DNA from: Tetragenococcus osmophilus
GTDB taxonomy: Bacteria > Bacillota > Bacilli > Lactobacillales > Enterococcaceae
Direction: 5' to 3'
DNA: 64,000 bases
NCBI RefSeq assembly: GCF_003795125.1
Contig: NZ_CP027783.1
Coordinates: 1,674,001 to 1,738,000, forward strand
Below the pieces are notes generated by a model. That model had not been told where the DNA came from and did not search any database. It saw only the letters and a program-made list of their open reading frames with translations. This document shows positions 1 through 64,000 of the stretch, in pieces. Numbering within the stretch: position 1 is the first letter of the stretch; every line of letters begins with the position of its first letter. Position numbers and translations under genes: made by a program.

Positions 1-844
1 CCATATCATCGAGCGCTGGTACAATCCAATTTCCTTGATGGATCATAGCTACCTCGTCATTAAAAAATAAGTCTTCTACCGAATGCGGATGAGTCATGGT
101 AACCACGGGTTGGACGGTATGTTGATTGATTAAATCTGTATATTCTTTCATACGATCGCCATTTTCCCAATTTAGTTCTGTAGCGTTAAAAGCTGCGTTA
201 TTATCATCATCAAATTCAGAAGCAGCAAAGTTAGCGAAGAAATGATTGGCGACGTTTTCATCTTCTCCTTCGTAAGCAAATACTTCAGTGATACCGAGTT
301 CTTCTTTTTTATCATCTAGAGTCTCCACAGCTTTTTGGAAGTCAGCGAAACTTTGGATTTCATTCGCCTCAATACCCGCTTTTGCAAAAATTTCACGATT
401 ATACATAAAGCCAAATCCTTCAATTCCCATAGGTAATGCTAAAATTTGGTCATTCAATGTACCAGCGCCTAACAGTTGAGGCAACATTTCTTTGGTTAGT
501 TTACGATCATTCATTTCAAGCAGGTAATCTTTATAAAAATCGATATCAGGTAAACCGCCTAGCATCATCATTGTGGGAGCATTTCCTGAAGTGAATTTCG
601 ATAATAAGGCTGCCCCGCCATCTCTAGAGGTAACGGTGGTAATAGTGACTTCAACCTCAGGATTTTCTTTTTCAAAAGCTTCTCCAGCATTACGTAATCC
701 ATCAGCAATTTCGGACTTTTGGTTGAAAAATTCTATCTCTGTTTTTTGCTCTTTATTTGAATTATTAAAAAAACTGAAACCGCTTAAAAGCAAAAAAGTA
801 ATACTGATAAGTATGCTTAACAGAACTTTTTTTCTATGCTTCAT
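1..844 (-). CDS. Sugar ABC transporter substrate-binding protein, C-terminus outside window
   Basis: About 281 residues are visible, reading leftwards out of the window. An N-terminal hydrophobic segment (residues 7-20) is followed by a family-1 extracellular solute-binding domain with features typical of sugar binders (a GLPDIDFYKDY stretch, LPMGIEGFGFMYN near residues 135-147). It should bind a sugar outside the cell for an ABC importer. An AAGGGTGG ribosome site lies just upstream; ATG 844 is preferred, ATG 850 is possible. The expected lipobox cysteine is Phe23 (LLLSGF, codon TTC), so lipid anchoring may be lost. No permease or ATPase gene is visible. Confidence 0.85.
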   Translation of the reverse strand, partial: MKHRKKVLLSILISITFLLLSGFSFFNNSNKEQKTEIEFFNQKSEIADGLRNAGEAFEKENPEVEVTITTVTSRDGGAALLSKFTSGNAPTMMMLGGLPDIDFYKDYLLEMNDRKLTKEMLPQLLGAGTLNDQILALPMGIEGFGFMYNREIFAKAGIEANEIQSFADFQKAVETLDDKKEELGITEVFAYEGEDENVANHFFANFAASEFDDDNNAAFNATELNWENGDRMKEYTDLINQHTVQPVVTMTHPHSVEDLFFNDEVAMIHQGNWIVPALDDM

Positions 845-850
845 ACTCAT

Positions 851-1194
851 TTCCACCCTTTCTGACTCTAAATTTATAAACAAAGACAAACTTTTTGAGA
901 TTTTGATGAGGATAAAATAATAAATTCTATATTTTCATTTTAATCTATGTTTGAATATAGCGTTAATGAATGCGCTTAACTCATAAAAGAAAATAACATA
1001 TAAGTTTTAAAAAAGCTATTAAAACAGTTTATTATAAAACATTAATTTTTTTATTAAGAGATTATTAATAATGAAGGGCTAATAGTGTGGTAATTAAAAG
1101 TATGAAGAGGTCAAAGCTTGTTAAAGCAAGTATCTAGTTTCTTTTAATAATTCGTGATAAAATATGGAGAGATTTTAGAAGAAGGGGAAAATAA
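851..1194. promoter_or_regulatory. Divergent intergenic region with cre-like site
   Basis: This AT-rich gap separates the leftward sugar-binding gene from rightward tsaB and holds no gene. TGAATGCGCTTAAC at 967-980 resembles a CcpA cre site, which would fit catabolite control of the sugar transporter. A GATAAAAT stretch near 1156-1163 could be the tsaB -10 box, but no good -35 is seen. A purine-rich ribosome site (GAAGGGG) precedes tsaB. Confidence 0.45.
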
Positions 1195-1911
1195 ATGAAC
1201 GTACTTGCAATAGACACCTCTAACCAAACAATGGCTGTAGCCATTACACAAGATCAGATGATTTTAGGTCAAATACAAACAATGGTGAATAAAACCCATA
1301 GTAAAACATTAATGCCCGCCATTGATACCTTGATGAATAATGTGGGTCTATTGCCTAGAGATATAGATCGTGTTGCAGTGGCTCAAGGACCGGGTTCTTA
1401 TACAGGTTTGCGTATTGGTGTAACTACAGCTAAAACGTTGGCAGACACCTTACCAGCTGAATTGGTTGGTATTTCTAGTTTAAAAGTTATTGCGGCTAAT
1501 TGTATAAATGAAAGTGATTGGATTGTTCCGCTTTTTGATGCTCGTCGAAAAAACGTCTACGCTGGTATTTATCAATGGCAAAATCACGAATTAGTCAATG
1601 TGTTAGCAGATCAGCATCTTTCATTTGCAGAACTATCGACTTATTTAAAGGGACATTCTTGTTGTTTTGTTGGAGCAGATGTTCAAAAGTTTCGAGCAAC
1701 AATTGAAGAAGAGCTACCATTAGCAAGAATAAACTCCATAGCTCAATGGAACTATCCTAGTGGCGTAGTTCTTAGCCAGTTAGCTCAAACAAAAGATCCT
1801 GTAGAAAATGTTCATCAATTTTTACCTAATTATTTGAAACGAGTAGAAGCTGAAGAGAAATGGTTACAAACCCACCAAAATGGAGCGAAAGACTATGTTG
1901 AAAAGATTTAG
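1195..1911 (+). CDS. tsaB: tRNA threonylcarbamoyladenosine biosynthesis protein TsaB
   Basis: TsaB is the ASKHA-fold partner of TsaD in the complex that puts N6-threonylcarbamoyl on A37 of ANN-decoding tRNAs. The 238-residue length is normal. The N-terminal VLAIDTSN motif and the AQGPGSYTGLRIG signature are present. It starts at ATG 1195 behind GAAGGGGAAA. It is the first gene of a four-gene unit with two acetyltransferase genes and tsaD; its 3' end overlaps the next start. Confidence 0.96.
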   Translation: MNVLAIDTSNQTMAVAITQDQMILGQIQTMVNKTHSKTLMPAIDTLMNNVGLLPRDIDRVAVAQGPGSYTGLRIGVTTAKTLADTLPAELVGISSLKVIAANCINESDWIVPLFDARRKNVYAGIYQWQNHELVNVLADQHLSFAELSTYLKGHSCCFVGADVQKFRATIEEELPLARINSIAQWNYPSGVVLSQLAQTKDPVENVHQFLPNYLKRVEAEEKWLQTHQNGAKDYVEKI

Positions 1912-2428
1912 ATCTGCTTTTTCTGCTTTTCATCACAAAGAGCATTATATTAGTCACGAGCAAGAAATTGCGGGTAAAAAGTATGTCATACGTGAAATAT
2001 CCACCGATGATATAAAAGATTTACTACAATTAGAGCGGGAAGTTTATGCTGGAGAAACACCTTGGCCACGAAGCGCTTTTTTGACAGAATTGTGTTCGCG
2101 TTATAACCATTTATACTTATGTGTTTTATATCAAAATAAGATTGTAGCTTTTGTGGGCGGACGCGTCTTTTTCGATGATGCACATATTACCCATATAGCT
2201 GTACACCCTGATTTTCAAAAATCGGGTATTGCTTCTTTTTTGTTACAAGAAATAGAAGCTTTTGCCTATCGTCAACGTTGTCAAACTCTTTCTTTAGAAG
2301 TACGTATCAGCAATATTGACGCGAAAAGGTTGTACAGAAAATCCGGTTATGAGGCGAAAAAACGTTTAGCAAATTATTATAGAAAGGGTAATGAAGACGC
2401 CCTTTATATGGTAAAGAGGGTAGAATGA
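1895..2428 (+). CDS. rimI: Ribosomal protein S18-alanine N-acetyltransferase RimI
   Basis: A GNAT-fold acetyltransferase, by family expected to acetylate the N-terminal alanine of ribosomal protein S18. The HIAVHPDFQKSGIASFLL segment is the acetyl-CoA binding motif A and LEVRISNIDAKRLYRKSGY is typical of RimI. I choose ATG 1895 (177 residues) because GGAG stands about nine bases upstream; an upstream ATG at 1880 lacks a clear ribosome site. The gene overlaps tsaB and shares ATGA with the next gene, so translation is probably coupled. Confidence 0.9.
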   Translation: MLKRFRSAFSAFHHKEHYISHEQEIAGKKYVIREISTDDIKDLLQLEREVYAGETPWPRSAFLTELCSRYNHLYLCVLYQNKIVAFVGGRVFFDDAHITHIAVHPDFQKSGIASFLLQEIEAFAYRQRCQTLSLEVRISNIDAKRLYRKSGYEAKKRLANYYRKGNEDALYMVKRVE

Positions 2429-2916
2429 TGCGTTTAGTCAATGAGTGTTTTTTCACCAGTGAGAAATTAGCGAATTTTTTATTTACTTTGTCTAACGAAA
2501 GCTATACATTTGGTTCGCCTTGGTCCAAAGAACAGTTTAAAGTAGATATAAGTAGTGAACAAAGTGGCTACTTAATTCTTGAAGAAGAAAAGGTCGTAGC
2601 CTATCTTTGTTATCATCAGTTTTTAGATGAAATGGAAATTTTTAATTTTGCTATTTCCCCACAAGCAAAAAGAAAAGGGTATGGGGGTTTTTTACTTAAC
2701 TGTTTAAACCAACTTGCTTTAACAGAGCAGATAGAACAAATTATTTTAGAAGTGCGCCTATCCAATAAGGCGGCACAAGGTTTATATTTAAAAAATGGCT
2801 TTGAAATAGTTTCTTCTCGGAAAAACTATTATATAAAGCCATGTGAAGACGCAATAGTAATGATAAAAAAAGTGAGGCCAGAACAAAAGAATGAGCGAAT
2901 TGATATTAGGGATTGA
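2425..2916 (+). CDS. Second RimI-like GNAT acetyltransferase
   Basis: A 163-residue GNAT protein related to the preceding RimI. It carries the motif-A region [17 protein letters not shown] and the [19 protein letters not shown] segment. Its start overlaps the rimI stop (ATGA) and its end overlaps tsaD by 26 bases, so the four genes form one tightly coupled operon. Two rimI-like genes between tsaB and tsaD are, as I recall, usual in enterococci. Its substrate cannot be told from sequence; S18 or another ribosomal protein N-terminus is possible. Confidence 0.85.
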
Positions 2917-3898
2917 AAGCAGTTGTGATGAAACAAGTGTCGCAGTTGTAAAAGATGGAAAGACGATTTTAAGCAATATTGTGGCATCACAAATTAAAAG
3001 CCATCAACGCTTTGGCGGCGTGGTTCCTGAAGTGGCAAGCCGCCATCACGTGGAACAAATTACATATTGTATTGAAGAAGCTCTACAAGTAGCAGAGGTT
3101 AGAAAAACAGATTTGACAGCTGTTGCTGTTACTTATGGTCCTGGATTAGTGGGAGCCTTATTAATTGGGGTACAAGCTGCTAAAGCTTTTGCTTGGGCAA
3201 ACCAATTGCCGCTAATACCAGTAAACCATATGGCAGGGCATATTTATGCCGCTTGCTTTGAACAAGACTTGCAATTTCCTTTGTTGGCTTTAGTGGTCAG
3301 TGGAGGCCATACAGAATTGGTTTACATGAAAGAAGATGCGTCTTATAAAGTAATTGGCGAAACACGAGATGACGCTGCAGGAGAAGCATACGATAAAGTA
3401 GGTCGCGTTATGGGACTGAGCTATCCTGGAGGAAAGGAAATCGATCGTTTGGCTCATTTAGGAGAGGACCGTTATCAATTTCCTCGAGCTATGCTACATG
3501 AAGATAATCTTGACTTTAGTTTTAGTGGTCTAAAAAGCGCATTTATTAATCTTGATCATAATGCAAAACAACGAGGGGAGACTCTGTCACAAGAAGATTT
3601 AGCTACTAGTTTTCAAGCAAGCGTAGTAGAAGTTTTAGTTACTAAAACAATACGCGCTGCTAAAAACTATCCAGTTAAACAATTGGTTGTTGCTGGAGGC
3701 GTAGCTGCAAATCAAGGTTTGCGAGAAATGATGCAGCAAAAAGTAGAAGAGCAATTGCCAGAAACGGATCTGATTATCCCTTCTTTGCGTCTTTGCGGAG
3801 ATAATGCTGCGATGATCGCAGCAGCAGGTCATGTTGAATTTGCTCAAAACAAGTTAGCTAGCTTAGGACTTAATGCTTGTCCAAGTTTGAGTTTTTAA
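2891..3898 (+). CDS. tsaD: tRNA N6-adenosine threonylcarbamoyltransferase TsaD
   Basis: The catalytic subunit that transfers the threonylcarbamoyl group to A37 of tRNA, working with TsaB and TsaE. It has 335 residues, the usual length. The metal ligands His113 and His117 sit in NHMAGHIYA, and the ASKHA nucleotide-binding motifs [10 protein letters not shown] (N-terminus), VVSGGHTEL and VAGGVAAN are intact. It is the last gene of the tsaB operon and is followed by a clear terminator. Confidence 0.97.
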
Positions 3899-3936
3899 GT
3901 TTCTGTTTTAATTTCAATTAATTAACTTAGCGCTTT

Positions 3937-3974
3937 AAACTAGAGCTACTTTTTTATTTAAGCTCTAGTTTTTA
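3937..3974 (+). terminator. Intrinsic terminator after tsaD
   Basis: AAACTAGAGCT (3937-3947) pairs perfectly with AGCTCTAGTTT (3961-3971), followed by T residues. Confidence 0.85.
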
Positions 3975-4017
3975 CTATTTGACTTCATTGCTCATTCGTT
4001 CACTACAAACATAACAG

Positions 4018-4046
4018 TTGAAAAAAATAAAAAAATATTGTATACT
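4018..4046 (+). promoter_or_regulatory. Sigma-A promoter of rpsB-tsf
   Basis: TTGAAA (4018-4023) and TATACT (4041-4046) are separated by exactly 17 bases. This predicts a start near 4053 and a leader of about 120 nt before rpsB. Confidence 0.85.
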
Positions 4047-4052
4047 ACCAAA

Positions 4053-4174
4053 GGCGTCTGAAAAAGGCCCAAATCCACATCTTTTCGTAATCTGCGAAGT
4101 GGTGCTGAATATTTCAGTTCTTCAATGAGAGGATCGAATAAGAGAGGAAAATAAAACCACACGGAGGAATTAAC
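4053..4174 (+). promoter_or_regulatory. Structured 5' leader of rpsB
   Basis: The leader is long for a simple untranslated region. It contains a stem-loop with CCAC (from 4077) pairing with GTGG near 4101, extended by CTTTTCG against CGAAG. Ribosomal protein S2 represses its own mRNA in some bacteria; whether this leader does so is inference. GGAGG lies just before the ATG. Confidence 0.4.
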
Positions 4175-4972
4175 ATGGCAGTATTAAGTATGAAACAATT
4201 ACTAGAATCCGGCGTACATTTTGGTCATCAAACTCGTCGTTGGAATCCGAAGATGAAGAAATATATCTTCACTGAAAGAAATGGTATCTACATCATTGAC
4301 TTGCAAAAAACAGTTAAATTAGTAGATGCAGCTTATGAATATATGAGAGGCGTTGCTGAAGAAGGTGGCGTTGCTTTATTCGTAGGAACAAAAAAACAAG
4401 CACAAGATTCAATTAAAGAAGAAGCAATCCGCGCTGGTCATTATTACGTTAACCATCGTTGGTTAGGCGGAACATTGACAAACTGGGAAACAATTCAAAA
4501 ACGAGTTGCTCGTCTAAAAGATATTAATCGTATGGAAGAAGACGGCACATTTGAAGTTCTTCCTAAAAAAGAAGTTGTCGGATTAAATAAAGAACGCGAT
4601 CGTCTAGAAAAATTCATCGGTGGTATCGCTGATATGCCTAGAATTCCTGATGTTATTTACATCGTTGATCCTAGGAAAGAACGTATCGCTGTTAAAGAAG
4701 CACAAAAATTGGATATTCCAATTGTTTCAATGGTCGACACAAACTGTGACCCTGATGAAATCGACGTAGTTATCCCTTCAAACGATGATGCAATTCGTGC
4801 TGTTAAATTGATTACACAAAAAATGGCAGATGCATTAATTGAAGGTAACCAAGGCGAAGATGAAGTAGAAGAAGATTTCGAAGCAGATGAAAATACCGAA
4901 GAGGTAGCAGATACTCCTTCAATTGAAGAAATGGTAGATGTTGTTGAAGGAAATAATCAATCAGCTGAATAA
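4175..4972 (+). CDS. rpsB: 30S ribosomal protein S2
   Basis: S2 binds late in small-subunit assembly and helps hold S1-type functions near the mRNA exit. The opening [22 protein letters not shown] and the [16 protein letters not shown] segment are family signatures. At 265 residues it carries an acidic tail of about 40 residues (from roughly residue 225), common in Lactobacillales. ATG 4175 follows a strong GGAGG. It is transcribed with tsf, separated by a strong hairpin. Confidence 0.98.
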
Positions 4973-4986
4973 TGATTGAATAGCGG

Positions 4987-5040
4987 AGCTGTTTCAAAGG
5001 CTGGGCAAAAGCTGCACTCTCCTTTGAAATAGCTTTTTTA
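4987..5040 (+). terminator. Terminator or attenuator between rpsB and tsf
   Basis: AGCTGTTTCAAAGG (4987-5000) pairs at 13 of 14 positions with CCTTTGAAATAGCT (5021-5034), followed by a T-run. tsf has no evident promoter of its own, so this probably lowers tsf transcription rather than ending the unit. Confidence 0.8.
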
Positions 5041-5076
5041 AAAATAATTTATAAATAAACCAGGAGGAATTACTAA

Positions 5077-5958
5077 ATGGCAAATATTTCTGCAAAATTA
5101 GTAAAAGAACTACGTGATAAAACCGGCGTAGGCATGATGGATGCTAAAAAAGCATTAGTCGAAGTTGAAGGCGACATGGATAAAGCAATTGATTCTTTGC
5201 GTGAAAAAGGAATGGCTAAAGCTGCTAAAAAAAGCGAACGTGTTGCAGCAGAAGGTCTTTCTTCTGTAGCTGTTCAAGGAAACACAGCAGCTATTGTGGA
5301 AGTCAATTCAGAAACCGACTTTGTTTCTAAAAATGATAAGTTCCAAAATCTGGTTAAAGAAATTGCTGAAGTAGTTGCAAAAAATAAACCAGCAGATATG
5401 GATGAAGCTTTGCAATTGGAAACTTCTAATGGCACCGTTGATTCTGCGTTGATTGATGCTACGCAAGTAATTGGTGAAAAAATTAGCTTCCGTCGTTTTG
5501 AAGTGCTTGAAAAAACTGATAATGACGCTTTCGGTTCTTATCTTCATATGGGTGGTAGCATTGCTGTTTTGACAGTATTAAATGGTACAACAGATGAATC
5601 TGTTGCTAAAAATGTAGCTATGCACGTAGCAGCTATCAATCCTCGTTATATCAACGAAGAACAAATTTCGCAAGAAGAATTAGAACATGAAAAAGGTATT
5701 TTGACTGAACAAGCAGAAAGCGAAGGCAAGCCTGCAAATATCGTTGAAAAAATGGTTGAAGGCCGCTTAAATAAATTCAAATCAGAAATTTGCTTAGTAG
5801 ATCAACCTTATGTAAAAGACCCTGACATGACAGTTGGCAAATATGTAGCGGATAATAATGCTGCGGTTAATACATTTGTTCGTTATGAAGTAGGCGAAGG
5901 TATCGAAAAACAAGAAGAAAATTTTGCAGATGAAGTAATGAACCAAGCAAAACAATAA
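5077..5958 (+). CDS. tsf: Translation elongation factor Ts
   Basis: EF-Ts is the guanine-nucleotide exchange factor for EF-Tu. It has 293 residues. The N-terminal UBA-like domain ([20 protein letters not shown], residues 8-27) and the TDFV core motif ([11 protein letters not shown]) are intact. The start follows AGGAGG. It lies 104 bases after rpsB, the standard arrangement, and ends in its own terminator. Confidence 0.98.
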
Positions 5959-5973
5959 TGATTGGTTCCTGAA

Positions 5974-6008
5974 AATAGGAACGCATGAAAATGCGCTCCT
6001 ATTTTTTA
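5974..6008 (+). terminator. Intrinsic terminator after tsf
   Basis: AATAGGAACGCAT pairs with ATGCGCTCCTATT around a GAAA loop (12 of 13 pairs), followed by T residues. Confidence 0.88.
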
Positions 6009-6153
6009 TGAGCCGTTTCGTTTTAATTTAAAATAAAACATTTTTTGGATTACGCTTAAAGAAATAATACGAAAAGTTAATTTGTATTTAATTGTTTATA
6101 GGAAAAATTGCGAACAAGTGTAATTTTCAACTGCGCAATTAAGTTGGATATGC

Positions 6154-6159
6154 TACAAT
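6154..6159 (+). promoter_or_regulatory. Probable -10 box of pyrH-frr
   Basis: TACAAT with a TGC just upstream (extended -10 style); the matching -35 is weak. It lies 27 bases before the pyrH start, in a gap of over 200 bases that starts with the tsf terminator. Confidence 0.45.
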
Positions 6160-6167
6160 AATAATAG

Positions 6168-6911
<744 letters not shown>

Positions 6912-6914
6912 AAC

Positions 6915-7472
6915 ATGGCAGATAAAGTTTTTCAACAAGCAAAAGAAGATATGGAAAAAGCCGCGGAAAATCTGCAAAGACAACTTGGTCACATTCGTGC
7001 AGGTCGTGCGAACGCAAGTTTATTAGATCATGTAAATGTTATTTATTATGGCGTACCAACACCTTTAAATCAATTAGCTTCTATTACTATTCCTGAAGCC
7101 CGCGTATTGATGATAAAACCATTTGATAAATCTACTTTATCAGAAATTGAAAAAGCTATATTAGCTTCAGACATAGGGATTACACCAACTAATGATGGGT
7201 CCGTCGTACGGTTAGTTATCCCCCAATTGACCGAAGAACGGCGTAAAGAACTAGCAAAAGAAGTTGGAAAAGAAGCAGAAACGGCGAAAGTTGCTGTTCG
7301 TAATGCTCGTCGTGAAGCGCTAGATGAATATAAAAAGCAAGAAAAAAATAGTGATATCACTGAAGATGATTTAAAAGCTGTTGAAAAAGATATACAAGAT
7401 TTAACAGATAAAAATATTCAAGATATAGAAAAGATTTCTTCAGACAAAGAAAACGAACTATTAGAAATGTAA
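6915..7472 (+). CDS. frr: Ribosome recycling factor
   Basis: Splits post-termination ribosomes together with EF-G. At 185 residues it has the normal length. The signature [14 protein letters not shown] (near residues 27-40) and the central [13 protein letters not shown] segment are present. It is co-transcribed with pyrH and followed by a small terminator. Confidence 0.97.
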
Positions 7473-7479
7473 TCGTAAA

Positions 7480-7510
7480 AAAGCAGAACTGTAATGGTTC
7501 TGTTTTTTTA
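7480..7510 (+). terminator. Intrinsic terminator after frr
   Basis: CAGAAC and GTTCTG arms around a short loop, followed by seven T residues. Confidence 0.7.
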
Positions 7511-7757
7511 TGGTCAAAAATAAATTACGTAAGCCCGTAAGAACAAAAAAGTAATGAGCTAATCAATGATATAATACAAAAATTGAAGAATGTTTTTTCT
7601 TCTGTCTATTTTTTAAAAAATTCTTTTGTTCTATTAATAATTTCCTTCATATTTTTGTTTATTATAGGCAATATGATTGTTTATTGTTATAATGAGAAAG
7701 ATAAAATTTACGTCGACCTTGTAAATAAGTAGATTAATGAAGGTAGGAGACAAACAA

Positions 7758-8555
7758 ATGTTACGTTTTTTTCCAGAAAAGAATAAAACTTTCCAAGAAG
7801 AACAAGAATACACTTTTAGCTCAGAATTGCCCGTTCCTAATCACATTGCTATTATTATGGATGGAAATGGACGTTGGGCGCAAAACCGCTATTTGCCACG
7901 TGTAGCTGGTCATAAAGAGGGCATGGAAACGGTCAAAAAGATTACTAAACATGCTTCTAATTTAGGCGTTAAGGTATTAACGCTCTACGCTTTTTCGACA
8001 GAAAATTGGAAACGGCCTGAAGAAGAGGTTGATTTTTTGATGCAGTTACCTGTTGATTTTTTCGATACTTTTGTGCCAGAATTAATGAAGAAAAATGTGC
8101 GTATAAATGTAATGGGCGAGTGTGACGTCTTACCTGCTTCTACACAAGATGCAATTAAGCGTGCAGTTGAAGCCACTAGTAAAAATACCGGAATGATTTT
8201 GAATTTTGCTTTAAACTATGGTAGTCGTTCGGAAATGGTTAACGCGGTGAAAAATATCGCGACAGATATTACAGAAAATAATCTCGAAGTTGAACAAATA
8301 ACTGACGAGATGATCGGTAATTATTTGATGACAAGTTTTCTGCCAAAAGAAATTCGGGACCCAGAAATTTTGATTCGAACGAGCGGAGAAGAACGAATCA
8401 GCAACTTTTTATTATGGCAAATTGCTTATAGTGAATTACTTTTTACCAAAGAGTTATGGCCGGATTATAATGAAACATCACTGGAAAACTCGATTGCCAT
8501 TTTTCAACATCGTAACCGTCGTTTTGGCGGTTTGAAAAAGGAGGAAAATAAATGA
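7758..8555 (+). CDS. uppS: Isoprenyl transferase, undecaprenyl diphosphate synthase
   Basis: Condenses isopentenyl units onto farnesyl diphosphate to give the C55 carrier lipid for wall synthesis. The MDGNGRWA motif with catalytic Asp, and the RTSGEERISNFLLWQIAYSE substrate-binding motif, are intact. I place the start at ATG 7758 (265 residues) because GGTAGGAG stands eight to nine bases upstream; ATG 7737 lies before that site. It overlaps cdsA by four bases (ATGA), the conserved pairing. Confidence 0.96.
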   Translation: MLRFFPEKNKTFQEEQEYTFSSELPVPNHIAIIMDGNGRWAQNRYLPRVAGHKEGMETVKKITKHASNLGVKVLTLYAFSTENWKRPEEEVDFLMQLPVDFFDTFVPELMKKNVRINVMGECDVLPASTQDAIKRAVEATSKNTGMILNFALNYGSRSEMVNAVKNIATDITENNLEVEQITDEMIGNYLMTSFLPKEIRDPEILIRTSGEERISNFLLWQIAYSELLFTKELWPDYNETSLENSIAIFQHRNRRFGGLKKEENK

Positions 8556-9358
8556 GACGTCGAGTCGTTACAGCGATTATTGCGTTGGTACTTTTTTTAC
8601 CCATTATCTTTTTTGACTTTGGCGGAATTTCAGTTCAATTATTGGGAGCTTTGTTAGCTATTATAGGAGTTTATGAACTCTTTAAGATGAAAGGCTTAGC
8701 TCTTTTAAGCTTTGAAGGTATAATATCTGCTATTGGTGCTGTTGTTTTGGTATTACCTAATAACCCGTGGTTTTCTTACTTACCTGATACGGCAGATAAA
8801 CTGATACTTTTTTATTTTGTTGTTATGCTTTTATTAGGAGTATCAGTAATATCTAAAAATATGTATACTATTGATGAAGCCGGTTTTCCGGTATTAGTTA
8901 GTCTGTATGTAGGAGTAGGGTTTCAAAACTTTGTGGAAGCAAGAGCAACCGGTTTGTTGGTCTTGTTGTTAGGACTTTTTATAGTATGGGCTACCGATAT
9001 TGGTGCTTATATGATAGGGAAAAAATATGGAAAGCGTCAATTGTGGCCAGAAATTTCTCCAAATAAAACGGTCGAAGGAGCTTTAGGAGGCATTTTAAGT
9101 GCAGTCTTTGTGGCGATTGTTTTCTTAATTCTTTATCCAGGAAGTCTTTATTTCGAATATGGTTCTTTTATAATGATTTTTTGGACGATCATTCTTTCAA
9201 TCGTTGGACAATTTGGTGATTTAGTGGAATCAGCAATTAAACGTCACTATCAAGTAAAAGATTCTGGAAATATTTTGCCTGGACATGGCGGTATTTTAGA
9301 TCGTTTTGATAGTATGTTGTTTGTTTTTCCTATTATGCACTTGATTGGTTTATTTTAA
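8552..9358 (+). CDS. cdsA: Phosphatidate cytidylyltransferase
   Basis: Makes CDP-diacylglycerol from phosphatidic acid and CTP in the membrane. The 268-residue protein has several hydrophobic helices and a C-terminal CdsA signature, ISPNKTVEGALGG followed by GQFGDLVESAIKRHYQVKDS and LPGHGGILDRFDS. Translation is coupled to uppS. A terminator follows. Confidence 0.95.
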   Translation: MRRRVVTAIIALVLFLPIIFFDFGGISVQLLGALLAIIGVYELFKMKGLALLSFEGIISAIGAVVLVLPNNPWFSYLPDTADKLILFYFVVMLLLGVSVISKNMYTIDEAGFPVLVSLYVGVGFQNFVEARATGLLVLLLGLFIVWATDIGAYMIGKKYGKRQLWPEISPNKTVEGALGGILSAVFVAIVFLILYPGSLYFEYGSFIMIFWTIILSIVGQFGDLVESAIKRHYQVKDSGNILPGHGGILDRFDSMLFVFPIMHLIGLF

Positions 9359-9373
9359 CTTTGAAAAGTAGTG

Positions 9374-9406
9374 AAGCATTTTCGAATGATCGGAAATGCT
9401 TTTTTA
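9374..9406 (+). terminator. Intrinsic terminator after cdsA
   Basis: AAGCATTTTCG and CGGAAATGCTT arms around AATGAT, then a T-run. Confidence 0.8.
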
Positions 9407-9429
9407 AATTCTTATTACAAATAGGCTCG

Positions 9430-9461
9430 TTGATTGTGAATTACGTAAGATGTGATAAAAT
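9430..9461 (+). promoter_or_regulatory. Probable rseP promoter
   Basis: TTGATT (9430-9435) followed after 18 bases by GATAAA (9454-9459), directly upstream of rseP and after the cdsA terminator. Confidence 0.5.
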
Positions 9462-9507
9462 AATGGGTAATCTTTGATATACTCACATGAAAGAGAGGAC
9501 ACAGGCG

Positions 9508-10773
9508 ATGAAGACACTGATTACATTTTTAATCGTCTTCTCAGTAGTTGTGGTGATACATGAATTTGGTCACTTTTATTTTGCTAAAAGGGCAGGGATT
9601 TTGGTCCGAGAATTTTCTATCGGAATGGGTCCTAAATTATTTAGTCATCAAGCTAAAGATGGTACAACCTATACTATTCGAGCTATCCCAATGGGTGGTT
9701 ATGTTCGTATGGCAGGCTACGAAGAAGAAGACGAACTAAAAGCCGGAATGCCGGTGTCGTTAGAAGTAGATGAAAACAACGAAGTCACAAAAATTAACAC
9801 AAGTCAAAAGGTCCAGTTGGAAAACGCCGTTCCTATAGAAGTAACGAGTTATGATTTAACAGATGAACTAAAAATCACTGGTTTTATTAATGGCAATGAA
9901 CAAAATGTTGGAACCTATCCTGTTAGTCATGAAGCTATGATTATAGAAGAAGATGGGACGCAATTACGGATTGCTCCACGCGATGTTCAGTTTCAATCGG
10001 CCAAATTATGGCAAAGAATGTTGACTAACTTTGCTGGTCCAATGAATAACTTTTTACTGACCATTGTGTTATTTATTGTGATTGTGTTCTTACAAGGTGG
10101 GGTGCCTAATGAAGACTCTACTGTACTTGGGGAAGTTGCTCCTGATGGGGCAGCGGCTTCAGCTGGCTTGCAATCAGGAGATGAAATTGTAAGCATTGAC
10201 CAAGAAGACACAAATAGTTGGCCTGAATTACAACAAGTTGTTCAACAACACCCAGATGAAGAATTGACGCTTGAGGTGCAAAGAGGAGACCAAACCTTAG
10301 AAGTAGAAGCAACACCAGAAGGCGTCGAAAATCAAGATCAAGAGGTAGGACAACTTGGTGTACAAGCTTCTTTAAAAACAGGTTTTTGGGATAAGCTAAT
10401 TGGTGGTGTGGAACAAAGTTGGGATACACTTGTTCAAATATTAGTTGCCTTAAAAACACTAGTTACTAACTTTAGCTTAGATCAACTAGGGGGACCTGTA
10501 GCCATTTTTGAATTGTCTAATCAGGCTGCCCAACAAGGCGTCATCACCTCCTTATTATTGACGGCAATGATATCTGTAAACTTAGGTATTGTTAATTTAT
10601 TGCCAATCCCAGGTTTAGATGGTGGCAAATTATTACTCAATATTGTGGAAGCTGTACGTGGAAAACCGATCAGTGAAGAAAAAGAAGGTCTTATTACTTT
10701 GGTAGGATTTGGTTTGTTGATGTTATTGATGGTGCTAGTTACTTGGAATGACATCCAGCGCTTTTTCTTTTAA
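9508..10773 (+). CDS. rseP: Site-2 zinc metalloprotease RseP (RasP)
   Basis: An intramembrane protease that cleaves anti-sigma factors and leftover signal peptides. The HEFGH zinc motif (His18, Glu19, His22) lies in the first membrane helix. A PDZ domain sits near the middle (GDEIVSIDQED), and the second active-site motif LPIPGLDGGK is near the C-terminus. I choose ATG 9508 (421 residues), with AGAGGA about eight bases upstream; an upstream in-frame ATG at 9487 would put a charged stretch before the helix. Confidence 0.95.
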   Translation: MKTLITFLIVFSVVVVIHEFGHFYFAKRAGILVREFSIGMGPKLFSHQAKDGTTYTIRAIPMGGYVRMAGYEEEDELKAGMPVSLEVDENNEVTKINTSQKVQLENAVPIEVTSYDLTDELKITGFINGNEQNVGTYPVSHEAMIIEEDGTQLRIAPRDVQFQSAKLWQRMLTNFAGPMNNFLLTIVLFIVIVFLQGGVPNEDSTVLGEVAPDGAAASAGLQSGDEIVSIDQEDTNSWPELQQVVQQHPDEELTLEVQRGDQTLEVEATPEGVENQDQEVGQLGVQASLKTGFWDKLIGGVEQSWDTLVQILVALKTLVTNFSLDQLGGPVAIFELSNQAAQQGVITSLLLTAMISVNLGIVNLLPIPGLDGGKLLLNIVEAVRGKPISEEKEGLITLVGFGLLMLLMVLVTWNDIQRFFF

Positions 10774-10852
10774 AAATAAGCTTTTAGTTAATATGAGGGC
10801 TGTTTAGTCACATGGTTAAAAAAGAGGTTTGTTTTAAGTAAAGGAGTGTGCT

Positions 10853-12559
10853 ATGAAACAATCAAAGCTTTTAATTCCAACAATGCGAGAAAATCCAAAT
10901 GATGCAGAAGCCAAGAATTTACAATTATTATTAAGAGCTGGTTTTATTCGACAAGTATCTGGAGGCGTTTATGCTTATTTGCCTTTAGCAATGCGTGTAT
11001 TAAAGAAGATGAGTAAAATCATTGAAGAAGAATTTGAAAAAATTGGTGCAGTAGAAATTCAAATGCCAACACTTCTTCCTTTACCCTTGCTAGAAAAGTC
11101 GAATTTGGATGATTATGATGGAAAAGCTTATAATTTAAAAGATCGTAATGGGAAAGAGTTTGTTTTAGGCTCAGTTTATGAAGGTTTAATTAGCGAGCTT
11201 ATTGGCGATGAAATTTCTTCTTATAAACGATTGCCTTTAACGCTTTTTCAAACAACGACAAAATATCGTAACGATAAACGTTCACGCTTGGGGCTATTTC
11301 GTAGTCATGAATTTATTTTAAGCGATGCTTACTCTTTTCATGCAACGACAAATAGTTTAAATGAGATGTATCAGGCTTATCAAAAAGCTTTTAATCGTAT
11401 TTTTGAACGTCTAGGCGTTAAAGTGAAAAGTTTGCTTGGGGATAGTCAAATAAACGGGCAGACCGATGTACTGGAATATATGGTCCTTTCTGAATCAGGA
11501 GATAAAATTGGTTGTTTTTCTGATGAAAGTGATTATGCCGCAGATTTACAAGCTGCAACGAGTGCCTTTACTTCCAAAAAATCACATGAGCCTCATAAAG
11601 AAATGAGCAAAGTGGTTTTTGATGAGTGTAAGACACTCGCTCAAGCGGCTGAAGATTTGGATATTCCACTGCAAAAGACTATTAAGATACGGTTTTATAT
11701 AGCAGGTTCTCAGCCCGTACTTGTTTTAGTACGTGCAGATCAGAAGGTAAATGAATTAAAAGTAAAAAAAATGCTACAAGTTCAAGAATTAAAAGTAGCA
11801 GATGAAACTCAAGCTGAACAGTATTTTAACTCTCCTTTAGATAGTATCGGCCCGGTCGGTGTTTCTGAAGATTGTAAGATATATGCGGATCTGCAAGTAC
11901 AAGATCTTGCAAATGCGTTAACAGGTGGAAATGAAGTAAATACTTATTTAAAAAATGTTAATCCGGATGATGATTTTCCTATTGAACAATATGCTGACCT
12001 TCGTTTAGTAAAAGAAGGCGATATTTCTCCGGATAACAAAGGAACTTTGCAGCTTAAAAAAGGTATCGAAGTTGGTCGTATGATAAAAGTAGGGACCTAT
12101 TTTAGTGAACGGTTGAAAACGGCTGTATTGGATGAAAATGGACAACATATCCCCATACAAATGGGGTATTACGAACTAGGTATTAGTCGTTTATTAGCAA
12201 TGGTTGTAGAACAAAATAGTGAACAAAAAGGCATCAACTGGCCTGCAGAAATTGCACCTTTTGATTTACATATTGTGCAAACAAATATGGACGATGAAAA
12301 TCAAACAGTTTTAACGAACCAAGTGGAAGAAATGATGATGGAAGCTGGTTATCAAGTTTTAGTAGATGACCGCCAAGAAAGAGGCGGGGTAAAATTTGCT
12401 GATGCTGACCTAATTGGTTGTCCGGTACGTATTACTGTAGGTAATAAAGCGGACGAAGGTGTTGTTGGTATCAAATTTAAACAAACGCAAGCTACAATTG
12501 AAGTAAAACAAGAAGAACTAGTTTCGACATTGTCTATTTTAATGAGTTCAGAAAGTTGA
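10853..12559 (+). CDS. proS: Prolyl-tRNA synthetase, bacterial type with insertion domain
   Basis: Charges tRNA-Pro. The 568 residues match the bacterial class II form. Motif 2 (TKYRNDKRSRLGLFRSHEF) and motif 3 (GYYELGISRLLAMVVEQ) are seen. The middle (about residues 235-380) is the YbaK-like editing insertion that clears mischarged Ala-tRNA-Pro. It follows rseP, as in many Firmicutes. No T-box leader is visible. It is followed by a large palindromic element. Confidence 0.96.
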   Translation: MKQSKLLIPTMRENPNDAEAKNLQLLLRAGFIRQVSGGVYAYLPLAMRVLKKMSKIIEEEFEKIGAVEIQMPTLLPLPLLEKSNLDDYDGKAYNLKDRNGKEFVLGSVYEGLISELIGDEISSYKRLPLTLFQTTTKYRNDKRSRLGLFRSHEFILSDAYSFHATTNSLNEMYQAYQKAFNRIFERLGVKVKSLLGDSQINGQTDVLEYMVLSESGDKIGCFSDESDYAADLQAATSAFTSKKSHEPHKEMSKVVFDECKTLAQAAEDLDIPLQKTIKIRFYIAGSQPVLVLVRADQKVNELKVKKMLQVQELKVADETQAEQYFNSPLDSIGPVGVSEDCKIYADLQVQDLANALTGGNEVNTYLKNVNPDDDFPIEQYADLRLVKEGDISPDNKGTLQLKKGIEVGRMIKVGTYFSERLKTAVLDENGQHIPIQMGYYELGISRLLAMVVEQNSEQKGINWPAEIAPFDLHIVQTNMDDENQTVLTNQVEEMMMEAGYQVLVDDRQERGGVKFADADLIGCPVRITVGNKADEGVVGIKFKQTQATIEVKQEELVSTLSILMSSES

Positions 12560-12571
12560 TAAGTTGAGCTG

Positions 12572-12715
12572 TAACATAAGTACTTTGAGCAATAAAATAT
12601 TCGAACTATAGAGAGATTACTCCTGCGGTTACTCGTCGTAATTCACAATGATTAGCAAATCTCAATAAATATAGTTCGGATATTTTTATCTTGTTTTTAT
12701 TTATGTTATAACCCT
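12572..12715 (+). repeat. Large nested palindromic element, copy 1, after proS
   Basis: Three nested arms: TAACATAA/TTATGTTA outside, a ~20-bp arm pair AATATTCGAACTATA/TATAGTTCGGATATT in the middle, and GAGATT/AATCTC inside. Its right arm and T-rich tail (12679-12714) are nearly identical to those of the element after ntdP at 20165-20305. It probably acts as the proS terminator. Confidence 0.7.
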
Positions 12716-12783
12716 GCTTTCGTTAGCTTAGTAAAAAGCGTATACTAGTAAAAAGAGATTTCAACATTAAGGAGTGTATAAAT

Positions 12784-15700
12784 TTGTCAAAGGAAAAAGA
12801 ATCTTTTGAAATTCTTTTAGATCAAATCGATCTTGATGAAACTATGCGAGAAAATCCTTTGATCAAACAAGGAGAAATTAAACAAGTCATTGTTCATAAA
12901 CAATCTAAGAGTTGGACTTTTGTTTTAGCATTTGAACAAATATTACCTGTAATGCTTTACCAAAATTTTCGTCAAAACTTAGAAATGGCCTTTCAAGACA
13001 TTGCTTCTGTTTCTATGCGAATTGAAACAAATGATGGTCAATTTGACGAAAAATTATTACAAGAATATTGGCCGGTGGTTTTAGCTGATCAAAATTGTTC
13101 GACTCCTTTTGTTCAACAGGTGTTAAAGAGTCAGCAGCCTTTTATGGAAGAACGGAAAATTATTTTACCGATTTCCAATGAGGCAATAATCCCTAATTTG
13201 CAGCAGCAATATTTACCTATGATCGAAAAGCTTTACCAATCTTTTGGCTTTACAAAGTTTCGTATCAAACCACAGTTGGACCAAAAACAAGCTGACGAAA
13301 ATAAAGAACAACTTGAAGCGATGCAAAAGCAACAGCAAGAAGCTTTCATGCAACAAGCAGCTGAATCAATAGCGTCACATAAACAACAAAGACAAGAGAA
13401 AAAACAAGAAAAACAACCAACGGAAGGTCCGGTTACTTTAGGTCGTTCCATTCCTTCAGATGAGATGGTTACTCCGATGGAAGATATACTTGAAGAAGAA
13501 CGGCGAGTGACAATCCAAGGATATGTTTTTGATAAAGAAGTGCGTGAGTTACGCTCAGGTAGGCAGCTACTGATTTTAAAAATTACAGATTATACTTCTT
13601 CATTTGTGGCCAAAAAATTCTCTAATGGTGAAAAGGATGAGCAAGTATTTGATTCCTTACAAAAGGGTAGTTGGTTGAAGATACGTGGAAGTATTCAAGA
13701 AGATACTTTCATGCGAGATTTAGTCATGAATGCCCAAGACTTAACGGAAGTAAAACACGAAGAACGTAAGGATTATGCTAAAGAAGGAGAAAAAAGAGTA
13801 GAATTACATCTTCATTCCAATATGAGCACGATGGATGCGACAAATAGTGTCACTGAGTTAGTTGAACAAGCGGGGAAGTGGGGACATGATGCTATTGCCC
13901 TTACTGATCACGGTGGTGCTCAAGCTTTTCCAGAAGCCCATCAAGCTGGAGAAAAAAATGGAGTAAAAATTATATATGGCGTGGAAGCAAATGTCGTGGA
14001 TGACGGGGTTGAAGTGGCTTATAGTCCGCAAGATGTTTCGCTTTCTGACGCTACTTATGTGATTTTTGACGTTGAAACGACTGGACTTTCAGCTGTTTAT
14101 GATTCAATTATTGAATTAGCGGCGGTAAAAATGCATAAAGGAAATGTCGAAGACACATTTGAAGAGTTTATCGATCCGGGGCATCCGCTTTCTAATACAA
14201 CGGTTAATTTAACTGGAATTACTGATGAAATGGTGCGTGGTTCTAAGTCTGAAGAAGAAGTTCTTCAATCATTTCATGAATTTGCTGAAGGGACAATTTT
14301 GGTTGCGCATAACGCTTCTTTTGATATGGGCTTTTTAAATATGAGTTACAAACGTAATAATATTCCTGAAGCAAGCAATCCGGTTATTGATACATTAGAA
14401 TTAGCACGTTTTTTACATCCAGAGTTCAAACGTTTTGGTTTAGGTGTATTAACCAAAAAATTCGGTGTAGCTTTAGAACAGCATCACCGTGCTGTCTATG
14501 ACGCAGAGGCTACGGGTCATTTAGCTTGGATTTTTGTTAAAGAGGCTATGGAAGATCACGAGATGTATTTACATAAAGATTTGAACCGCCATGTAGGTGG
14601 TGCTAATTCTTTGAAAGCTGCTCGTCCTTTTCATGCTAGTATTTTAGTTAAAACTCAAAAAGGACTGAAAAATTTATTTAAATTAATTTCCATGTCCAAT
14701 GTCAAATATTTCCACGACAAACAGCCACGAATTCCACGTTCTGAGTTGGTCAAGTATCGGGAAGGTTTATTGATTGGAACAGCTTGTGATAAAGGAGAAG
14801 TCTTTGTTGCAATGATGCAAAAAGGCTATGAAGAAGCTAAAGAACTGGCAAAATTCTATGATTATCTCGAAATCATGCCTAAAGCCGTTTATGCTCCCCT
14901 GGTGGAACAAGAACTAGTAAAAAGTGAAAAAGACTTAAAAGATATTATTGCTAAGTTAGTAAAAATTGGGGAAGAATTGGATAAGCCAGTCGTTGCTTCA
15001 GGCGATGTGCATTATATAAATGAAGAAGATGCTGTTTATCGTAAAATTTTGATTAATTCAATGGGTGGAGCTAACCCGCTAAATCGGCATACTCTTCCAG
15101 ATGTTCACTTCCGTACGACGGATGAAATGCTCACTGAATTCCAATTTTTAGGTGAAGAAAAAGCTAAAGAAGTCGTCGTTAACAATCCTCAAGCGATCAA
15201 TGACAGCTGTGAAGTAGTTATTCCAGTAAAAGATAAATTGTATACTCCCAAAATTCCTGGCTCAGAGGAAGAAATTACAAATTTGAGTTATTCCAAAGCA
15301 AAAGAATTATATGGTGATCCTTTGCCAGAAATCGTTGAAAAGCGCTTGGAAAGAGAGCTTGAATCAATTATTGGGAATGGTTTTTCTGTTATTTATTTAA
15401 TTTCACAAAAATTAGTATTAAAGAGTAATAAAGATGGTTACTTAGTTGGTTCGAGAGGTTCCGTTGGTTCAAGTCTAGTAGCTACTATGACAGGAATTAC
15501 TGAAGTAAATCCTTTAGCTCCTCATTATCATTGCCCAGAGTGTCGGTACTCAGAATTCTATGAAGACGGTTCGTACGGTTCTGGTTTTGATATGCCAGAA
15601 AAGAACTGTCCAGAATGTGGGGCACGTTTGAAAAAAGATGGTCATGATATTCCATTTGAAACCTTCTTAGGATTTAACGGGGACAAAGTTCCTGATATTG

Positions 15701-17121
15701 ATTTGAACTTTTCTGGAGATTATCAACCTACCGCACATAATTACACGAAAGAATTATTTGGTGAAGACTATGTTTTTCGGGCTGGAACAATAGGTACTGT
15801 GGCAGATAAAACAGCTTTTGGTTTTGTAAAAGGCTATGAACGTGACTATAATTTGAATTTCAGAAACGCTGAAGTTGATCGTTTAGCCAAAGGGGCGACT
15901 GGCGTTAAGCGAACCACCGGACAACATCCCGGCGGTATTATTGTTATTCCTGATTATATGGATGTTTACGATTTTACACCTATTCAATATCCGGCCGATG
16001 ATTTAAATGCTGAGTGGCGTACGACACACTTTGATTTCCACTCTATTCATGATAATGTTTTGAAACTGGATATTTTAGGTCATGATGATCCGACGGTTAT
16101 CCGGATGTTACAAGATTTGTCCGGAATAGACCCACAAACAATTCCTACAGATGACCCAGAAGTCATGCGGATTTTTGAAGGAACAGAAGTATTAGGGGTG
16201 ACTCCTGAACAAATTTACTCAAAAACCGCTACACTAGGAATTCCTGAATTTGGGACCCGTTTTGTACGGGGGATGTTAGAAGAAACAAGCCCTTCAACTT
16301 TTGCTGAATTGCTACAAATTTCTGGTTTATCACACGGAACAGACGTATGGCTGGGAAATGCTGATGAGCTTGTGCGCAAAGGAATAGCTGATTTAGCTCA
16401 TGTTATTGGTTGCCGTGATGACATCATGGTTTACTTAATGCATGCGGGACTGGATGCAGGGCTTGCTTTCCAAATTATGGAGCATGTCCGTAAAGGTCGC
16501 GGTATTCCGGATGAATGGCAAGAAGAAATGAAGAAGTACGATGTTCCAGACTGGTATATCGATTCTTGTTTAAAAATCAAATATATGTTTCCTAAAGCCC
16601 ATGCTGCAGCTTATGTATTGATGGCTTTACGTGTTGCTTATTTTAAAGTATACTTCCCGATTCTTTACTATTGTGCTTATTTTTCTGTACGTGCAGATGA
16701 CTTTGATTTAGTGTCTATGTGTAAAGGAAAAGATGCTGTTAAAGAACGTATGAAAGAAATTACAGATAAAGGAAATGACGCTTCGGCTAAAGAAAAGAAC
16801 TTACTGACTGTTCTTGAATTGTGTAATGAAATGTTGGAACGTGGTTACGAATTTGGCATGATTGATTTATACAAATCAGACGCAGTTAATTTTGTTATTG
16901 AAGATAACAAATTGATTGCACCATTTAGAGCTGTACCTAGTTTAGGTACTAACGTGGCCAAACAAATTGTAAAAGCACGAGAAGACGGGCCATTTCTTTC
17001 AAAAGAAGATCTTGCTAACCGCGCTAAGGTTTCTAAGACTTTGATCGATTATATGTCGGATAATGGGGTTTTAAATGATTTACCTGATGAAAACCAATTA
17101 TCCTTGTTTGATATGTTATAA
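12784..17121 (+). CDS. polC: DNA polymerase III alpha subunit, PolC type
   Basis: The Gram-positive replicative polymerase, 1445 residues. In order: N-terminal domain, OB fold (about 240-320), PHP domain from [11 protein letters not shown] (residue 339), a DEDD proofreading exonuclease inserted in it (FDVETTGL, about 428-435), a four-cysteine zinc site (HCPECRYS and NCPECG), the polymerase core with PDIDLNFSG (from 970), and a C-terminal QLSLF clamp-binding motif. The start is TTG 12784 behind AAGGAGTG. Confidence 0.97.
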
Positions 17122-17145
17122 GTACGATGTTTCAAATTGTATATA

Positions 17146-17216
17146 AGTATTTGGTTGGATCATATCCTTCTTCTGTCTAATGGTTCGATTCATTACATTG
17201 GACGAGTGGGATATGA
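17146..17216 (+). terminator. Large hairpin after polC
   Basis: TTGGTTGGATCATATCC pairs with GGATATGATCCAATTG across a loop of about 40 bases. It lacks a strong T-run, so its role as terminator is inferred from position. Confidence 0.5.
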
Positions 17217-17240
17217 TCCAATTGTGTAGAAACTACTTAA

Positions 17241-17483
17241 TATTGAATAAAGAAAGAGGAATTCATTATTCAATAATCTAAAAATGAATAAAGAAAAAGG
17301 TTTCTTTTATTCAATAAGAAATTATTGGATAACGGAATTGAAATTTTTTATTCAATAATTAGCAAAAATAACTCAAAATGAAAAAAGCGAATGAAATTTT
17401 GATAATTTTGAATAAAAAAATGTAGTTTTATTATTCAATAAAATGAAATTGAATAATGAATGTTGAAACTTTTATTCAATAAC
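17241..17483. repeat. Tandem hairpin array A, 41-bp period
   Basis: Left arms TTGAATAA (or one-base variants) begin at 17243, 17284, 17325, 17408 and 17449. Right arms TTATTCAA begin at 17266, 17307, 17348, 17431 and 17472. Steps are 41 bases, with one degenerate unit at 17366-17407, giving about six units. Loops are purine-rich. No gene is seen in this 464-base gap between polC and recX. Confidence 0.85.
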
Positions 17484-17585
17484 TTTTTTATCTGTAATGA
17501 ACAGAAAATAATCCTTATTAACGCGGAATTGATTCCTTTTAGTAAAAGTTATAAATTAAAGGAGAATGTATGAAGGGGTGGGAAG

Positions 17586-18383
17586 ATGTATACTGTAACA
17601 AGTATTCAAAAACTAAAAGGTACTTTTTACCAAGTCACCATCGATCATCAAGAAAAAATCAAAGTTTCAGAAGATCTTCTGGTTCGCTTTCGTTTATTAA
17701 AAGGAAGTGAACTATCAGAAGAGCAAATGGCAGATGTTAAAGAACAAGCAAGTTATGATTTTGGTCTGCAAGAAGCTTTGAATTATATTAGTTATCAATT
17801 ACGGACGGAAAAAGAAGTTCGCACATATTTGCAAAATAAAGAGATTCCTTTAGAAGATCGGCATAAAATCGTCACTCGTTTAAAAGAGCTTGGCGTCTTA
17901 AATGACCAGACTTATGCGGTGAGTTACGTGCGGACACAAATTCGTTTAAGTGATAAAGGACCAGCTAATTTAACTCAACAGTTACGAAAAAAAGGGGTTC
18001 AAGATGATCTGATTGCTGAAGCTATGGAACTATATACACCTGAGTTACAAGCAGAAATTGCTGCTAACACTGCAGTGAAAGGATTAAAAAAAATCCGAGG
18101 AAAGAGTCATCATGAGACCTTACAAAAGTTACGATTAAATTTAATAAAAAAAGGTTTTAATCAAGATATTGCCCAACAAGCTATTGAAGGTCTTGATTAT
18201 GAAATTGATGAATCACAAGAGTGGGAAACTCTGCAAAAAGAAGGCCAAAAATTGTTAAAACGAGATCGCTCTAATGATTCTTCTAAGAAAAAAATGAAGC
18301 TTAAGCAAAAATTATATCAAAAAGGGTTTACTGTAGATATGATTCAAAAATTTATTGATGAGGAAGTTTTAGATGAAAAGTAA
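17586..18383 (+). CDS. recX: Regulatory protein RecX
   Basis: A small helical protein that binds RecA filaments and limits recombinase activity. The 265 residues contain three RecX-type helical repeats (the EALNYISYQLRTEKEVRTYL region near 62-81, then two further copies). ATG 17586 follows GGGTGGGAAG. It overlaps mutY by 11 bases, so the two repair-related genes are translated together. An array of hairpins lies upstream and may contain its control region. Confidence 0.92.
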   Translation: MYTVTSIQKLKGTFYQVTIDHQEKIKVSEDLLVRFRLLKGSELSEEQMADVKEQASYDFGLQEALNYISYQLRTEKEVRTYLQNKEIPLEDRHKIVTRLKELGVLNDQTYAVSYVRTQIRLSDKGPANLTQQLRKKGVQDDLIAEAMELYTPELQAEIAANTAVKGLKKIRGKSHHETLQKLRLNLIKKGFNQDIAQQAIEGLDYEIDESQEWETLQKEGQKLLKRDRSNDSSKKKMKLKQKLYQKGFTVDMIQKFIDEEVLDEK

Positions 18384-19530
18384 GATGTGGGATGAACAGA
18401 CCATTCAGGCTTTTCAAACAACATTATTAAATTGGTACCATCGTAATAAAAGAAATTTACCTTGGCGGGCTGATACTGATCCATATAAAGTATGGATTTC
18501 AGAAATTATGTTGCAACAAACACGAGTGGATACTGTAATTGATTATTACTATCGCTTTATGGAAGAGTTTCCTACCATTAAAGCGTTAGCCCAAGCAGAT
18601 GAAGAAAAGTTATTAAAAGTTTGGCAAGGGTTAGGTTATTACTCAAGAGCTAGGAATTTAAAAGTAGCGGCAAACCAAATTCAGGAAGAATTTGACGGGA
18701 AATTTCCAAACACAGTGAAAGAAATACGTAGTTTAAAAGGCATCGGTCCTTATACAGCTGGTGCTATTTCTAGTATATCTTTTGGCTTACCTGAGCCTGC
18801 TATTGATGGCAATGTGATGCGTGTGATCAGCCGATTATTTGGTATTGAAGAAGATATAACAAAAGCAAGTACTTATAAGATATTTGATCAAATTCTTCGT
18901 GAAATTATATCGCATGAACAACCAGGCGATATGAACCAAGCTTTAATGGAAGTAGGAGCAACAGTTTCGACGCCGTCTGCTATGGAATGTCCAGCATGGC
19001 TTAAACCATTTTGTTATGCTTGTGCTCATAATGAACATGATAAATTTCCTGTGAAAACCAAAAAAGCTAAACCTAAGGATGTTTATTATTTGGCGGGCGT
19101 CATTGAAAATGCAAACCATGAGTATTTGGTCATTCAACGACCTGAAAACGGACTTTTAGCTAAAATGTGGCACTTTCCTTTAGAAGAAGTTGAAGCAAAG
19201 AAATATCAAGAACTAAAACAATTTTGGCAAAAAGAAGTTAGTAATCAGATATCTCTAGATTTAGTTGCTGAAGATGAAGACATAGCACCCAGTATTTTTA
19301 ATGATTGGCCTATCGTCTGGCAAAAAAGACATTTTGGAGAAGTTACTCATGTGTTTAGTCATTTAAAATGGCATGTTCTCATTTTTTATGGACGTAGTAA
19401 GTCTGAATTTACACCTGAAAATGGACAGTGGCTAACAGAAGAGTCCTTTTCTTCTGTTGCTTTTCCCAAAATACAGCAAAAAATACGCCAACAATTCAAT
19501 AAATCTCATAAAGTTGATGGAGATTTATAG
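18373..19530 (+). CDS. mutY: A/G-specific adenine glycosylase MutY, Fe-S motif degraded
   Basis: Removes adenine opposite 8-oxoguanine. The 385 residues contain the helix-hairpin-helix glycosylase domain ([16 protein letters not shown], then [18 protein letters not shown] with the catalytic Asp in [10 protein letters not shown]) and a C-terminal NUDIX-like recognition domain. The usual C-x6-C-x2-C-x5-C cluster region after ALMEVGATV reads S, C, W, Y at the four ligand positions, so a 4Fe-4S cluster is unlikely. Cluster-free MutY is known in some Lactobacillales. Confidence 0.93.
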
Positions 19531-19616
19531 AAAACAAAAGAATTTATTGCTATAATGTTTGTGATGCCGGTGTAAAACACTCAAGCAAATACGAGTTTCG
19601 TAAGGTGAGGGTTGCT

Positions 19617-20150
19617 ATGAGAATGCCTAAAGAAGGCGAGTTTGTTAGCATTCAAAGTTACAAACATGATGGCAATTTGCATCGAACGTGGCGTGATACA
19701 ATGGTATTGAAAACTAGCGAGCAGTCTCTGATTGGTCTAAATGACCACACTTTGGTCACTGAATCAGATGGCAGACGTTGGGTTACCCGCGAACCAGCTA
19801 TTGTTTATTTTCATAAAAAGTATTGGTTTAATATAGTGGCAATGATTCGAGAAAAGGGGGTTTCCTATTATTGTAATCTAGCTTCTCCGTTTGTTTTAGA
19901 CGAAGAAGCACTAAAATATATTGATTACGATTTGGATATTAAAGTTTTTCCTGATGGAGAGAAACGTTTGTTGGATGTAGATGAATATGAGTTGCATAGT
20001 AAACTGATGCAGTATCCGAACGATATTGATTATATCTTAAAAGAAAATGTCAAAATTTTAGTTGATTGGATCAATAATGGAAAAGGACCTTTTTCAAAAG
20101 GGTATGTCGATATTTGGTATAATCGCTACAAGCAATTGTCGCATAAATAA
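19617..20150 (+). CDS. ntdP: Nucleoside di/triphosphatase, DUF402 family
   Basis: A 177-residue cytoplasmic protein of the DUF402 family, whose characterised staphylococcal member hydrolyses nucleoside di- and triphosphates. Diagnostic segments are [35 protein letters not shown] and [22 protein letters not shown], which carries acidic metal-binding residues. ATG 19617 is chosen with AAGGTGAGGG upstream; ATG 19623 is possible. A TATAAT at 19551-19556 may be its -10 box. Confidence 0.9.
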
Positions 20151-20164
20151 ATAAGGAGCTATGA

Positions 20165-20310
20165 TATAAGTTCTTTTGATAATAGAATATCCGACCTATA
20201 TTTGGTTGCTGATTGTTGCAAGTTCTTTTGCGGTAATTCATCGCAGAGCCAATTCCATTATAGGTCGGATATTTTTATCTTTGCTTTTATTTATAGCGTA
20301 GCTTTTTTAA
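20165..20310 (+). repeat. Large nested palindromic element, copy 2, after ntdP
   Basis: An outer AGCTATGATATAA/TTATAGCGTAGCT pair encloses a perfect 14-bp pair AATATCCGACCTAT/ATAGGTCGGATATT, which encloses a third weaker stem. The right side matches the element after proS at 12679-12714. It lies between convergent genes and ends in T residues, so it probably terminates ntdP and possibly the leftward gene. Confidence 0.7.
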
Positions 20311-20744
20311 TGGACAAATTTTACCATGGTGATATGTTGTATCCCAGCATCCCAAAAAATTTCTCCTTCTTCTTGATAACCTAAATGATGGTAAAAATCA
20401 CGGGCAGAAATTTGTGCACCTAAAGTAATCTTTTGGTAAGTTGTTTTTTTGATATAATTTTCCATTTCTTGCATTATAATCTTACCGTAGCCATTTTTAC
20501 GTGCACTTTTTGCCACAGCCATGCGTTGTACTTTAACCGTGCTATCACCAGCATCGAGGAAACGTACAGTAGCCACAGGTGTATCTTGTGTGTTGTATAA
20601 AACAAAATGGATAGCTTGTTCTTCATCAGTATCTATTTCTCGCTTAGGTGGAACTTGCTGTTCTTTTATAAAAACTTCTTTTCTAATAGCAAGCGCATCT
20701 TTATAAATGGGACTTAAAGTATTATTAGTGTGTAGTGTGTACAT
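20307..20744 (-). CDS. GNAT family N-acetyltransferase
   Basis: A 145-residue single-domain acetyltransferase of the ElaA/YitI-like group. An early AIRKEVFIKEQQVP stretch is typical of that group; the VQRMAVAKSARKNGYGKIIM segment is the acetyl-CoA site. The substrate cannot be named. It is monocistronic, convergent with ntdP and divergent from the CorC-like exporter gene. ATG 20744 has a GAGGTG site upstream. Confidence 0.85.
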   Translation of the reverse strand: MYTLHTNNTLSPIYKDALAIRKEVFIKEQQVPPKREIDTDEEQAIHFVLYNTQDTPVATVRFLDAGDSTVKVQRMAVAKSARKNGYGKIIMQEMENYIKKTTYQKITLGAQISARDFYHHLGYQEEGEIFWDAGIQHITMVKFVH

Positions 20745-20842
20745 TTTATCACCTCGCAGTGATTATATCGTTTTGTCTAAAAATTATCTAGTCGAAGATT
20801 TCTCGTTAAAAGTAAACATTTGATAACGTGAATTGGTTTTCA

Positions 20843-20901
20843 TTGAAAACAAAAGTGCTTTGTGGTAGCATTTTATTGTGGTTGTAAACCACGTTTTTTT
20901 T
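20843..20901 (+). promoter_or_regulatory. Promoter and start-proximal hairpin of the CorC-like gene
   Basis: TTGAAA (20843-20848), 17 bases, TAGCAT (20866-20871). The predicted start is at the base of GTGGTTGTAAACCAC (20878-20892), which is followed by eight T residues. This could be an attenuator, or a 5' stem protecting the mRNA. Confidence 0.5.
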
Positions 20902-20935
20902 ATAAAAATTGAAAAAATAAGGAGCGAATGCAATT

Positions 20936-22315
20936 ATGAATGCTGACCCCGGGAGTCAGTCGCTGATAGCGCAAATATTGCTATTACTTTTTTTAACGAT
21001 CGTGAATGCTTTTTTAGCAGCTTCAGAGATCGCTGTAGTTTCAATTAATAAAAGTCGTATCGAGCAACAAGCAGATGAAGGAGATAAAAAAGCCCAAAAA
21101 CTTTTACATACGTTAAAAGACCCAACGAATTTCTTATCAACGATTCAAGTGGGTATTACTTTAGTTAATATTTTGTCTGGTGCTTCTCTTGCTTCACAAT
21201 TAGCACAACGACTTTCACCTTATTTAGGTGGTGGAGCCGCAGCAACAAGTATCGCAAATATTCTTATGGTTATACTATTGACTTATATTTCGATTGTATT
21301 TGGTGAATTGTACCCTAAACGAATTGCCATGAGTAAAACTGAAGAAGTAGCAAAATTTGCTGCTGGCATTATTCGTACAATCGGAAAAATTGCAAAGCCA
21401 TTTGTTTGGCTGCTATCAGCATCGACGAATTTGCTTGCTCGAATGACCCCAATGGAATTCGATGACGAAGATAGTAAAATGACGCGGGATGAGATGCGTT
21501 ATATGATGGAAACAGAAGGTGTCTTTGAAGATGAGGAATTATCCATGCTTCAAGGCGTTTTTTCCCTAGATACCAAAGTTGCCCGTGAGGTAATGGTTCC
21601 TCGTACTGACGCATATATGGTGGATATCAATGATAATGTAAGTGAGGTTATTGAAGATATCTTAAAGCAAAACTATTCCCGAATCCCAATTTTTAACGAA
21701 GAAAAGGATAAAGTCGTGGGCATTTTGCACACAAAGAATTTATTAAAAGGGGCATATAAACAAGGGTTTGATAATATCGACTTACTTTCGTTATTACAAG
21801 AACCTCTATTTGTACCAGAGACCGTTTTTATCGATGATTTATTATATGAAATGAAAAAAACACAAAGCCAAATGGCGATTTTACTAGATGAGTATGGTGG
21901 CGTTGTAGGAATTGCGACACTAGAAGATTTATTAGAAGAAATCGTCGGTGAAATTGATGATGAAACAGATGAAGTAGAAACCTTGTATAAAAAAGTTTCT
22001 GATTCAGAATATATTATCCAAGGCGGAATGCTAATTGATGAGTTTAACGAAGCTTTTGAAACGACCCTACATATGTCGGATGTAGATACGATGGCTGGTT
22101 ACTTAATTACAGCTTTGGGAGAAATTCCAGAAGAAGGAGAAAAACTTACTTTCGATGTGGATAATTTAACTCTTGTATCAGAACAGACAGAAGGATCGCG
22201 TGTTTTGAAAATCCGTGTGATTTTTCATGATCCATCTGAAACTGAGGGAGTAGAGCCTGAAGAGGACCGGCGTTTTTTCCGTAAAGAGTTTGAAGATGAC
22301 GAACCACGTCGTTAA
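20936..22315 (+). CDS. CorC/HlyC-type membrane exporter, DUF21-CBS-CBS
   Basis: A 459-residue membrane protein of the family implicated in magnesium/cobalt efflux. Four hydrophobic segments form an N-terminal DUF21 domain (about residues 10-180). Two CBS domains follow (EVMVPRTDAYMVD and SQMAILLDEYGGVVGIATLEDLLEEIVGEI) and then a C-terminal CorC/HlyC transporter-associated domain. Old annotation as haemolysin is not supported by function. ATG 20936 follows AAGGAGCG at a long spacing. Confidence 0.9.
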   Translation: MNADPGSQSLIAQILLLLFLTIVNAFLAASEIAVVSINKSRIEQQADEGDKKAQKLLHTLKDPTNFLSTIQVGITLVNILSGASLASQLAQRLSPYLGGGAAATSIANILMVILLTYISIVFGELYPKRIAMSKTEEVAKFAAGIIRTIGKIAKPFVWLLSASTNLLARMTPMEFDDEDSKMTRDEMRYMMETEGVFEDEELSMLQGVFSLDTKVAREVMVPRTDAYMVDINDNVSEVIEDILKQNYSRIPIFNEEKDKVVGILHTKNLLKGAYKQGFDNIDLLSLLQEPLFVPETVFIDDLLYEMKKTQSQMAILLDEYGGVVGIATLEDLLEEIVGEIDDETDEVETLYKKVSDSEYIIQGGMLIDEFNEAFETTLHMSDVDTMAGYLITALGEIPEEGEKLTFDVDNLTLVSEQTEGSRVLKIRVIFHDPSETEGVEPEEDRRFFRKEFEDDEPRR

Positions 22316-22321
22316 TGGTAG

Positions 22322-22354
22322 AAGGTAGAATCTAAAAAGGTTCTACCTTTTCTT
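22322..22354 (+). terminator. Intrinsic terminator after the CorC-like gene
   Basis: AAGGTAGAATC and GGTTCTACCTT arms with a short A-rich loop, followed by T-rich sequence. Confidence 0.75.
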
Positions 22355-22525
22355 TATCTTCAAGGGATGGAAAAAATGGAAACGGCGATCTATTCGTGCT
22401 TTTTATTTATTTTTATTAGTTGAAATGATATACTTATCAAGTTCATATTTATCAAGTTAAAAGATATAAAAGAAGTTTAAAATGAAAGGAGAACCTGTAA
22501 GTATTAATGACTTGCAGTATAAGCA

Positions 22526-24106
22526 ATGGATAAACAAACACAAAAAAATGAAGTCGATCGTAGACGTACATTTGCGATTATTTCTCACCCTGACGCTGGG
22601 AAAACGACAATTACAGAGCAACTATTACTTTTTGGTGGAGCCATACGTCAAGCTGGCACGGTAAAAGGGAAAAAGACCGGAAACTACGCTAAGTCTGACT
22701 GGATGGAAATTGAAAAGCAACGTGGAATTTCAGTAACCAGTTCTGTAATGCAATTTGATTATGAAGATAAACGAGTAAATATATTAGATACACCTGGCCA
22801 CGAAGATTTTTCTGAAGATACTTATCGTACGCTAATGGCAGTAGATAGTGCGGTTATGGTTATTGACAGCGCGAAAGGGATTGAAGCTCAAACCAAGAAA
22901 CTATTTAAAGTTGTTAAACAAAGGGGAATCCCTATTTTTACTTTTATTAACAAGATGGACCGGGATGGCCGCGAACCGCTTGAATTACTAGAAGAATTAG
23001 AAGATTTATTAGATATTGAATCTTACCCTATGAATTGGCCGATTGGTATGGGAAGTGGTCTGGAAGGCATTTATGATATGCACAACCAGCGAGTAGAATT
23101 ATCACATCCTGAAAATTATGATGGGGATCGTTTCTTACCTCTTGATCAAAATGGTGATATAGCTGGCGAGCATCCCTTAAAACAAGACAGTGTCTACCAA
23201 CAAGCTTTGGAAAATGTAGAATTGCTGCAAGAAGCTGGCGATGATTTTAACCTAGAAAAAGTAGAGCAGGGGAATCAGACGCCTGTGTTTTTTGGTTCGG
23301 CGTTAACTAATTTTGGTGTACAAACATTTTTAGAAGCTTTTCTAGAATATGCGCCAGCGCCGCATGCGCATAAAACAAAAGATGACGATAAAGTAAATCC
23401 GTATGAAGAAGAATTTTCCGGCTTTGTCTTTAAAATACAAGCAAATATGAATCCAGCTCACCGTGATCGTATCGCTTTTTTACGAATTTGTTCTGGCACA
23501 TTTAACCGGGGAATGGAAGTAACATTACAGCGGACTGGAAAGAAAATGAGACTAAGTAATGTTACGCAATTTATGGCTGAATCTCGTGAAAATATTCAAG
23601 AAGCCGTTGCTGGTGATATTATAGGTATTTATGATACAGGAAATTACCAAGTAGGAGACACCCTTTATGAAGGAAACCTTAAGGTAGCTTTTGAGGACCT
23701 ACCAGCTTTTACGCCGGAATTATTTATGCAAGTAAATGCCAAAAATGTAATGAAACAAAAGTCCTTTTATAAAGGAATCCGTCAGCTAGTCCAAGAAGGG
23801 GCGATTCAATTATATAAGACCTATTTGACAGACGAATACATTATTGGGGCAGTAGGTCAGCTGCAATTTGAAGTTTTTCAATATCGTATGAGAAATGAAT
23901 ATAATTCTGAAGTAATTATGACACCTTTGGGACATAAGATTGCTCGTTGGATTGATCCTAAAGACTTAGATGAAAATATGCACTCTAGTCGAAATATTTT
24001 GGCTAAAGATCGTTTCGATCAACCACTATTTCTATTTGAAAATGAATTTGCAATGCGATGGTTTAATGAGAAATATCCAAATGTAGAATTGAAAAGTTTA
24101 TTGTAA
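22526..24106 (+). CDS. prfC: Peptide chain release factor 3
   Basis: A GTPase that removes RF1/RF2 from the ribosome after termination. The 526 residues show P-loop AGKTT ([13 protein letters not shown]), switch motifs DTPGHEDF and the G4 motif NKMD. ATG 22526 is the only in-frame start, because TAA ends the frame two codons upstream. No good ribosome site precedes it. An eight-codon leader ORF (22507-22533) overlaps the start, so coupling is possible. Confidence 0.95.
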
Positions 24107-24166
24107 AAAAAGAGGATGAGACATCTTCACAAAGCTAATTGTGGGAGATATCTCATCCTCTTTTTT
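24107..24166. terminator. Bidirectional terminator between prfC and the DUF1827 gene
   Basis: AGAGGATGAGA (24111-24121) pairs perfectly with TCTCATCCTCT (24151-24161), with A residues before and T residues after, suiting both converging genes. Confidence 0.88.
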
Positions 24167-24180
24167 GATAATCAAAACTA

Positions 24181-24489
24181 TCAAGGATTTTTTATCAACT
24201 TAGGTATGGAAATTTCAACGATGCCATCATTTTCAATCTCGGTAATATCATTCTCGTTATAAGAGTTCTTGGAAAGTCTTTTTAAAAAGCGCTCTTTAAT
24301 TTCGTCTATTTCAGTTTGTTGGATAGCCCTTTTTTTATTGACTAATAAAAGTTCGTTATGTTGGGGAGCTTCGGTATATACAATGGAGATATTGCCGGCA
24401 GTATATACTTTAACCAGTTCTGCATCTGTACTTTCTAGTTGTTGTTTTACTAGTCTAGAGTGACTATTGGTAACATTGACTAACTTCAT
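24181..24489 (-). CDS. DUF1827 family protein
   Basis: A 102-residue cytoplasmic protein of unknown function that I recognise as the DUF1827 family of enterococci and relatives, from its MKLVNVTNSHSRLVKQQLE start and the VNKKRAIQQTEIDEI middle. It has no membrane segment and no catalytic motif I can name. It is monocistronic, between prfC and clpE, with the usual GAGGTG ribosome site. It supports a lactic acid bacterial host. Confidence 0.8.
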   Translation of the reverse strand: MKLVNVTNSHSRLVKQQLESTDAELVKVYTAGNISIVYTEAPQHNELLLVNKKRAIQQTEIDEIKERFLKRLSKNSYNENDITEIENDGIVEISIPKLIKNP

Positions 24490-24573
24490 TTATTTCACCT
24501 CACAATTTTTGCAGCTTGGTTTTCCTTCACATATATTATATTTTTATTTTATTGAAATGAAAAGTATTAGGTA

Positions 24574-24614
24574 TTAAAAAACTGGAAAAGTACTCTAAAA
24601 ATACTTTTCCAGTT
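24574..24614 (-). terminator. Intrinsic terminator after clpE
   Basis: AACTGGAAAAGTA and TACTTTTCCAGTT arms (24580-24592 and 24602-24614), with a T-run on the minus strand. Confidence 0.88.
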
Positions 24615-24628
24615 CAATTATTTATTGC

Positions 24629-26854
24629 TTATTGATTTTCTTGCTTGTTTTCAACCGTAGCATTTTCTGATGCTTCGATTTCAATTTCGCCATTATCATT
24701 AAGCTTAGCTTTTAGCTCTGAATTACCTGGATGATCAAGGTAATATTCAGCAATATTATCTTCAATTTGTTCTTGAATTGTTCGACGCAATGGACGAGCA
24801 CCCATAGCAGGGTCATAGCCTAAGTCAACCAATTTTTCTTTTACATCTTGAGTGACATCGATATGAATATTTTGACGAGCAAGCATATTATTTACATCGT
24901 CTAGCATTAATGAAACGATCTTCAATAAGTTTTCTTTGCTCAATCCTTTAAATTCTACGATACCATCAAAACGATTTAAGAACTCAGGGTTGAAGAAATC
25001 TTTCAAATGACTCATTACTGAGTTTGTCATGCCTTCACGTGCAGGACCGAATCCAACATTTGCTTCAACATTGCCTGTACCTGCGTTACTAGTCATGATA
25101 ATTAGCGTATCTTTAAAGCTTACGGTGCGTCCTTGCGCATCAGTCAAACGACCATCATCAAGAATTTGCAAGAACATATGCAATACATCTGGATGAGCTT
25201 TTTCTACTTCATCAAGTAAAATTAAGCTGTATGGGTTACGACGAACTTTTTCTGTTAATTGACCAGCTTCTTCATAACCTACATAACCAGGAGGTGATCC
25301 GATAAGCTTGGATATACTGTGTTTTTCCATATATTCTGACATATCAAAGCGGATCATCGAATCGGTCGAACCAAATAGTTCATAAGACAAACGTCTTGCT
25401 AATTCTGTTTTACCAACACCAGTTGGACCAACAAATAGGAAAGAACCGATTGGTTGATTTTGTTTTCCTAAGCCTACTCGATTACGACGAATCGCACGAG
25501 AAACTTTATCAATAGCTTCGTTTTGTCCGATAACATGTTTCTTCAAATCATCACCGAGATTACGAAGTTGATTTTGTTCTTTTTCTTTTAGTTCGCCTAC
25601 TGGGATACCAGTTTGTTGTTCTACAATTTGTTCCATTGTTTTTTCAGTAATGACTGGCATTTTTTCATCACTAACTTGTTTTTCTTTCATTTTTTCAAGT
25701 TTATTGATTTGATCCCTGTAGTAAGCAGCTTTTTCATAATCTTCTTCTTTAGAAGCTTGCGCTTTTTGTTTTTGTGCTTCTTCTAATTTTTTATCAATTG
25801 TTTTTGGATCAACATATTGAATTGTCAAGTTTTCTTTAGCACCTGATTCATCCAATAAGTCAATAGCCTTATCTGGCAAGAAGCGATCTTGAATATAACG
25901 GTTAGACAAATCAGCTGCTGCTTGAATAGCTTCATCTGTATATTTTACATGATGATAATCTTCATAACGTGGTTGCAAACCTTTTAGAATAGAAACCGTT
26001 TCTTCAATAGTTGGTTCATCCACACGTAATGGTTGCAAACGACGTTCTAAGGCAGCGTCTTTTTCAATGGTACGATATTCATTTAATGTAGTTGCACCTA
26101 CCATTTGCAAATCGCCACGAGCAAGAGCTGGTTTCAAGATATTGCCAGCATCCATATTGCCGTCGCCGGCTGTACCAGCACCAACAATTTCATGGACTTC
26201 ATCAATAAATAAGATGATATCTTGTGCTTCTTTGATTTCATTAATCAATTGTTGCATTCTTTCTTCAAATTGGCCTCTTATACCTGTTCCTTGGACCAAT
26301 GAAGCTACATCTAAACGCACAACTTTTTTATCCATTAGTTTTTGTGGTACATCACCATCGACGATTTTTTGAGCTAAACCTTCAACAACCGCTGTCTTAC
26401 CAACACCAGCTTCACCAATTAGTACTGGGTTATTTTTTGTACGACGGTTTAAGATTTCAATAACGCGTTTGACTTCGCTATCGCGTCCTACCACTGGGTC
26501 AATTTGTCCGTCTTCAGCTTCTTTGGTAATATTAATGCCATAGTCGCCTAAAAGACCAGATAACCCAGAATCTTTAGGTGGTTGTCCACCATTAGAATTA
26601 TTTCCGCCACCAGCTTGTGTTGGAGGAGTTTGTTCATAATAGGAATTTCCTTCTTGCATTTGAGACATTTGGCGGAAGAAATCGTCTAGACTTCCAAAAC
26701 CAAATGGATCTTGTTGCATTCCCATTGGATTTTCTTGTTGTTGTTTAAGTTTTTGATAACAGTTTTGACAAAAGTCGATTTGTCGTCTTTGTCCGCCAAC
26801 ATTTGCATATAAATGAATGGTGGCTTCGTTTTTTCCACAATTTTGACAAAGCAT
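24629..26854 (-). CDS. clpE: ATP-dependent unfoldase ClpE
   Basis: A Hsp100 ATPase that feeds substrates to ClpP under heat and protein stress. The 741 residues begin with a zinc finger (Cys3, Cys6, Cys29, Cys32), then a glycine/asparagine-rich linker and AAA module 1 (GEAGVGKT). A UVR coiled region ([14 protein letters not shown]) and AAA module 2 (GPTGVGKT, with [20 protein letters not shown]) follow. The zinc finger and UVR motif separate it from ClpC. A CtsR box overlaps its start region. Confidence 0.96.
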
Positions 26855-26927
26855 CGAACCTCACAACCTTTCTTTATGTTCAAGTTCTTGTGACTTCGTA
26901 AAAGGTAAAATAAGTGTCAAAAAAACA

Positions 26928-26982
26928 TTGACCAACTTTGACCTTTCAAATTCTATTATACAACCTTTGCTGTAATTTTCAA
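26928..26982 (-). promoter_or_regulatory. clpE promoter with CtsR operator
   Basis: On the minus strand TTGAAA (26982-26977), 16 bases, TATAAT (26960-26955). Just downstream is GGTCAAAGTTGGTCAA (26943-26928), close to the CtsR heptad repeat GGTCAAANANRGTCAAA. Repression by CtsR and release by heat is expected. Confidence 0.85.
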
Positions 26983-27104
26983 GTATTTGAACTGGAAATA
27001 CATAAATTTCTCAAGGAGTATTGTCATCTTATTTGCCAGCTTTTTGTAGAGATATTAAAATGAATTTGATCATTTTTTATAGATGAAAAAAGGAGAAAAA
27101 AGTT

Positions 27105-27302
27105 ATGACGCAAGAAGAATATGTCGAAATGCTACAACAATTAAGGAACGGAGAAATTAATGAAATTACGGTTGAACAGCCCAACTTTATGACATTTCGT
27201 AAAGCGTGGTTATCGTTTGAAGACCGAGCATCGATTGTTGGAGAAGCGGAATTAAATGGTGAAATTATCTATAAATATGAACCAAATCATACAGAAGAAT
27301 GA
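27105..27302 (+). CDS. Small hypothetical protein upstream of ptsH
   Basis: A 65-residue acidic, soluble protein that I cannot assign. It has a good ribosome site (AAAGGAG) and ATG start, and codon use like its neighbours. The sequence starts MTQEEYVEMLQQLRNGE, suggesting an N-terminal helix, followed by an apparently beta-rich part. It lies between divergent clpE and ptsH. It is probably real, given the ribosome site and position, but its role is unknown. Confidence 0.65.
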   Translation: MTQEEYVEMLQQLRNGEINEITVEQPNFMTFRKAWLSFEDRASIVGEAELNGEIIYKYEPNHTEE

Positions 27303-27467
27303 ATTTGCGGGTAATTCTGCGATTTATGGTGGAAAACGGTTGTCTAAAGGGCAAAAAAATGGTAATCTTATCAATTGAAAGGGTTATTAACTATTTTTTT
27401 TTTGTTCATGTTTAGTGTTAGAAAACCCTCACAAAAAAATTTGATACCTTAAAGGAGATAGATCGAT

Positions 27468-27734
27468 ATGGAAAAAAAAGATTTTAACGTAATTGCAGAA
27501 ACAGGGATTCATGCACGCCCAGCAACATTATTAGTGCAAACTGCAAGTAAATTTAATTCTGATATTAACTTAGAATATAAAGGTAAATCAGTAAACCTAA
27601 AATCAATTATGGGAGTAATGTCCTTAGGTGTAGGCCAAGGTTCTGACGTAACAATCTCAGTTGATGGTGCTGACGAATCAGACGCAATGGAAGCAATCGT
27701 AGACACGATGAAAAAGGAAGGATTGTCTGAATAA
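27468..27734 (+). CDS. ptsH: Phosphocarrier protein HPr
   Basis: The general PTS phosphocarrier. His15 in GIHARPA receives phosphate from enzyme I and passes it to sugar-specific EIIA proteins. Ser46 ([10 protein letters not shown]) is the HPr-kinase site that turns HPr into the CcpA co-repressor. The 88 residues are complete. Its stop overlaps the ptsI start (TAATGA). It serves the incomplete PTS genes further right and others elsewhere in the genome. Confidence 0.98.
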
Positions 27735-29461
27735 TGACGAATAAGCTAAAAGGGATTGCGGCAAGTGATGGCGTAGCAGTTGCAAAAGCGTACCCGTTAG
27801 TGGAACCAGACTTAACTTTTGAAAAAGTGAATGTCGAAGATTCGGATAATGAAAAAACTCGTCTTGATGATGCTTTAAAAGCTTCAGAAAAAGAGTTACA
27901 AAAAATTCGGGAAAACGCTGCTAAAGCTTTAGGAGAGTCAGAAGCACAAGTTTTTGATGCTCATTTAATGGTAGTTAATGACCCTGAAATGACTGACCAA
28001 ATTAAACAAAATATTGAAAATAACAAAGTGAACGCAGAACAAGCACTAAAAAGTGTAACAGATTCATTTATCGAAATGTTTGAAGCAATGGAAGATAATT
28101 CTTACATGCAAGAACGTGCAGCAGATATTCGTGATGTTTCTAAACGCATTTTAGCTCACTTGTTGGGTGTCACTTTACCGGACCCTTCAATGATTAATGA
28201 AGAAGTCGTTGTTGTGGCTCATGACTTAGCCCCAAGTGATACGGCGCAATTAGATCGTAACTTCGTAAAAGCTTTTGTTACCGATATTGGTGGACGTACA
28301 TCTCATTCTGCTATTATGGCACGTTCTTTAGAAATTCCAGCAATCGTTGGTAGTAAAGAAGTTACTGAAGTAGCTCATGAAGGGGATATTGTTGCTGTAA
28401 ATGGTATTCAAGGAACAGCAGTAGTTAACCCTACAGATGACGAAAAACAAGAATATATCGAAGCTGGTAAGAAGTTTGCCGAGCAAAAGAAAGAATGGAA
28501 CAAACTAAAAGACGCTGAAACTGTTACTGATGATGGCGCTCATTTTGATTTGGCAGCCAACATTGGTACGCCAAAAGATTTGCCTAGTGTCCATGATAAT
28601 GGTGCTGAAGCCGTTGGTTTGTACCGTACAGAATTCTTGTACATGGATTCCTCTGATTTTCCAACAGAAGAAGACCAATTTAATGCTTATAAGAAAGTTT
28701 TAGAAGGTATGGATGGAAAACCAGTTGTAGTACGTACGATGGATATCGGTGGAGATAAAGAACTTCCATATTTAGATCTTCCTAATGAAATGAATCCATT
28801 CTTAGGGTATCGTGCGTTACGGATTAACCTTTCACAATTGGGTGAAGGTATGTTCCGTACACAATTACGTGCTTTATTACGTGCTTCAGTTTATGGCGAG
28901 TTGCGCATTATGTTCCCTATGGTAGCAACTTTACAAGAGTTCCGTGCTGCTAAGAAAATATATAATGAAGAACGCCAAAAATTAACTGATGAAGGCTATG
29001 GTGTTTCTAATTCAGTAGAAGTAGGAATTATGATTGAAATTCCTGCTGCGGCTGTTTTGGCAGATCGTTTTGCTAAAGAAGTTGACTTCTTCAGTATTGG
29101 AACAAACGATTTGATTCAATACACAATGGCAGCTGACCGTATGAACGAACAAGTTTCTTACTTGTACCAACCGTACAACCCAGCTATTTTACGCTTAGTA
29201 AAAAATGTGGTTGATTCGGCTCATAAAGAAGGCAAATGGGCTGGCATGTGTGGCGAAATGGCCGGCGATCAAACAGCTGTGCCATTATTAATGGGAATTG
29301 GCTTAGATGAATTTTCGATGAGTGCATCTTCCATTTTAAAAACACGTAGCTTAATGAAAAAATTAGATAGCCAAAAAATGCAAGAACTTGCGGATCGCGC
29401 TTTAAACGAGTGTGACACAGCAGATGAAGTTATTGCATTAGTGGAAGAATACACAGGCTAA
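27734..29461 (+). CDS. ptsI: PTS enzyme I
   Basis: Takes phosphate from phosphoenolpyruvate to HPr. The 575 residues contain the HPr-binding helical domain, the active-site histidine in [13 protein letters not shown] (around residue 190), and the PEP-binding barrel with the [10 protein letters not shown] segment and the [11 protein letters not shown] / CGEMAGD motifs. It is translationally coupled to ptsH. A strong bidirectional terminator follows. Confidence 0.98.
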
Positions 29462-29466
29462 TTTTA

Positions 29467-29511
29467 TAAAAAAGATCTCAGACATCAAATGATTGTCTGA
29501 GATCTTTTTTT
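29467..29511. terminator. Bidirectional terminator between ptsI and dipeptidase gene
   Basis: AGATCTCAGACA and TGTCTGAGATCT are perfect arms, flanked by A-run and T-run, serving both convergent genes. Confidence 0.9.
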
Positions 29512-30487
29512 AATCTAAGAATTCTTGATATAGACGTAAAACATTTTTGTTAAAGATTTGATCTACCTCTTCGTTTGTAAAATCAGATTTTAACAATGCG
29601 TCATAAATAGTAGGCATGATAGTTCCATCAGCTAAGTCTTCATGTACTGGAATACCATCAAAGTCTGAACCTAGACCGATACATTCAATACCGCCTACGT
29701 TATATAAATGACGGACATGCTGGCAGATAGCATTTATTAAAGAGCCATTTTCTCTAGCATCCTGTAAAAAACGGTCAGAAAAGTTAATCCCAATGACTCC
29801 GCCGCGATCAGCAATTTTTCTAATTAAATCATCTGGTAAATTGCGATAGTGCGGACAGATTTTGCGACTATTTGAATGACTAGCTACAAATGGACGATTT
29901 GTATACTGTAAGACATCCTTTACAAGCGCATCCGAACCGTGAGAAACATCAATAATCATACCCAATTCATTCATACGTTGAACAATTTCGATTCCTTTAT
30001 CTGTTAGACCTTTTTGTGGCTGATCCGTTAACTGTTCATTTCCATCAGCAAAAACTGCATTTGGATAACCAATTTCATTTGGATAATTCCAAGTAAGTGT
30101 CATCATTCGTACACCTAAGTTATAAAACTCTTCTAGTTTTTCAAGACTACCTTCAATAGGTGCGCCTTCTTCCATCGTTAAAAGAGCACTCATCCGGTTG
30201 TTGAGCCCGTTTTCCAAAATTTGCTCGTAATGAGTGACTGGACGAATCTGTTCTTCATTTTCTTTCATTTCTTCATAAAAAAGATCAATCATATTTTTAG
30301 CTTCTTCATAGGAAGAGTCTACCGCTTTTTTATCCATAAAAATGGCAAAGTTTTGTAATAAATAATCTCCTTGTTGCATTTTAGGAATATCTAATTGAAA
30401 ATCATTTTTCTTTAAATGTGCAGGATTATTTATTGGTGATTGGTAAATTTTCATAATTGTATCACAGTGCATATCTACAACATTCAT
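29510..30487 (-). CDS. Membrane-dipeptidase family (M19) zinc dipeptidase
   Basis: A 325-residue peptidase of the renal dipeptidase family. Zinc ligands appear in DMHCDT (His7, Asp9), the TMEEGAP glutamate, and HGSDAL / ASHSNSR histidines; GLGSDFDG is the C-terminal signature. Without a signal peptide it should act in the cytoplasm on dipeptides. It is a single gene with its own AAAGGAGGT site; its upstream gap holds hairpin array B. The exact dipeptide preference is unknown. Confidence 0.9.
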   Translation of the reverse strand: MNVVDMHCDTIMKIYQSPINNPAHLKKNDFQLDIPKMQQGDYLLQNFAIFMDKKAVDSSYEEAKNMIDLFYEEMKENEEQIRPVTHYEQILENGLNNRMSALLTMEEGAPIEGSLEKLEEFYNLGVRMMTLTWNYPNEIGYPNAVFADGNEQLTDQPQKGLTDKGIEIVQRMNELGMIIDVSHGSDALVKDVLQYTNRPFVASHSNSRKICPHYRNLPDDLIRKIADRGGVIGINFSDRFLQDARENGSLINAICQHVRHLYNVGGIECIGLGSDFDGIPVHEDLADGTIMPTIYDALLKSDFTNEEVDQIFNKNVLRLYQEFLD

Positions 30488-30593
30488 AAATGAACCTCCT
30501 TTTTGAACATACGTTACTTTAAAGATATCATTTTTTCTAAAAATAAACTAGGAAAAAGATAAAGAGACTTCCAGAAAGTTTTCGTCTAAAAGC

Positions 30594-30800
30594 TGAATGA
30601 ACATGAAAGAAGCAAAGTTATGTCCATTCAGTACTTGAATGAACATGGAAAAGAAGAAGTTATGTTCATTCGCTAGCTGAATGAACATAAAAAAGGAGGA
30701 ATTATGTCCATTCAGTACTTGAATGAACATGAGAGAGAGGAAGTTATGTTCATTCGCTAGTCGAATGAACATTATAAGTGAGAAACAGTGTTTGTTCAGC
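30594..30800. repeat. Tandem hairpin array B, 42-bp period
   Basis: Units start at 30594, 30636, 30678, 30720 and 30762, exactly 42 bases apart; the fifth is degenerate. Each has arms GAATGAACAT and ATGTYCATTC around a purine-rich loop. The unit ends alternate AGTACT and GCTAGY, giving an 84-bp super-period. It occupies most of the 416-base gap between divergent dipeptidase and glycosyltransferase genes. Confidence 0.92.
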
Positions 30801-30864
30801 TACTAAAATAAGGAAAAGGAAGAGAATATAAGTCCTTAGTTGGAGTTAAGTTCAATTTAAAATA

Positions 30865-30873
30865 TGATATACT
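30865..30873 (+). promoter_or_regulatory. Probable extended -10 promoter of the glycolipid genes
   Basis: TGATATACT, an extended -10 box, lies 30 bases before the TTG start; no convincing -35 is present. Confidence 0.4.
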
Positions 30874-30903
30874 GTAAATAGAAAAAGGAAGGGGTGTTAT
30901 TCC

Positions 30904-31908
30904 TTGAGAGTACTGCTTTACTTTGAAGGGAAAAAGATGTTAGAAAAATCTGGAATTGGCCGAGCGTTTGAGCATCAAAAAAAAGCGCTAGAAAGCGCTG
31001 AAATCGACTATACTACGGATATTAAAGATCAAAATTACGATATATTACACATAAATACATATGGCATAAATACTCGTAAGGTCATTCAACAAGCTAAAAA
31101 GCAAGATAAAAAAGTTATTTATCACGCGCATTCTAACGCTGAGGATTTCCAAAATTCTTTTTTAGGGGCCAATACCATAACACCTCTTTACAAAAAATAT
31201 ATTATTGGTCTTTACTCTTTGGGAGATCACTTACTTACGCCCACGCCTTATGCCAAACGTGTTTTACAAGAATATGGCATACAAAAACCAATTGATGTCG
31301 TATCTAATGGAGTCAATTTAGCTCAATTTTATCCTGATAAACAAAAGGAACAAAAGTTTCGTGAATATTTTCAACTATCGGATGAACAAAAAGTTATCAT
31401 CTCTGTCGGTCTTTATTTTCGACGTAAAGGTCTTATGGATTTCGTGGAAGTCGCTAAAAAATTTCCGCAGTATAAATTTATTTGGTTCGGACATATTTCT
31501 TTATATTCGGTGCCTAAAGAAATACGTAGAATCGTGCAATACGATCATCCTGAGAATGTTGTCTTTCCAGGTTATATAAAAGGTGATATTATTGAAGGTG
31601 CTTATTCCAACGCTGACTTATTTTTCTTTCCTTCCTATGAAGAAACAGAGGGTATTGTCGTTTTGGAAGCATTAGCTAGTTTACAAAACGTGCTTGTTCG
31701 AGATATTCCAGTATATGAAGGTTGGCTACAAGATAGATACAATTGTTATATGGGTCGTAATAATGAGGAATTTAGTCAGCTATTGGAAGGTATCGTAGAA
31801 AAAAGGTTGCCAGATCTTTCAGAAAATGGATGGCAAACAGCGCAAAATAAAAGCATTCAACATATTGGTACACAATTAAAGTCGATATATGAAACAGTGC
31901 TTTCTTAA
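30904..31908 (+). CDS. bgsA: Glycosyltransferase family 4, probable second glycolipid glucosyltransferase (BgsA/CpoA-like)
   Basis: A 334-residue GT4 enzyme probably adding the second sugar to monoglucosyl-diacylglycerol, the anchor lipid for lipoteichoic acid. The EETEGIVVLEA segment is the GT4 E-x7-E nucleotide-sugar motif, and ISVGLYFRRKGL marks the second Rossmann domain. The start is TTG 30904 behind GGAAGGGG. Its partner gene follows at once, and the pair sits near the fab cluster as in E. faecalis. The added sugar (glucose or galactose) is not resolved. Confidence 0.75.
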   Translation: MRVLLYFEGKKMLEKSGIGRAFEHQKKALESAEIDYTTDIKDQNYDILHINTYGINTRKVIQQAKKQDKKVIYHAHSNAEDFQNSFLGANTITPLYKKYIIGLYSLGDHLLTPTPYAKRVLQEYGIQKPIDVVSNGVNLAQFYPDKQKEQKFREYFQLSDEQKVIISVGLYFRRKGLMDFVEVAKKFPQYKFIWFGHISLYSVPKEIRRIVQYDHPENVVFPGYIKGDIIEGAYSNADLFFFPSYEETEGIVVLEALASLQNVLVRDIPVYEGWLQDRYNCYMGRNNEEFSQLLEGIVEKRLPDLSENGWQTAQNKSIQHIGTQLKSIYETVLS

Positions 31909-31941
31909 AAATGGTAGATATGTAGTTTGGAGGGGAATCTT

Positions 31942-33180
31942 GTGAAAATCGGGTTTTTCACAGACACTTACTTTCCTCAAGTGAGTGGTATTGCGACATC
32001 AATTAAAACGTTAAAGGATGAATTAATTAAATTAGGTCATGAAGTGATTATATTTACCACAACGGACCCTAATGCGCCCGATTACGAAGAAGGAATTATT
32101 CGTATGCCTAGTGTCCCTTTTGTGTCTTTTAAAGACCGGCGAATTGTGGTTCGTGGTATGTGGGACGCTTATATGATTGCTAAGTACTTCGAATTAGATT
32201 TGATTCATACTCATACAGAGTTTGGCGCTGGTTTTTTAGGGAAAGTAGTTGGAAAAAGACTACACATACCAGTAGTGCATACTTACCATACGATGTATGA
32301 AGATTACTTACATTACATCGCTCGTGGTAAAGTCGTACGTCCGAGTCATGTAAAAATTTATTCTCGTATTTTTGCTAATCATACGACAGGAGTGGTTTGT
32401 CCTAGTGAACGTGTGATTCGAACGTTAAAAGGCTACGGCGTAGTTTCTCCCATGCGTGTGATACCAACCGGGATTAAAACGAAGAAATTTGAGTCTACTA
32501 TAAACACGCCGACAGAGATTGCTCAATTACGTTCTTCTCTGGGGATGTTTGAAGATGATATTTTTCTGCTGTCATTGAGCCGGGTTTCTTATGAAAAAAA
32601 TATACAAGCACTAGTTCAGAAAATGCCAGACATTTTACAAGCTAAACCGAATGTTTATTTAGTGATTGTTGGAAAGGGTCCTTATGAAGAAGAACTGAAG
32701 CAGCTGGCATTTGATAAAGGAGTTAGGGAAAAAACAATCTTTGTGGGAGAGGTCCCTAACGATCGGGTCGCTTTGTATTATCAAGCGGCTGATTATTTCG
32801 TTTGTACTTCTACCTCAGAAAGTCAAGGCTTGACCTATCTTGAGGCACTAGCTTCTGGCACACAACTTGTAGTTGAAGGAAATGATTACTTAGACCAATT
32901 GATTGATGATCCTTCGCTAGGGCTAACATTTCCAACAGACGATGATTTTGTACCAGCTTTGCTTTCTTATATGGCAGAAAATCCTGCTAAAAATCCTAAA
33001 ATTTTGGCTAAGAAAAAGTACGAGATTTCAGTGGAGCATTTTGTTAAATCAATCCTTTCTTTTTATAATGAAATGATTAATTATTACGAGAAGACACAAG
33101 AACAAGAAGTAAAAACAGAAGTCAATGTAGATGATAAGACAAAAAAACATAAACGTTTATTTAGAGGAATTTTTCATTAA
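31942..33180 (+). CDS. bgsB: 1,2-diacylglycerol glucosyltransferase (BgsB/LafA-like)
   Basis: A 412-residue GT4 enzyme expected to make monoglucosyl-diacylglycerol. The start GFFTDTYFPQVSGIATSI and the HTHTEFGAGFLG and VHTYHTMYEDYLHYI segments are typical of this lipid glycosyltransferase group. ESQGLTYLEA is the donor-binding motif. I choose GTG 31942 because GGAGGGG lies six bases upstream. The C-terminus is lysine-rich (TKKHKRLFRGIFH), fitting peripheral membrane binding. It is operonic with the preceding gene. Confidence 0.8.
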   Translation: MKIGFFTDTYFPQVSGIATSIKTLKDELIKLGHEVIIFTTTDPNAPDYEEGIIRMPSVPFVSFKDRRIVVRGMWDAYMIAKYFELDLIHTHTEFGAGFLGKVVGKRLHIPVVHTYHTMYEDYLHYIARGKVVRPSHVKIYSRIFANHTTGVVCPSERVIRTLKGYGVVSPMRVIPTGIKTKKFESTINTPTEIAQLRSSLGMFEDDIFLLSLSRVSYEKNIQALVQKMPDILQAKPNVYLVIVGKGPYEEELKQLAFDKGVREKTIFVGEVPNDRVALYYQAADYFVCTSTSESQGLTYLEALASGTQLVVEGNDYLDQLIDDPSLGLTFPTDDDFVPALLSYMAENPAKNPKILAKKKYEISVEHFVKSILSFYNEMINYYEKTQEQEVKTEVNVDDKTKKHKRLFRGIFH

Positions 33181-33186
33181 TTATTC

Positions 33187-33229
33187 AAAAACCCTTACTT
33201 TTCGCGTATACTAAAAGTAAGGGTTTTTA
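33187..33229 (+). terminator. Intrinsic terminator after bgsB
   Basis: AAAACCCTTACTTT and AAAGTAAGGGTTTT arms, then T residues. Confidence 0.88.
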
Positions 33230-33252
33230 TAATTACTAAAGGAGGATTTATA

Positions 33253-34131
33253 ATGAAGATTGGTTTTATAGGAACAGGAGTCATGGGACATGCGATTGTC
33301 GTCCGTTTAATGGAAGCAGGGCATGAATTATTTGTATATAATCGTACGAAAAGTAAAACAGATGACTTAGTTGCTAATGGGGCTACTTGGAAAGATACGC
33401 CTAAAGAAATTACCGATGCCAGCGAAATTATTTTCACTATGGTAGGTTATCCTCAAGATGTAGAACAAATCTATTATGAAGAAGAAACAGGGGTTTTCTC
33501 AGGTGATGTGCATAATAAAACTTTAGTTGATTTGACCACTAGTACTCCTTCTTTGGCAGAACAAATTGATCAAACGGCTCGAAATAAAGGAGCTGCTAGC
33601 TTAGATGCACCTGTTTCTGGAGGCGATCTAGGTGCAAAAAATGGCACATTAACGATCATGATAGGCGGAGAACAATCTGTTTATGAAGAAGTATTGCCAC
33701 TTTTTGAAAAAATGGGTCAAGCTTATACATTGCATGGCACGGCTGGTAAAGGCCAACATACTAAAATGGCGAACCAAATTATGATTGCAGGAACAATGAC
33801 CGGGATGACTGAGATGCTTGTCTATAGCCAAAAGGCGGGCTTATCATTGGAAAAAGTCATGGACACTTTAGCAGGTGGTGCAGCAGCGAACTGGTCGATG
33901 TCTAACTATGGACCACGTATCCTAAAAGATGATTATACGCCGGGATTTTTCGTTAAACATTTTATTAAAGACTTGAAGATTGCTTTAGATGAGGCGGAAA
34001 AAATGGAAATTGAGTTACCTAGCACACACTTAGCTACTCAACTTTATGAGAAACTGGCAGATCAAGGAAATGAAAACGACGGCACACAAGCACTTATTAA
34101 ACTTTGGTGGCAAGACAGAACAAATTCTTAA
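33253..34131 (+). CDS. 3-hydroxyisobutyrate dehydrogenase family oxidoreductase
   Basis: A 292-residue NAD(P)-dependent beta-hydroxyacid dehydrogenase. The N-terminal GFIGTGVMG is the dinucleotide-binding loop; DAPVSGGDLGAKNGTL is the substrate loop; GKGQHTKMANQ carries the catalytic lysine. The exact acid cannot be told (hydroxyisobutyrate, tartronate semialdehyde and succinate semialdehyde reductases look alike). It lies between glycolipid and fatty-acid genes with its own AGGAGG. Confidence 0.85.
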   Translation: MKIGFIGTGVMGHAIVVRLMEAGHELFVYNRTKSKTDDLVANGATWKDTPKEITDASEIIFTMVGYPQDVEQIYYEEETGVFSGDVHNKTLVDLTTSTPSLAEQIDQTARNKGAASLDAPVSGGDLGAKNGTLTIMIGGEQSVYEEVLPLFEKMGQAYTLHGTAGKGQHTKMANQIMIAGTMTGMTEMLVYSQKAGLSLEKVMDTLAGGAAANWSMSNYGPRILKDDYTPGFFVKHFIKDLKIALDEAEKMEIELPSTHLATQLYEKLADQGNENDGTQALIKLWWQDRTNS

Positions 34132-34145
34132 GAACGAAAAAAATT

Positions 34146-34178
34146 GAAGAAAAACGCCCACAAGGTGTCTTCTTTTTG
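34146..34178 (+). terminator. Probable terminator after the dehydrogenase gene
   Basis: AAGA...ACGCC and GGTGTCTTCTT arms with mismatches, then T residues. Confidence 0.55.
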
Positions 34179-34221
34179 TTAAAATATAACAGAAATGTGA
34201 ATAAAAGAGGAGGCACTTAGG

Positions 34222-34452
34222 ATGCAAAATTCCCAATTAGTTGCTATCATCAAACGACTTGAAGCAATGATCGAAGCACAAGATAGTGAAGTGCAGGTAC
34301 GTCGTTTTGAAAAAGAAGGCGTTGAGAAATGTACAGTGACTTATGACAATGTTACAGAAACTTTTGAATTAACAGAAGCTCAAACAAACCAAGCTTATCA
34401 ATTTGACAATATCGATATTGTAGCAATGGAAATTTATGATTTAATTCAATAA
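34222..34452 (+). CDS. DUF1797 (YkuJ-like) small protein
   Basis: A 76-residue soluble protein of the YkuJ/DUF1797 family, function unknown. The compact alpha/beta sequence ends in FDNIDIVAMEIYDLIQ, and the VQVRRFEKEGVEKCTVTYD stretch is characteristic. The start follows AGAGGAGG. It is flanked by hairpins on both sides, so it is probably its own transcript just before the fab regulator. Confidence 0.8.
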   Translation: MQNSQLVAIIKRLEAMIEAQDSEVQVRRFEKEGVEKCTVTYDNVTETFELTEAQTNQAYQFDNIDIVAMEIYDLIQ

Positions 34453-34458
34453 AAAAAG

Positions 34459-34499
34459 CTCGAAAAGTGGTTTTTAACAACTAACTTTTCGAGTTTTTA
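34459..34499 (+). terminator. Intrinsic terminator after the DUF1797 gene
   Basis: CTCGAAAAGT and ACTTTTCGAG perfect arms, then TTTTT. Confidence 0.88.
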
Positions 34500-34660
34500 C
34501 TTTTAGTAGCTCATTATTCGATTCATTAAAAATTAATAAAAAAGCGTTGGTTTCAAGGAAAGCTATTTACACAAAGCTACAGTATGTTAAAATTATTTGC
34601 AAGTCAAACTAATATTGCTTGCTTTTTTATCGCCTATGAAGGAAATCATGAAAAATAAGG

Positions 34661-34718
34661 TTGCAATTTTTTCGATTTTCATTTATAGTTTGATTGTCAA
34701 ATCGTTTGATAATCAAAC
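34661..34718 (+). promoter_or_regulatory. fabT promoter with two FabT operators
   Basis: TTGCAA (34661-34666), 17 bases, TATAGT (34684-34689). AGTTTGATTGTCAAAT (34687-34702) overlaps the -10 and start, and GTTTGATAATCAAAC (34704-34718) follows directly. Both match the FabT consensus ANTTTGATTATCAAATT. This predicts FabT auto-repression and control of the whole cluster by acyl-ACP-bound FabT. Confidence 0.9.
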
Positions 34719-34738
34719 TATTCGGATGGTGTTAATGG

Positions 34739-35179
34739 ATGGAACCCAATTTTGAACGAATTAATACATTATTAGTTGAGGCTTTTAATGATATTTTGGT
34801 GATTGAAGAATCTGAACTGAAAAAATCACAGTTTAATGATTTATCGATTACTGAGATGCACACGATCGAAGCAATTGGAATGTATAAAAAAAAGACTACT
34901 TCTGAAGTGGCTAAAGAACTTTCGATCACTGTTGGGACATTGACGATCGCAATCAACCGTTTGGTGAAAAAAGGCTATGTTGAACGTCTTCGTAGCGAAG
35001 ATGATCGGCGTGTTGTCAAATTAGGTTTGTCTAAGAAAGGGCGATTGATTTTTCGTGTTCATCAACGTTTTCATATGGAAATGGTAAAAAGCATTTTACA
35101 AGGGATGAGCGATGAAGAATCAGTAGCTTTACAAATGGCTTTAGAAAATCTACATGATTTCCTACAAGATTATAAGTGA
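34739..35179 (+). CDS. fabT: Fatty acid biosynthesis repressor FabT (MarR family)
   Basis: A 146-residue winged-helix MarR regulator. The helix-turn-helix lies in TSEVAKELSITVGTLTIAINRLVKKGYVER and the wing in RSEDDRRVVKLGLSKKG. In relatives FabT binds DNA when complexed with long-chain acyl-ACP and shuts off fatty-acid synthesis. It is the first gene of the cluster and has two operators in its promoter. Its end lies just before fabH. Confidence 0.95.
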   Translation: MEPNFERINTLLVEAFNDILVIEESELKKSQFNDLSITEMHTIEAIGMYKKKTTSEVAKELSITVGTLTIAINRLVKKGYVERLRSEDDRRVVKLGLSKKGRLIFRVHQRFHMEMVKSILQGMSDEESVALQMALENLHDFLQDYK

Positions 35180-35189
35180 GTGTAATTGG

Positions 35190-36158
35190 ATGAATAGTTT
35201 TGCAAAGATCACGCAGACCGCTAGTTTCGTACCAGAAAAAACCGTGACAAATGATCAATTAGCGCAAATATTAGACACAAGTGATGATTGGATTAGCACT
35301 CGTACAGGGATTAAGGAGCGTCGTATAGCAACAAACGAAAATACTTCCGATCTTTGTATCAATGTAGCAGAACAATTGCTAGAAAAAAGTGGTTCTACTG
35401 CTGAAGAGCTTGATTTTATCATTGTAGCTACGATGTCGCCAGATTATAATAGTCCTTCTGTGGCTTGCTTAGTGCAAGGAGCTATTGGAGCTCAAAGTGC
35501 TATGTGTTTTGATTTAAGCGCTGCTTGCTCTGGTTTTGTTTACGCTTTGTCAATGGGTGACAAAATGATACGTACAGGCGCTAAAAAAGGCCTAATCATT
35601 GGCGGAGAAGTTATTTCTAAAGCACTAGATTGGACTGATCGCACTACCGCTGTGTTATTTGGCGATGGCGCAGGAGGTGTTTTATTAGAAGCTTCTCAAA
35701 GAAAACATATCACGGCTGAAAATTTACAAGCAGATGGTAAGCGAGCAATGTCTCTGACATCTGGTTTTACGCCTCTTGATAACCCTTATGTAGAAAACAA
35801 AACAACCCAAGATTCTTCTTTAACAATGGAAGGACGGGAAATTTTTGATTTTGCGGTTAGAGATGTAGTAGAACAAATTAAAAAAGTAATGAATGAGCAA
35901 GATGAAGAAATCGATTATTTCTTACTTCATCAAGCGAATGCGCGTATCTTAGATAAGATCGCCAAAAAAGTAGAAGTTTCCAGAGATCGATTTTTACAAA
36001 ACATGGATAAGTATGGCAATACTTCTGCTGCTTCGATACCGATTTTATTGGATGAAGCAGTAGCTAGTGGAAAAATTGTTCTGGGAAGCCAACAAAATGT
36101 TATACTTTCAGGTTTTGGCGGCGGATTAACTTGGGCAACAGTCTCCGTTGTATTATAA
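35190..36158 (+). CDS. fabH: Beta-ketoacyl-ACP synthase III
   Basis: Starts each fatty acid by condensing acetyl-CoA (or a branched primer) with malonyl-ACP. Cys113 (SAACSGF), the histidine in FLLHQANARI and the asparagine in YGNTSAAS form the catalytic triad. I place the start at ATG 35190 (322 residues, normal length); the frame is open further upstream but that would overlap fabT and add residues outside the fold. Confidence 0.95.
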   Translation: MNSFAKITQTASFVPEKTVTNDQLAQILDTSDDWISTRTGIKERRIATNENTSDLCINVAEQLLEKSGSTAEELDFIIVATMSPDYNSPSVACLVQGAIGAQSAMCFDLSAACSGFVYALSMGDKMIRTGAKKGLIIGGEVISKALDWTDRTTAVLFGDGAGGVLLEASQRKHITAENLQADGKRAMSLTSGFTPLDNPYVENKTTQDSSLTMEGREIFDFAVRDVVEQIKKVMNEQDEEIDYFLLHQANARILDKIAKKVEVSRDRFLQNMDKYGNTSAASIPILLDEAVASGKIVLGSQQNVILSGFGGGLTWATVSVVL

Positions 36159-36205
36159 ACTTGATAAAAAAATAAAAAATGAATGATTAATGGGAGGAAT
36201 ATAAT

Positions 36206-36430
36206 ATGATATTCGAAAAAATTCAAGGAATTGTAGCAGAAGAGTTAGATAAAGAAAAAGATGAAATTCAATTGACAACAAATATTCAAGAAGACTTAGA
36301 AGCAGATAGCTTGGATCTATTTCAAATTATCAACGAAATAGAAGATGAATTTGATGTCAAAATCGAAACAGACGAAAACATCCAAACAGTGGATGACTTA
36401 GTAAAATATGTAGAAAAACAACAAGCTTAA
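36206..36430 (+). CDS. acpP: Acyl carrier protein
   Basis: Carries growing acyl chains on a phosphopantetheine attached to Ser35 in the motif EADSLDLF. The 74 residues are acidic, as expected. A strong GGGAGGAAT site precedes the ATG. It is followed directly by a terminator-like hairpin and the 92-bp repeats, where relatives have fabK. Confidence 0.96.
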   Translation: MIFEKIQGIVAEELDKEKDEIQLTTNIQEDLEADSLDLFQIINEIEDEFDVKIETDENIQTVDDLVKYVEKQQA

Positions 36431-36435
36431 TTTTT

Positions 36436-36468
36436 AAGGCTAGGCCCAAAGCCTGGCCTTTGCTTTTG
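36436..36468 (+). terminator. Terminator-like hairpin after acpP
   Basis: AAGGCTAGGC and GCCTGGCCTT arms (9 of 10 pairs), then TGCTTTTG. It would partly separate acpP expression from fabD onwards. Confidence 0.7.
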
Positions 36469-36472
36469 CTGT

Positions 36473-36736
36473 GAATCACTACGATTTAGCGACCGAAGGA
36501 AGCTAAGAGTAGCTGATGAACAGTACTAGGGGGAGCGAAGCGAGACGTAGTGACCACTGCTTTCGAATCACTACGATTTAGCGACCAAAGGGAGCTAAGA
36601 GTAGCTGATGAACAGTACTAGGGGGAGCGAAGCGAGGCGTAGTGACCTCTGCTTTCGAATCACTACGATTTAGCGACCAAAGGGAGCTAAGAGTAGCTGA
36701 TGAACAGTACTAGGGGGAGCGAAGCGAGACGTAGTG
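36473..36736. repeat. Three tandem 92-bp repeats between acpP and fabD
   Basis: Copies at 36473-36564, 36565-36656 and 36657-36736 (last one 80 bases), differing at only a few positions. Each starts with CACTACG and ends with CGTAGTG, so every unit can fold end to end, with an inner AGCT...AGCT stem. No reading frame of note. The rest of the 414-base gap shows only the terminator and the fabD ribosome site. Confidence 0.95.
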
Positions 36737-36844
36737 TTCAAATTTTTCGAAAGGTTACAAGTAAGGCAGAAAAATGCTTACATAAATGATGAAAAATCAC
36801 AGCAATTGCAACTTTAAACAGAAGTAGTTTTAAAGGAGAAAAGG

Positions 36845-37765
36845 ATGAAAACAGCTTTTTTATTTAGTGGCCAAGGGGACCAATACCCTGGTATGGCAAA
36901 AGAACTTTATGATCAATTCAAGATTGTTAGACAAACATTTGAGCAGGCTTCAAATGTTTTAGGTTATGATATGGCTGAACTGTGTTTTACTGAAAATGAG
37001 CAGCTAGATTTGACTGAGTATACACAACCAGCGATTTTAACTGTTAGTGTTGCTTTTTTACGTTTATTAAAAGAAAAAGGGATTACACCAGATGCTACAG
37101 CAGGGCTAAGTTTAGGCGAATACACCGCTTTAGTAGCAAGTGGTGCCTTGGATTTTGAAACGGCAGTTGCTTTAGTAGCCAAACGCGGGAAATATATGGC
37201 TGAAGCTGTACCTGCAGGCGTTGGTAAAATGGTGGCTGTTATGAATACACCAATAGATACTATTGAACAAGCTTGTCAAAAGGCTAGTGAGTATGGCATT
37301 GTTTCCCCAGCTAATTACAATACACCTAAACAAATTGTTATTGGCGGCGAAAAAGAAGCAGTTGATTATGCAGTCGAACTATTAGAAGAAGCAGGCGCGC
37401 GTCGTATGACGCCTTTAAACGTTAGTGGTCCTTTTCATACAAAATTACTAGCACCAGCGGCTCAACAGTTAAAAGAAACCTTACAAAATGTTACATTTAA
37501 TGAAATGCAAATTCCTGTGATTAGTAACACGACTGCTAAAGTGATGAAACAAGATGAAATTAAACATTTATTAACATTACAAGTTCAATCGCCTGTTCGT
37601 TTTTATGAAAGTGTAGAAACGCTTAAAGAATTAGGGATTGAACGTGTCATTGAAGTAGGTCCAGGAAAAACGATTACTGGTTTTATGAAAAAAATTGATA
37701 AATCGATAAAAGTGAGTCGGGTTTCGGATGTATCCACTCTGCAAGAAACAGAAGAATTAGATTAA
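36845..37765 (+). CDS. fabD: Malonyl CoA-ACP transacylase
   Basis: Moves malonyl from CoA to ACP. The 306 residues have FSGQGDQYPGMAKEL at the start, the nucleophile in GLSLGEYTAL and the histidine in VSGPFHTKLL. AAAGGAGAAAAGG precedes the ATG. No promoter or FabT box is obvious upstream, so it probably depends on read-through from fabT past the repeats, or on a promoter I cannot see. Confidence 0.96.
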   Translation: MKTAFLFSGQGDQYPGMAKELYDQFKIVRQTFEQASNVLGYDMAELCFTENEQLDLTEYTQPAILTVSVAFLRLLKEKGITPDATAGLSLGEYTALVASGALDFETAVALVAKRGKYMAEAVPAGVGKMVAVMNTPIDTIEQACQKASEYGIVSPANYNTPKQIVIGGEKEAVDYAVELLEEAGARRMTPLNVSGPFHTKLLAPAAQQLKETLQNVTFNEMQIPVISNTTAKVMKQDEIKHLLTLQVQSPVRFYESVETLKELGIERVIEVGPGKTITGFMKKIDKSIKVSRVSDVSTLQETEELD

Positions 37766-37780
37766 TGAATGGAGGAATCT

Positions 37781-38512
37781 ATGGAACTACAAGATAAAAA
37801 TGTATTTGTTACCGGAAGTACCCGGGGGATTGGTTTAGCGATTGCTAAAGCATTTGCGCAAGAAGGTGCCAATATTGTATTAAACGGACGCAAAGAAATT
37901 TCAGAAGAATTAATTGCTGAAATTAAAAATTTCGGTGTCAATTGTATTGGCGTTTCCGGAGATATTTCGGATTTTTCCAGTGCCAAACAAATGATCGAGC
38001 AAGCTCAAGAGCAATTAGGAGACATTCATGTCTTAGTCAATAACGCGGGCATGAATAATGATAAGTTGTTACTTCGTATGAAAGAAGAAGATTTTGAAAG
38101 TGTCATAAAAGTTAATCTAACCGGAACGTTTAATATGACACAACCATTATTGAAAAAAATGATGAAACAAAAGCAAGGCGTTATTATTAATATGGCCAGT
38201 GTTTCTGGCTTAATGGGCAATATGGGCCAAGCCAATTACGCAGCAAGTAAAGCTGGCGTCGTAGGTTTTACTAAAACAGTGGCAAAAGAGGCTGCGTCTC
38301 GCGGAATTACTTGTAATGCTATTGCTCCTGGTTTTATTAGCACAGATATGACTGCTGCTTTATCAGATAAGGTCAAAACACAAATTAATGAGACAATTCC
38401 TTTACAACATCTAGGTAACCCAGAAGATGTTGCTCAAACAGCAATTTTCTTGGCTCAAAATCCTTATATTACAGGGCAAGTTATTAGTGTAGATGGTGGA
38501 CTAACCATATAA
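37781..38512 (+). CDS. fabG: 3-oxoacyl-ACP reductase
   Basis: NADPH-dependent reduction of the beta-keto group. It is a short-chain dehydrogenase with TGSTRGIG for the cofactor, NNAGMNND, and the Ser-Tyr-Lys triad in NMASVSG...YAASKAGV. I choose ATG 37781 (243 residues) because GGAGG is five bases upstream; an ATG at 37769 includes that ribosome site. Confidence 0.96.
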   Translation: MELQDKNVFVTGSTRGIGLAIAKAFAQEGANIVLNGRKEISEELIAEIKNFGVNCIGVSGDISDFSSAKQMIEQAQEQLGDIHVLVNNAGMNNDKLLLRMKEEDFESVIKVNLTGTFNMTQPLLKKMMKQKQGVIINMASVSGLMGNMGQANYAASKAGVVGFTKTVAKEAASRGITCNAIAPGFISTDMTAALSDKVKTQINETIPLQHLGNPEDVAQTAIFLAQNPYITGQVISVDGGLTI

Positions 38513-38555
38513 GGTTAAAAGAAAGATTCTTTTTGCAAATGGAAGGAGAAACATT

Positions 38556-39791
38556 ATGAATCGAGTAGTTATCACAGGTTATGGCGTCGTTTCGCCAATT
38601 GGAAACGATCCGGAAGCTTTTTTGACAAGTTTACAAGATGGGACAAACGGCATAGATAAAATTACGAAATTTGATGCAGAAGATACCGGAGTTTCTGTAG
38701 CTGGAGAAGTTAAAGATTTTCCTTTAGAGAAGTATTTTAAGAAAAAAGATACAAAACGGATGGACTTATTTTCTTTATATGGCGTTTATGCTGCTCTGGA
38801 TGCCTTAGAAATGGCTAAATTAGATACAAACGAAACGGACATGGATCGTTTTGGTGTCATGGTAGGTTCAGGGATCGGTGGATTACCAACAATCCAAGAC
38901 CAAGTAACGCGGATGAATGAAAAAGGGGCACAACGTGTTTCACCAATGTTTGTCCCAATGTCAATCGTTAATATGGTAGCAGGAAATATTGCTATGCGCG
39001 TTGGAGCTAAAGGAATCTGTACTTCAACGGTTACAGCTTGCGCTACTGGAAATAACTCGATAGGTGAAGCTTTCCGCAATATTAAACATGGTTATCAAGA
39101 TGTGATGCTTGCTGGAGGTTCAGAATCAACAATTTGTGAAATTGGAATTTCTGGTTTTGCTTCTTTAACTGCTTTGAGTCGTAATGAAGATCCAGACCAC
39201 GCATCGACTCCATTTGATACGGATCGTTCAGGTTTTGTTATGGGCGAAGGAGCCGGCGTTCTTTTGATGGAATCACTAGAACATGCTCAAGCTCGTGGCG
39301 CAAATATTTTAGGGGAAGTTGTAGGTTATGGTGCTAACTGTGACGCTTACCATATGACAGCACCTAATCCAGATGGATCAGGCGCCGGTAAAGCGATGAA
39401 ATTAGCTATGGAAGAAGCACAAATTAAACCAGAACAAGTAGGCTATGTGAATGCTCATGGGACTGCTACACCAGCTAACGATGTTTCTGAAGCAACAGCT
39501 ATTCATTACGGTTTAGGTGATCATGCAAGTGATGTTTATGTCAGCAGTACAAAATCAATGACAGGGCATTTATTAGGAGCTGCTGGCGGAATTGAATCCG
39601 TAGCTTCATTATTAGCACTACAACACCAATTTGTACCTGCAAGTATTAATATTACAGAACAAGATCCTGATATTGATTTAAATGTGGTAAAAAATGACAG
39701 TATTGATGCTAACTTAGAGTATGTATTAAGCAATTCTATGGGCTTTGGTGGCCATAATGCCGTATTAGTGATGAAACGTTGGGAGGCATAA
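38556..39791 (+). CDS. fabF: Beta-ketoacyl-ACP synthase II
   Basis: Elongating condensing enzyme, 411 residues. The active cysteine is in [13 protein letters not shown] and the two histidines in [14 protein letters not shown] and [13 protein letters not shown]. It starts behind GGAGAAACATT. It ends two bases before accB, so the elongation and acetyl-CoA carboxylase genes are transcribed as one run. Confidence 0.97.
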
Positions 39792-39793
39792 GG

Positions 39794-40285
39794 ATGCAAC
39801 AAGAAGAGTTAAAAGACCTGCTTACAATTTTTGACCAATCTACTTTGACTGAGCTTAATTTAAAAGATGGTGGGGTTGAATTATATTTTAATAAAACCAC
39901 AACACCAAGAAGTCAAGCAGCTCCGGTGACGATTTCTGAACAACCAGCTGCTACCACAACGGTAGAAAATGCAGTAGCGACACAAGCTGAGACACCACAA
40001 ACGGCGTCAACACAAGATGAGCAAGCTCAAGAAGCAGTCGTAGAAGGAACAGAGATCGTTTCTCCTATTGTTGGTGTGATTTATCTACGACCAGCACCGG
40101 AAAAACCAGACTTCAAAAAAGTTGGAGATCATGTAGAAGCTGGTGAAGTTGTTTGTATCGTTGAAGCCATGAAAGTAATGAACGAAATTACAAGTGATGT
40201 TTCTGGTGAAATTGTTGAAGTACTTGTAGAAAACGAAGAAGTTGTTGAATTTAATCAACCACTGTTTAAAGTGAAAGAAGGTTAA
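39794..40285 (+). CDS. accB: Biotin carboxyl carrier protein of acetyl-CoA carboxylase
   Basis: Carries biotin on the lysine of EAMKVMNEI. The 163-residue protein has an N-terminal helical segment, a linker rich in Ala, Thr, Gln and Pro (about residues 42-85), and the C-terminal biotinyl domain. ATG 39794 is chosen, with GGAGG seven bases upstream inside the fabF end. Confidence 0.95.
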
Positions 40286-40287
40286 TT

Positions 40288-40716
40288 ATGTCAGTAATGA
40301 ATATTCAAGAAATTAAAGAAATCATTCCTCATCGCTTTCCTATGCTTTTGCTTGATCGCATTGAAGAATTAGAAGAAGGAAAACGGATTGTAGCTAAAAA
40401 AAATGTTACGGTAAATGAGCCCTTTTTTCAAGGACACTTTCCTCATGAACCAGTTATGCCCGGTGTTTTAATCATTGAAGCTATGGCACAAGCAGGGGCA
40501 GTTTCTTTACTTAGCTTAGAACAGTTTCGTGGCAAAACAGCTTATTTTGGCGGTATTGATAAGGCAAAATTCCGCAAAAAAGTCACTCCAGGTGATACAC
40601 TGATGCTAGAAATCGAACTTTTAAAAGTAAAATCTTCAGCTGGTGTTGGTAAAGGTGTTGCTCGAGTTGATGGCAAGAAAGTAGCAGAAGCAGAATTAAC
40701 GTTCATGATTGGATAG
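40288..40716 (+). CDS. fabZ: 3-hydroxyacyl-ACP dehydratase FabZ
   Basis: Removes water from 3-hydroxyacyl-ACP. The 142-residue hotdog protein has [13 protein letters not shown] at the start and the catalytic histidine and glutamate in [20 protein letters not shown]. Lying between accB and accC is the usual arrangement. Whether it also isomerises, like FabN of enterococci, cannot be told here; the position in this cluster suggests the plain dehydratase. Confidence 0.94.
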
Positions 40717-40723
40717 GTGACTT

Positions 40724-42088
40724 ATGTTTTCAAAGATTTTAGTTGCAAACCGTGGAGAAATCGCGGTACGGATTATACGTGCTTGTCGTGAATTAGGTAT
40801 TCATACTGTTGCTGTTTATTCAGAAGCTGACAAAGATGCTTTGCATGCTGAATTAGCTGATGAAGCGATTTGTATTGGCCCCGCACGCTCCTCAGATTCT
40901 TATTTAAATGTCCAGCAAATTTTAAGTGCAGCTCATGTAACAAAGGCAGAAGCGATCCATCCAGGCTTTGGTTTTTTATCAGAAAATGCTCGCTTTGCTG
41001 AGATGTGTGAAGAAATGAATGTTGTTTTTATCGGTCCCAAAAGTAAAACAATTGATGATATGGGCAACAAAATCAACGCTAGAAAATTGATGAGAGCTGC
41101 TAATGTCCCCGTTGTTCCAGGCAGTCCTGGAGCGATTAGTGATGTAAACGAAGCTGTACAAATTGCTGATGAGATTGGTTTTCCCATCATGTTAAAAGCT
41201 GCTGCCGGTGGCGGTGGCAAAGGGATTCGTAAAATCTATAATAAAGAAGATTTACCGCAAAGTTTTGCTTCTGCACAACAAGAGGCTAACGCAGCTTTTG
41301 GCGATGATTCAATGTATATTGAAAAGATTGTTTATCCAGCACGGCATATTGAAATTCAAATTCTAGCCGATAATTTCGGTCATGTGATACACTTAGGCGA
41401 AAGAGATTGTTCATTACAGCGTAATAATCAAAAAGTCTTAGAAGAATCTCCTTCTGTAGTAATTGATGAACAAAAACGCCAAGAAATTGGCATGACTGCA
41501 GTCAAAGCTGCCCAAGCTGTGGATTATTGTAATGCTGGTACAATTGAATTTTTAATGGATGAAGAGGGAAATTTCTATTTCATGGAAATGAACACCCGAA
41601 TTCAAGTAGAACATCCAATCACAGAAATGGTCACAGGCATTGATATTGTAAAAAAACAATTAGAGATTGCTAGTGGTCGAGAATTAACGATTGAACAAGA
41701 AGCTGTGCAATTCAATGGGCATGCGATTGAATGCCGTATTAATGCGGAAAATCCAAACTTTAATTTTGCGCCATCTCCTGGTAAAATCGAAAACTTATTG
41801 TTACCAGCTGGAGGGTTAGGCGTACGTGTTGAAAGTGCGATGTATTCTGGTTATACAATCCCCCCTTATTACGATTCGATGATTGCTAAAGTTATTGCTT
41901 ATGCAGATACGCGTTTTGAAGCGTTGATGAAAATGCAACGAGCATTAAGCGAACTTGTGACAGATGGTGTTGTAACGAATGCTGAATTTCAATTAGATTT
42001 AATCAGTCATCCCAAAGTACTTTCTGGCGATTACAATACCGCCTTTTTACAAGAAGAATTTTTACCGAATTGGACACCTGAAGACTAG
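40724..42088 (+). CDS. accC: Acetyl-CoA carboxylase biotin carboxylase subunit
   Basis: ATP-dependent carboxylation of biotin on AccB. The 454-residue ATP-grasp enzyme starts ILVANRGEIAVRIIRACRELG, has the glycine-rich ATP lid AAAGGGGKGIRK and the EMNTRIQVEHPITEM catalytic segment. It starts eight bases after fabZ and is followed by accD. Confidence 0.97.
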   Translation: MFSKILVANRGEIAVRIIRACRELGIHTVAVYSEADKDALHAELADEAICIGPARSSDSYLNVQQILSAAHVTKAEAIHPGFGFLSENARFAEMCEEMNVVFIGPKSKTIDDMGNKINARKLMRAANVPVVPGSPGAISDVNEAVQIADEIGFPIMLKAAAGGGGKGIRKIYNKEDLPQSFASAQQEANAAFGDDSMYIEKIVYPARHIEIQILADNFGHVIHLGERDCSLQRNNQKVLEESPSVVIDEQKRQEIGMTAVKAAQAVDYCNAGTIEFLMDEEGNFYFMEMNTRIQVEHPITEMVTGIDIVKKQLEIASGRELTIEQEAVQFNGHAIECRINAENPNFNFAPSPGKIENLLLPAGGLGVRVESAMYSGYTIPPYYDSMIAKVIAYADTRFEALMKMQRALSELVTDGVVTNAEFQLDLISHPKVLSGDYNTAFLQEEFLPNWTPED

Positions 42089-42100
42089 GAGGCGCAGCAA

Positions 42101-42964
42101 ATGGCATTGTTTAAAAAGAAGAAGGATTATATCAAAATCAATCCTAATCGAAATGCGAAACCTATGAACGAGCCTACGGTCCCAGATGATATGTGGGCAA
42201 AATGTCCAAGCTGCAAACGTATTTTATACACAAAGGAAATAGGAGAAGAAAGTGTTTGTCCCAACTGTGGCTATAATTTTCGTATTAGTGCTAGCCAACG
42301 TTTAGCCTTGGTTGCTGATGAAGACACTTTCTCAGAATGGGATACTGATATAAAAACCCAAGACCCTCTTAATTTTCCTGGTTACCAAGAAAAAGTACAA
42401 AAAATGCAAGAAAAAAATAACCTACACGAAGCTGTTTTAACTGGTACTGCAGAGATATCAGGAGAACAAGTGGCACTTGGTATTATGGACTCGCATTTTA
42501 TCATGGCAAGTATGGGCACCGTCGTAGGAGAAAAAATCACGCGTTTATTTGAAAAAGCTACCGAACAAGGATTGCCTGTTGTTTTATTTACGGCTTCTGG
42601 TGGCGCGCGGATGCAAGAAGGGATTTTTTCTTTAATGCAGATGGTTAAAGTTTCGGCCGCTGTAAAAAAACATAGCAATGCTGGTTTACTTTACCTAACG
42701 GTTTTAACAGATCCAACGACTGGCGGTGTGACTGCAAGTTTTGCCATGCAAGGAGATATTATTCTTTCCGAACCACAAGCTTTAATCGGTTTTGCTGGCA
42801 GACGTGTGATTGAAAATGCGATTAAACAAGAACTTCCCGAAGATTTCCAGCGAGCAGAATTTCTTTTGGAACATGGTTTTGTTGACCAGATTGTTACACG
42901 TAAAGAGTTAAAAGCACGTATCTATGAATTAGTTCATATGCATACGATGAAAGGGTGGCGTTAA
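42101..42964 (+). CDS. accD: Acetyl-CoA carboxylase carboxyltransferase beta subunit
   Basis: Transfers the carboxyl group from biotin to acetyl-CoA with AccA. The 287 residues include an N-terminal four-cysteine zinc ribbon (KCPSCKRI and VCPNCGYN) and the crotonase-like core with [10 protein letters not shown]. The start follows GGAGGCGCAGCAA, and accA starts one base after its stop. Confidence 0.96.
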
Positions 42965-42965
42965 G

Positions 42966-43751
42966 ATGGAAAAATCTGCTCATGAGATCGTTCAACTAGC
43001 TCGTGATCAAAAACGCCTCACTTCTTTGGATTATATCGAACGAATCTTTGAAAACTTTCAAGAATTTCACGGGGATCGTTATTACGCAGATGATGGAGCC
43101 GTTGTTGGCGGTATTGCTTTATTAGACGATAAGCCAGTGACAGTCATAGGCATCCAAAAAGGAAAAAATCTGCCAGAAAATTTAAAGCGTAATTTCGGTT
43201 CACCTCAGCCCGAAGGATATCGCAAGGCCTTACGTCTAATGAAACAGGCAGAAAAATTTAATCGGCCTGTTGTGACTTTTATTAATACTTCTGGCGCATA
43301 TTCTGGTGTTAGCGCAGAAGAACGCGGCGAAGGGGAAGCCATCGCCAAAAATTTATACGAAATGGCAGATTTAAATGTCCCTGTAATTTCGATTATTATT
43401 GGTGAAGGTGGAAGTGGTGGCGCCTTAGCCTTAGCTGTAGCTGATGAGGTTTGGATGCTAGAGCACTCGATTTATGCTGTATTGCCTCCTGAAAGTTTTG
43501 CTTCGATTCTGTGGAAAGATAGCAGTCGAGCAGAAGAGGCTGCGGATTTAATGAAAATTACTGCTCAAGAACTAAAAGAGCTGGACGTGATTGAACAGGT
43601 AATTCCTGAAACTTTTCGTGGCGAACCTCTCTCAGAAGAAGCGATTTTGCGGCGTGTTAAAGCTGATTTAACTTGGAAATTGAAAGATCTCGCTAAAACA
43701 GACCCCGCAGAATTGATCGCAAAGCGTTATGAACGATTTCGTAAATTTTAG
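42966..43751 (+). CDS. accA: Acetyl-CoA carboxylase carboxyltransferase alpha subunit
   Basis: Partner of AccD, 261 residues. Typical segments are [21 protein letters not shown] near the N-terminus and the oxyanion-hole region [14 protein letters not shown]. It is the last gene of the fatty-acid cluster and is followed by a perfect terminator. Confidence 0.96.
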
Positions 43752-43758
43752 AACAGAA

Positions 43759-43788
43759 CCACCGAGTATACGTACTCGGTGATTTTTT
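43759..43788 (+). terminator. Terminator of the fab-acc cluster
   Basis: CACCGAGTA and TACTCGGTG perfect arms with a three-base loop, then six T residues. Confidence 0.9.
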
Positions 43789-43941
43789 AATTATGAAGGG
43801 AGATATCGAGAACATCCCTTCATTATGAGTAAAAAGAGAGAAAATGAAATTTAGTTAAGGTGACTTTTCTTTTACTTTAGAAGATCTGATATTATTAAAT
43901 AGTAAAGACATATTTTTAAGTATCAAGGAGGAAAAGGCAAA

Positions 43942-44907
43942 ATGAAAGTTACGAACGACATGATGCACCCTGAAATTCGTAGTATAGGAAAGGTAATTCG
44001 AGGTGGTGGAATTCGTTTTAAAAATGAAAACAGCTTTTTTCGAGTGCAAAAATTATTGAACGCAACAAGAGATATTTTACGTCCTAAAGACTTACAATGG
44101 AAAAATTATACGACACTTTCTTCTCATAACGAACAATTGCGGTTTGCGGTTGCGAAAAGTAAACAACCAGAAAGTAACGTTGTTGGATTACTTTGGATAC
44201 ATGGAGGAGGATATGGAGTGGGAACTCCAGAACAGGATAGTCCTTTTGTACGAAAGCTTATTAATGCGACAAATTGCGTCGCAGTTTTACCTGATTATCG
44301 TCTATCGATTGATGAACCTTACCCTGCTGCATTAGAGGATTGTTATGATACACTGATTTGGATGAAAGAACATGCAAAAGAATTAGGCATTCGAACTGAC
44401 CAAATTTTTGTTGGTGGTGATAGTGCAGGAGGCGGCTTAGCTGCAGCTGTGACACTTTTAGCTCGCGATCGTGGAGAAGTCAATATTGCTTTTCAAATGC
44501 CGCTTTTTCCTATGTTAGATGATCGCATGATTACTTCCTCTTAACAAAATAACGATGCGCCTGTATGGGACAGTCAAGCTAACCGTGTTGCTTGGCAAAT
44601 GTATTTAGGAAAAAATCATCAGTCAAAAGATATATCTAGTTATGCTGCTCCAGCAAGAACCACTAATTATCAAAACTTACCGCCTACTTATACTTTTGTC
44701 GGTGACATTGAGCCTTTTTATGATGAGACCAGAATTTATATCAAAAATTTACAAAAAGCAGGCGTTAAAGCTAGTATGGACGTCTACCCTGGGTGTTTTC
44801 ATGGCTTTGACCAATTGATACATACAAAAGTGGCACAAGAAGCAAATGTAAATTATATAGCCCAGTTTATTTTTGCTAGTCGATATTATTTTGCACCACA
44901 AAGATAG
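43942..44907 (+). pseudogene. Alpha/beta hydrolase (acetyl-esterase type) with an in-frame TAA
   Basis: One 322-codon frame is split by TAA at 44542-44544, and the two halves stay in frame. The first half has the oxyanion motif HGGGYGVG and the nucleophile GGDSAGGG. The second half has the acid (GDIEPFYDE) and the histidine (CFHGFDQL). Neither half alone carries a full catalytic triad. The stop context TCT-TAA-CAA is one base from TCA (Ser). GGAGG precedes the ATG, so the loss looks recent. Confidence 0.85.
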
Positions 44908-44975
44908 TCCATTAGTAATATTTGTAGCGTTAAAATCATGAAAGAAATTATAAATAGAAATAGAGGGAAGAAATT

Positions 44976-45497
44976 ATGGAAGAGTTTCAGTATTGTCGAG
45001 AATCAAAGGTTATTCAAAATCATCGGATTTTCCCTTCTGATTTGAATCCTTTTGGAGCTTTATTTGGAGGGAAATTGATGACAATTATTGATGATGCCTC
45101 ATCAATTTCAATCACTAGGCATTGTAGAAGAGGTGCTGTGACTGCTTCTATTGATCAGATGAATTTTTTAAAACCACTGCAAAGTAATCACTCAGTGTGT
45201 GTAGAGTCTTACGTATCAGGTACACATCATAAATCCATGGAAGCTTTTGTCAAAGTTATTGGCGAAGATCTTGTCACAGGGCAACGTTATCTAGCAGCAA
45301 CTTGTTTCACTACTTTTGTAGCCATTCCTTCCCATATGAATGAGGAAAAAGAGTTCACTGTGCCCAAGGTAATTCCCCAAACAGAAGAAGAAAAATTAGT
45401 TTGTGAGGGTTATGAAAAAAGAAGAGAAAAAAGACTCGTTGAACAATCTGAATATAAAGATTTTGTAGCTAAACTTTCAACGGAATTGCCTTGGTAA
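44976..45497 (+). CDS. Acyl-CoA thioesterase, hotdog fold (YkhA-like)
   Basis: A 173-residue thioesterase of the cytoplasmic acyl-CoA hydrolase group. The N-terminal NPFGALFGGKLMTIIDDAS contains the active-site Asp of this family, and the helix-strand pattern fits a single hotdog domain. By family it hydrolyses acyl-CoA in the cytoplasm; chain length is unknown. It is independent of the broken esterase upstream and has its own AGAGGGAAG site. Confidence 0.85.
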   Translation: MEEFQYCRESKVIQNHRIFPSDLNPFGALFGGKLMTIIDDASSISITRHCRRGAVTASIDQMNFLKPLQSNHSVCVESYVSGTHHKSMEAFVKVIGEDLVTGQRYLAATCFTTFVAIPSHMNEEKEFTVPKVIPQTEEEKLVCEGYEKRREKRLVEQSEYKDFVAKLSTELPW

Positions 45498-45567
45498 TAA
45501 ATTTTCGAATTTATTGAGAACACGTGTGGTAGGTACTAATATGTAAGTGTCAGGAGGTATAGTGAAT

Positions 45568-45984
45568 ATGCCGATGACACAAAAGCAAATGGTCAAATTT
45601 TTGACTAAACATGGTTGGACTACTGTTTCTAAACAAGGAAAGGGTTCACACATTGGAGCGCTTGAAATGGCTTCTGAGTACCTTGGTTTAACCGTGGCTG
45701 ATTTTATTGATTCCGGCAAACAAGTGCCGTTACCTACAGACATTAATACACTTGATTTAAAAGCAGATGAACCTTTTAAAGAAGACAATGATATTCAAAT
45801 CGCCTATGATTTTGATAAGTCGTTTATTACAATGGTGTATGTGGATGTTAATTCTTATCTAGGTTCATAACCCCCTGTTAAAAAAACTTTAACGATACCT
45901 AAATGGGCAGATGATTTAGGGAAAAAACATTCGCTGAATTTTTCAAAAACGCTGGAAGATGCTATTTTAGAAAAAAGAAAATAG
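45568..45984 (+). pseudogene. Collapsed hicA-hicB toxin-antitoxin remnant
   Basis: The first 29 codons (MPMTQKQMVKFLTKHGW... to KGSHI) are the start of a HicA toxin. The frame then continues directly as the later part of a HicB antitoxin (EMASEYLGLTVADFI...). TAA at 45868-45870 interrupts it. Beyond that, still in frame, is the HicB ribbon-helix-helix tail (KKTLTIPKWADDLGKKHS...) to TAG 45984. An internal deletion joining the two genes plus a nonsense change explains this. Confidence 0.88.
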
Positions 45985-46034
45985 GCAGAAAGTGTTAATA
46001 GAATAACGACTTTACAAAAATTGACATAAGTAAG

Positions 46035-46077
46035 CTCCAACAAACAAGATGAATACACTTGTTTGTTGGAGTTTTTA
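46035..46077 (+). terminator. Terminator after the hicAB remnant
   Basis: CTCCAACAAACAAG and CTTGTTTGTTGGAG, 14-bp perfect arms, then TTTTT. Confidence 0.9.
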
Positions 46078-46191
46078 TTCATAAAAGAAAAGAGAGAATC
46101 AAAATAAACAAAAAGGATTTTGGTTATTTGCTATCCTTATCCTTGTTTAGTAGACTAAACTTACGAATAAATATCATAGAGGTGAAAGCAA

Positions 46192-46914
46192 ATGGATATC
46201 AAAAATGTTGTACTTAATGAAGCGAACGATTCGTCATTAACAATTTATCAAAGTAATACCAACGTAGCTCTTCCTGGCATTGTTATTATCGCAGGAGGAA
46301 GTTACAAAAAACTGCAAGAACGAGACACAGAAAGAGTGGCCTTAAAGTTTGCTACGCAAGCTTTCCAAGCTTTTGTCGTCAATTATCCTGTGGAAAATCA
46401 AAAAAGTTATACTGCAGCTAAAGAAGCAATAACACAAGCTTTTTCTTATATTGTAGATCACGCAAGCCAGTTCCAAGTAGATCCTAGCAAACTAGGAATT
46501 ATCGGTTTCTCAGCCGGAGGACAATTAGCCGCAGCCTATTCCAATCAACCGGATACATTAGCACAATTTACTTTTCTAGGTTATCCGGTCATTACACCGA
46601 CTTTAGATGAAAAAATGGGCGTAACTAGCGAAGATGTTTCACAACTTGTATCATCAGCTACACCACCAACCTTTATCTGGGGAGCTATTGATGACCAAGT
46701 GACGCCATTTTTAGACCATATTCATGTATATGCTCAAGCGCTAGCGAAAAATAATGTTTCATTTGAAATGCATGAATTTGCTACAGGAGGTCATGGGATG
46801 GCTTTAGCTAACAAGTGGACAAGTGTGGTCAATAAAGAACGAATGGACGAACATATGTCACGCTGGTTTCCTTTAGGAATCGAATGGTTACAAAAAATGA
46901 ATGAGGAGAACTAG
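46192..46914 (+). CDS. Alpha/beta hydrolase, esterase-like
   Basis: A 240-residue cytoplasmic hydrolase. The nucleophile is in GFSAGGQ, the acid in GAIDDQVTP and the histidine in TGGHGMAL; AGGSYKK probably forms the oxyanion hole. The arrangement resembles acetyl-ester or xylan-deacetylase-like enzymes, but the substrate is not defined. It has a GAGGTGAAAG site and is followed after two bases by the YeiH-family gene, so the two are co-transcribed. Confidence 0.82.
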   Translation: MDIKNVVLNEANDSSLTIYQSNTNVALPGIVIIAGGSYKKLQERDTERVALKFATQAFQAFVVNYPVENQKSYTAAKEAITQAFSYIVDHASQFQVDPSKLGIIGFSAGGQLAAAYSNQPDTLAQFTFLGYPVITPTLDEKMGVTSEDVSQLVSSATPPTFIWGAIDDQVTPFLDHIHVYAQALAKNNVSFEMHEFATGGHGMALANKWTSVVNKERMDEHMSRWFPLGIEWLQKMNEEN

Positions 46915-46916
46915 CT

Positions 46917-47915
46917 ATGGCTTTTATTAAGAAAAATTATCAAGGGATCCTTTTATCTTTTTTGCTTGCTCTTGTGGCCAATTTTTTAGGGGATAAATTT
47001 ACTATTATTGGCGGACCAGTTTTTGGTATTTTACTAGGGATGGTTATTGCGTTATTTCCTAGAAGTGGTGGGTTTGAGCCTGGAATTCAGTTCACCTCAA
47101 AAAAGATCTTGCAATTTGCTATTGTGTTACTAGGGTTTGGAATGAACCTTTTTCAAATTTTTGCGGTAGGTAAACAGTCGCTACTGATTATTATTGCTAC
47201 GATCAGTATCGCACTTATTGTGGCGTATTTTGTAAGTCAATGGATGAAAATTCCAGGAAATGTCTCTATCTTGGTGGGCGTAGGATCTGCAATTTGCGGT
47301 GGTTCAGCTATCGCAGCTACAGCACCGGTAATTGATGCTAAAGACGAAGATATTGCAAAATCCATTTCGGTGATTTTTTTATTTAATGTCTTAGCAGCCT
47401 TTTTATTCCCGATATTTGGTGATTTCTTAGGGTTAGATGATATCGGTTTTGGCATGTGGGCAGGCACAGCGATTAACGATACATCTTCTGTAGTTGCTGC
47501 CGGGCAAACCTGGGCCGCTAGTCGTGCCAGTGATGTCGCTTTAAACTATGCAACGATTGTAAAATTAACGCGTACGCTTGCGATTATTCCTATTACCTTG
47601 ATATTAGCCTTTTATCGTTCGCGAAAAAGTAGCCAAGTCTCAGTTAAATTATCGCAAACCTTTCCTTGGTTTATCTTATTTTTCTTATTAGCAGCCATTG
47701 TAAGTACTGTTTTTCAGTTAAATACCGAAATAACTGCTAGTTTAACAGCCTTAAGTAAATTCTTTATAACAATGGCGATGACAGCCATCGGTCTAAACAC
47801 CAATATTGTTCGTCTGATTAAATCTGGTGGCAAACCTATTTTGTTAGGTTTTTGTTGCTGGGTAAGTATTATGTTGGTTAGTCTTTTGATGCAACAAGTA
47901 TTAGGCATTTGGTAA
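46917..47915 (+). CDS. YeiH/UPF0324 family membrane protein
   Basis: A 332-residue integral membrane protein with about ten hydrophobic helices. Characteristic segments are VFGILLGMVIALF, GVGSAICGGSAIAATAPVI and GMWAGTAINDTSSVVAAG. The family is often called putative sulfate exporter, but direct evidence is thin. It is translated with the preceding esterase. A terminator follows. Confidence 0.87.
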   Translation: MAFIKKNYQGILLSFLLALVANFLGDKFTIIGGPVFGILLGMVIALFPRSGGFEPGIQFTSKKILQFAIVLLGFGMNLFQIFAVGKQSLLIIIATISIALIVAYFVSQWMKIPGNVSILVGVGSAICGGSAIAATAPVIDAKDEDIAKSISVIFLFNVLAAFLFPIFGDFLGLDDIGFGMWAGTAINDTSSVVAAGQTWAASRASDVALNYATIVKLTRTLAIIPITLILAFYRSRKSSQVSVKLSQTFPWFILFFLLAAIVSTVFQLNTEITASLTALSKFFITMAMTAIGLNTNIVRLIKSGGKPILLGFCCWVSIMLVSLLMQQVLGIW

Positions 47916-47945
47916 TAAAAAAATTTATATAATTAGTACAGAAAG

Positions 47946-47986
47946 AAATAGCTTTTACAACAGTTGCTGTAAAAGCTATTTCTTTA
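47946..47986 (+). terminator. Intrinsic terminator after the YeiH-family gene
   Basis: AAATAGCTTTTACA and TGTAAAAGCTATTT, 14-bp perfect arms, then T-rich sequence. Confidence 0.9.
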
Positions 47987-48015
47987 TTTTATTCGTTATG
48001 TCAATTATTTAACCG

Positions 48016-48043
48016 TTGACAACTTACTAACAGATAATATAAT
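48016..48043 (+). promoter_or_regulatory. Near-consensus promoter of the amino-acid binding lipoprotein
   Basis: TTGACA and TATAAT separated by 16 bases: both hexamers are perfect. Expression should be strong. The transcript would start near 48050 and include AGGAGG. Confidence 0.85.
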
Positions 48044-48097
48044 AACTTTAAAAGTGTGAAACAGTTTTATTTTCTGTATTAATTTAGGAGGTTGGAG

Positions 48098-48937
48098 ATG
48101 AAAAAAGGACGTTTATTAGGAAAATTGACGGCATTAGCGGCTGTATCATTGGTATTTTTAACTGCTTGCCAAAATCAAGGAGCTTCAGAAGAAGATTTAG
48201 CGGCTACTGATTCTTCCGCAGATCAAGAGACTGAAGTGCTTCGATTTGGGATTACGGGCGGCTATCCACCAATTAATTATCATGATGAAGATACCGAGGA
48301 GTTAGTTGGTTATGAGGTCGATATGGCCAAAGAACTTGTCAAAGACTTAGATGGTGATGTGGAAGCAGAGTTTGTGGAAATGTCTTTTGGTTCCATTTTG
48401 GAGAGTTTAAATAGCGATCGTATTAATGTAGCGATGCATAGCTTGAGTGAAACACCAGAACGGGCAGAACAGTATGATTTCACCGTCCCTTATTTTGACA
48501 AAGTATGGGGGATTATTGTGGCTGAAGATAGCGACATTCAAACCTTAGATGATCTAGACGGCAAGCGGGCGGCCCAAAGTGTGTCGACTTCATCTGGACA
48601 AGAGGCAGAAGAACTTGGCGGAGAACTTGTCCCAATTGACGATGTGGACGAAGCGGTTAAATTGATTACAGAAGATCGTGCGGATTTTTATCTAGGTAGC
48701 GATGTCGGCCAACAAGACTATTTAGATAAACAACCGGAACCATTACCTGTTCGTGTGTTAGATGAAACCGTGCAAGATGTACCTGCTTCTTTGGTTGTGC
48801 CAAAAGGCTCAGATGAGTTAAGAGAGGCTTTAAATGAATCAATTATCGAAAATACAGAAGATGGAACTTTAGCTGAAATTTATGACGAATATTTAGATAT
48901 GGATAAATCCATCGAAGATTTTGATGAAGACGAATAA
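48098..48937 (+). CDS. Polar amino-acid ABC transporter substrate-binding lipoprotein, orphan
   Basis: A 279-residue family-3 solute-binding protein. The signal peptide ends in the lipobox LTAC, so it should be lipid-anchored outside the cell. The ligand domain runs from FGITGGYPPINY through VGYEVDMAKEL. Two further features are the acidic tail and overall Asp/Glu excess. ATG 48098 is chosen, with AGGAGG seven bases upstream. No permease or ATPase gene is adjacent, so it must work with a distant transporter. Confidence 0.9.
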   Translation: MKKGRLLGKLTALAAVSLVFLTACQNQGASEEDLAATDSSADQETEVLRFGITGGYPPINYHDEDTEELVGYEVDMAKELVKDLDGDVEAEFVEMSFGSILESLNSDRINVAMHSLSETPERAEQYDFTVPYFDKVWGIIVAEDSDIQTLDDLDGKRAAQSVSTSSGQEAEELGGELVPIDDVDEAVKLITEDRADFYLGSDVGQQDYLDKQPEPLPVRVLDETVQDVPASLVVPKGSDELREALNESIIENTEDGTLAEIYDEYLDMDKSIEDFDEDE

Positions 48938-48996
48938 GAACAATCCAAGCGAGGTTTAGTGAAATCTCGTTTGTTTATTTAATAGGGAGTAGACGA

Positions 48997-49395
48997 ATGT
49001 ATTTATTTGACCAAAAACGTAATGGAAAAGAAGTACGTGATCCAAGATATAATTATGCTATTGCTAGTTTTTTAGCCAATGAATTACAACTAGACGAATC
49101 AATTATGCGTTTTTATATCAACCAACCAGCTGTCATTATCGGCAAACATCAAAACGCCTTTGCTGAAGTTAATTTGAACTACCTGGAAAAAGAACAAATT
49201 TATTTGGTTCGTCGTTCTTCAGGTGGAGGTTCAGTCTACCATGATCAAGGGACATTGATTTATGGTTTTATAGGAGATAATGATCATGATTCTTACCAAG
49301 ATTTTTCTCGTTTTACTCAGCCTATCGTACGGGCGCTGCAGCGCTTAGGTGTTAAAGAGGCGCAGTTTGGAGGACGCAATGGGAGCGGAGAAAAA
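48997..49395 (+). pseudogene. Truncated lipoate-protein ligase (lplA fragment)
   Basis: About 133 codons match the N-terminal half of LplA-type ligases: a YINQPAVIIGKHQNAFAEVN segment and the RRSSGGGSVYHD lipoyl-adenylate motif. The match stops right after LGVKEAQFGGRN, before the conserved DGKKISGNA lysine region. It runs in frame into the SIS gene at that gene's ribosome site, which marks a deletion end-point. It cannot be an active ligase. Confidence 0.85.
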
Positions 49396-49968
49396 ATGGA
49401 TAATTTTCAAAAACTAACAAAAAATGCTTTAGATGAATTATCGCAAGTCTTTGCCAAAATGAATGAAGAAGACGTAAGACTACTTCTAGATAGTATCGAA
49501 AAAACGGAACGGATCTTTCTTTTAGGGGCAGGACGAGAAGGGCTTTCCACACGAGAGTTTGCGATGCGTCTTATGCATTTAGGTAAGGAAGCGCATTGGT
49601 TATGGGATGATACAACGCCAGAAGTTAGACCAGGTGATCTATTTATTTGTGCCTGCGGAAGTGCAGACGTCTCTCATGAAAATGTGATTTGTAATAATGC
49701 CAAACAAGCAGGAGCTAATTTATTGCTCATTACTCCTTCATCAGAAGGATATCTCCTTTCAATTGCTGATATTGTGATTAAAGTTCCTTCTATGGCTTAT
49801 AAGGCAGTTTACCATTCAGAAGATGATTATGTAGCTACTAATCAAACAATGGGAAACCAGTTTGAACAAGCATTACTTATATTTTTTGATGTGATTGTTA
49901 TGATGCTAAAAGATGAATTGGGTTTAACAAACGAAGATATGGAAGCACGACATCGAAATGTAGAATAA
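49396..49968 (+). CDS. SIS-domain protein, 6-phospho-3-hexuloisomerase-like
   Basis: A 190-residue sugar isomerase domain (ERIFLLGAGREGLSTREFAMRL, then ACGSADVSHENVICNNAKQAGANLLLI). The closest family I recognise is HxlB/Phi, which interconverts arabino-3-hexulose-6-phosphate and fructose-6-phosphate. ATG 49396 with GGAGCGGAG upstream is the natural start, but the frame is also open through the upstream lplA fragment, so a 323-residue chimera could be made. No hexulose-phosphate synthase gene is adjacent. Confidence 0.8.
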   Translation: MDNFQKLTKNALDELSQVFAKMNEEDVRLLLDSIEKTERIFLLGAGREGLSTREFAMRLMHLGKEAHWLWDDTTPEVRPGDLFICACGSADVSHENVICNNAKQAGANLLLITPSSEGYLLSIADIVIKVPSMAYKAVYHSEDDYVATNQTMGNQFEQALLIFFDVIVMMLKDELGLTNEDMEARHRNVE

Positions 49969-49970
49969 AT

Positions 49971-50004
49971 AAAACTGCGGAGGATTTTCCTTCGTAGTTT
50001 TTAC
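49971..50004 (+). terminator. Intrinsic terminator after the SIS gene
   Basis: AAACTGCGGAGGA and TCCTTCGTAGTTT arms with few mismatches, then TTTT. Confidence 0.75.
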
Positions 50005-50145
50005 TTAGAAATATAACGAAATGAAAAGCAAGGTTATTAAAAATGAGCGTGTGATTCGTGTTATAATAGCTAAAAGAGACATAAGTATGCATGGAAAGGT
50101 CTGGTAAAATTAAAAATGAAAGGAAGGTGATTTATTATTGAAAAT

Positions 50146-50277
50146 GTGATAGAAGTAAAAAAAGATTTGTTAGAAAGTCTAGTTGGAATTGTTAGTTTAC
50201 CTAAGGTCTTCGATATAAAGACAGAGAGAGCGGAAAGAAAGCAAAAACGATTGGTAAAACATGAACTGCATCATTGA
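50146..50277 (+). CDS. Possible 43-residue peptide
   Basis: A short frame with a GTG start (or a non-standard ATT at 50137) behind GGAAGGTG. The product is MIEVKKDLLESLVGIVSL followed by a basic, charged helix ending in KHELHH. I do not recognise it. It precedes an antitoxin-like gene and could be the remnant of a small partner gene. Coding status is uncertain. The rest of 50005-50398 shows no other gene. Confidence 0.3.
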   Translation: MIEVKKDLLESLVGIVSLPKVFDIKTERAERKQKRLVKHELHH

Positions 50278-50398
50278 CGTTGATATAATATGTGGGAAAG
50301 TATAACATTGAATATTTTCAAAAGATGCTGAAAATTTAGTTGGATAAAAATCAATTGAAAAATTAAATCAAGCTTCGCTTAATGGTAAGGTGTTGATT

Positions 50399-50659
50399 AT
50401 GGTTGTAACTTCATTACGTTTTAAAGATGAACAATATCAAGAAATTAAAGAGTTAGCTGAATTTGAAGGAGTTTCTGTAACAACTTTTATGCGGCAAACA
50501 ATTTTGGACCGGTTGCAAGACGAGAAGAGTTATTATGAAGCAGTCCAAAGTTTAGAAGAAAGTAATGGCGAAAGTGTATCTAGTGATGAAATTAAACGCC
50601 GATTGGGAATGGCACGACAACAGATAATTGGAAAAGTAGATAAGGAATTTGGTTTATAG
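50399..50659 (+). CDS. RelB/CopG-like ribbon-helix-helix antitoxin, orphan
   Basis: An 86-residue protein whose first 45 residues (VVTSLRFKDEQYQEIKELAEFEGVSVTTFMR...) form a ribbon-helix-helix DNA-binding unit, followed by an acidic helical tail that would bind a toxin. It looks like a type II antitoxin of the RelB/DUF6290 kind. No toxin gene lies on either side. ATG 50399 follows AAGGTG. It may be a solitary repressor or the survivor of a lost module. Confidence 0.75.
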   Translation: MVVTSLRFKDEQYQEIKELAEFEGVSVTTFMRQTILDRLQDEKSYYEAVQSLEESNGESVSSDEIKRRLGMARQQIIGKVDKEFGL

Positions 50660-50684
50660 GTTCAAAACATTTATAAACACTGAT

Positions 50685-50730
50685 ATAGGACTATTAACAG
50701 CTTGCAGATAGTTAATGGCCTATTTTTTTA
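50685..50730 (+). terminator. Terminator after the antitoxin-like gene
   Basis: ATAGGACTATTAAC and GTTAATGGCCTAT arms with mismatches, followed by seven T residues. Confidence 0.75.
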
Positions 50731-50791
50731 TGAATCTGTTATTTAGTCTAGCAAACTTTTATTGATGAATTTATCATGAAGAAGTTCTATA

Positions 50792-50955
50792 AAGAAGGTA
50801 AGTTAATAAAAGTTCCCTTCATTCAGTGTAAAATGAATGTAAGTAAATCAAATTAGCCTTCTTTTTATTCAAAAAGAGGGAAAGACCACTAAAGGAATCT
50901 TTATTAGTCTTAAAAAGAAGGGAAGTTTAATAAAGTTTCCTTTATTTAGACTGAG
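50792..50955. repeat. Degenerate tandem hairpin array C, about 41-bp period
   Basis: Four units start near 50792, 50833, 50874 and 50915. Units 1 and 4 are clearly alike (AAGAAGGTAAG-TTAATAAAAGTT... and AAGAAGGGAAGTTTAATAAAGTT...). Each begins purine-rich and ends pyrimidine-rich and can fold on itself. It lies in a 494-base gap with no gene, upstream of the oxidoreductase promoter. Confidence 0.55.
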
Positions 50956-51071
50956 CTAGGTCGATGTTTGAACGAAAAAGTTTAGTTAATAGCTGAGAAT
51001 AAACGTATTTTAGTAAATATGATAAAATGAATTATAGCGATGGGGATTTGTAAAGGATTACGGAATAATTG

Positions 51072-51099
51072 TTGTTTAAATAATTGAAAGCGCTATAAT
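51072..51099 (+). promoter_or_regulatory. Oxidoreductase promoter with overlapping cre-like site
   Basis: TTGTTT, 16 bases, TATAAT (51094-51099). TGAAAGCGCTATAA (51085-51098) overlaps the -10 and matches the cre consensus TGWAARCGYTWNCA at most positions, suggesting CcpA repression. Confidence 0.65.
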
Positions 51100-51153
51100 T
51101 ATAGAGAACTTAGCATGCTAAAGAGAATCATTATTTTATAAGGAGTGAGTTTC

Positions 51154-52485
51154 ATGGTAGAGAAATATGATACTGTTGTGATTGGTGCTGGGCCAGCAGG
51201 AACAGCTGCTGCTTCTTCTTTAAAAGCCCAAGGACAAAAAGTAGCGATTGTAGAGGAAGATTTATGGGGAGGTACTTGTCCTAACCGTGGTTGTGATCCG
51301 AAAAAGATTTTATATACAGCAGTAGAAGCAAAAGAACAGGCTGATCTTTTAGCAGGACAAGGATTAAATACACAAAGTTCAATCGAATGGCCCGATTTAA
51401 TGGCGAATAAGCGAAATTATACAAAACAAATAAGCCCAGGGACTCATGAGAGTTTAAAAAATAATGGCATTGAAACAATTACTGGTCATGCGCAATTTGT
51501 CGATCAACACACTTTAGAAATTGGACAACAAACAATTGAAGCTCAAAATGTCATTATTGCTACTGGTTTACGACCACGAATTCTAGATATTAAAGGGAAA
51601 GAATTTTTGCAAACGAGTAATGAATTCTTAGATTTAGATGAAATGCCAGAAAGTATTACGATATTAGGAGGGGGTTATGTTGCTTTTGAACTTGCCGGAA
51701 TCGCATCTTCTGCAGGAGCAAAAGTGACATTGATTCATCATAATAATCGACCATTGAAGGCTTTTCCAGAAAAATTAGTACAGACCCTTTGCGATCAATT
51801 ATCCGAAAATGGTGTAGAGATCATCTTGGATCAAGAAATCACAGAAATTCAAAAGGACAGTGCAAGCTATCGAGTAATAGGTAATGATTTTGATAAGAAA
51901 ACAGATATAGTTTTTGCCGCCGTGGGAAGAATTGCTAATGTTGATCAATTAGGATTAGACCAAATCGGCGTTGAATATTCAAGTAAAGGCGTTAAAGTAA
52001 ATGAACACTTACAGTCAGATGTGTCACATTTTTACGCCGTTGGGGATTCAGCAGCTTCTCCTGTGCCTAAGTTAACGCCAGTTGCAGGTTTTGAAGCAAA
52101 CTATGTAGTCGATCAAATTTTAGGTGATCACAAAGAGATTGGTTACCCGTTAGTTCCGACAATCATTTTTTCTTTACCAAAGTTGTCGCAAGTAGGCGTC
52201 ACTGCGCAACAAGCAGAAGAAGATACCGATAGATATCAAGTGAGAACTGTCAATGTAGAAGAATGGATCACTTATAAAAGACAACATGAAAAACAACCTC
52301 TAGTACAATTAGTCATCGATCAAAAGCAAGATCAGGTGGTGGGTGCTGCTTGTTTGAGTATGGAAGCTGATGAAATGATTAATTACTTGAGATTACTGAT
52401 TAAGCATGAATATTCTGCAAATGAAGTTAGTCAGACGCTCTTTAATTATCCAACGATAGCAAGTGATATTCAGTATTTGTATTGA
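51154..52485 (+). CDS. Class I pyridine nucleotide-disulfide oxidoreductase, glutathione-reductase-like
   Basis: A 443-residue FAD/NAD(P)H enzyme: FAD loop VIGAGPAGTAAASSL, redox-active cysteines in GGTCPNRGCDPKK, NAD(P) loop ILGGGYVAFELAG, second FAD motif FYAVGD, and a C-terminal dimerisation domain. The His-x-x-x-x-Glu dyad normally found near the C-terminus (HPTLSE) reads YPTIAS here. The substrate may therefore not be glutathione. ATG 51154 follows AAGGAGTG. Confidence 0.88.
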   Translation: MVEKYDTVVIGAGPAGTAAASSLKAQGQKVAIVEEDLWGGTCPNRGCDPKKILYTAVEAKEQADLLAGQGLNTQSSIEWPDLMANKRNYTKQISPGTHESLKNNGIETITGHAQFVDQHTLEIGQQTIEAQNVIIATGLRPRILDIKGKEFLQTSNEFLDLDEMPESITILGGGYVAFELAGIASSAGAKVTLIHHNNRPLKAFPEKLVQTLCDQLSENGVEIILDQEITEIQKDSASYRVIGNDFDKKTDIVFAAVGRIANVDQLGLDQIGVEYSSKGVKVNEHLQSDVSHFYAVGDSAASPVPKLTPVAGFEANYVVDQILGDHKEIGYPLVPTIIFSLPKLSQVGVTAQQAEEDTDRYQVRTVNVEEWITYKRQHEKQPLVQLVIDQKQDQVVGAACLSMEADEMINYLRLLIKHEYSANEVSQTLFNYPTIASDIQYLY

Positions 52486-52535
52486 ACAAACTATAAAAAT
52501 TTATTCTATAGAAGAATAAGTAATAAGTAAATTCA

Positions 52536-52572
52536 AAAAGCTGTGAAGAACATTTCTTCGCAGCTTTTTTAC
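52536..52572. terminator. Terminator between the oxidoreductase and LacI-type genes
   Basis: AAAAGCTGTGAAGAA and TTCTTCGCAGCTTTT arms, then T residues; convergent position. Confidence 0.85.
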
Positions 52573-52668
52573 CTTATTTCAATCTTTCAGTTTATTTTAA
52601 ATATATACTTTTATATTTACCATTTACTTTAAAAAAGGATTTGAATATTTTTTATAGTTGAGCGACTG

Positions 52669-53652
52669 CTAAACTGTTCTTCCAGTTAAAACTTTAATAG
52701 GTAACTTATATGTTTTCTCTAAAGGAATTTCCGGTTGAGTGATTCGTTGTATTAATAAATCAACTAGAAGGTCACTAGCCTCTTGAATAGGTTGAACGAT
52801 CGTTGCTAAATCTGGAAAATAATTTTGCATAAATTGAGTGCCGTCATAGCCAATAACTTTTAATTGCGAAGGTATATCAATATTTAACTCACGACAAATA
52901 TTAATGACTAGGGTAGCAGTTAAATCGTCTGTGCAGAATAAACTATCGATATTTTGATTTAGCAAAATTTGTTTAATTTTCATTTTTTTTAACGCTAATG
53001 AATTTTCAAATGGAGCAAAATAAAAAATATTAGGTTCCAGCCCAACCTCTTTTAAAAATGCTAAATGGCCATTTAAGCGGTCATTAGTGGGCGAATCTGA
53101 AACATTACTACCTGCAATAATGCCAATTTTTCTTCCTCCATTTTTGTAAAGCGTCTCTGTTGCGATGTATCCACCTTGATAGTTATCACTACCTACAATA
53201 GAGATATTATCAGCTAAATAACGATCAAATGAAATAATAGGTAGTTCAACCATTTCATATTCTTCAATTCCTAAATTGTGTGATCCAGCAACAATCCCAT
53301 CTACTTGGTTTGCGGCTAACATCTTTAAATAGTTGCGTTCTTTTTCTTTGTTTTGGGAACTATCACAAAGAATAGATTTATAGCCACGTTCGAAAAGCTT
53401 GGTCTCTAGCTGTTCTACAAGTTCACCAAAAAAAGGGTGAGCGATTTTTGGAAAAATAAGTCCGATTAATTGTGTATTTTTCCCCTGTAGAGAACGGGCA
53501 AGGGAGTTGGGTTGATAATTAAGTTCTTCCATTGCAACGTGGACTTTATTAATTGTTTTTTGGCTAAGTGAACCATAATTATTAATCACTCGTGAAACTG
53601 TCGTCGAAGAAACGCCAGCTTTTTTAGCTACATCTGTAAGTTTAATTGCCAA
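52669..53652 (-). CDS. LacI-family transcriptional regulator
   Basis: A 327-residue repressor. The helix-turn-helix LTDVAKKAGVSSTTVSRVINN (residues 4-24) and hinge helix PNSLARSLQG are typical, followed by a periplasmic-binding-like sugar domain (IGLIFPKIAHPFF...). It is divergent from the alpha-glucoside PTS gene and so probably controls it, like MalR or ScrR. CRE-like palindromes between the two genes may be its operators or CcpA sites. Confidence 0.9.
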   Translation of the reverse strand: MAIKLTDVAKKAGVSSTTVSRVINNYGSLSQKTINKVHVAMEELNYQPNSLARSLQGKNTQLIGLIFPKIAHPFFGELVEQLETKLFERGYKSILCDSSQNKEKERNYLKMLAANQVDGIVAGSHNLGIEEYEMVELPIISFDRYLADNISIVGSDNYQGGYIATETLYKNGGRKIGIIAGSNVSDSPTNDRLNGHLAFLKEVGLEPNIFYFAPFENSLALKKMKIKQILLNQNIDSLFCTDDLTATLVINICRELNIDIPSQLKVIGYDGTQFMQNYFPDLATIVQPIQEASDLLVDLLIQRITQPEIPLEKTYKLPIKVLTGRTV

Positions 53653-53951
53653 TTTTATTCTCCTTTTTTAATTAAAAGCTTATTAGCTAATATCAGTTTA
53701 TGTATAATCATTGGAATCTTATATGTAAGATGTAATAACTTGTTTGCAAATCAATTACAACTTAAAGATAGTCTAATGTGCACTGTATGTCAACCGGAAA
53801 TCATTAATTCATTACTGCTAACATACTATTTATTATAAGATGATAATTTATTTTGATAAACGTTCGACATTAGTAAGCAGGTATAGTATAAATATTTAAA
53901 ACGCTTTCCGATTTTTATCAATAAATAAGGTGAAAAGGAGTTAAACATAAA
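53653..53951. promoter_or_regulatory. Divergent control region with two LacI/cre-type palindromes
   Basis: TTTAAAACGCTTTCC (53895-53909) resembles a cre site. TTGATAAACGTTCGAC (53853-53868) is a second palindrome centred on CG, which could bind the adjacent LacI-type regulator. AAAAGGAG before 53952 is the PTS ribosome site. No gene is seen. Confidence 0.6.
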
Positions 53952-55561
53952 ATGATGAAAAGATACAACGTTTTGGTGGAGCAATGATTGCCCCAGTTTT
54001 GCTGTTTGCTTTTAATAGTATAGTGTTAGCATTTGCTATTGTGTTCCAGGACCCAGAAATTATGGGTGGACTGGCAACAGAAGGGACTTTTTGGACTGAT
54101 CTTTGGTCAGTTATTGAGGCCGGTGGTTGGGTTGTTTTTGACCATATGGAATTATTATTTGTTATAGGCTTACCGATAGGTTTGGCCAAAAAAGCAAATG
54201 CCCGGGCATCTTTAGAGGCATTTATCATTTATATGACTTGGAATGCTTTCATTAACGCGATATTACAAGTCTGGAACTTCGGTGTAGATCTTAATGATAC
54301 TGAGGCGCTTGGCGTAAAAGCTATTGGTGGTATTGAGACTTTAGATACTAACATTATTGGAGCTCTTTTAATTTCAGGTATGGTTATTTGGCTACATAAT
54401 AAATTTTATGATGCGGCGCTTCCTGAATGGATTGGTATTTTTTCAGGGTCTGCGTTTGTGGTTATTATTGGCTTTATAGTTACATTACCTTTGGCGTTTT
54501 TAACCGCTTGGCTTTGGCCAATGTTGCAGGGCTATATGTTCCAACTACAAGATTTAATTGCTGGCAGTGGGACAGCTGGCGTAGGGGCCTTTGTTTTCTT
54601 AGAAAGAATATTGATTCCAACAGGTCTTCATCATTTTATTGCACAACCGTTTAAATACGGTCCTGCTGTTGTTGATGGCGGATTAACCAATTTTTGGTTT
54701 GAAAATTTAGCTGATATTTCATCTTATAACGGTACTTTAAGAGATTTAGTTCCACAAGCTGGTTTTGGTTTAAATAGTATGCCTAAAGTATTTGCCCCGA
54801 TTGGAATTGGTGCAGCATTTATTGCGACGGCTAAACCTGAACAAAGAAAACAAACAATTGCTTTAGTTATTCCAACCGCAGTTACTGCTGTTTTAACTGG
54901 GATAACAGAGCCGTTTGAATTTACTTTCTTATTCTTGGCTCCACAGCTGTATGTTGTATATTGTTTACTTGCTGTAGCAATGGCTATGACAGTTTATGCT
55001 CTTGGCGTTTCGCTTGTTCTAGGAGGAGGGTTAATATCATTTTTCCCAAGGTTTATTATACCTTTATCAACGAACCACATGAACGCTATTGTTATTTTCT
55101 TCATCGTCGGCTTAGCATTTTCGGCATTATATTTCCTTGTATTCCGATGGTCAATATTAAAATTTAATATCAAAACTCCTGGGCGAGATGATACCGGAGA
55201 AGTAAAATTGCATACTAAAAAGGATTATAAAAATAAAAAAGCCGCAGAAGCAGGTGATGAACAAAATTCAGTTACTAGTGGCGCTTCTCCAGTAAGACAA
55301 AGTAACAACCCCAACGCTAAAAAAGCGACCCACTTTTTAGAAGGTTTAGGAGGTTCAGAAAATATAACAGATATTAATAATTGTGCAACTAGGCTTCGCG
55401 TGTCAGTCGCTGACGAAAATAAAATTTTGGATGACGCATTTTTCAAAAGCGGTGGAGCACACGGACTTGTTCGTAATGGAACAGCTGTTCAAGTTATTGT
55501 AGGATTAGATGTGCCGAAAGTAAGAGAGTTCTTTGACGAGATCGTTGAAGACGAAAGCTAA
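53952..55561 (+). pseudogene. Alpha-glucoside-type PTS EIICB with a frameshift at codon 3-4
   Basis: The ribosome site AAAAGGAG and ATGATG (53952) lead into ATGATGAAAAGATAC, which is out of frame and stops at once (TGA near 53985). The downstream frame reads upstream as KIQRFGGAMIAPVLLF, so one base is missing, probably an A from the A-run at 53958-53961. The remaining 525-residue frame from ATG 53984 holds the EIIC membrane domain and a C-terminal EIIB domain (NNCATRLRVSV, phospho-cysteine). GGTGGAG just upstream of 53984 might allow weak internal initiation. Confidence 0.85.
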
Positions 55562-55653
55562 AAAATTTGCAAAGGCACATAACTGTTATAAATGTATAGT
55601 ATTATTTATTTTAAATCTATATTAGAAATCTATTAAGTTGTTAGAGGTGTATT

Positions 55654-56382
55654 ATGAAAATACTTTTGCTATCAGATATTCATAGCAACGCTGTATCTTT
55701 ACGCAAAATTTTGGAAAGTGAAAAAGATGCAGATAAGGTCCTGTGTGCAGGAGATCATGTGGATTATGGACTTTATCCTAAAGAAGTACTAGAAATGGTT
55801 AAAGATTATAATATTACAAGCGTTAGAGGAAACCACGACGATCATATGATCAAAACTTGGGAGCAAATAGAACAAGGTGTGGAACAGGACGAATTTAAAT
55901 GGATTCATCATAACGCGGATATTTTAAATAAAGAAGATATTGATTATTTAAAAGCACTGCCTAAAACAATTTCATTTGATTTAGGCAATACAGGGTATGT
56001 ACTTCAACACCAGTGGAAAGAAAACTCATATGAAACTATTCAGAGTGAGTATCATTTTGATCAGTTTTGGGATGAACACTATGCTGGCGCCTTACAAGGT
56101 GATTTTGAGAAAAGAATTATTTTTGGTCACACTCATAGACAAGGAATACATTATGTAGCTAATGGTAAATTGTGGTTGAATCCAGGGAGTATCTCTTATA
56201 GAAGACCAGACGATCCTACTAAAGATGCTCATTACATGATATTAGAAGATGGAAATATTGTATTTAAACAAGTGCCTTACGAGAAGGCTGAATTAATGAA
56301 TGAAGTGAACAAATGGCAAGGAATAATTAAACAAAAAGATATGGATGTCGCTTTGTTCTTCTTTGGTGAAGATGAGAGTTAG
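55654..56382 (+). CDS. Calcineurin-like metallophosphoesterase, YfcE type
   Basis: A 242-residue phosphoesterase with metal ligands in LLSDIHSN, CAGDHVDYG, RGNHDDH and FGHTHRQG; the NPGSISYRRP segment near the C-terminus is typical of the YfcE/MJ0936 group. It should hydrolyse phosphodiesters in the cytoplasm; the natural substrate is unknown. It is monocistronic, following the PTS gene and ending with a terminator before the IS element. Confidence 0.88.
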   Translation: MKILLLSDIHSNAVSLRKILESEKDADKVLCAGDHVDYGLYPKEVLEMVKDYNITSVRGNHDDHMIKTWEQIEQGVEQDEFKWIHHNADILNKEDIDYLKALPKTISFDLGNTGYVLQHQWKENSYETIQSEYHFDQFWDEHYAGALQGDFEKRIIFGHTHRQGIHYVANGKLWLNPGSISYRRPDDPTKDAHYMILEDGNIVFKQVPYEKAELMNEVNKWQGIIKQKDMDVALFFFGEDES

Positions 56383-56394
56383 TTAAAACAGACG

Positions 56395-56438
56395 ATGCAA
56401 GGAACACGACTAGAAAGTTGTTCCTTGCATTTTTTATT
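56395..56438 (+). terminator. Intrinsic terminator after the phosphoesterase gene
   Basis: ATGCAAGGAAC and GTTCCTTGCAT perfect arms, then T residues. Confidence 0.88.
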
Positions 56439-56630
56439 TTAAACGAGCAAAAAGATCATTCATAGAAACTTGAAAGTCATTCGGAATTATTTGATTTTTA
56501 TTTACATTTTGATCTTGAACTATTTATCTAAGTGTAAAATTTATTGAGGTTCCCTCTAGACGAATAAAAAAGAAACCGTTACTCTATTCATTGGGCTGTG
56601 ACAGGCACTAATGAACAAAGGCGGTTTCTT

Positions 56631-58049
56631 ATGGAATCTATTGTAACAGATTTAGTGGAAGTAATGAAGAAGGAAACGAATTTTTTAGCAAGAGAAAGAG
56701 CTATGATGATCTTTTTTACGCAATTGATCACGACAATTACCCAACTAGCGTTTCAAACGCTTGATGAAGAAATTTGTGCGCAATGTAAGAAAGAAGGCTT
56801 TCGCGTCGATCGTAAAAGCGAGAGAACCATCACCTTTTTGTTTGGGACCGTGACCTATGTTCGTCGACGAATGAAAAATCAAGCCAATGACATTCGTTAC
56901 CCCTTAGATGAATTTCTAGGGATTCGAAAAGGGCTTCGTTATAGTTCGCTAGTCCTGCGAAACGTCTCTCAATTAGGCAGTATCATGGTTTATCGTCATG
57001 TTTCTCAAGCGATTGACTGTTTAACTTCTTGGCAGATGAGTCATCAAAATGTGCAACAGTTGGTGGTTAAAACCGGTGAACTGGTCCAGACACGAAGCAC
57101 GCATGAAAGTCGTTATGACGGCGTGATCATCAAGAAAAAAGTGCCTTATTTATATTTGGAAGGAGACGGCGCAAAGATTGGCGGACAGAAGAAACAATCT
57201 CTTGAAGTCCATCGTTTTCAAGTATGTGAAGGCAGCCAGAAAGTAGGGAATCGCTCGGAAATGATCGCCCCGCACTTTGTGAGTCATCTGAATCGGCAAA
57301 AAGCATACAAAGAAATGATGGCCTATCTTCAAGCCTATTATGATTTAAGTCATACCGTTGTCATTTCCAATAGTGACGGCGGTTCAGGCTATGAAAAAGC
57401 CGTGTTTGATGAACTGGCTTTAGGTTGTTTGCGTCATGAACACTTCCGTGATCGATACCATGTCCATCGTAAAATCAAAGAACGAATGCCTTTTGTTCCC
57501 CAACTCCAACATCGTATGATACGAGCGATTGAACATTATGATTGGCAAGAGGTCCAGCTTGTTTTAGATACCTCGGAAAGCTTGATTGAAGAAAAGGAAG
57601 CCGAGGCTTCAGAACATTTACGTTTACTGCATCACTATCTTCAAAGAAATTGGCCTTATTTAAAATCATTGAAAGCACGAGAAATCAGAGATCCCCAAGC
57701 ATGTATTGGCACGATCGAAAGTACCCATCGAAAAATCACCTATCGCATGAAGCGCCAAGGTCGTTTATGGACAAAAACCGGTGCCCAAGCCATGATTCGT
57801 GTCATTGATAGTTTACGGAATCAAGAATTTGAAGGATGGTTGAATCAATACGAAGCCCTTCCGGACGACGTGGTCGCTCAAGAAAAGCGTTGGCAAGCTA
57901 TGAAACGTTGGGTACAGAAAAAAACTAACTTTCAAGCTCATGAAGGTGCGTTTAAAGGGCAAATGGGCGAAGGAAAAGCGAAAAGTGCACCTTTAGGCCA
58001 ATTCGCCAAAGGACTAAATCAATTAATAATGACCCCGAATTATCTCTAA
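56631..58049 (+). CDS. ISLre2-family (UPF0236) transposase
   Basis: A 472-residue transposase from ATG 56631, which follows AAAGGCGG; an in-frame GTG at 56598 is further upstream. It contains the UPF0236 segments FLFGTVTYVRRRMKN, YLEGDGAKIGGQKK and the YHVHRKI stretch, with acidic residues (EGDGA, SNSDGGSGYEKA) that could be catalytic. The frame is intact, ending MTPNYL, with a strong palindrome over the stop. Confidence 0.92.
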   Translation: MESIVTDLVEVMKKETNFLARERAMMIFFTQLITTITQLAFQTLDEEICAQCKKEGFRVDRKSERTITFLFGTVTYVRRRMKNQANDIRYPLDEFLGIRKGLRYSSLVLRNVSQLGSIMVYRHVSQAIDCLTSWQMSHQNVQQLVVKTGELVQTRSTHESRYDGVIIKKKVPYLYLEGDGAKIGGQKKQSLEVHRFQVCEGSQKVGNRSEMIAPHFVSHLNRQKAYKEMMAYLQAYYDLSHTVVISNSDGGSGYEKAVFDELALGCLRHEHFRDRYHVHRKIKERMPFVPQLQHRMIRAIEHYDWQEVQLVLDTSESLIEEKEAEASEHLRLLHHYLQRNWPYLKSLKAREIRDPQACIGTIESTHRKITYRMKRQGRLWTKTGAQAMIRVIDSLRNQEFEGWLNQYEALPDDVVAQEKRWQAMKRWVQKKTNFQAHEGAFKGQMGEGKAKSAPLGQFAKGLNQLIMTPNYL

Positions 58050-58073
58050 TAAAAACTTGTTTTTGTTAGAGAT
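58042..58073 (+). terminator. Palindrome at the transposase stop codon
   Basis: ATCTCTAATAAAAAC and GTTTTTGTTAGAGAT (14 of 15 pairs) enclose the TAA. The second IS copy at the right edge lacks this palindrome. Confidence 0.7.
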
Positions 58074-58260
58074 GATGAGGGCGAACCGAACGAAAGTGAG
58101 GTTGAAAAATAACTTCGTGTCTGCCCAAAAGACGGTTTTTTTATTCAACCTCAATAAACTTGACACATACACTATTTATAACTATCTTTCGTGCGTTGAT
58201 AACATTTGGTATAATACTACTAATATTTTATTTTTTAAAATTTAGTTAGGAGGAGGCTAT

Positions 58261-60018
58261 TTGGAAAGTTTACCTTCACCAGTAGTTTATGAGGTTGGCT
58301 ATTCCGACCATTCTTTTGAGGAAATATCTGACACTTTACCTAAAGAGAAAGCGAAGTACATATTAAATTATCCTACAGTTTATTTGATTAATGACACAAC
58401 AAAACAAGGGAAATTTTCTATATATATAGGAGAATCAACTGATATTAAGCGAAGAACAGATGAACATTTGCATGGTGATATACAGAAAAATAATAATTGG
58501 AAAAATTTTGCGAGTTCTGAAACATCTAAGATGTTCGTTATCGGGCATAGTCATTTTAATAAGTCACTTACATTAGATATCGAAAATAAATTGATGCAAT
58601 ACATGACGAGTGTTGATGCAGTAAGGTATATTTTTAATCGTCGTTTGAATCAACAAAATGAATATTACACATCAGATGAGCTAGATGATATTTTCTCAAA
58701 AATATGGCAGAAACTTCATCGAAAGAATAAAACATTATTTCCAGCAGAAAGTATTATTCGAGATTCAGCCCTTTTTAAGGCTTCGCCATTTAATAAATTA
58801 AAAGAAGAACAATTAGAAGCTAAAGATAAAATCTTAATGAAAATTGAGGAAGCATTGAATCGTGATAAAATGGGACAATTGATTTTAGTAGAAGGAGAAG
58901 CAGGGACTGGGAAAACAGTATTGATGAGTAGCTTATTTTACGAACTTAAGCAAATTTCAGGCGAGGAAGAAAGTAACGTCTTGTTAAACCAAATCTCTTG
59001 TCATTTGTTAGTCAATCATAAAGAGCAATTAAAAGTTTATCAACAGATTGCTAAAAAGCTTGGTTTAATAGAAAAGAAAAAACAATCGGATATTGTTTCG
59101 AATCCTACCTCGTTTATTAATAATCATGATCCAGAAGAAAAGGTAGACGTAGTTATAGTTGATGAAGCTCATCTGCTTTGGACGCAAGGAAAACAATCTT
59201 ACCAAGGAAAAAATCAACTAGAAGATATTTTAGCTAGGGCTCGCGTTGTTGTTGCTGTTTTTGATAGAAATCAAATACTTTCTAGGGAACAATACTGGGA
59301 AGAAAAACAGCTTTTGCAAATGGTCCATGAAGCGAATTTAAAAGATAACTATATTGAATTACAGAACCAACTAAGAATAAATGCTAACCAACAAACAATT
59401 AATTGGATAAGAGAAATAATTGATAAGCAAGAAGTTCAAAATATCCCTAAAGATAATAATTATGATTTGAAAGTTTTTAATACAGTTGAAAAAATGTATG
59501 AAGCTATCAAAGAAAAAGCTAAAAATGAAGATTATGGTATTTCTAGAATTTTAGCTACATTTGATTGGGAGTATAATGATAATAACAGACCTAAGGATGA
59601 AGACTATTGGAGTGTTAAAATTGGCAATTGGTCTTTACCATGGAACTTACAGTTAAAACCGTATAATCCTCGAGAAATAAAAAGTAAAGATTTGTCTTGG
59701 GCAGAACAAGCACAGACAATCAATGAAGTCGGATCGACGTTTACTATCCAAGGTTTTGATTTGAATTATGCCGCAGTTATTATTGGGCCTTCAGTCCAAT
59801 ATAGAAACGGTCAAATTGTATTTGACAAAAGTGCGAGTAAAAATAATAAAGCTGTATACCGACGTAAAGTAAATAATGAGATGAGAGATGTATCAAAGTC
59901 ATTATTAAATAATGAATTAAACGTCTTGTTAACTCGTGGTGTTAATGGGTTATATATCTATGCTGTAGATCCAGAACTTCAAGAAGCTTTGATAAAAGCA
60001 CAAAAAGGAGAGCTTTAA
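58261..60018 (+). CDS. GIY-YIG nuclease fused to DUF2075 P-loop ATPase/helicase-like domain
   Basis: A 585-residue protein. Residues about 38-120 form a GIY-YIG-like domain (TVYLIND, IYIGESTDIKRRTDEH, and a later Glu in DIENKLMQ). From residue 190 there is a DUF2075/COG3410 domain: Walker A GEAGTGKT (212-219), DEAH (301-304), and SF1-like motifs TIQGFDLNYAAVIIGP and LNVLLTRGVNGLYIY. The start is TTG 58261 behind TTAGGAGGAGG. It is coupled to a MazG-like gene one base later. A nuclease-ATPase acting on foreign or damaged nucleic acid is inferred. Confidence 0.88.
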   Translation: MESLPSPVVYEVGYSDHSFEEISDTLPKEKAKYILNYPTVYLINDTTKQGKFSIYIGESTDIKRRTDEHLHGDIQKNNNWKNFASSETSKMFVIGHSHFNKSLTLDIENKLMQYMTSVDAVRYIFNRRLNQQNEYYTSDELDDIFSKIWQKLHRKNKTLFPAESIIRDSALFKASPFNKLKEEQLEAKDKILMKIEEALNRDKMGQLILVEGEAGTGKTVLMSSLFYELKQISGEEESNVLLNQISCHLLVNHKEQLKVYQQIAKKLGLIEKKKQSDIVSNPTSFINNHDPEEKVDVVIVDEAHLLWTQGKQSYQGKNQLEDILARARVVVAVFDRNQILSREQYWEEKQLLQMVHEANLKDNYIELQNQLRINANQQTINWIREIIDKQEVQNIPKDNNYDLKVFNTVEKMYEAIKEKAKNEDYGISRILATFDWEYNDNNRPKDEDYWSVKIGNWSLPWNLQLKPYNPREIKSKDLSWAEQAQTINEVGSTFTIQGFDLNYAAVIIGPSVQYRNGQIVFDKSASKNNKAVYRRKVNNEMRDVSKSLLNNELNVLLTRGVNGLYIYAVDPELQEALIKAQKGEL

Positions 60019-60019
60019 A

Positions 60020-60358
60020 ATGTCTAGTAATGAAAGCATAATGAGCAAAATTAATCAATTTCGTGATGATCGTAATTGGCGTCAATTTCATAATGAAAAA
60101 GATTTGGCAATTTCAATTTCGATAGAAGCTTCAGAACTATTGGAACTTTTTCAATGGAAATCATCCACTGAGGTAAAAGATAAAAAATTAAGTAGGATAA
60201 AAGAGGAGTTAGCCGATGTCTTGATCTATTCTTATATGATGGCGGACAATTTAGACTTAGATGTTGAAGAGATTATTAGTGAAAAATTGAAATTAAACGA
60301 GAAAAAATACCCAGTAGACAAAGCTAAAAATAAAAATGATAAATATACAGAGTTATAA
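60020..60358 (+). CDS. MazG-like nucleotide pyrophosphohydrolase
   Basis: A 112-residue all-alpha NTP pyrophosphatase. The metal-binding E-x2-E ... E-x2-D pattern appears in ISIEASELLELFQW and IKEELADVLIYSYMMAD. By family it hydrolyses NTP or dNTP to NMP and pyrophosphate. It begins one base after the GIY-YIG/DUF2075 gene and its ribosome site lies in that gene, so the two proteins are made together, which points to a shared task. Confidence 0.88.
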   Translation: MSSNESIMSKINQFRDDRNWRQFHNEKDLAISISIEASELLELFQWKSSTEVKDKKLSRIKEELADVLIYSYMMADNLDLDVEEIISEKLKLNEKKYPVDKAKNKNDKYTEL

Positions 60359-60436
60359 ATAAACTATTTAATATCAGAATGTTTATAAAGTGTTGGTTAC
60401 AAGCGTACCAAGTTTGAGAAGGAAAGTAGTAGTAAA

Positions 60437-61120
60437 ATGGATAATTTATTTATGGTGTTATTGTTGGTCAGCTTTATTTGTTTGTTATTAGGTTGCTACC
60501 GTTTTGTAAGGAAAGTTATAAAAAAAGATGGGAGCTACCCTAATAATAAGCGGTTACTTATTTGTTCTTTGTCGGATGGTGTTATCGCCTTCATTGGAGT
60601 AGGAATTACTGCTCCTGAGGAAATAGAAACTAGTTCTGTTGAAAAAACGGCAGAAACTACGTCAATAAGTACGCAGTCCTCTTCAGAAATACAGGGTTCA
60701 AAAGAGAAACAGGAAGAGGAAGAAGAAAAACAAAAGAAGCTAGCTGAAGAGAAGAAGGAGAAAGAGGAGGAAGAGAAGCAAAAGAAGTTAGCTGAGGAGA
60801 AAAAGGAAAAAGAGGAAGAAGAGAAGCAAAAGGAACTAGCTGAAGAGAAGAAAGAAAAAGAAGAGAGAGAAAAGCAAGAAAAATTAGCTAAGGAAGAACA
60901 AAGAAAGGCAGAAGAAGAAAGAGAACAAGCAGAAGCACAACAGCGTGAAGATGAGCAACTTCAACAATCTCAACAGCAGGATGATGTTGGTGAGATGGTT
61001 TATGTGACTCCAACTGGAGAAAAGTACCATTCCCATCCTCATGGTAACGGTGACTTTTCTCAAACCACACTAGAAAATGCGCAAGCAATGGGATTAGAAC
61101 CATGCAAGGTTTGTCATTAA
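60437..61120 (+). CDS. Membrane-anchored coiled-coil protein with C-terminal His/Cys motif
   Basis: A 227-residue protein with two hydrophobic segments (about 4-22 and 42-60). A Ser/Thr linker follows, then a long Lys/Glu coiled coil made of 16-residue repeats (EEEKQKKLAEEKKEKE; near-identical 48-bp units at 60719, 60767 and 60815). The C-terminus YVTPTGEKYHSHPHG...LEPCKVCH resembles a small metal-binding module (PTG-x2-YH ... C-x2-CH) found at ends of Firmicute secreted proteins. Function unknown. Confidence 0.75.
   Translation: MDNLFMVLLLVSFICLLLGCYRFVRKVIKKDGSYPNNKRLLICSLSDGVIAFIGVGITAPEEIETSSVEKTAETTSISTQSSSEIQGSKEKQEEEEEKQKKLAEEKKEKEEEEKQKKLAEEKKEKEEEEKQKELAEEKKEKEEREKQEKLAKEEQRKAEEEREQAEAQQREDEQLQQSQQQDDVGEMVYVTPTGEKYHSHPHGNGDFSQTTLENAQAMGLEPCKVCH
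60719..60862 (+). repeat. Three tandem 48-bp coding repeats
   Basis: Units at 60719-60766, 60767-60814 and 60815-60862 each encode 16 residues of Lys/Glu coiled coil; a partial fourth follows. The number may vary between strains by slippage. Confidence 0.8.
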
Positions 61121-61182
61121 ATGTAACTAAACAAGAATTTTACTTAATAGTAATTATGAAGAATAGAGGAAGGACATTTACA

Positions 61183-61635
61183 ATGAAAAAGTTTACTAAA
61201 GGGTTAATGTTGGGCATACTATCTTTAGCAGTTTTAGCTGGATGTAGCTCAAATGTTTCAGAAGATGATTTGAAGGCTAATGATTGGACGATTGAACCAG
61301 AAGAGGAAGATGTACCTAATATGATTGCTTCTTTTTCTGATCACGTAATGACAGTAAATGTTGATGTAGACAGCATAGAATCGACTGCTACTGATGAGTG
61401 GGAACAAATGGGTGAAGATTTTGCTAAAGAGCTAGCTAGTGAAATGGACTTTAAATTAGAATATACGTTAGAGGGAGATCAGGTTACACTACAAGATACA
61501 GAAAATGAGGACGAAAGTAACACATTTGAAGTCTCTGAGGAAGATGATAATATTACTTTTACACCTAGTGAAGATGAGTCAGATGATGATATAGAAACTA
61601 TAGTATTGGAACCTAGGGAAAGTGAAGAGGATTAG
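61183..61635 (+). CDS. Acidic putative lipoprotein
   Basis: A 150-residue protein from ATG 61183 (GAGGAAGGAC upstream). The signal peptide has a lipobox LAGC. The mature part is very acidic and looks beta-rich, resembling small Firmicute lipoproteins of unknown function (DUF4828/DUF5640-like folds are a guess). An upstream in-frame ATG at 61102 lacks a signal-peptide character. It is on the same strand as the coiled-coil gene and may share its transcript. Confidence 0.75.
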   Translation: MKKFTKGLMLGILSLAVLAGCSSNVSEDDLKANDWTIEPEEEDVPNMIASFSDHVMTVNVDVDSIESTATDEWEQMGEDFAKELASEMDFKLEYTLEGDQVTLQDTENEDESNTFEVSEEDDNITFTPSEDESDDDIETIVLEPRESEED

Positions 61636-61673
61636 CTAATTATTATAATAAATAGGTCCGTGTGATTTAACGT

Positions 61674-63659
61674 TTATACTGTTTCTAATATCGAATAAAC
61701 ATCCTCCCTGGACTCAGCTTCTAACAATTTGTTTTTAAATTCTTCTTTCATTAATTGGCGTGATAATAGTTGTAAAATTTTCAAGTGTGTATCCCCCTTA
61801 TGTTTAGCAGGAACTAAAATTATAAATACAATATTAACAAGTTCGCCATCTAGGCTGTTCCACTCTATACCTGTGTCTGATTTTCCAAAAACAACAATAG
61901 GAACACTTATACCATCAGATTTTCCGTGAGGAATAGCTATACCTTCACCCATACCAGTTGTTCCTTCTTTTTCACGATCTAGCACATCATTCACTAGTTG
62001 TTGCTTATCGGTTATAAAAGGTTGTATAGCATCTAAATTTATCAGTTCTTTAATTGTATCTTCTTTCGTACTTGATTCAATATTCATGTGAATATATTCT
62101 GGCTGTATTAAATCTGTTAATTGATAGGATTTATCTTTTTGGTTTTCAGAAATACTTTTTTCTTCTGGAGTTTCAGTTTTGTCATGAGTAGTTGAAGGTT
62201 CATTATTACTAGAGAAGCTCCCCTCGTTGTTAGCTGCAACAGCAACGGTTTCCTGGAGGTTAACGTCTTTTTTCAAGATTCTTAACATTAGCAAAGAAGC
62301 TAAGACACCAAGGATTGTACCAACAGTAAACATCAAAACTCCATCTATAGCTCCTAGAACTGCCACGATTGGTCCGCCATGAGCTACAGTGTCTCCCACA
62401 CCGCTTAGAGCAGCTACAATAGCTCCTACAACTGAGCCTACTATTGTGCTTGGAATTACACGTATAGGGTCTTTTGCAGCAAATGGGATAGCTCCTTCAG
62501 TCAACCCAAAGAGCCCCATCGCAATAGACGCTTTAGCAGTATCAACATCTTCTCTTTGAAATTTGTTCTTCATGATATATGGGGCGACACCTAGAGCAAG
62601 TGGTGGTACACAGACTGCGACAGCAATCATGCCCATAACTCCATAAGAACCTTCACCAATTAAACCGACGCCGAATAAAAATGCTACTTTATTGAATGGG
62701 CCGCCCATATCAACAGCAATCATTGTTCCTACTATAATAGCTAGAACAATTGAGCTTGTTCCCTGGAGAGACTCAAGCCAGTTTGTTAATCCGGTAAATA
62801 GGCTAGCTACTGGCGTACCGATAATATATATAAAAATCAAGCCAACAATAAGGGTTGATATAATCGGAATAAAGATAATAGGCATAACTGATTGGACTGC
62901 TTTAGGAACAGGTATTTTTTTAATAGCTAGCGCAATATAACCAGCTAATAAACCAGCAATTATGCCGCCAAGAAATCCAGTATCACCTTCGCCAGCATAA
63001 AAGTCTTCGCTTGAAGCGATCAAACCACCAATCATACCTGGGACTAATCCGGGTCTATCAGCAATACTATAGGCCATATAAGCTGCTAAAATTGGTACCA
63101 TAAAATCCATAGCAGCTTCGCCAATATTATTAATAGAATCCCAAATAGTTCCTTCCTCGATGACCAGTCCGCCATCTGTTGGGACACCACCAATTGTTAA
63201 AGCAATAGCGATCAATAAACCGCCTGTCACAACAAATGGAACCATAAAAGAAACCCCATTCATAAGCGCTTGATAAATTGGGTTTTTAGTCTCTCCGCTT
63301 GGTTTATTTCCTTCAGTTTGTTTACTCTCATAACTTGTAGATCGTGTTGTTCCTTGGTGTTCTAAGATTTATTGAATCAATTCTTTGGGTCTCTGTATTC
63401 CTTTTTGAACACCTACTTCAACGATTTGGATATTAGAGAAACGTTCTTTCGAAATTTCCGTATCGGCTGCTATGATCAAACCTTCAGCTTCTTGAATATC
63501 TTCATCAGTTAAAGGGTTCTCCACTCCGATCGAACCATGTGTTTCAACTTTAATTTCAACGTCCATTGCTTCAGCAGCTTGCTCTAAATTTTCAGCAGCC
63601 ATATAAGTATGGGCAACTCCAACTGCACATGAAGTAATAGCTAATACTTTTTGCGCCAT
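61674..63659 (-). pseudogene. Fructose-family PTS EIIBCA split by one in-frame TAA
   Basis: From ATG 63659 (AAAGGAGATC upstream) runs an EIIB domain with phospho-cysteine TSCAVGVAHTYMAAE. TAA at 63371-63369 ends it after 96 residues. The same frame then continues for 35 codons with no ATG, GTG or TTG, into EIIC (SFMVPFVVTGGLL..., VDMGGPFNKVAF) and a C-terminal EIIA with phospho-histidine in GEGIAIPHGKS. The natural protein would be one chain of about 661 residues. EIIC-EIIA (61674-63263) could only start inside the first EIIC helix. The sugar is fructose or mannosyl-glycerate-like. Confidence 0.85.
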
Positions 63660-63712
63660 TCTGTTGATCTCCTTTCTCTTTTTTTCGAGTGTTAAACTAT
63701 ATAGGGTATAGC

Positions 63713-63752
63713 AAAAAACCGTTCGTCTTTATTGAAGAACAGGTTTTGCAAT
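63713..63752 (-). terminator. Terminator-like hairpin upstream of the split PTS gene
   Basis: On the minus strand GCAAAACCTGTTC pairs with GAACGGTTTTTTGC, ending in T residues. It either ends an upstream gene now separated by the IS copy or acts as a leader attenuator. Confidence 0.6.
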
Positions 63753-63842
63753 CCTTTTCAATTTACGATAAATTTATAATGAACTCAACAGATTCTATAT
63801 TTATTTTATCAAATGAACGGTCTATATTTCTATCGTAGTGTT

Positions 63843-64000
63843 TTAGAAGTATGTGTCAAGTTTATTGAGGTTGAATAAAAAAACCGTCTTTTGGGACAGA
63901 CACGAAGTTATTTTCAACCTCACTTTCGTTCGGTTTGCCCTCATTATTAATTGGTTTAATCCTTTGGCGAATTGGCCTAAAGGGGCACTTTTCGCTTTTC
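63843..64000 (-). CDS. Transposase of the second IS copy, 3' end, with altered C-terminus
   Basis: The frame reads KAKSAPLGQFAKGLNQLIM as in the first copy. It then continues, because of the 46-base deletion, through RANRTKVRLKITSCLSQKT to a TAA at 63845-63843, just outside the element. The last six residues (TPNYL region) are replaced by about 32 new ones. Activity is uncertain. Confidence 0.75.
   Translation of the reverse strand, partial: KAKSAPLGQFAKGLNQLIMRANRTKVRLKITSCLSQKTVFLFNLNKLDTYF
63849..64000 (-). mobile_element. Second ISLre2-family copy, inverse orientation, cut by window edge
   Basis: The end GTATGTGTCAAGTTTATTGAGGTT (63849-63872) is identical to the right inverted repeat of the first copy. 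The 3' part of the transposase gene follows. It lacks 46 bases covering the normal stop codon and palindrome, and has small differences elsewhere. GTTTTAGAA (63840-63848) would be one half of its target duplication. Confidence 0.92.

Follow-up and report, generated by a model that had tools for sequence, protein, structure and literature searches.

The type IV enzyme SauUSI cuts DNA that contains m5C or hm5C, and the MspJI family, which has AspBHI among its listed members, acts on m5C or hm5C DNA as well, as given in the available part of the source (PMC3874153). Nucleotide-modifying domains, MazG among them, appear as predicted and unvalidated parts of defence systems in the accessible portion of the DefensePredictor study (PMC13092281), and the set reported there may include the gene pair described below.

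We analysed a 64,000-nucleotide stretch of Tetragenococcus osmophilus DNA (positions 1674001-1738000 of a 2.38-Mb genome in three contigs), hereafter called the window. It carries two coupled genes, A (58261-60018) and B (60020-60358), with exactly one base between the stop codon of A and the ATG of B. This coupling had already been observed when an earlier reading of the sequence alone proposed the genes as a candidate defence module. That reading placed the start at 58171, which is 90 bases too early; the position is in frame with A, but a stop codon precedes the TTG start. Its description of a GIY-YIG/DUF2075 fusion with a MazG-like partner agrees with the Pfam families found (PF01541 and PF09848 in A; PF12643 in B), and the neighbouring IS element is indeed present as an ISLre2-family transposase gene upstream of A. 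The claim that the pair lies among decaying accessory genes was not borne out, as neighbouring ORFs appear full length by eye. The relevant features are as follows.

55654..56382, + strand: 242-aa ORF at the left edge of the chromosomal slot, a metallophosphatase by eye from sequence reading
56598..58049, + strand: ORF of an ISLre2-family transposase, located after the left slot edge and before the pair; not part of the alignments with G003 and G006
58207..58256, + strand: start signals of gene A, read from the sequence (TG-G-TATAAT at 58207-58215; AGGAGGAGG at 58248-58256)
58261..60018, + strand: gene A, 585 aa with a TTG start, predicted GIY-YIG nuclease with a Schlafen-group-3 (SLFN-g3; DUF2075) SF1 helicase
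58375..58593, + strand: GIY-YIG domain of gene A (residues 39-111), from Pfam and alignment; invariant Y41, Y55, G57, R65, H69 and E108, with N126 just past the domain
58876..59970, + strand: SLFN-g3 helicase domain of gene A (residues 206-570); Walker A G212, G215, G217, K218 and T219; D301, E302 and H304; R559
60020..60358, + strand: gene B, 112 aa, predicted DCTPP1-type all-alpha NTP pyrophosphatase from sequence, fold and invariant E36, E39, E63, D66, W20 and H24
61102..61635, + strand: small ORF at the right slot edge, lipoprotein-like by eye, conserved from about 61183

Searches of PADLOC-DB 2.0.0 returned no full-length match of A to a system gene, the partial matches being to PDC-S14 (residues 34-122, E 3.8e-6) and to P-loop stretches, and they returned no match for B up to E 1. 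NCBIfam and PHROGs gave no full-length identity for A. In the open-access literature, with preprints outside the scope, we found no name for the pair and no papers for 'GIY-YIG + DUF2075' or 'DUF2075 + MazG'. The two genes are probably an undescribed anti-virus unit.

Predicted products of the two genes

The nuclease domain of gene A is recognised by Pfam at 23.8 bits, just above the cut-off of 22.6 for PF01541, and the helicase domain matches PF09848 with an E value of 1.6e-98. In an alignment of 67 rows (66 of 81 loci plus the window), residues Y41, Y55, G57, R65, H69, E108 and N126 are invariant; the Gly of the first GIY-YIG motif is replaced by Thr in gene A. The catalytic set of this superfamily, which we take to be Tyr, Tyr, Arg, Glu and Asn, is present. 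By its conserved residues gene A belongs to the GIY-YIG nuclease superfamily, and its product is a predicted nuclease. The sequence-only reading had named non-conservation of the catalytic Tyr, Arg and Glu as a reason to doubt a defence role; Tyr, Tyr, Arg, His, Glu and Asn are constant throughout the 67 rows. Rows from the structure search of A cover residues 128-583, so that the N-terminal domain is barely included, and the lack of a GIY-YIG row among them carries no weight in either direction.

The helicase domain is of the group III Schlafen type. We considered whether gene A should itself be called a Schlafen and rejected the name, because the protein has no Schlafen core nuclease domain (no AlbA_2-type domain among the best 25 of 26 Pfam matches up to E 1) and its N-terminus matches GIY-YIG instead. 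The Pfam search also revealed no recognised modified-base reader domain in A. Among the best 80 of 566 matches, the closest relatives outside this genome are from a Tetragenococcus MAG (83%), 'Candidatus Tetragenococcus pullicola' (67%) and T. solitarius (65%).

Gene B matches the MazG-like family PF12643 with an E value of 7.3e-23. Its nearest relatives of known structure by sequence are 4qgp (E 1.4e-32), 6sqw and 2a3q (both E 9.3e-26), and its predicted fold, compared by Foldseek, gives TM scores of 0.82 to 4qgp and 0.76 to 6sqw. The four acidic residues E36, E39, E63 and D66 are invariant in an alignment of 48 rows, made from 47 of 67 adjacent B genes and the window. Mouse dCTPase with 5-Me-dCMP and RS21-C6 with dm5CTP are among its relatives of known structure. 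Sequence relation, modelled fold and the acidic residues together place B with the DCTPP1-type pyrophosphatases, and it is a predicted dCTPase. We did not adopt the generic MazG label for B, since the solved structures closest to it are those of dCTP pyrophosphatases. Sanitising of the nucleotide pool is a known function of DCTPP1 and NUDIX enzymes. In 44 of the 78 relatives that lack A, a strong match to B is present as a free copy, and enzymes of the B type can therefore have a housekeeping role.

An AGGAGG-type ribosome site precedes the TTG start of A, and the interval that separates the ISLre2 transposase gene from A contains, as read from the sequence, a ribosome site and a TGGTATAAT box. 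A scan for consensus promoters gave no excess over shuffled sequences, and the TG-G-TATAAT box upstream of A is absent from its list. When compared with three congeners, A has dN/dS values of 0.06-0.09 and B of 0.05-0.07, at dS values above 1 that are partly saturated. Both genes are under purifying selection.

Association of genes A and B across genomes

The sequence-only reading had asked whether the two families recur as neighbours, and they do. Among 80 genome loci with a relative of A, which are the best 80 of 566 matches and thus represent closer relatives only, B lies within two ORFs of A, on either side, in 66. It is on the same strand downstream in 46 loci and upstream in 19, and on the opposite strand, upstream, in one. 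For the 65 same-strand neighbours the gap is at most 38 bp in 64, and 14 of these 80 best-matching loci have no B in the examined flanks. In a quick tree of 82 A proteins, from which L060 and L085 were left out because their A genes are broken, the position of B relative to A has switched between upstream and downstream at least five times while the genes remained together, and the tree crosses family and phylum lines. Distances among A proteins correlate with those among B proteins (Mantel r of 0.60 over 70 pairs, 0.87 over the 21 with B upstream and 0.70 over the 49 with B downstream), a correlation that could also come from shared host descent.

A relative of A in some form is present in 39 of 117 genomes, a count that includes the window's own genome and helicase-only forms. 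We classed these loci by the part of A that was matched, dropping two second gene pieces and the weaker B matches; the 80 loci overlap with the 117 relatives (L037 is G008, L038 is G004 and L039 is G003). Where GIY-YIG and helicase are both matched, B is within 1 kb at 22 of 34 loci, elsewhere in the genome at nine and absent at three, and no B is within 1 kb at any of the six helicase-only loci. In Tetragenococcus, A occurs in five of nine genomes; a DCTPP1-like gene is found in all five of these and in none of the four that lack A, where the best E value is 5.7e-5. Genes A and B form a unit, and their adjacency exceeds chance.

The association extends to more distant relatives. A relative of A is present in four phage-collection records, and a relative of B adjoins it in all four. 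One is a Microcystis phage record and three are UNVERIFIED gut scaffolds, and two of the four have no GIY-YIG match. Relatives of B occur in 15 phage-collection records, including the same four. A sample of 358 genomes from the phylum contains PF09848 at 17 places in 16 genomes, and B is in the flanks of about 1.5 kb at eight of the 17, the window included. By annotation only, a haloarchaeal plasmid has a 'nucleotide pyrophosphohydrolase' gene directly before a DUF2075 gene; among 12 annotated plasmid regions examined, a pyrophosphohydrolase gene is beside the DUF2075 gene in four and not in eight.

When the N-termini of ten A relatives were aligned, nine had an E...R-D...ELKQW pattern (L190, L192, L193, L194, L195, L197, L198, L200 and L210) and the tenth lacked that part of the protein. 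By eye rather than from a database match, this pattern reads as a PD-(D/E)XK nuclease that takes the place of GIY-YIG. Because B is adjacent at six of the nine loci, the nuclease seems to be exchangeable while the helicase and B persist.

Two further arrangements were observed. At L193 (734-4638), two different SLFN-g3 helicase genes, one with a GIY-YIG and one with a PD-(D/E)XK-like N-terminus, flank a single dCTPase-like gene. On a Hymenobacter plasmid (L215, 2184-6170), tandem genes annotated as DUF2075 have a DNA methyltransferase gene upstream.

Genomic setting and modified cytosine

In the window the pair lies in a chromosomal slot between the two edge ORFs listed above. G006 and G003 have the same gene order without the IS, and in G008 the pair is beside the downstream gene that the window has at 61674-63263. 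In G001 and G005 the slot edges are 9 to 10 kb apart, and the genes between them encode three kinds of type I restriction-modification subunit: M (methyltransferase; E 7.1e-172 and 3.3e-173), R (restriction; E 3.2e-170 and 1.8e-169) and S (specificity). The left flank in G002 is 99.6% identical to that of the window over 3,738 bp, and its right edge (94.3%) is preceded by BrxA, BrxB, BrxC, PglX and PglZ. We infer from this right flank that the slot in G002 holds BREX, the two edges being on different contigs. G004 carries the pair as well, and G007 has neither A nor either slot edge. Since the window, G003 and G006 carry the pair where sister species carry type I restriction-modification or BREX genes, the slot accommodates a different defence system from species to species, the pair being among the alternatives.

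In the ORF at 60437-61120 of the window, what looks like a membrane helix is accompanied by a lengthy Lys/Glu repeat and a C-terminal end rich in Cys and His. This ORF aligns in G006 and partly in G003, does not align in the restriction-modification and BREX versions of the slot, and may be a passenger of the pair. At 63849-63944, close to the window end, the right portion of the ISLre2 region recurs as a short inverted copy (96.9% over 97 bp).

Seven Levilactobacillus loci among the best 80 of 566 share one site beside genes for an MgsA-type ATPase and a GH20-like protein, as seen in cluster representatives, and so gene A can settle at one chromosomal place. A defence role had been held unlikely by the sequence-only reading should the pair prove core in its genus with housekeeping neighbours. 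The setting partly resembles this, with seven Levilactobacillus loci at one site and Tetragenococcus using one slot, but that slot carries defence systems in other species.

For a broader view of the neighbourhood, we compared 16 chosen defence query proteins with 1,347 kb of sequence around the 80 best-matching loci (of 566), which contains 1,116 ORFs of at least 100 aa. Matches were found for 14 ORFs in eight loci: seven SauUSI-like proteins (one a fragment at a contig end), six NUDIX partners and one DUF2357 protein. The neighbourhood expected of a defence gene is thus seen in part, with defence matches in eight of these 80 loci and no recognised defence gene in most flanks. None of the 215 control ORFs (240 kb) matched the queries; the rate seen in the flanks would predict about two to three matches, and this control is too small to weigh much. 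Queries for HsdM, HsdS, HsdR, BREX (PglX included), Cas10 and Cas6 matched none of the 1,116 flank ORFs. With no HsdM or PglX match in these flanks, the unit contains no cognate methyltransferase, as in type IV systems; a methyltransferase gene lies near an A relative on single plasmids.

PADLOC, applied to 150 of 572 neighbours, gave single matches to Cas3, Cas6b, BrxP, AbiEi, HEC-06 and others. At E 1e-20, the sampled neighbours match 110 PADLOC families and 150 of 207 control ORFs match 12, in counts of families for which protein counts are not given. We set this contrast aside as a main argument because one HsdS protein alone matches 72 families, so that counts of families are inflated. 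Metabolic families make up most of the Pfam families that the sampled neighbours match most often (25 of 110 listed).

The SauUSI-like type IV restriction genes, in the flanks of seven of the 80 best-matching loci, are the recurrent defence neighbours. DUF3427 is present in 45 of the 117 genomes, and from this frequency we estimate that about 0.2 such genes would be expected by chance in that flank length. Where one of these 117 genomes has both A and a DUF3427 gene, the two are within 10 kb in four of 18 cases. The window's genome has no DUF3427 gene. Other arrangements are found on single records. In MT836409 a DUF3427 helicase gene adjoins B and A. In MT836681, an UNVERIFIED gut phage record (L192:2218-5405), a gene with AspBHI_N (E 1e-67) and Mrr_cat overlaps the end of the SLFN-g3 helicase gene by 4 bp, and B, divergently oriented, is on the other side of that helicase gene. 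In Paenibacillus and Priestia a DUF3578 gene, a family presumably tied to McrB-type enzymes, lies beside A relatives.

SauUSI-like genes have a small hydrolase partner of their own. In the 117 relatives, a NUDIX hydrolase is within 4 kb of the DUF3427 gene at 35 of 43 places (the two weakest of 45 DUF3427 matches being dropped). Of the 37 NUDIX matches at E 2e-22 or better, 35 are beside DUF3427, and the representative is the PADLOC candidate PDC-S07. The PDB relatives of this NUDIX protein belong to the MutT type and include CTP pyrophosphohydrolases. That two nuclease-helicases of unrelated kinds are each accompanied by a small hydrolase plausibly acting on dCTP or modified dCTP suggests a common need. 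This parallel is the basis both for our best explanation of the pair and for the more specific reading of self and non-self given below.

Roles of the pair and comparison with known systems

We consider some defence role for the pair likely. On this point the sequence-only reading stands: the slot shared with type I restriction-modification and BREX genes, the patchy distribution, the linkage to SauUSI-like genes and the pairing itself all favour it. The abortive nucleotide depletion that it proposed as the logic of defence found no specific support, as B is small and has no visible control domain, its free relatives are common and the neighbour that recurs encodes a modification-dependent restriction enzyme. 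A link of the pair to modified cytosine can be held only tentatively, with the balance tipping slightly against it.

Our best explanation is that the two genes together form an anti-invader unit acting in a restriction-like manner. The helicase of A would load on or move along invading DNA, which the GIY-YIG domain would cut. B would hydrolyse dCTP, with 5-modified dCTP (5-methyl or 5-hydroxymethyl) as the likeliest substrate, to the monophosphate. Action of A on modified-cytosine DNA would be the likeliest reason for its coupling with B; B would prevent modified dCTP, whether synthesised by the phage or salvaged when phage DNA is cut, from entering DNA synthesis. Such clearing could both protect the host and starve the phage. 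We regard this mechanistic chain as a whole as a working proposal whose chances fall just below the midpoint.

A rival explanation is a defence that aborts infection or starves replication. A would sense infection and cut DNA while B drains dCTP and phage DNA synthesis stops, with no link to a modified base. This reading draws on the coupling of a predicted dCTP pyrophosphatase to a nuclease-helicase, and on the place of MazG among predicted, unvalidated nucleotide-modifying defence domains in the available part of the DefensePredictor source (PMC13092281). We nevertheless find it unlikely: in 112 aa B has no visible sensor or control domain, and free B homologues are common on chromosomes, from which constant presence of the enzyme seems to be tolerated.

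Resemblance to excision repair raises the prospect that the pair is not a defence system at all. A UvrC/UvrD-like nuclease-helicase would then repair DNA, coupled to a sanitiser of damaged dNTPs. A GIY-YIG domain with a UvrD-like helicase resembles the parts of excision repair, DCTPP1 and NUDIX enzymes are pool sanitisers, and the seven Levilactobacillus loci (among the best 80 of 566) occupy one site beside an MgsA-type ATPase. Genome maintenance fits poorly with patchy presence (39 of 117 genomes; five of nine in the genus), with a gene tree of A that crosses family and phylum lines, with A relatives on plasmids and in phage-collection records, and with the restriction-modification or BREX genes that occupy this slot in sister species, and we judge it quite improbable. 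A further reading takes its lead from the Schlafen-type helicase and supposes that in infected cells the nuclease may be directed at RNA, whether tRNA or another kind; to this we give very little weight.

Within our preferred explanation of a restriction-like unit, a more specific reading is that self and non-self are distinguished by the hydrolase. By destroying modified dCTP, B would keep the 5-modified cytosine mark out of host DNA, and neither a methyltransferase nor an antitoxin would be needed. The core would be the SLFN-g3 helicase and the DCTPP1-like dCTPase, with interchangeable nucleases (GIY-YIG, PD-(D/E)XK and AspBHI-like), and SauUSI with its NUDIX partner would be a convergent case. 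We consider this version doubtful.

If our explanation is true, the pair would be a widespread and unnamed two-gene defence unit, found in Bacillota, some Actinomycetota, an archaeal plasmid by annotation and phage-collection records, in which the Schlafen-type helicase of human antiviral proteins is joined to a nucleotide-pool enzyme. It would explain in a testable way why nuclease-helicases, those of the SauUSI-like kind among them, have nucleotide sanitisers as companions, and would bear on the purpose of nucleotide-metabolism domains in defence regions.

Each of the known systems that the pair resembles shares some of its parts. The GIY-YIG anti-phage proteins PD-T4-3 and PD-lambda-1 use this domain in defence, according to the available part of the source (PMC10952713), as A is predicted to do; they are likened to A by description, and PADLOC, with its PD-T4 models included, gave no such match to A. 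DCTPP1 (RS21-C6) is like gene B in sequence, predicted fold and acidic residues, but is a stand-alone sanitiser, whereas B adjoins a nuclease-helicase gene. Group III Schlafens such as SLFN11 and SLFN14 have the PF09848 helicase domain and its fold in common with gene A; they differ in that A carries GIY-YIG, with no Schlafen core nuclease found, and has a separate dCTPase-like partner. In one record, MT836681, an enzyme like AspBHI, of the modification-dependent MspJI family, is encoded by a separate gene that overlaps the gene of an SLFN-g3 helicase, next to which B also lies; none was found beside the window's pair. A parallel in design is with the SauUSI-type type IV enzymes, which combine a PLD nuclease, an SF2 helicase and DUF3427. 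As in the pair, nuclease and helicase are fused in one protein and a small hydrolase of nucleotides is the partner, but the nuclease is PLD rather than GIY-YIG, the helicase is of the SF2 type with DUF3427, and the hydrolase is NUDIX rather than DCTPP1-like.
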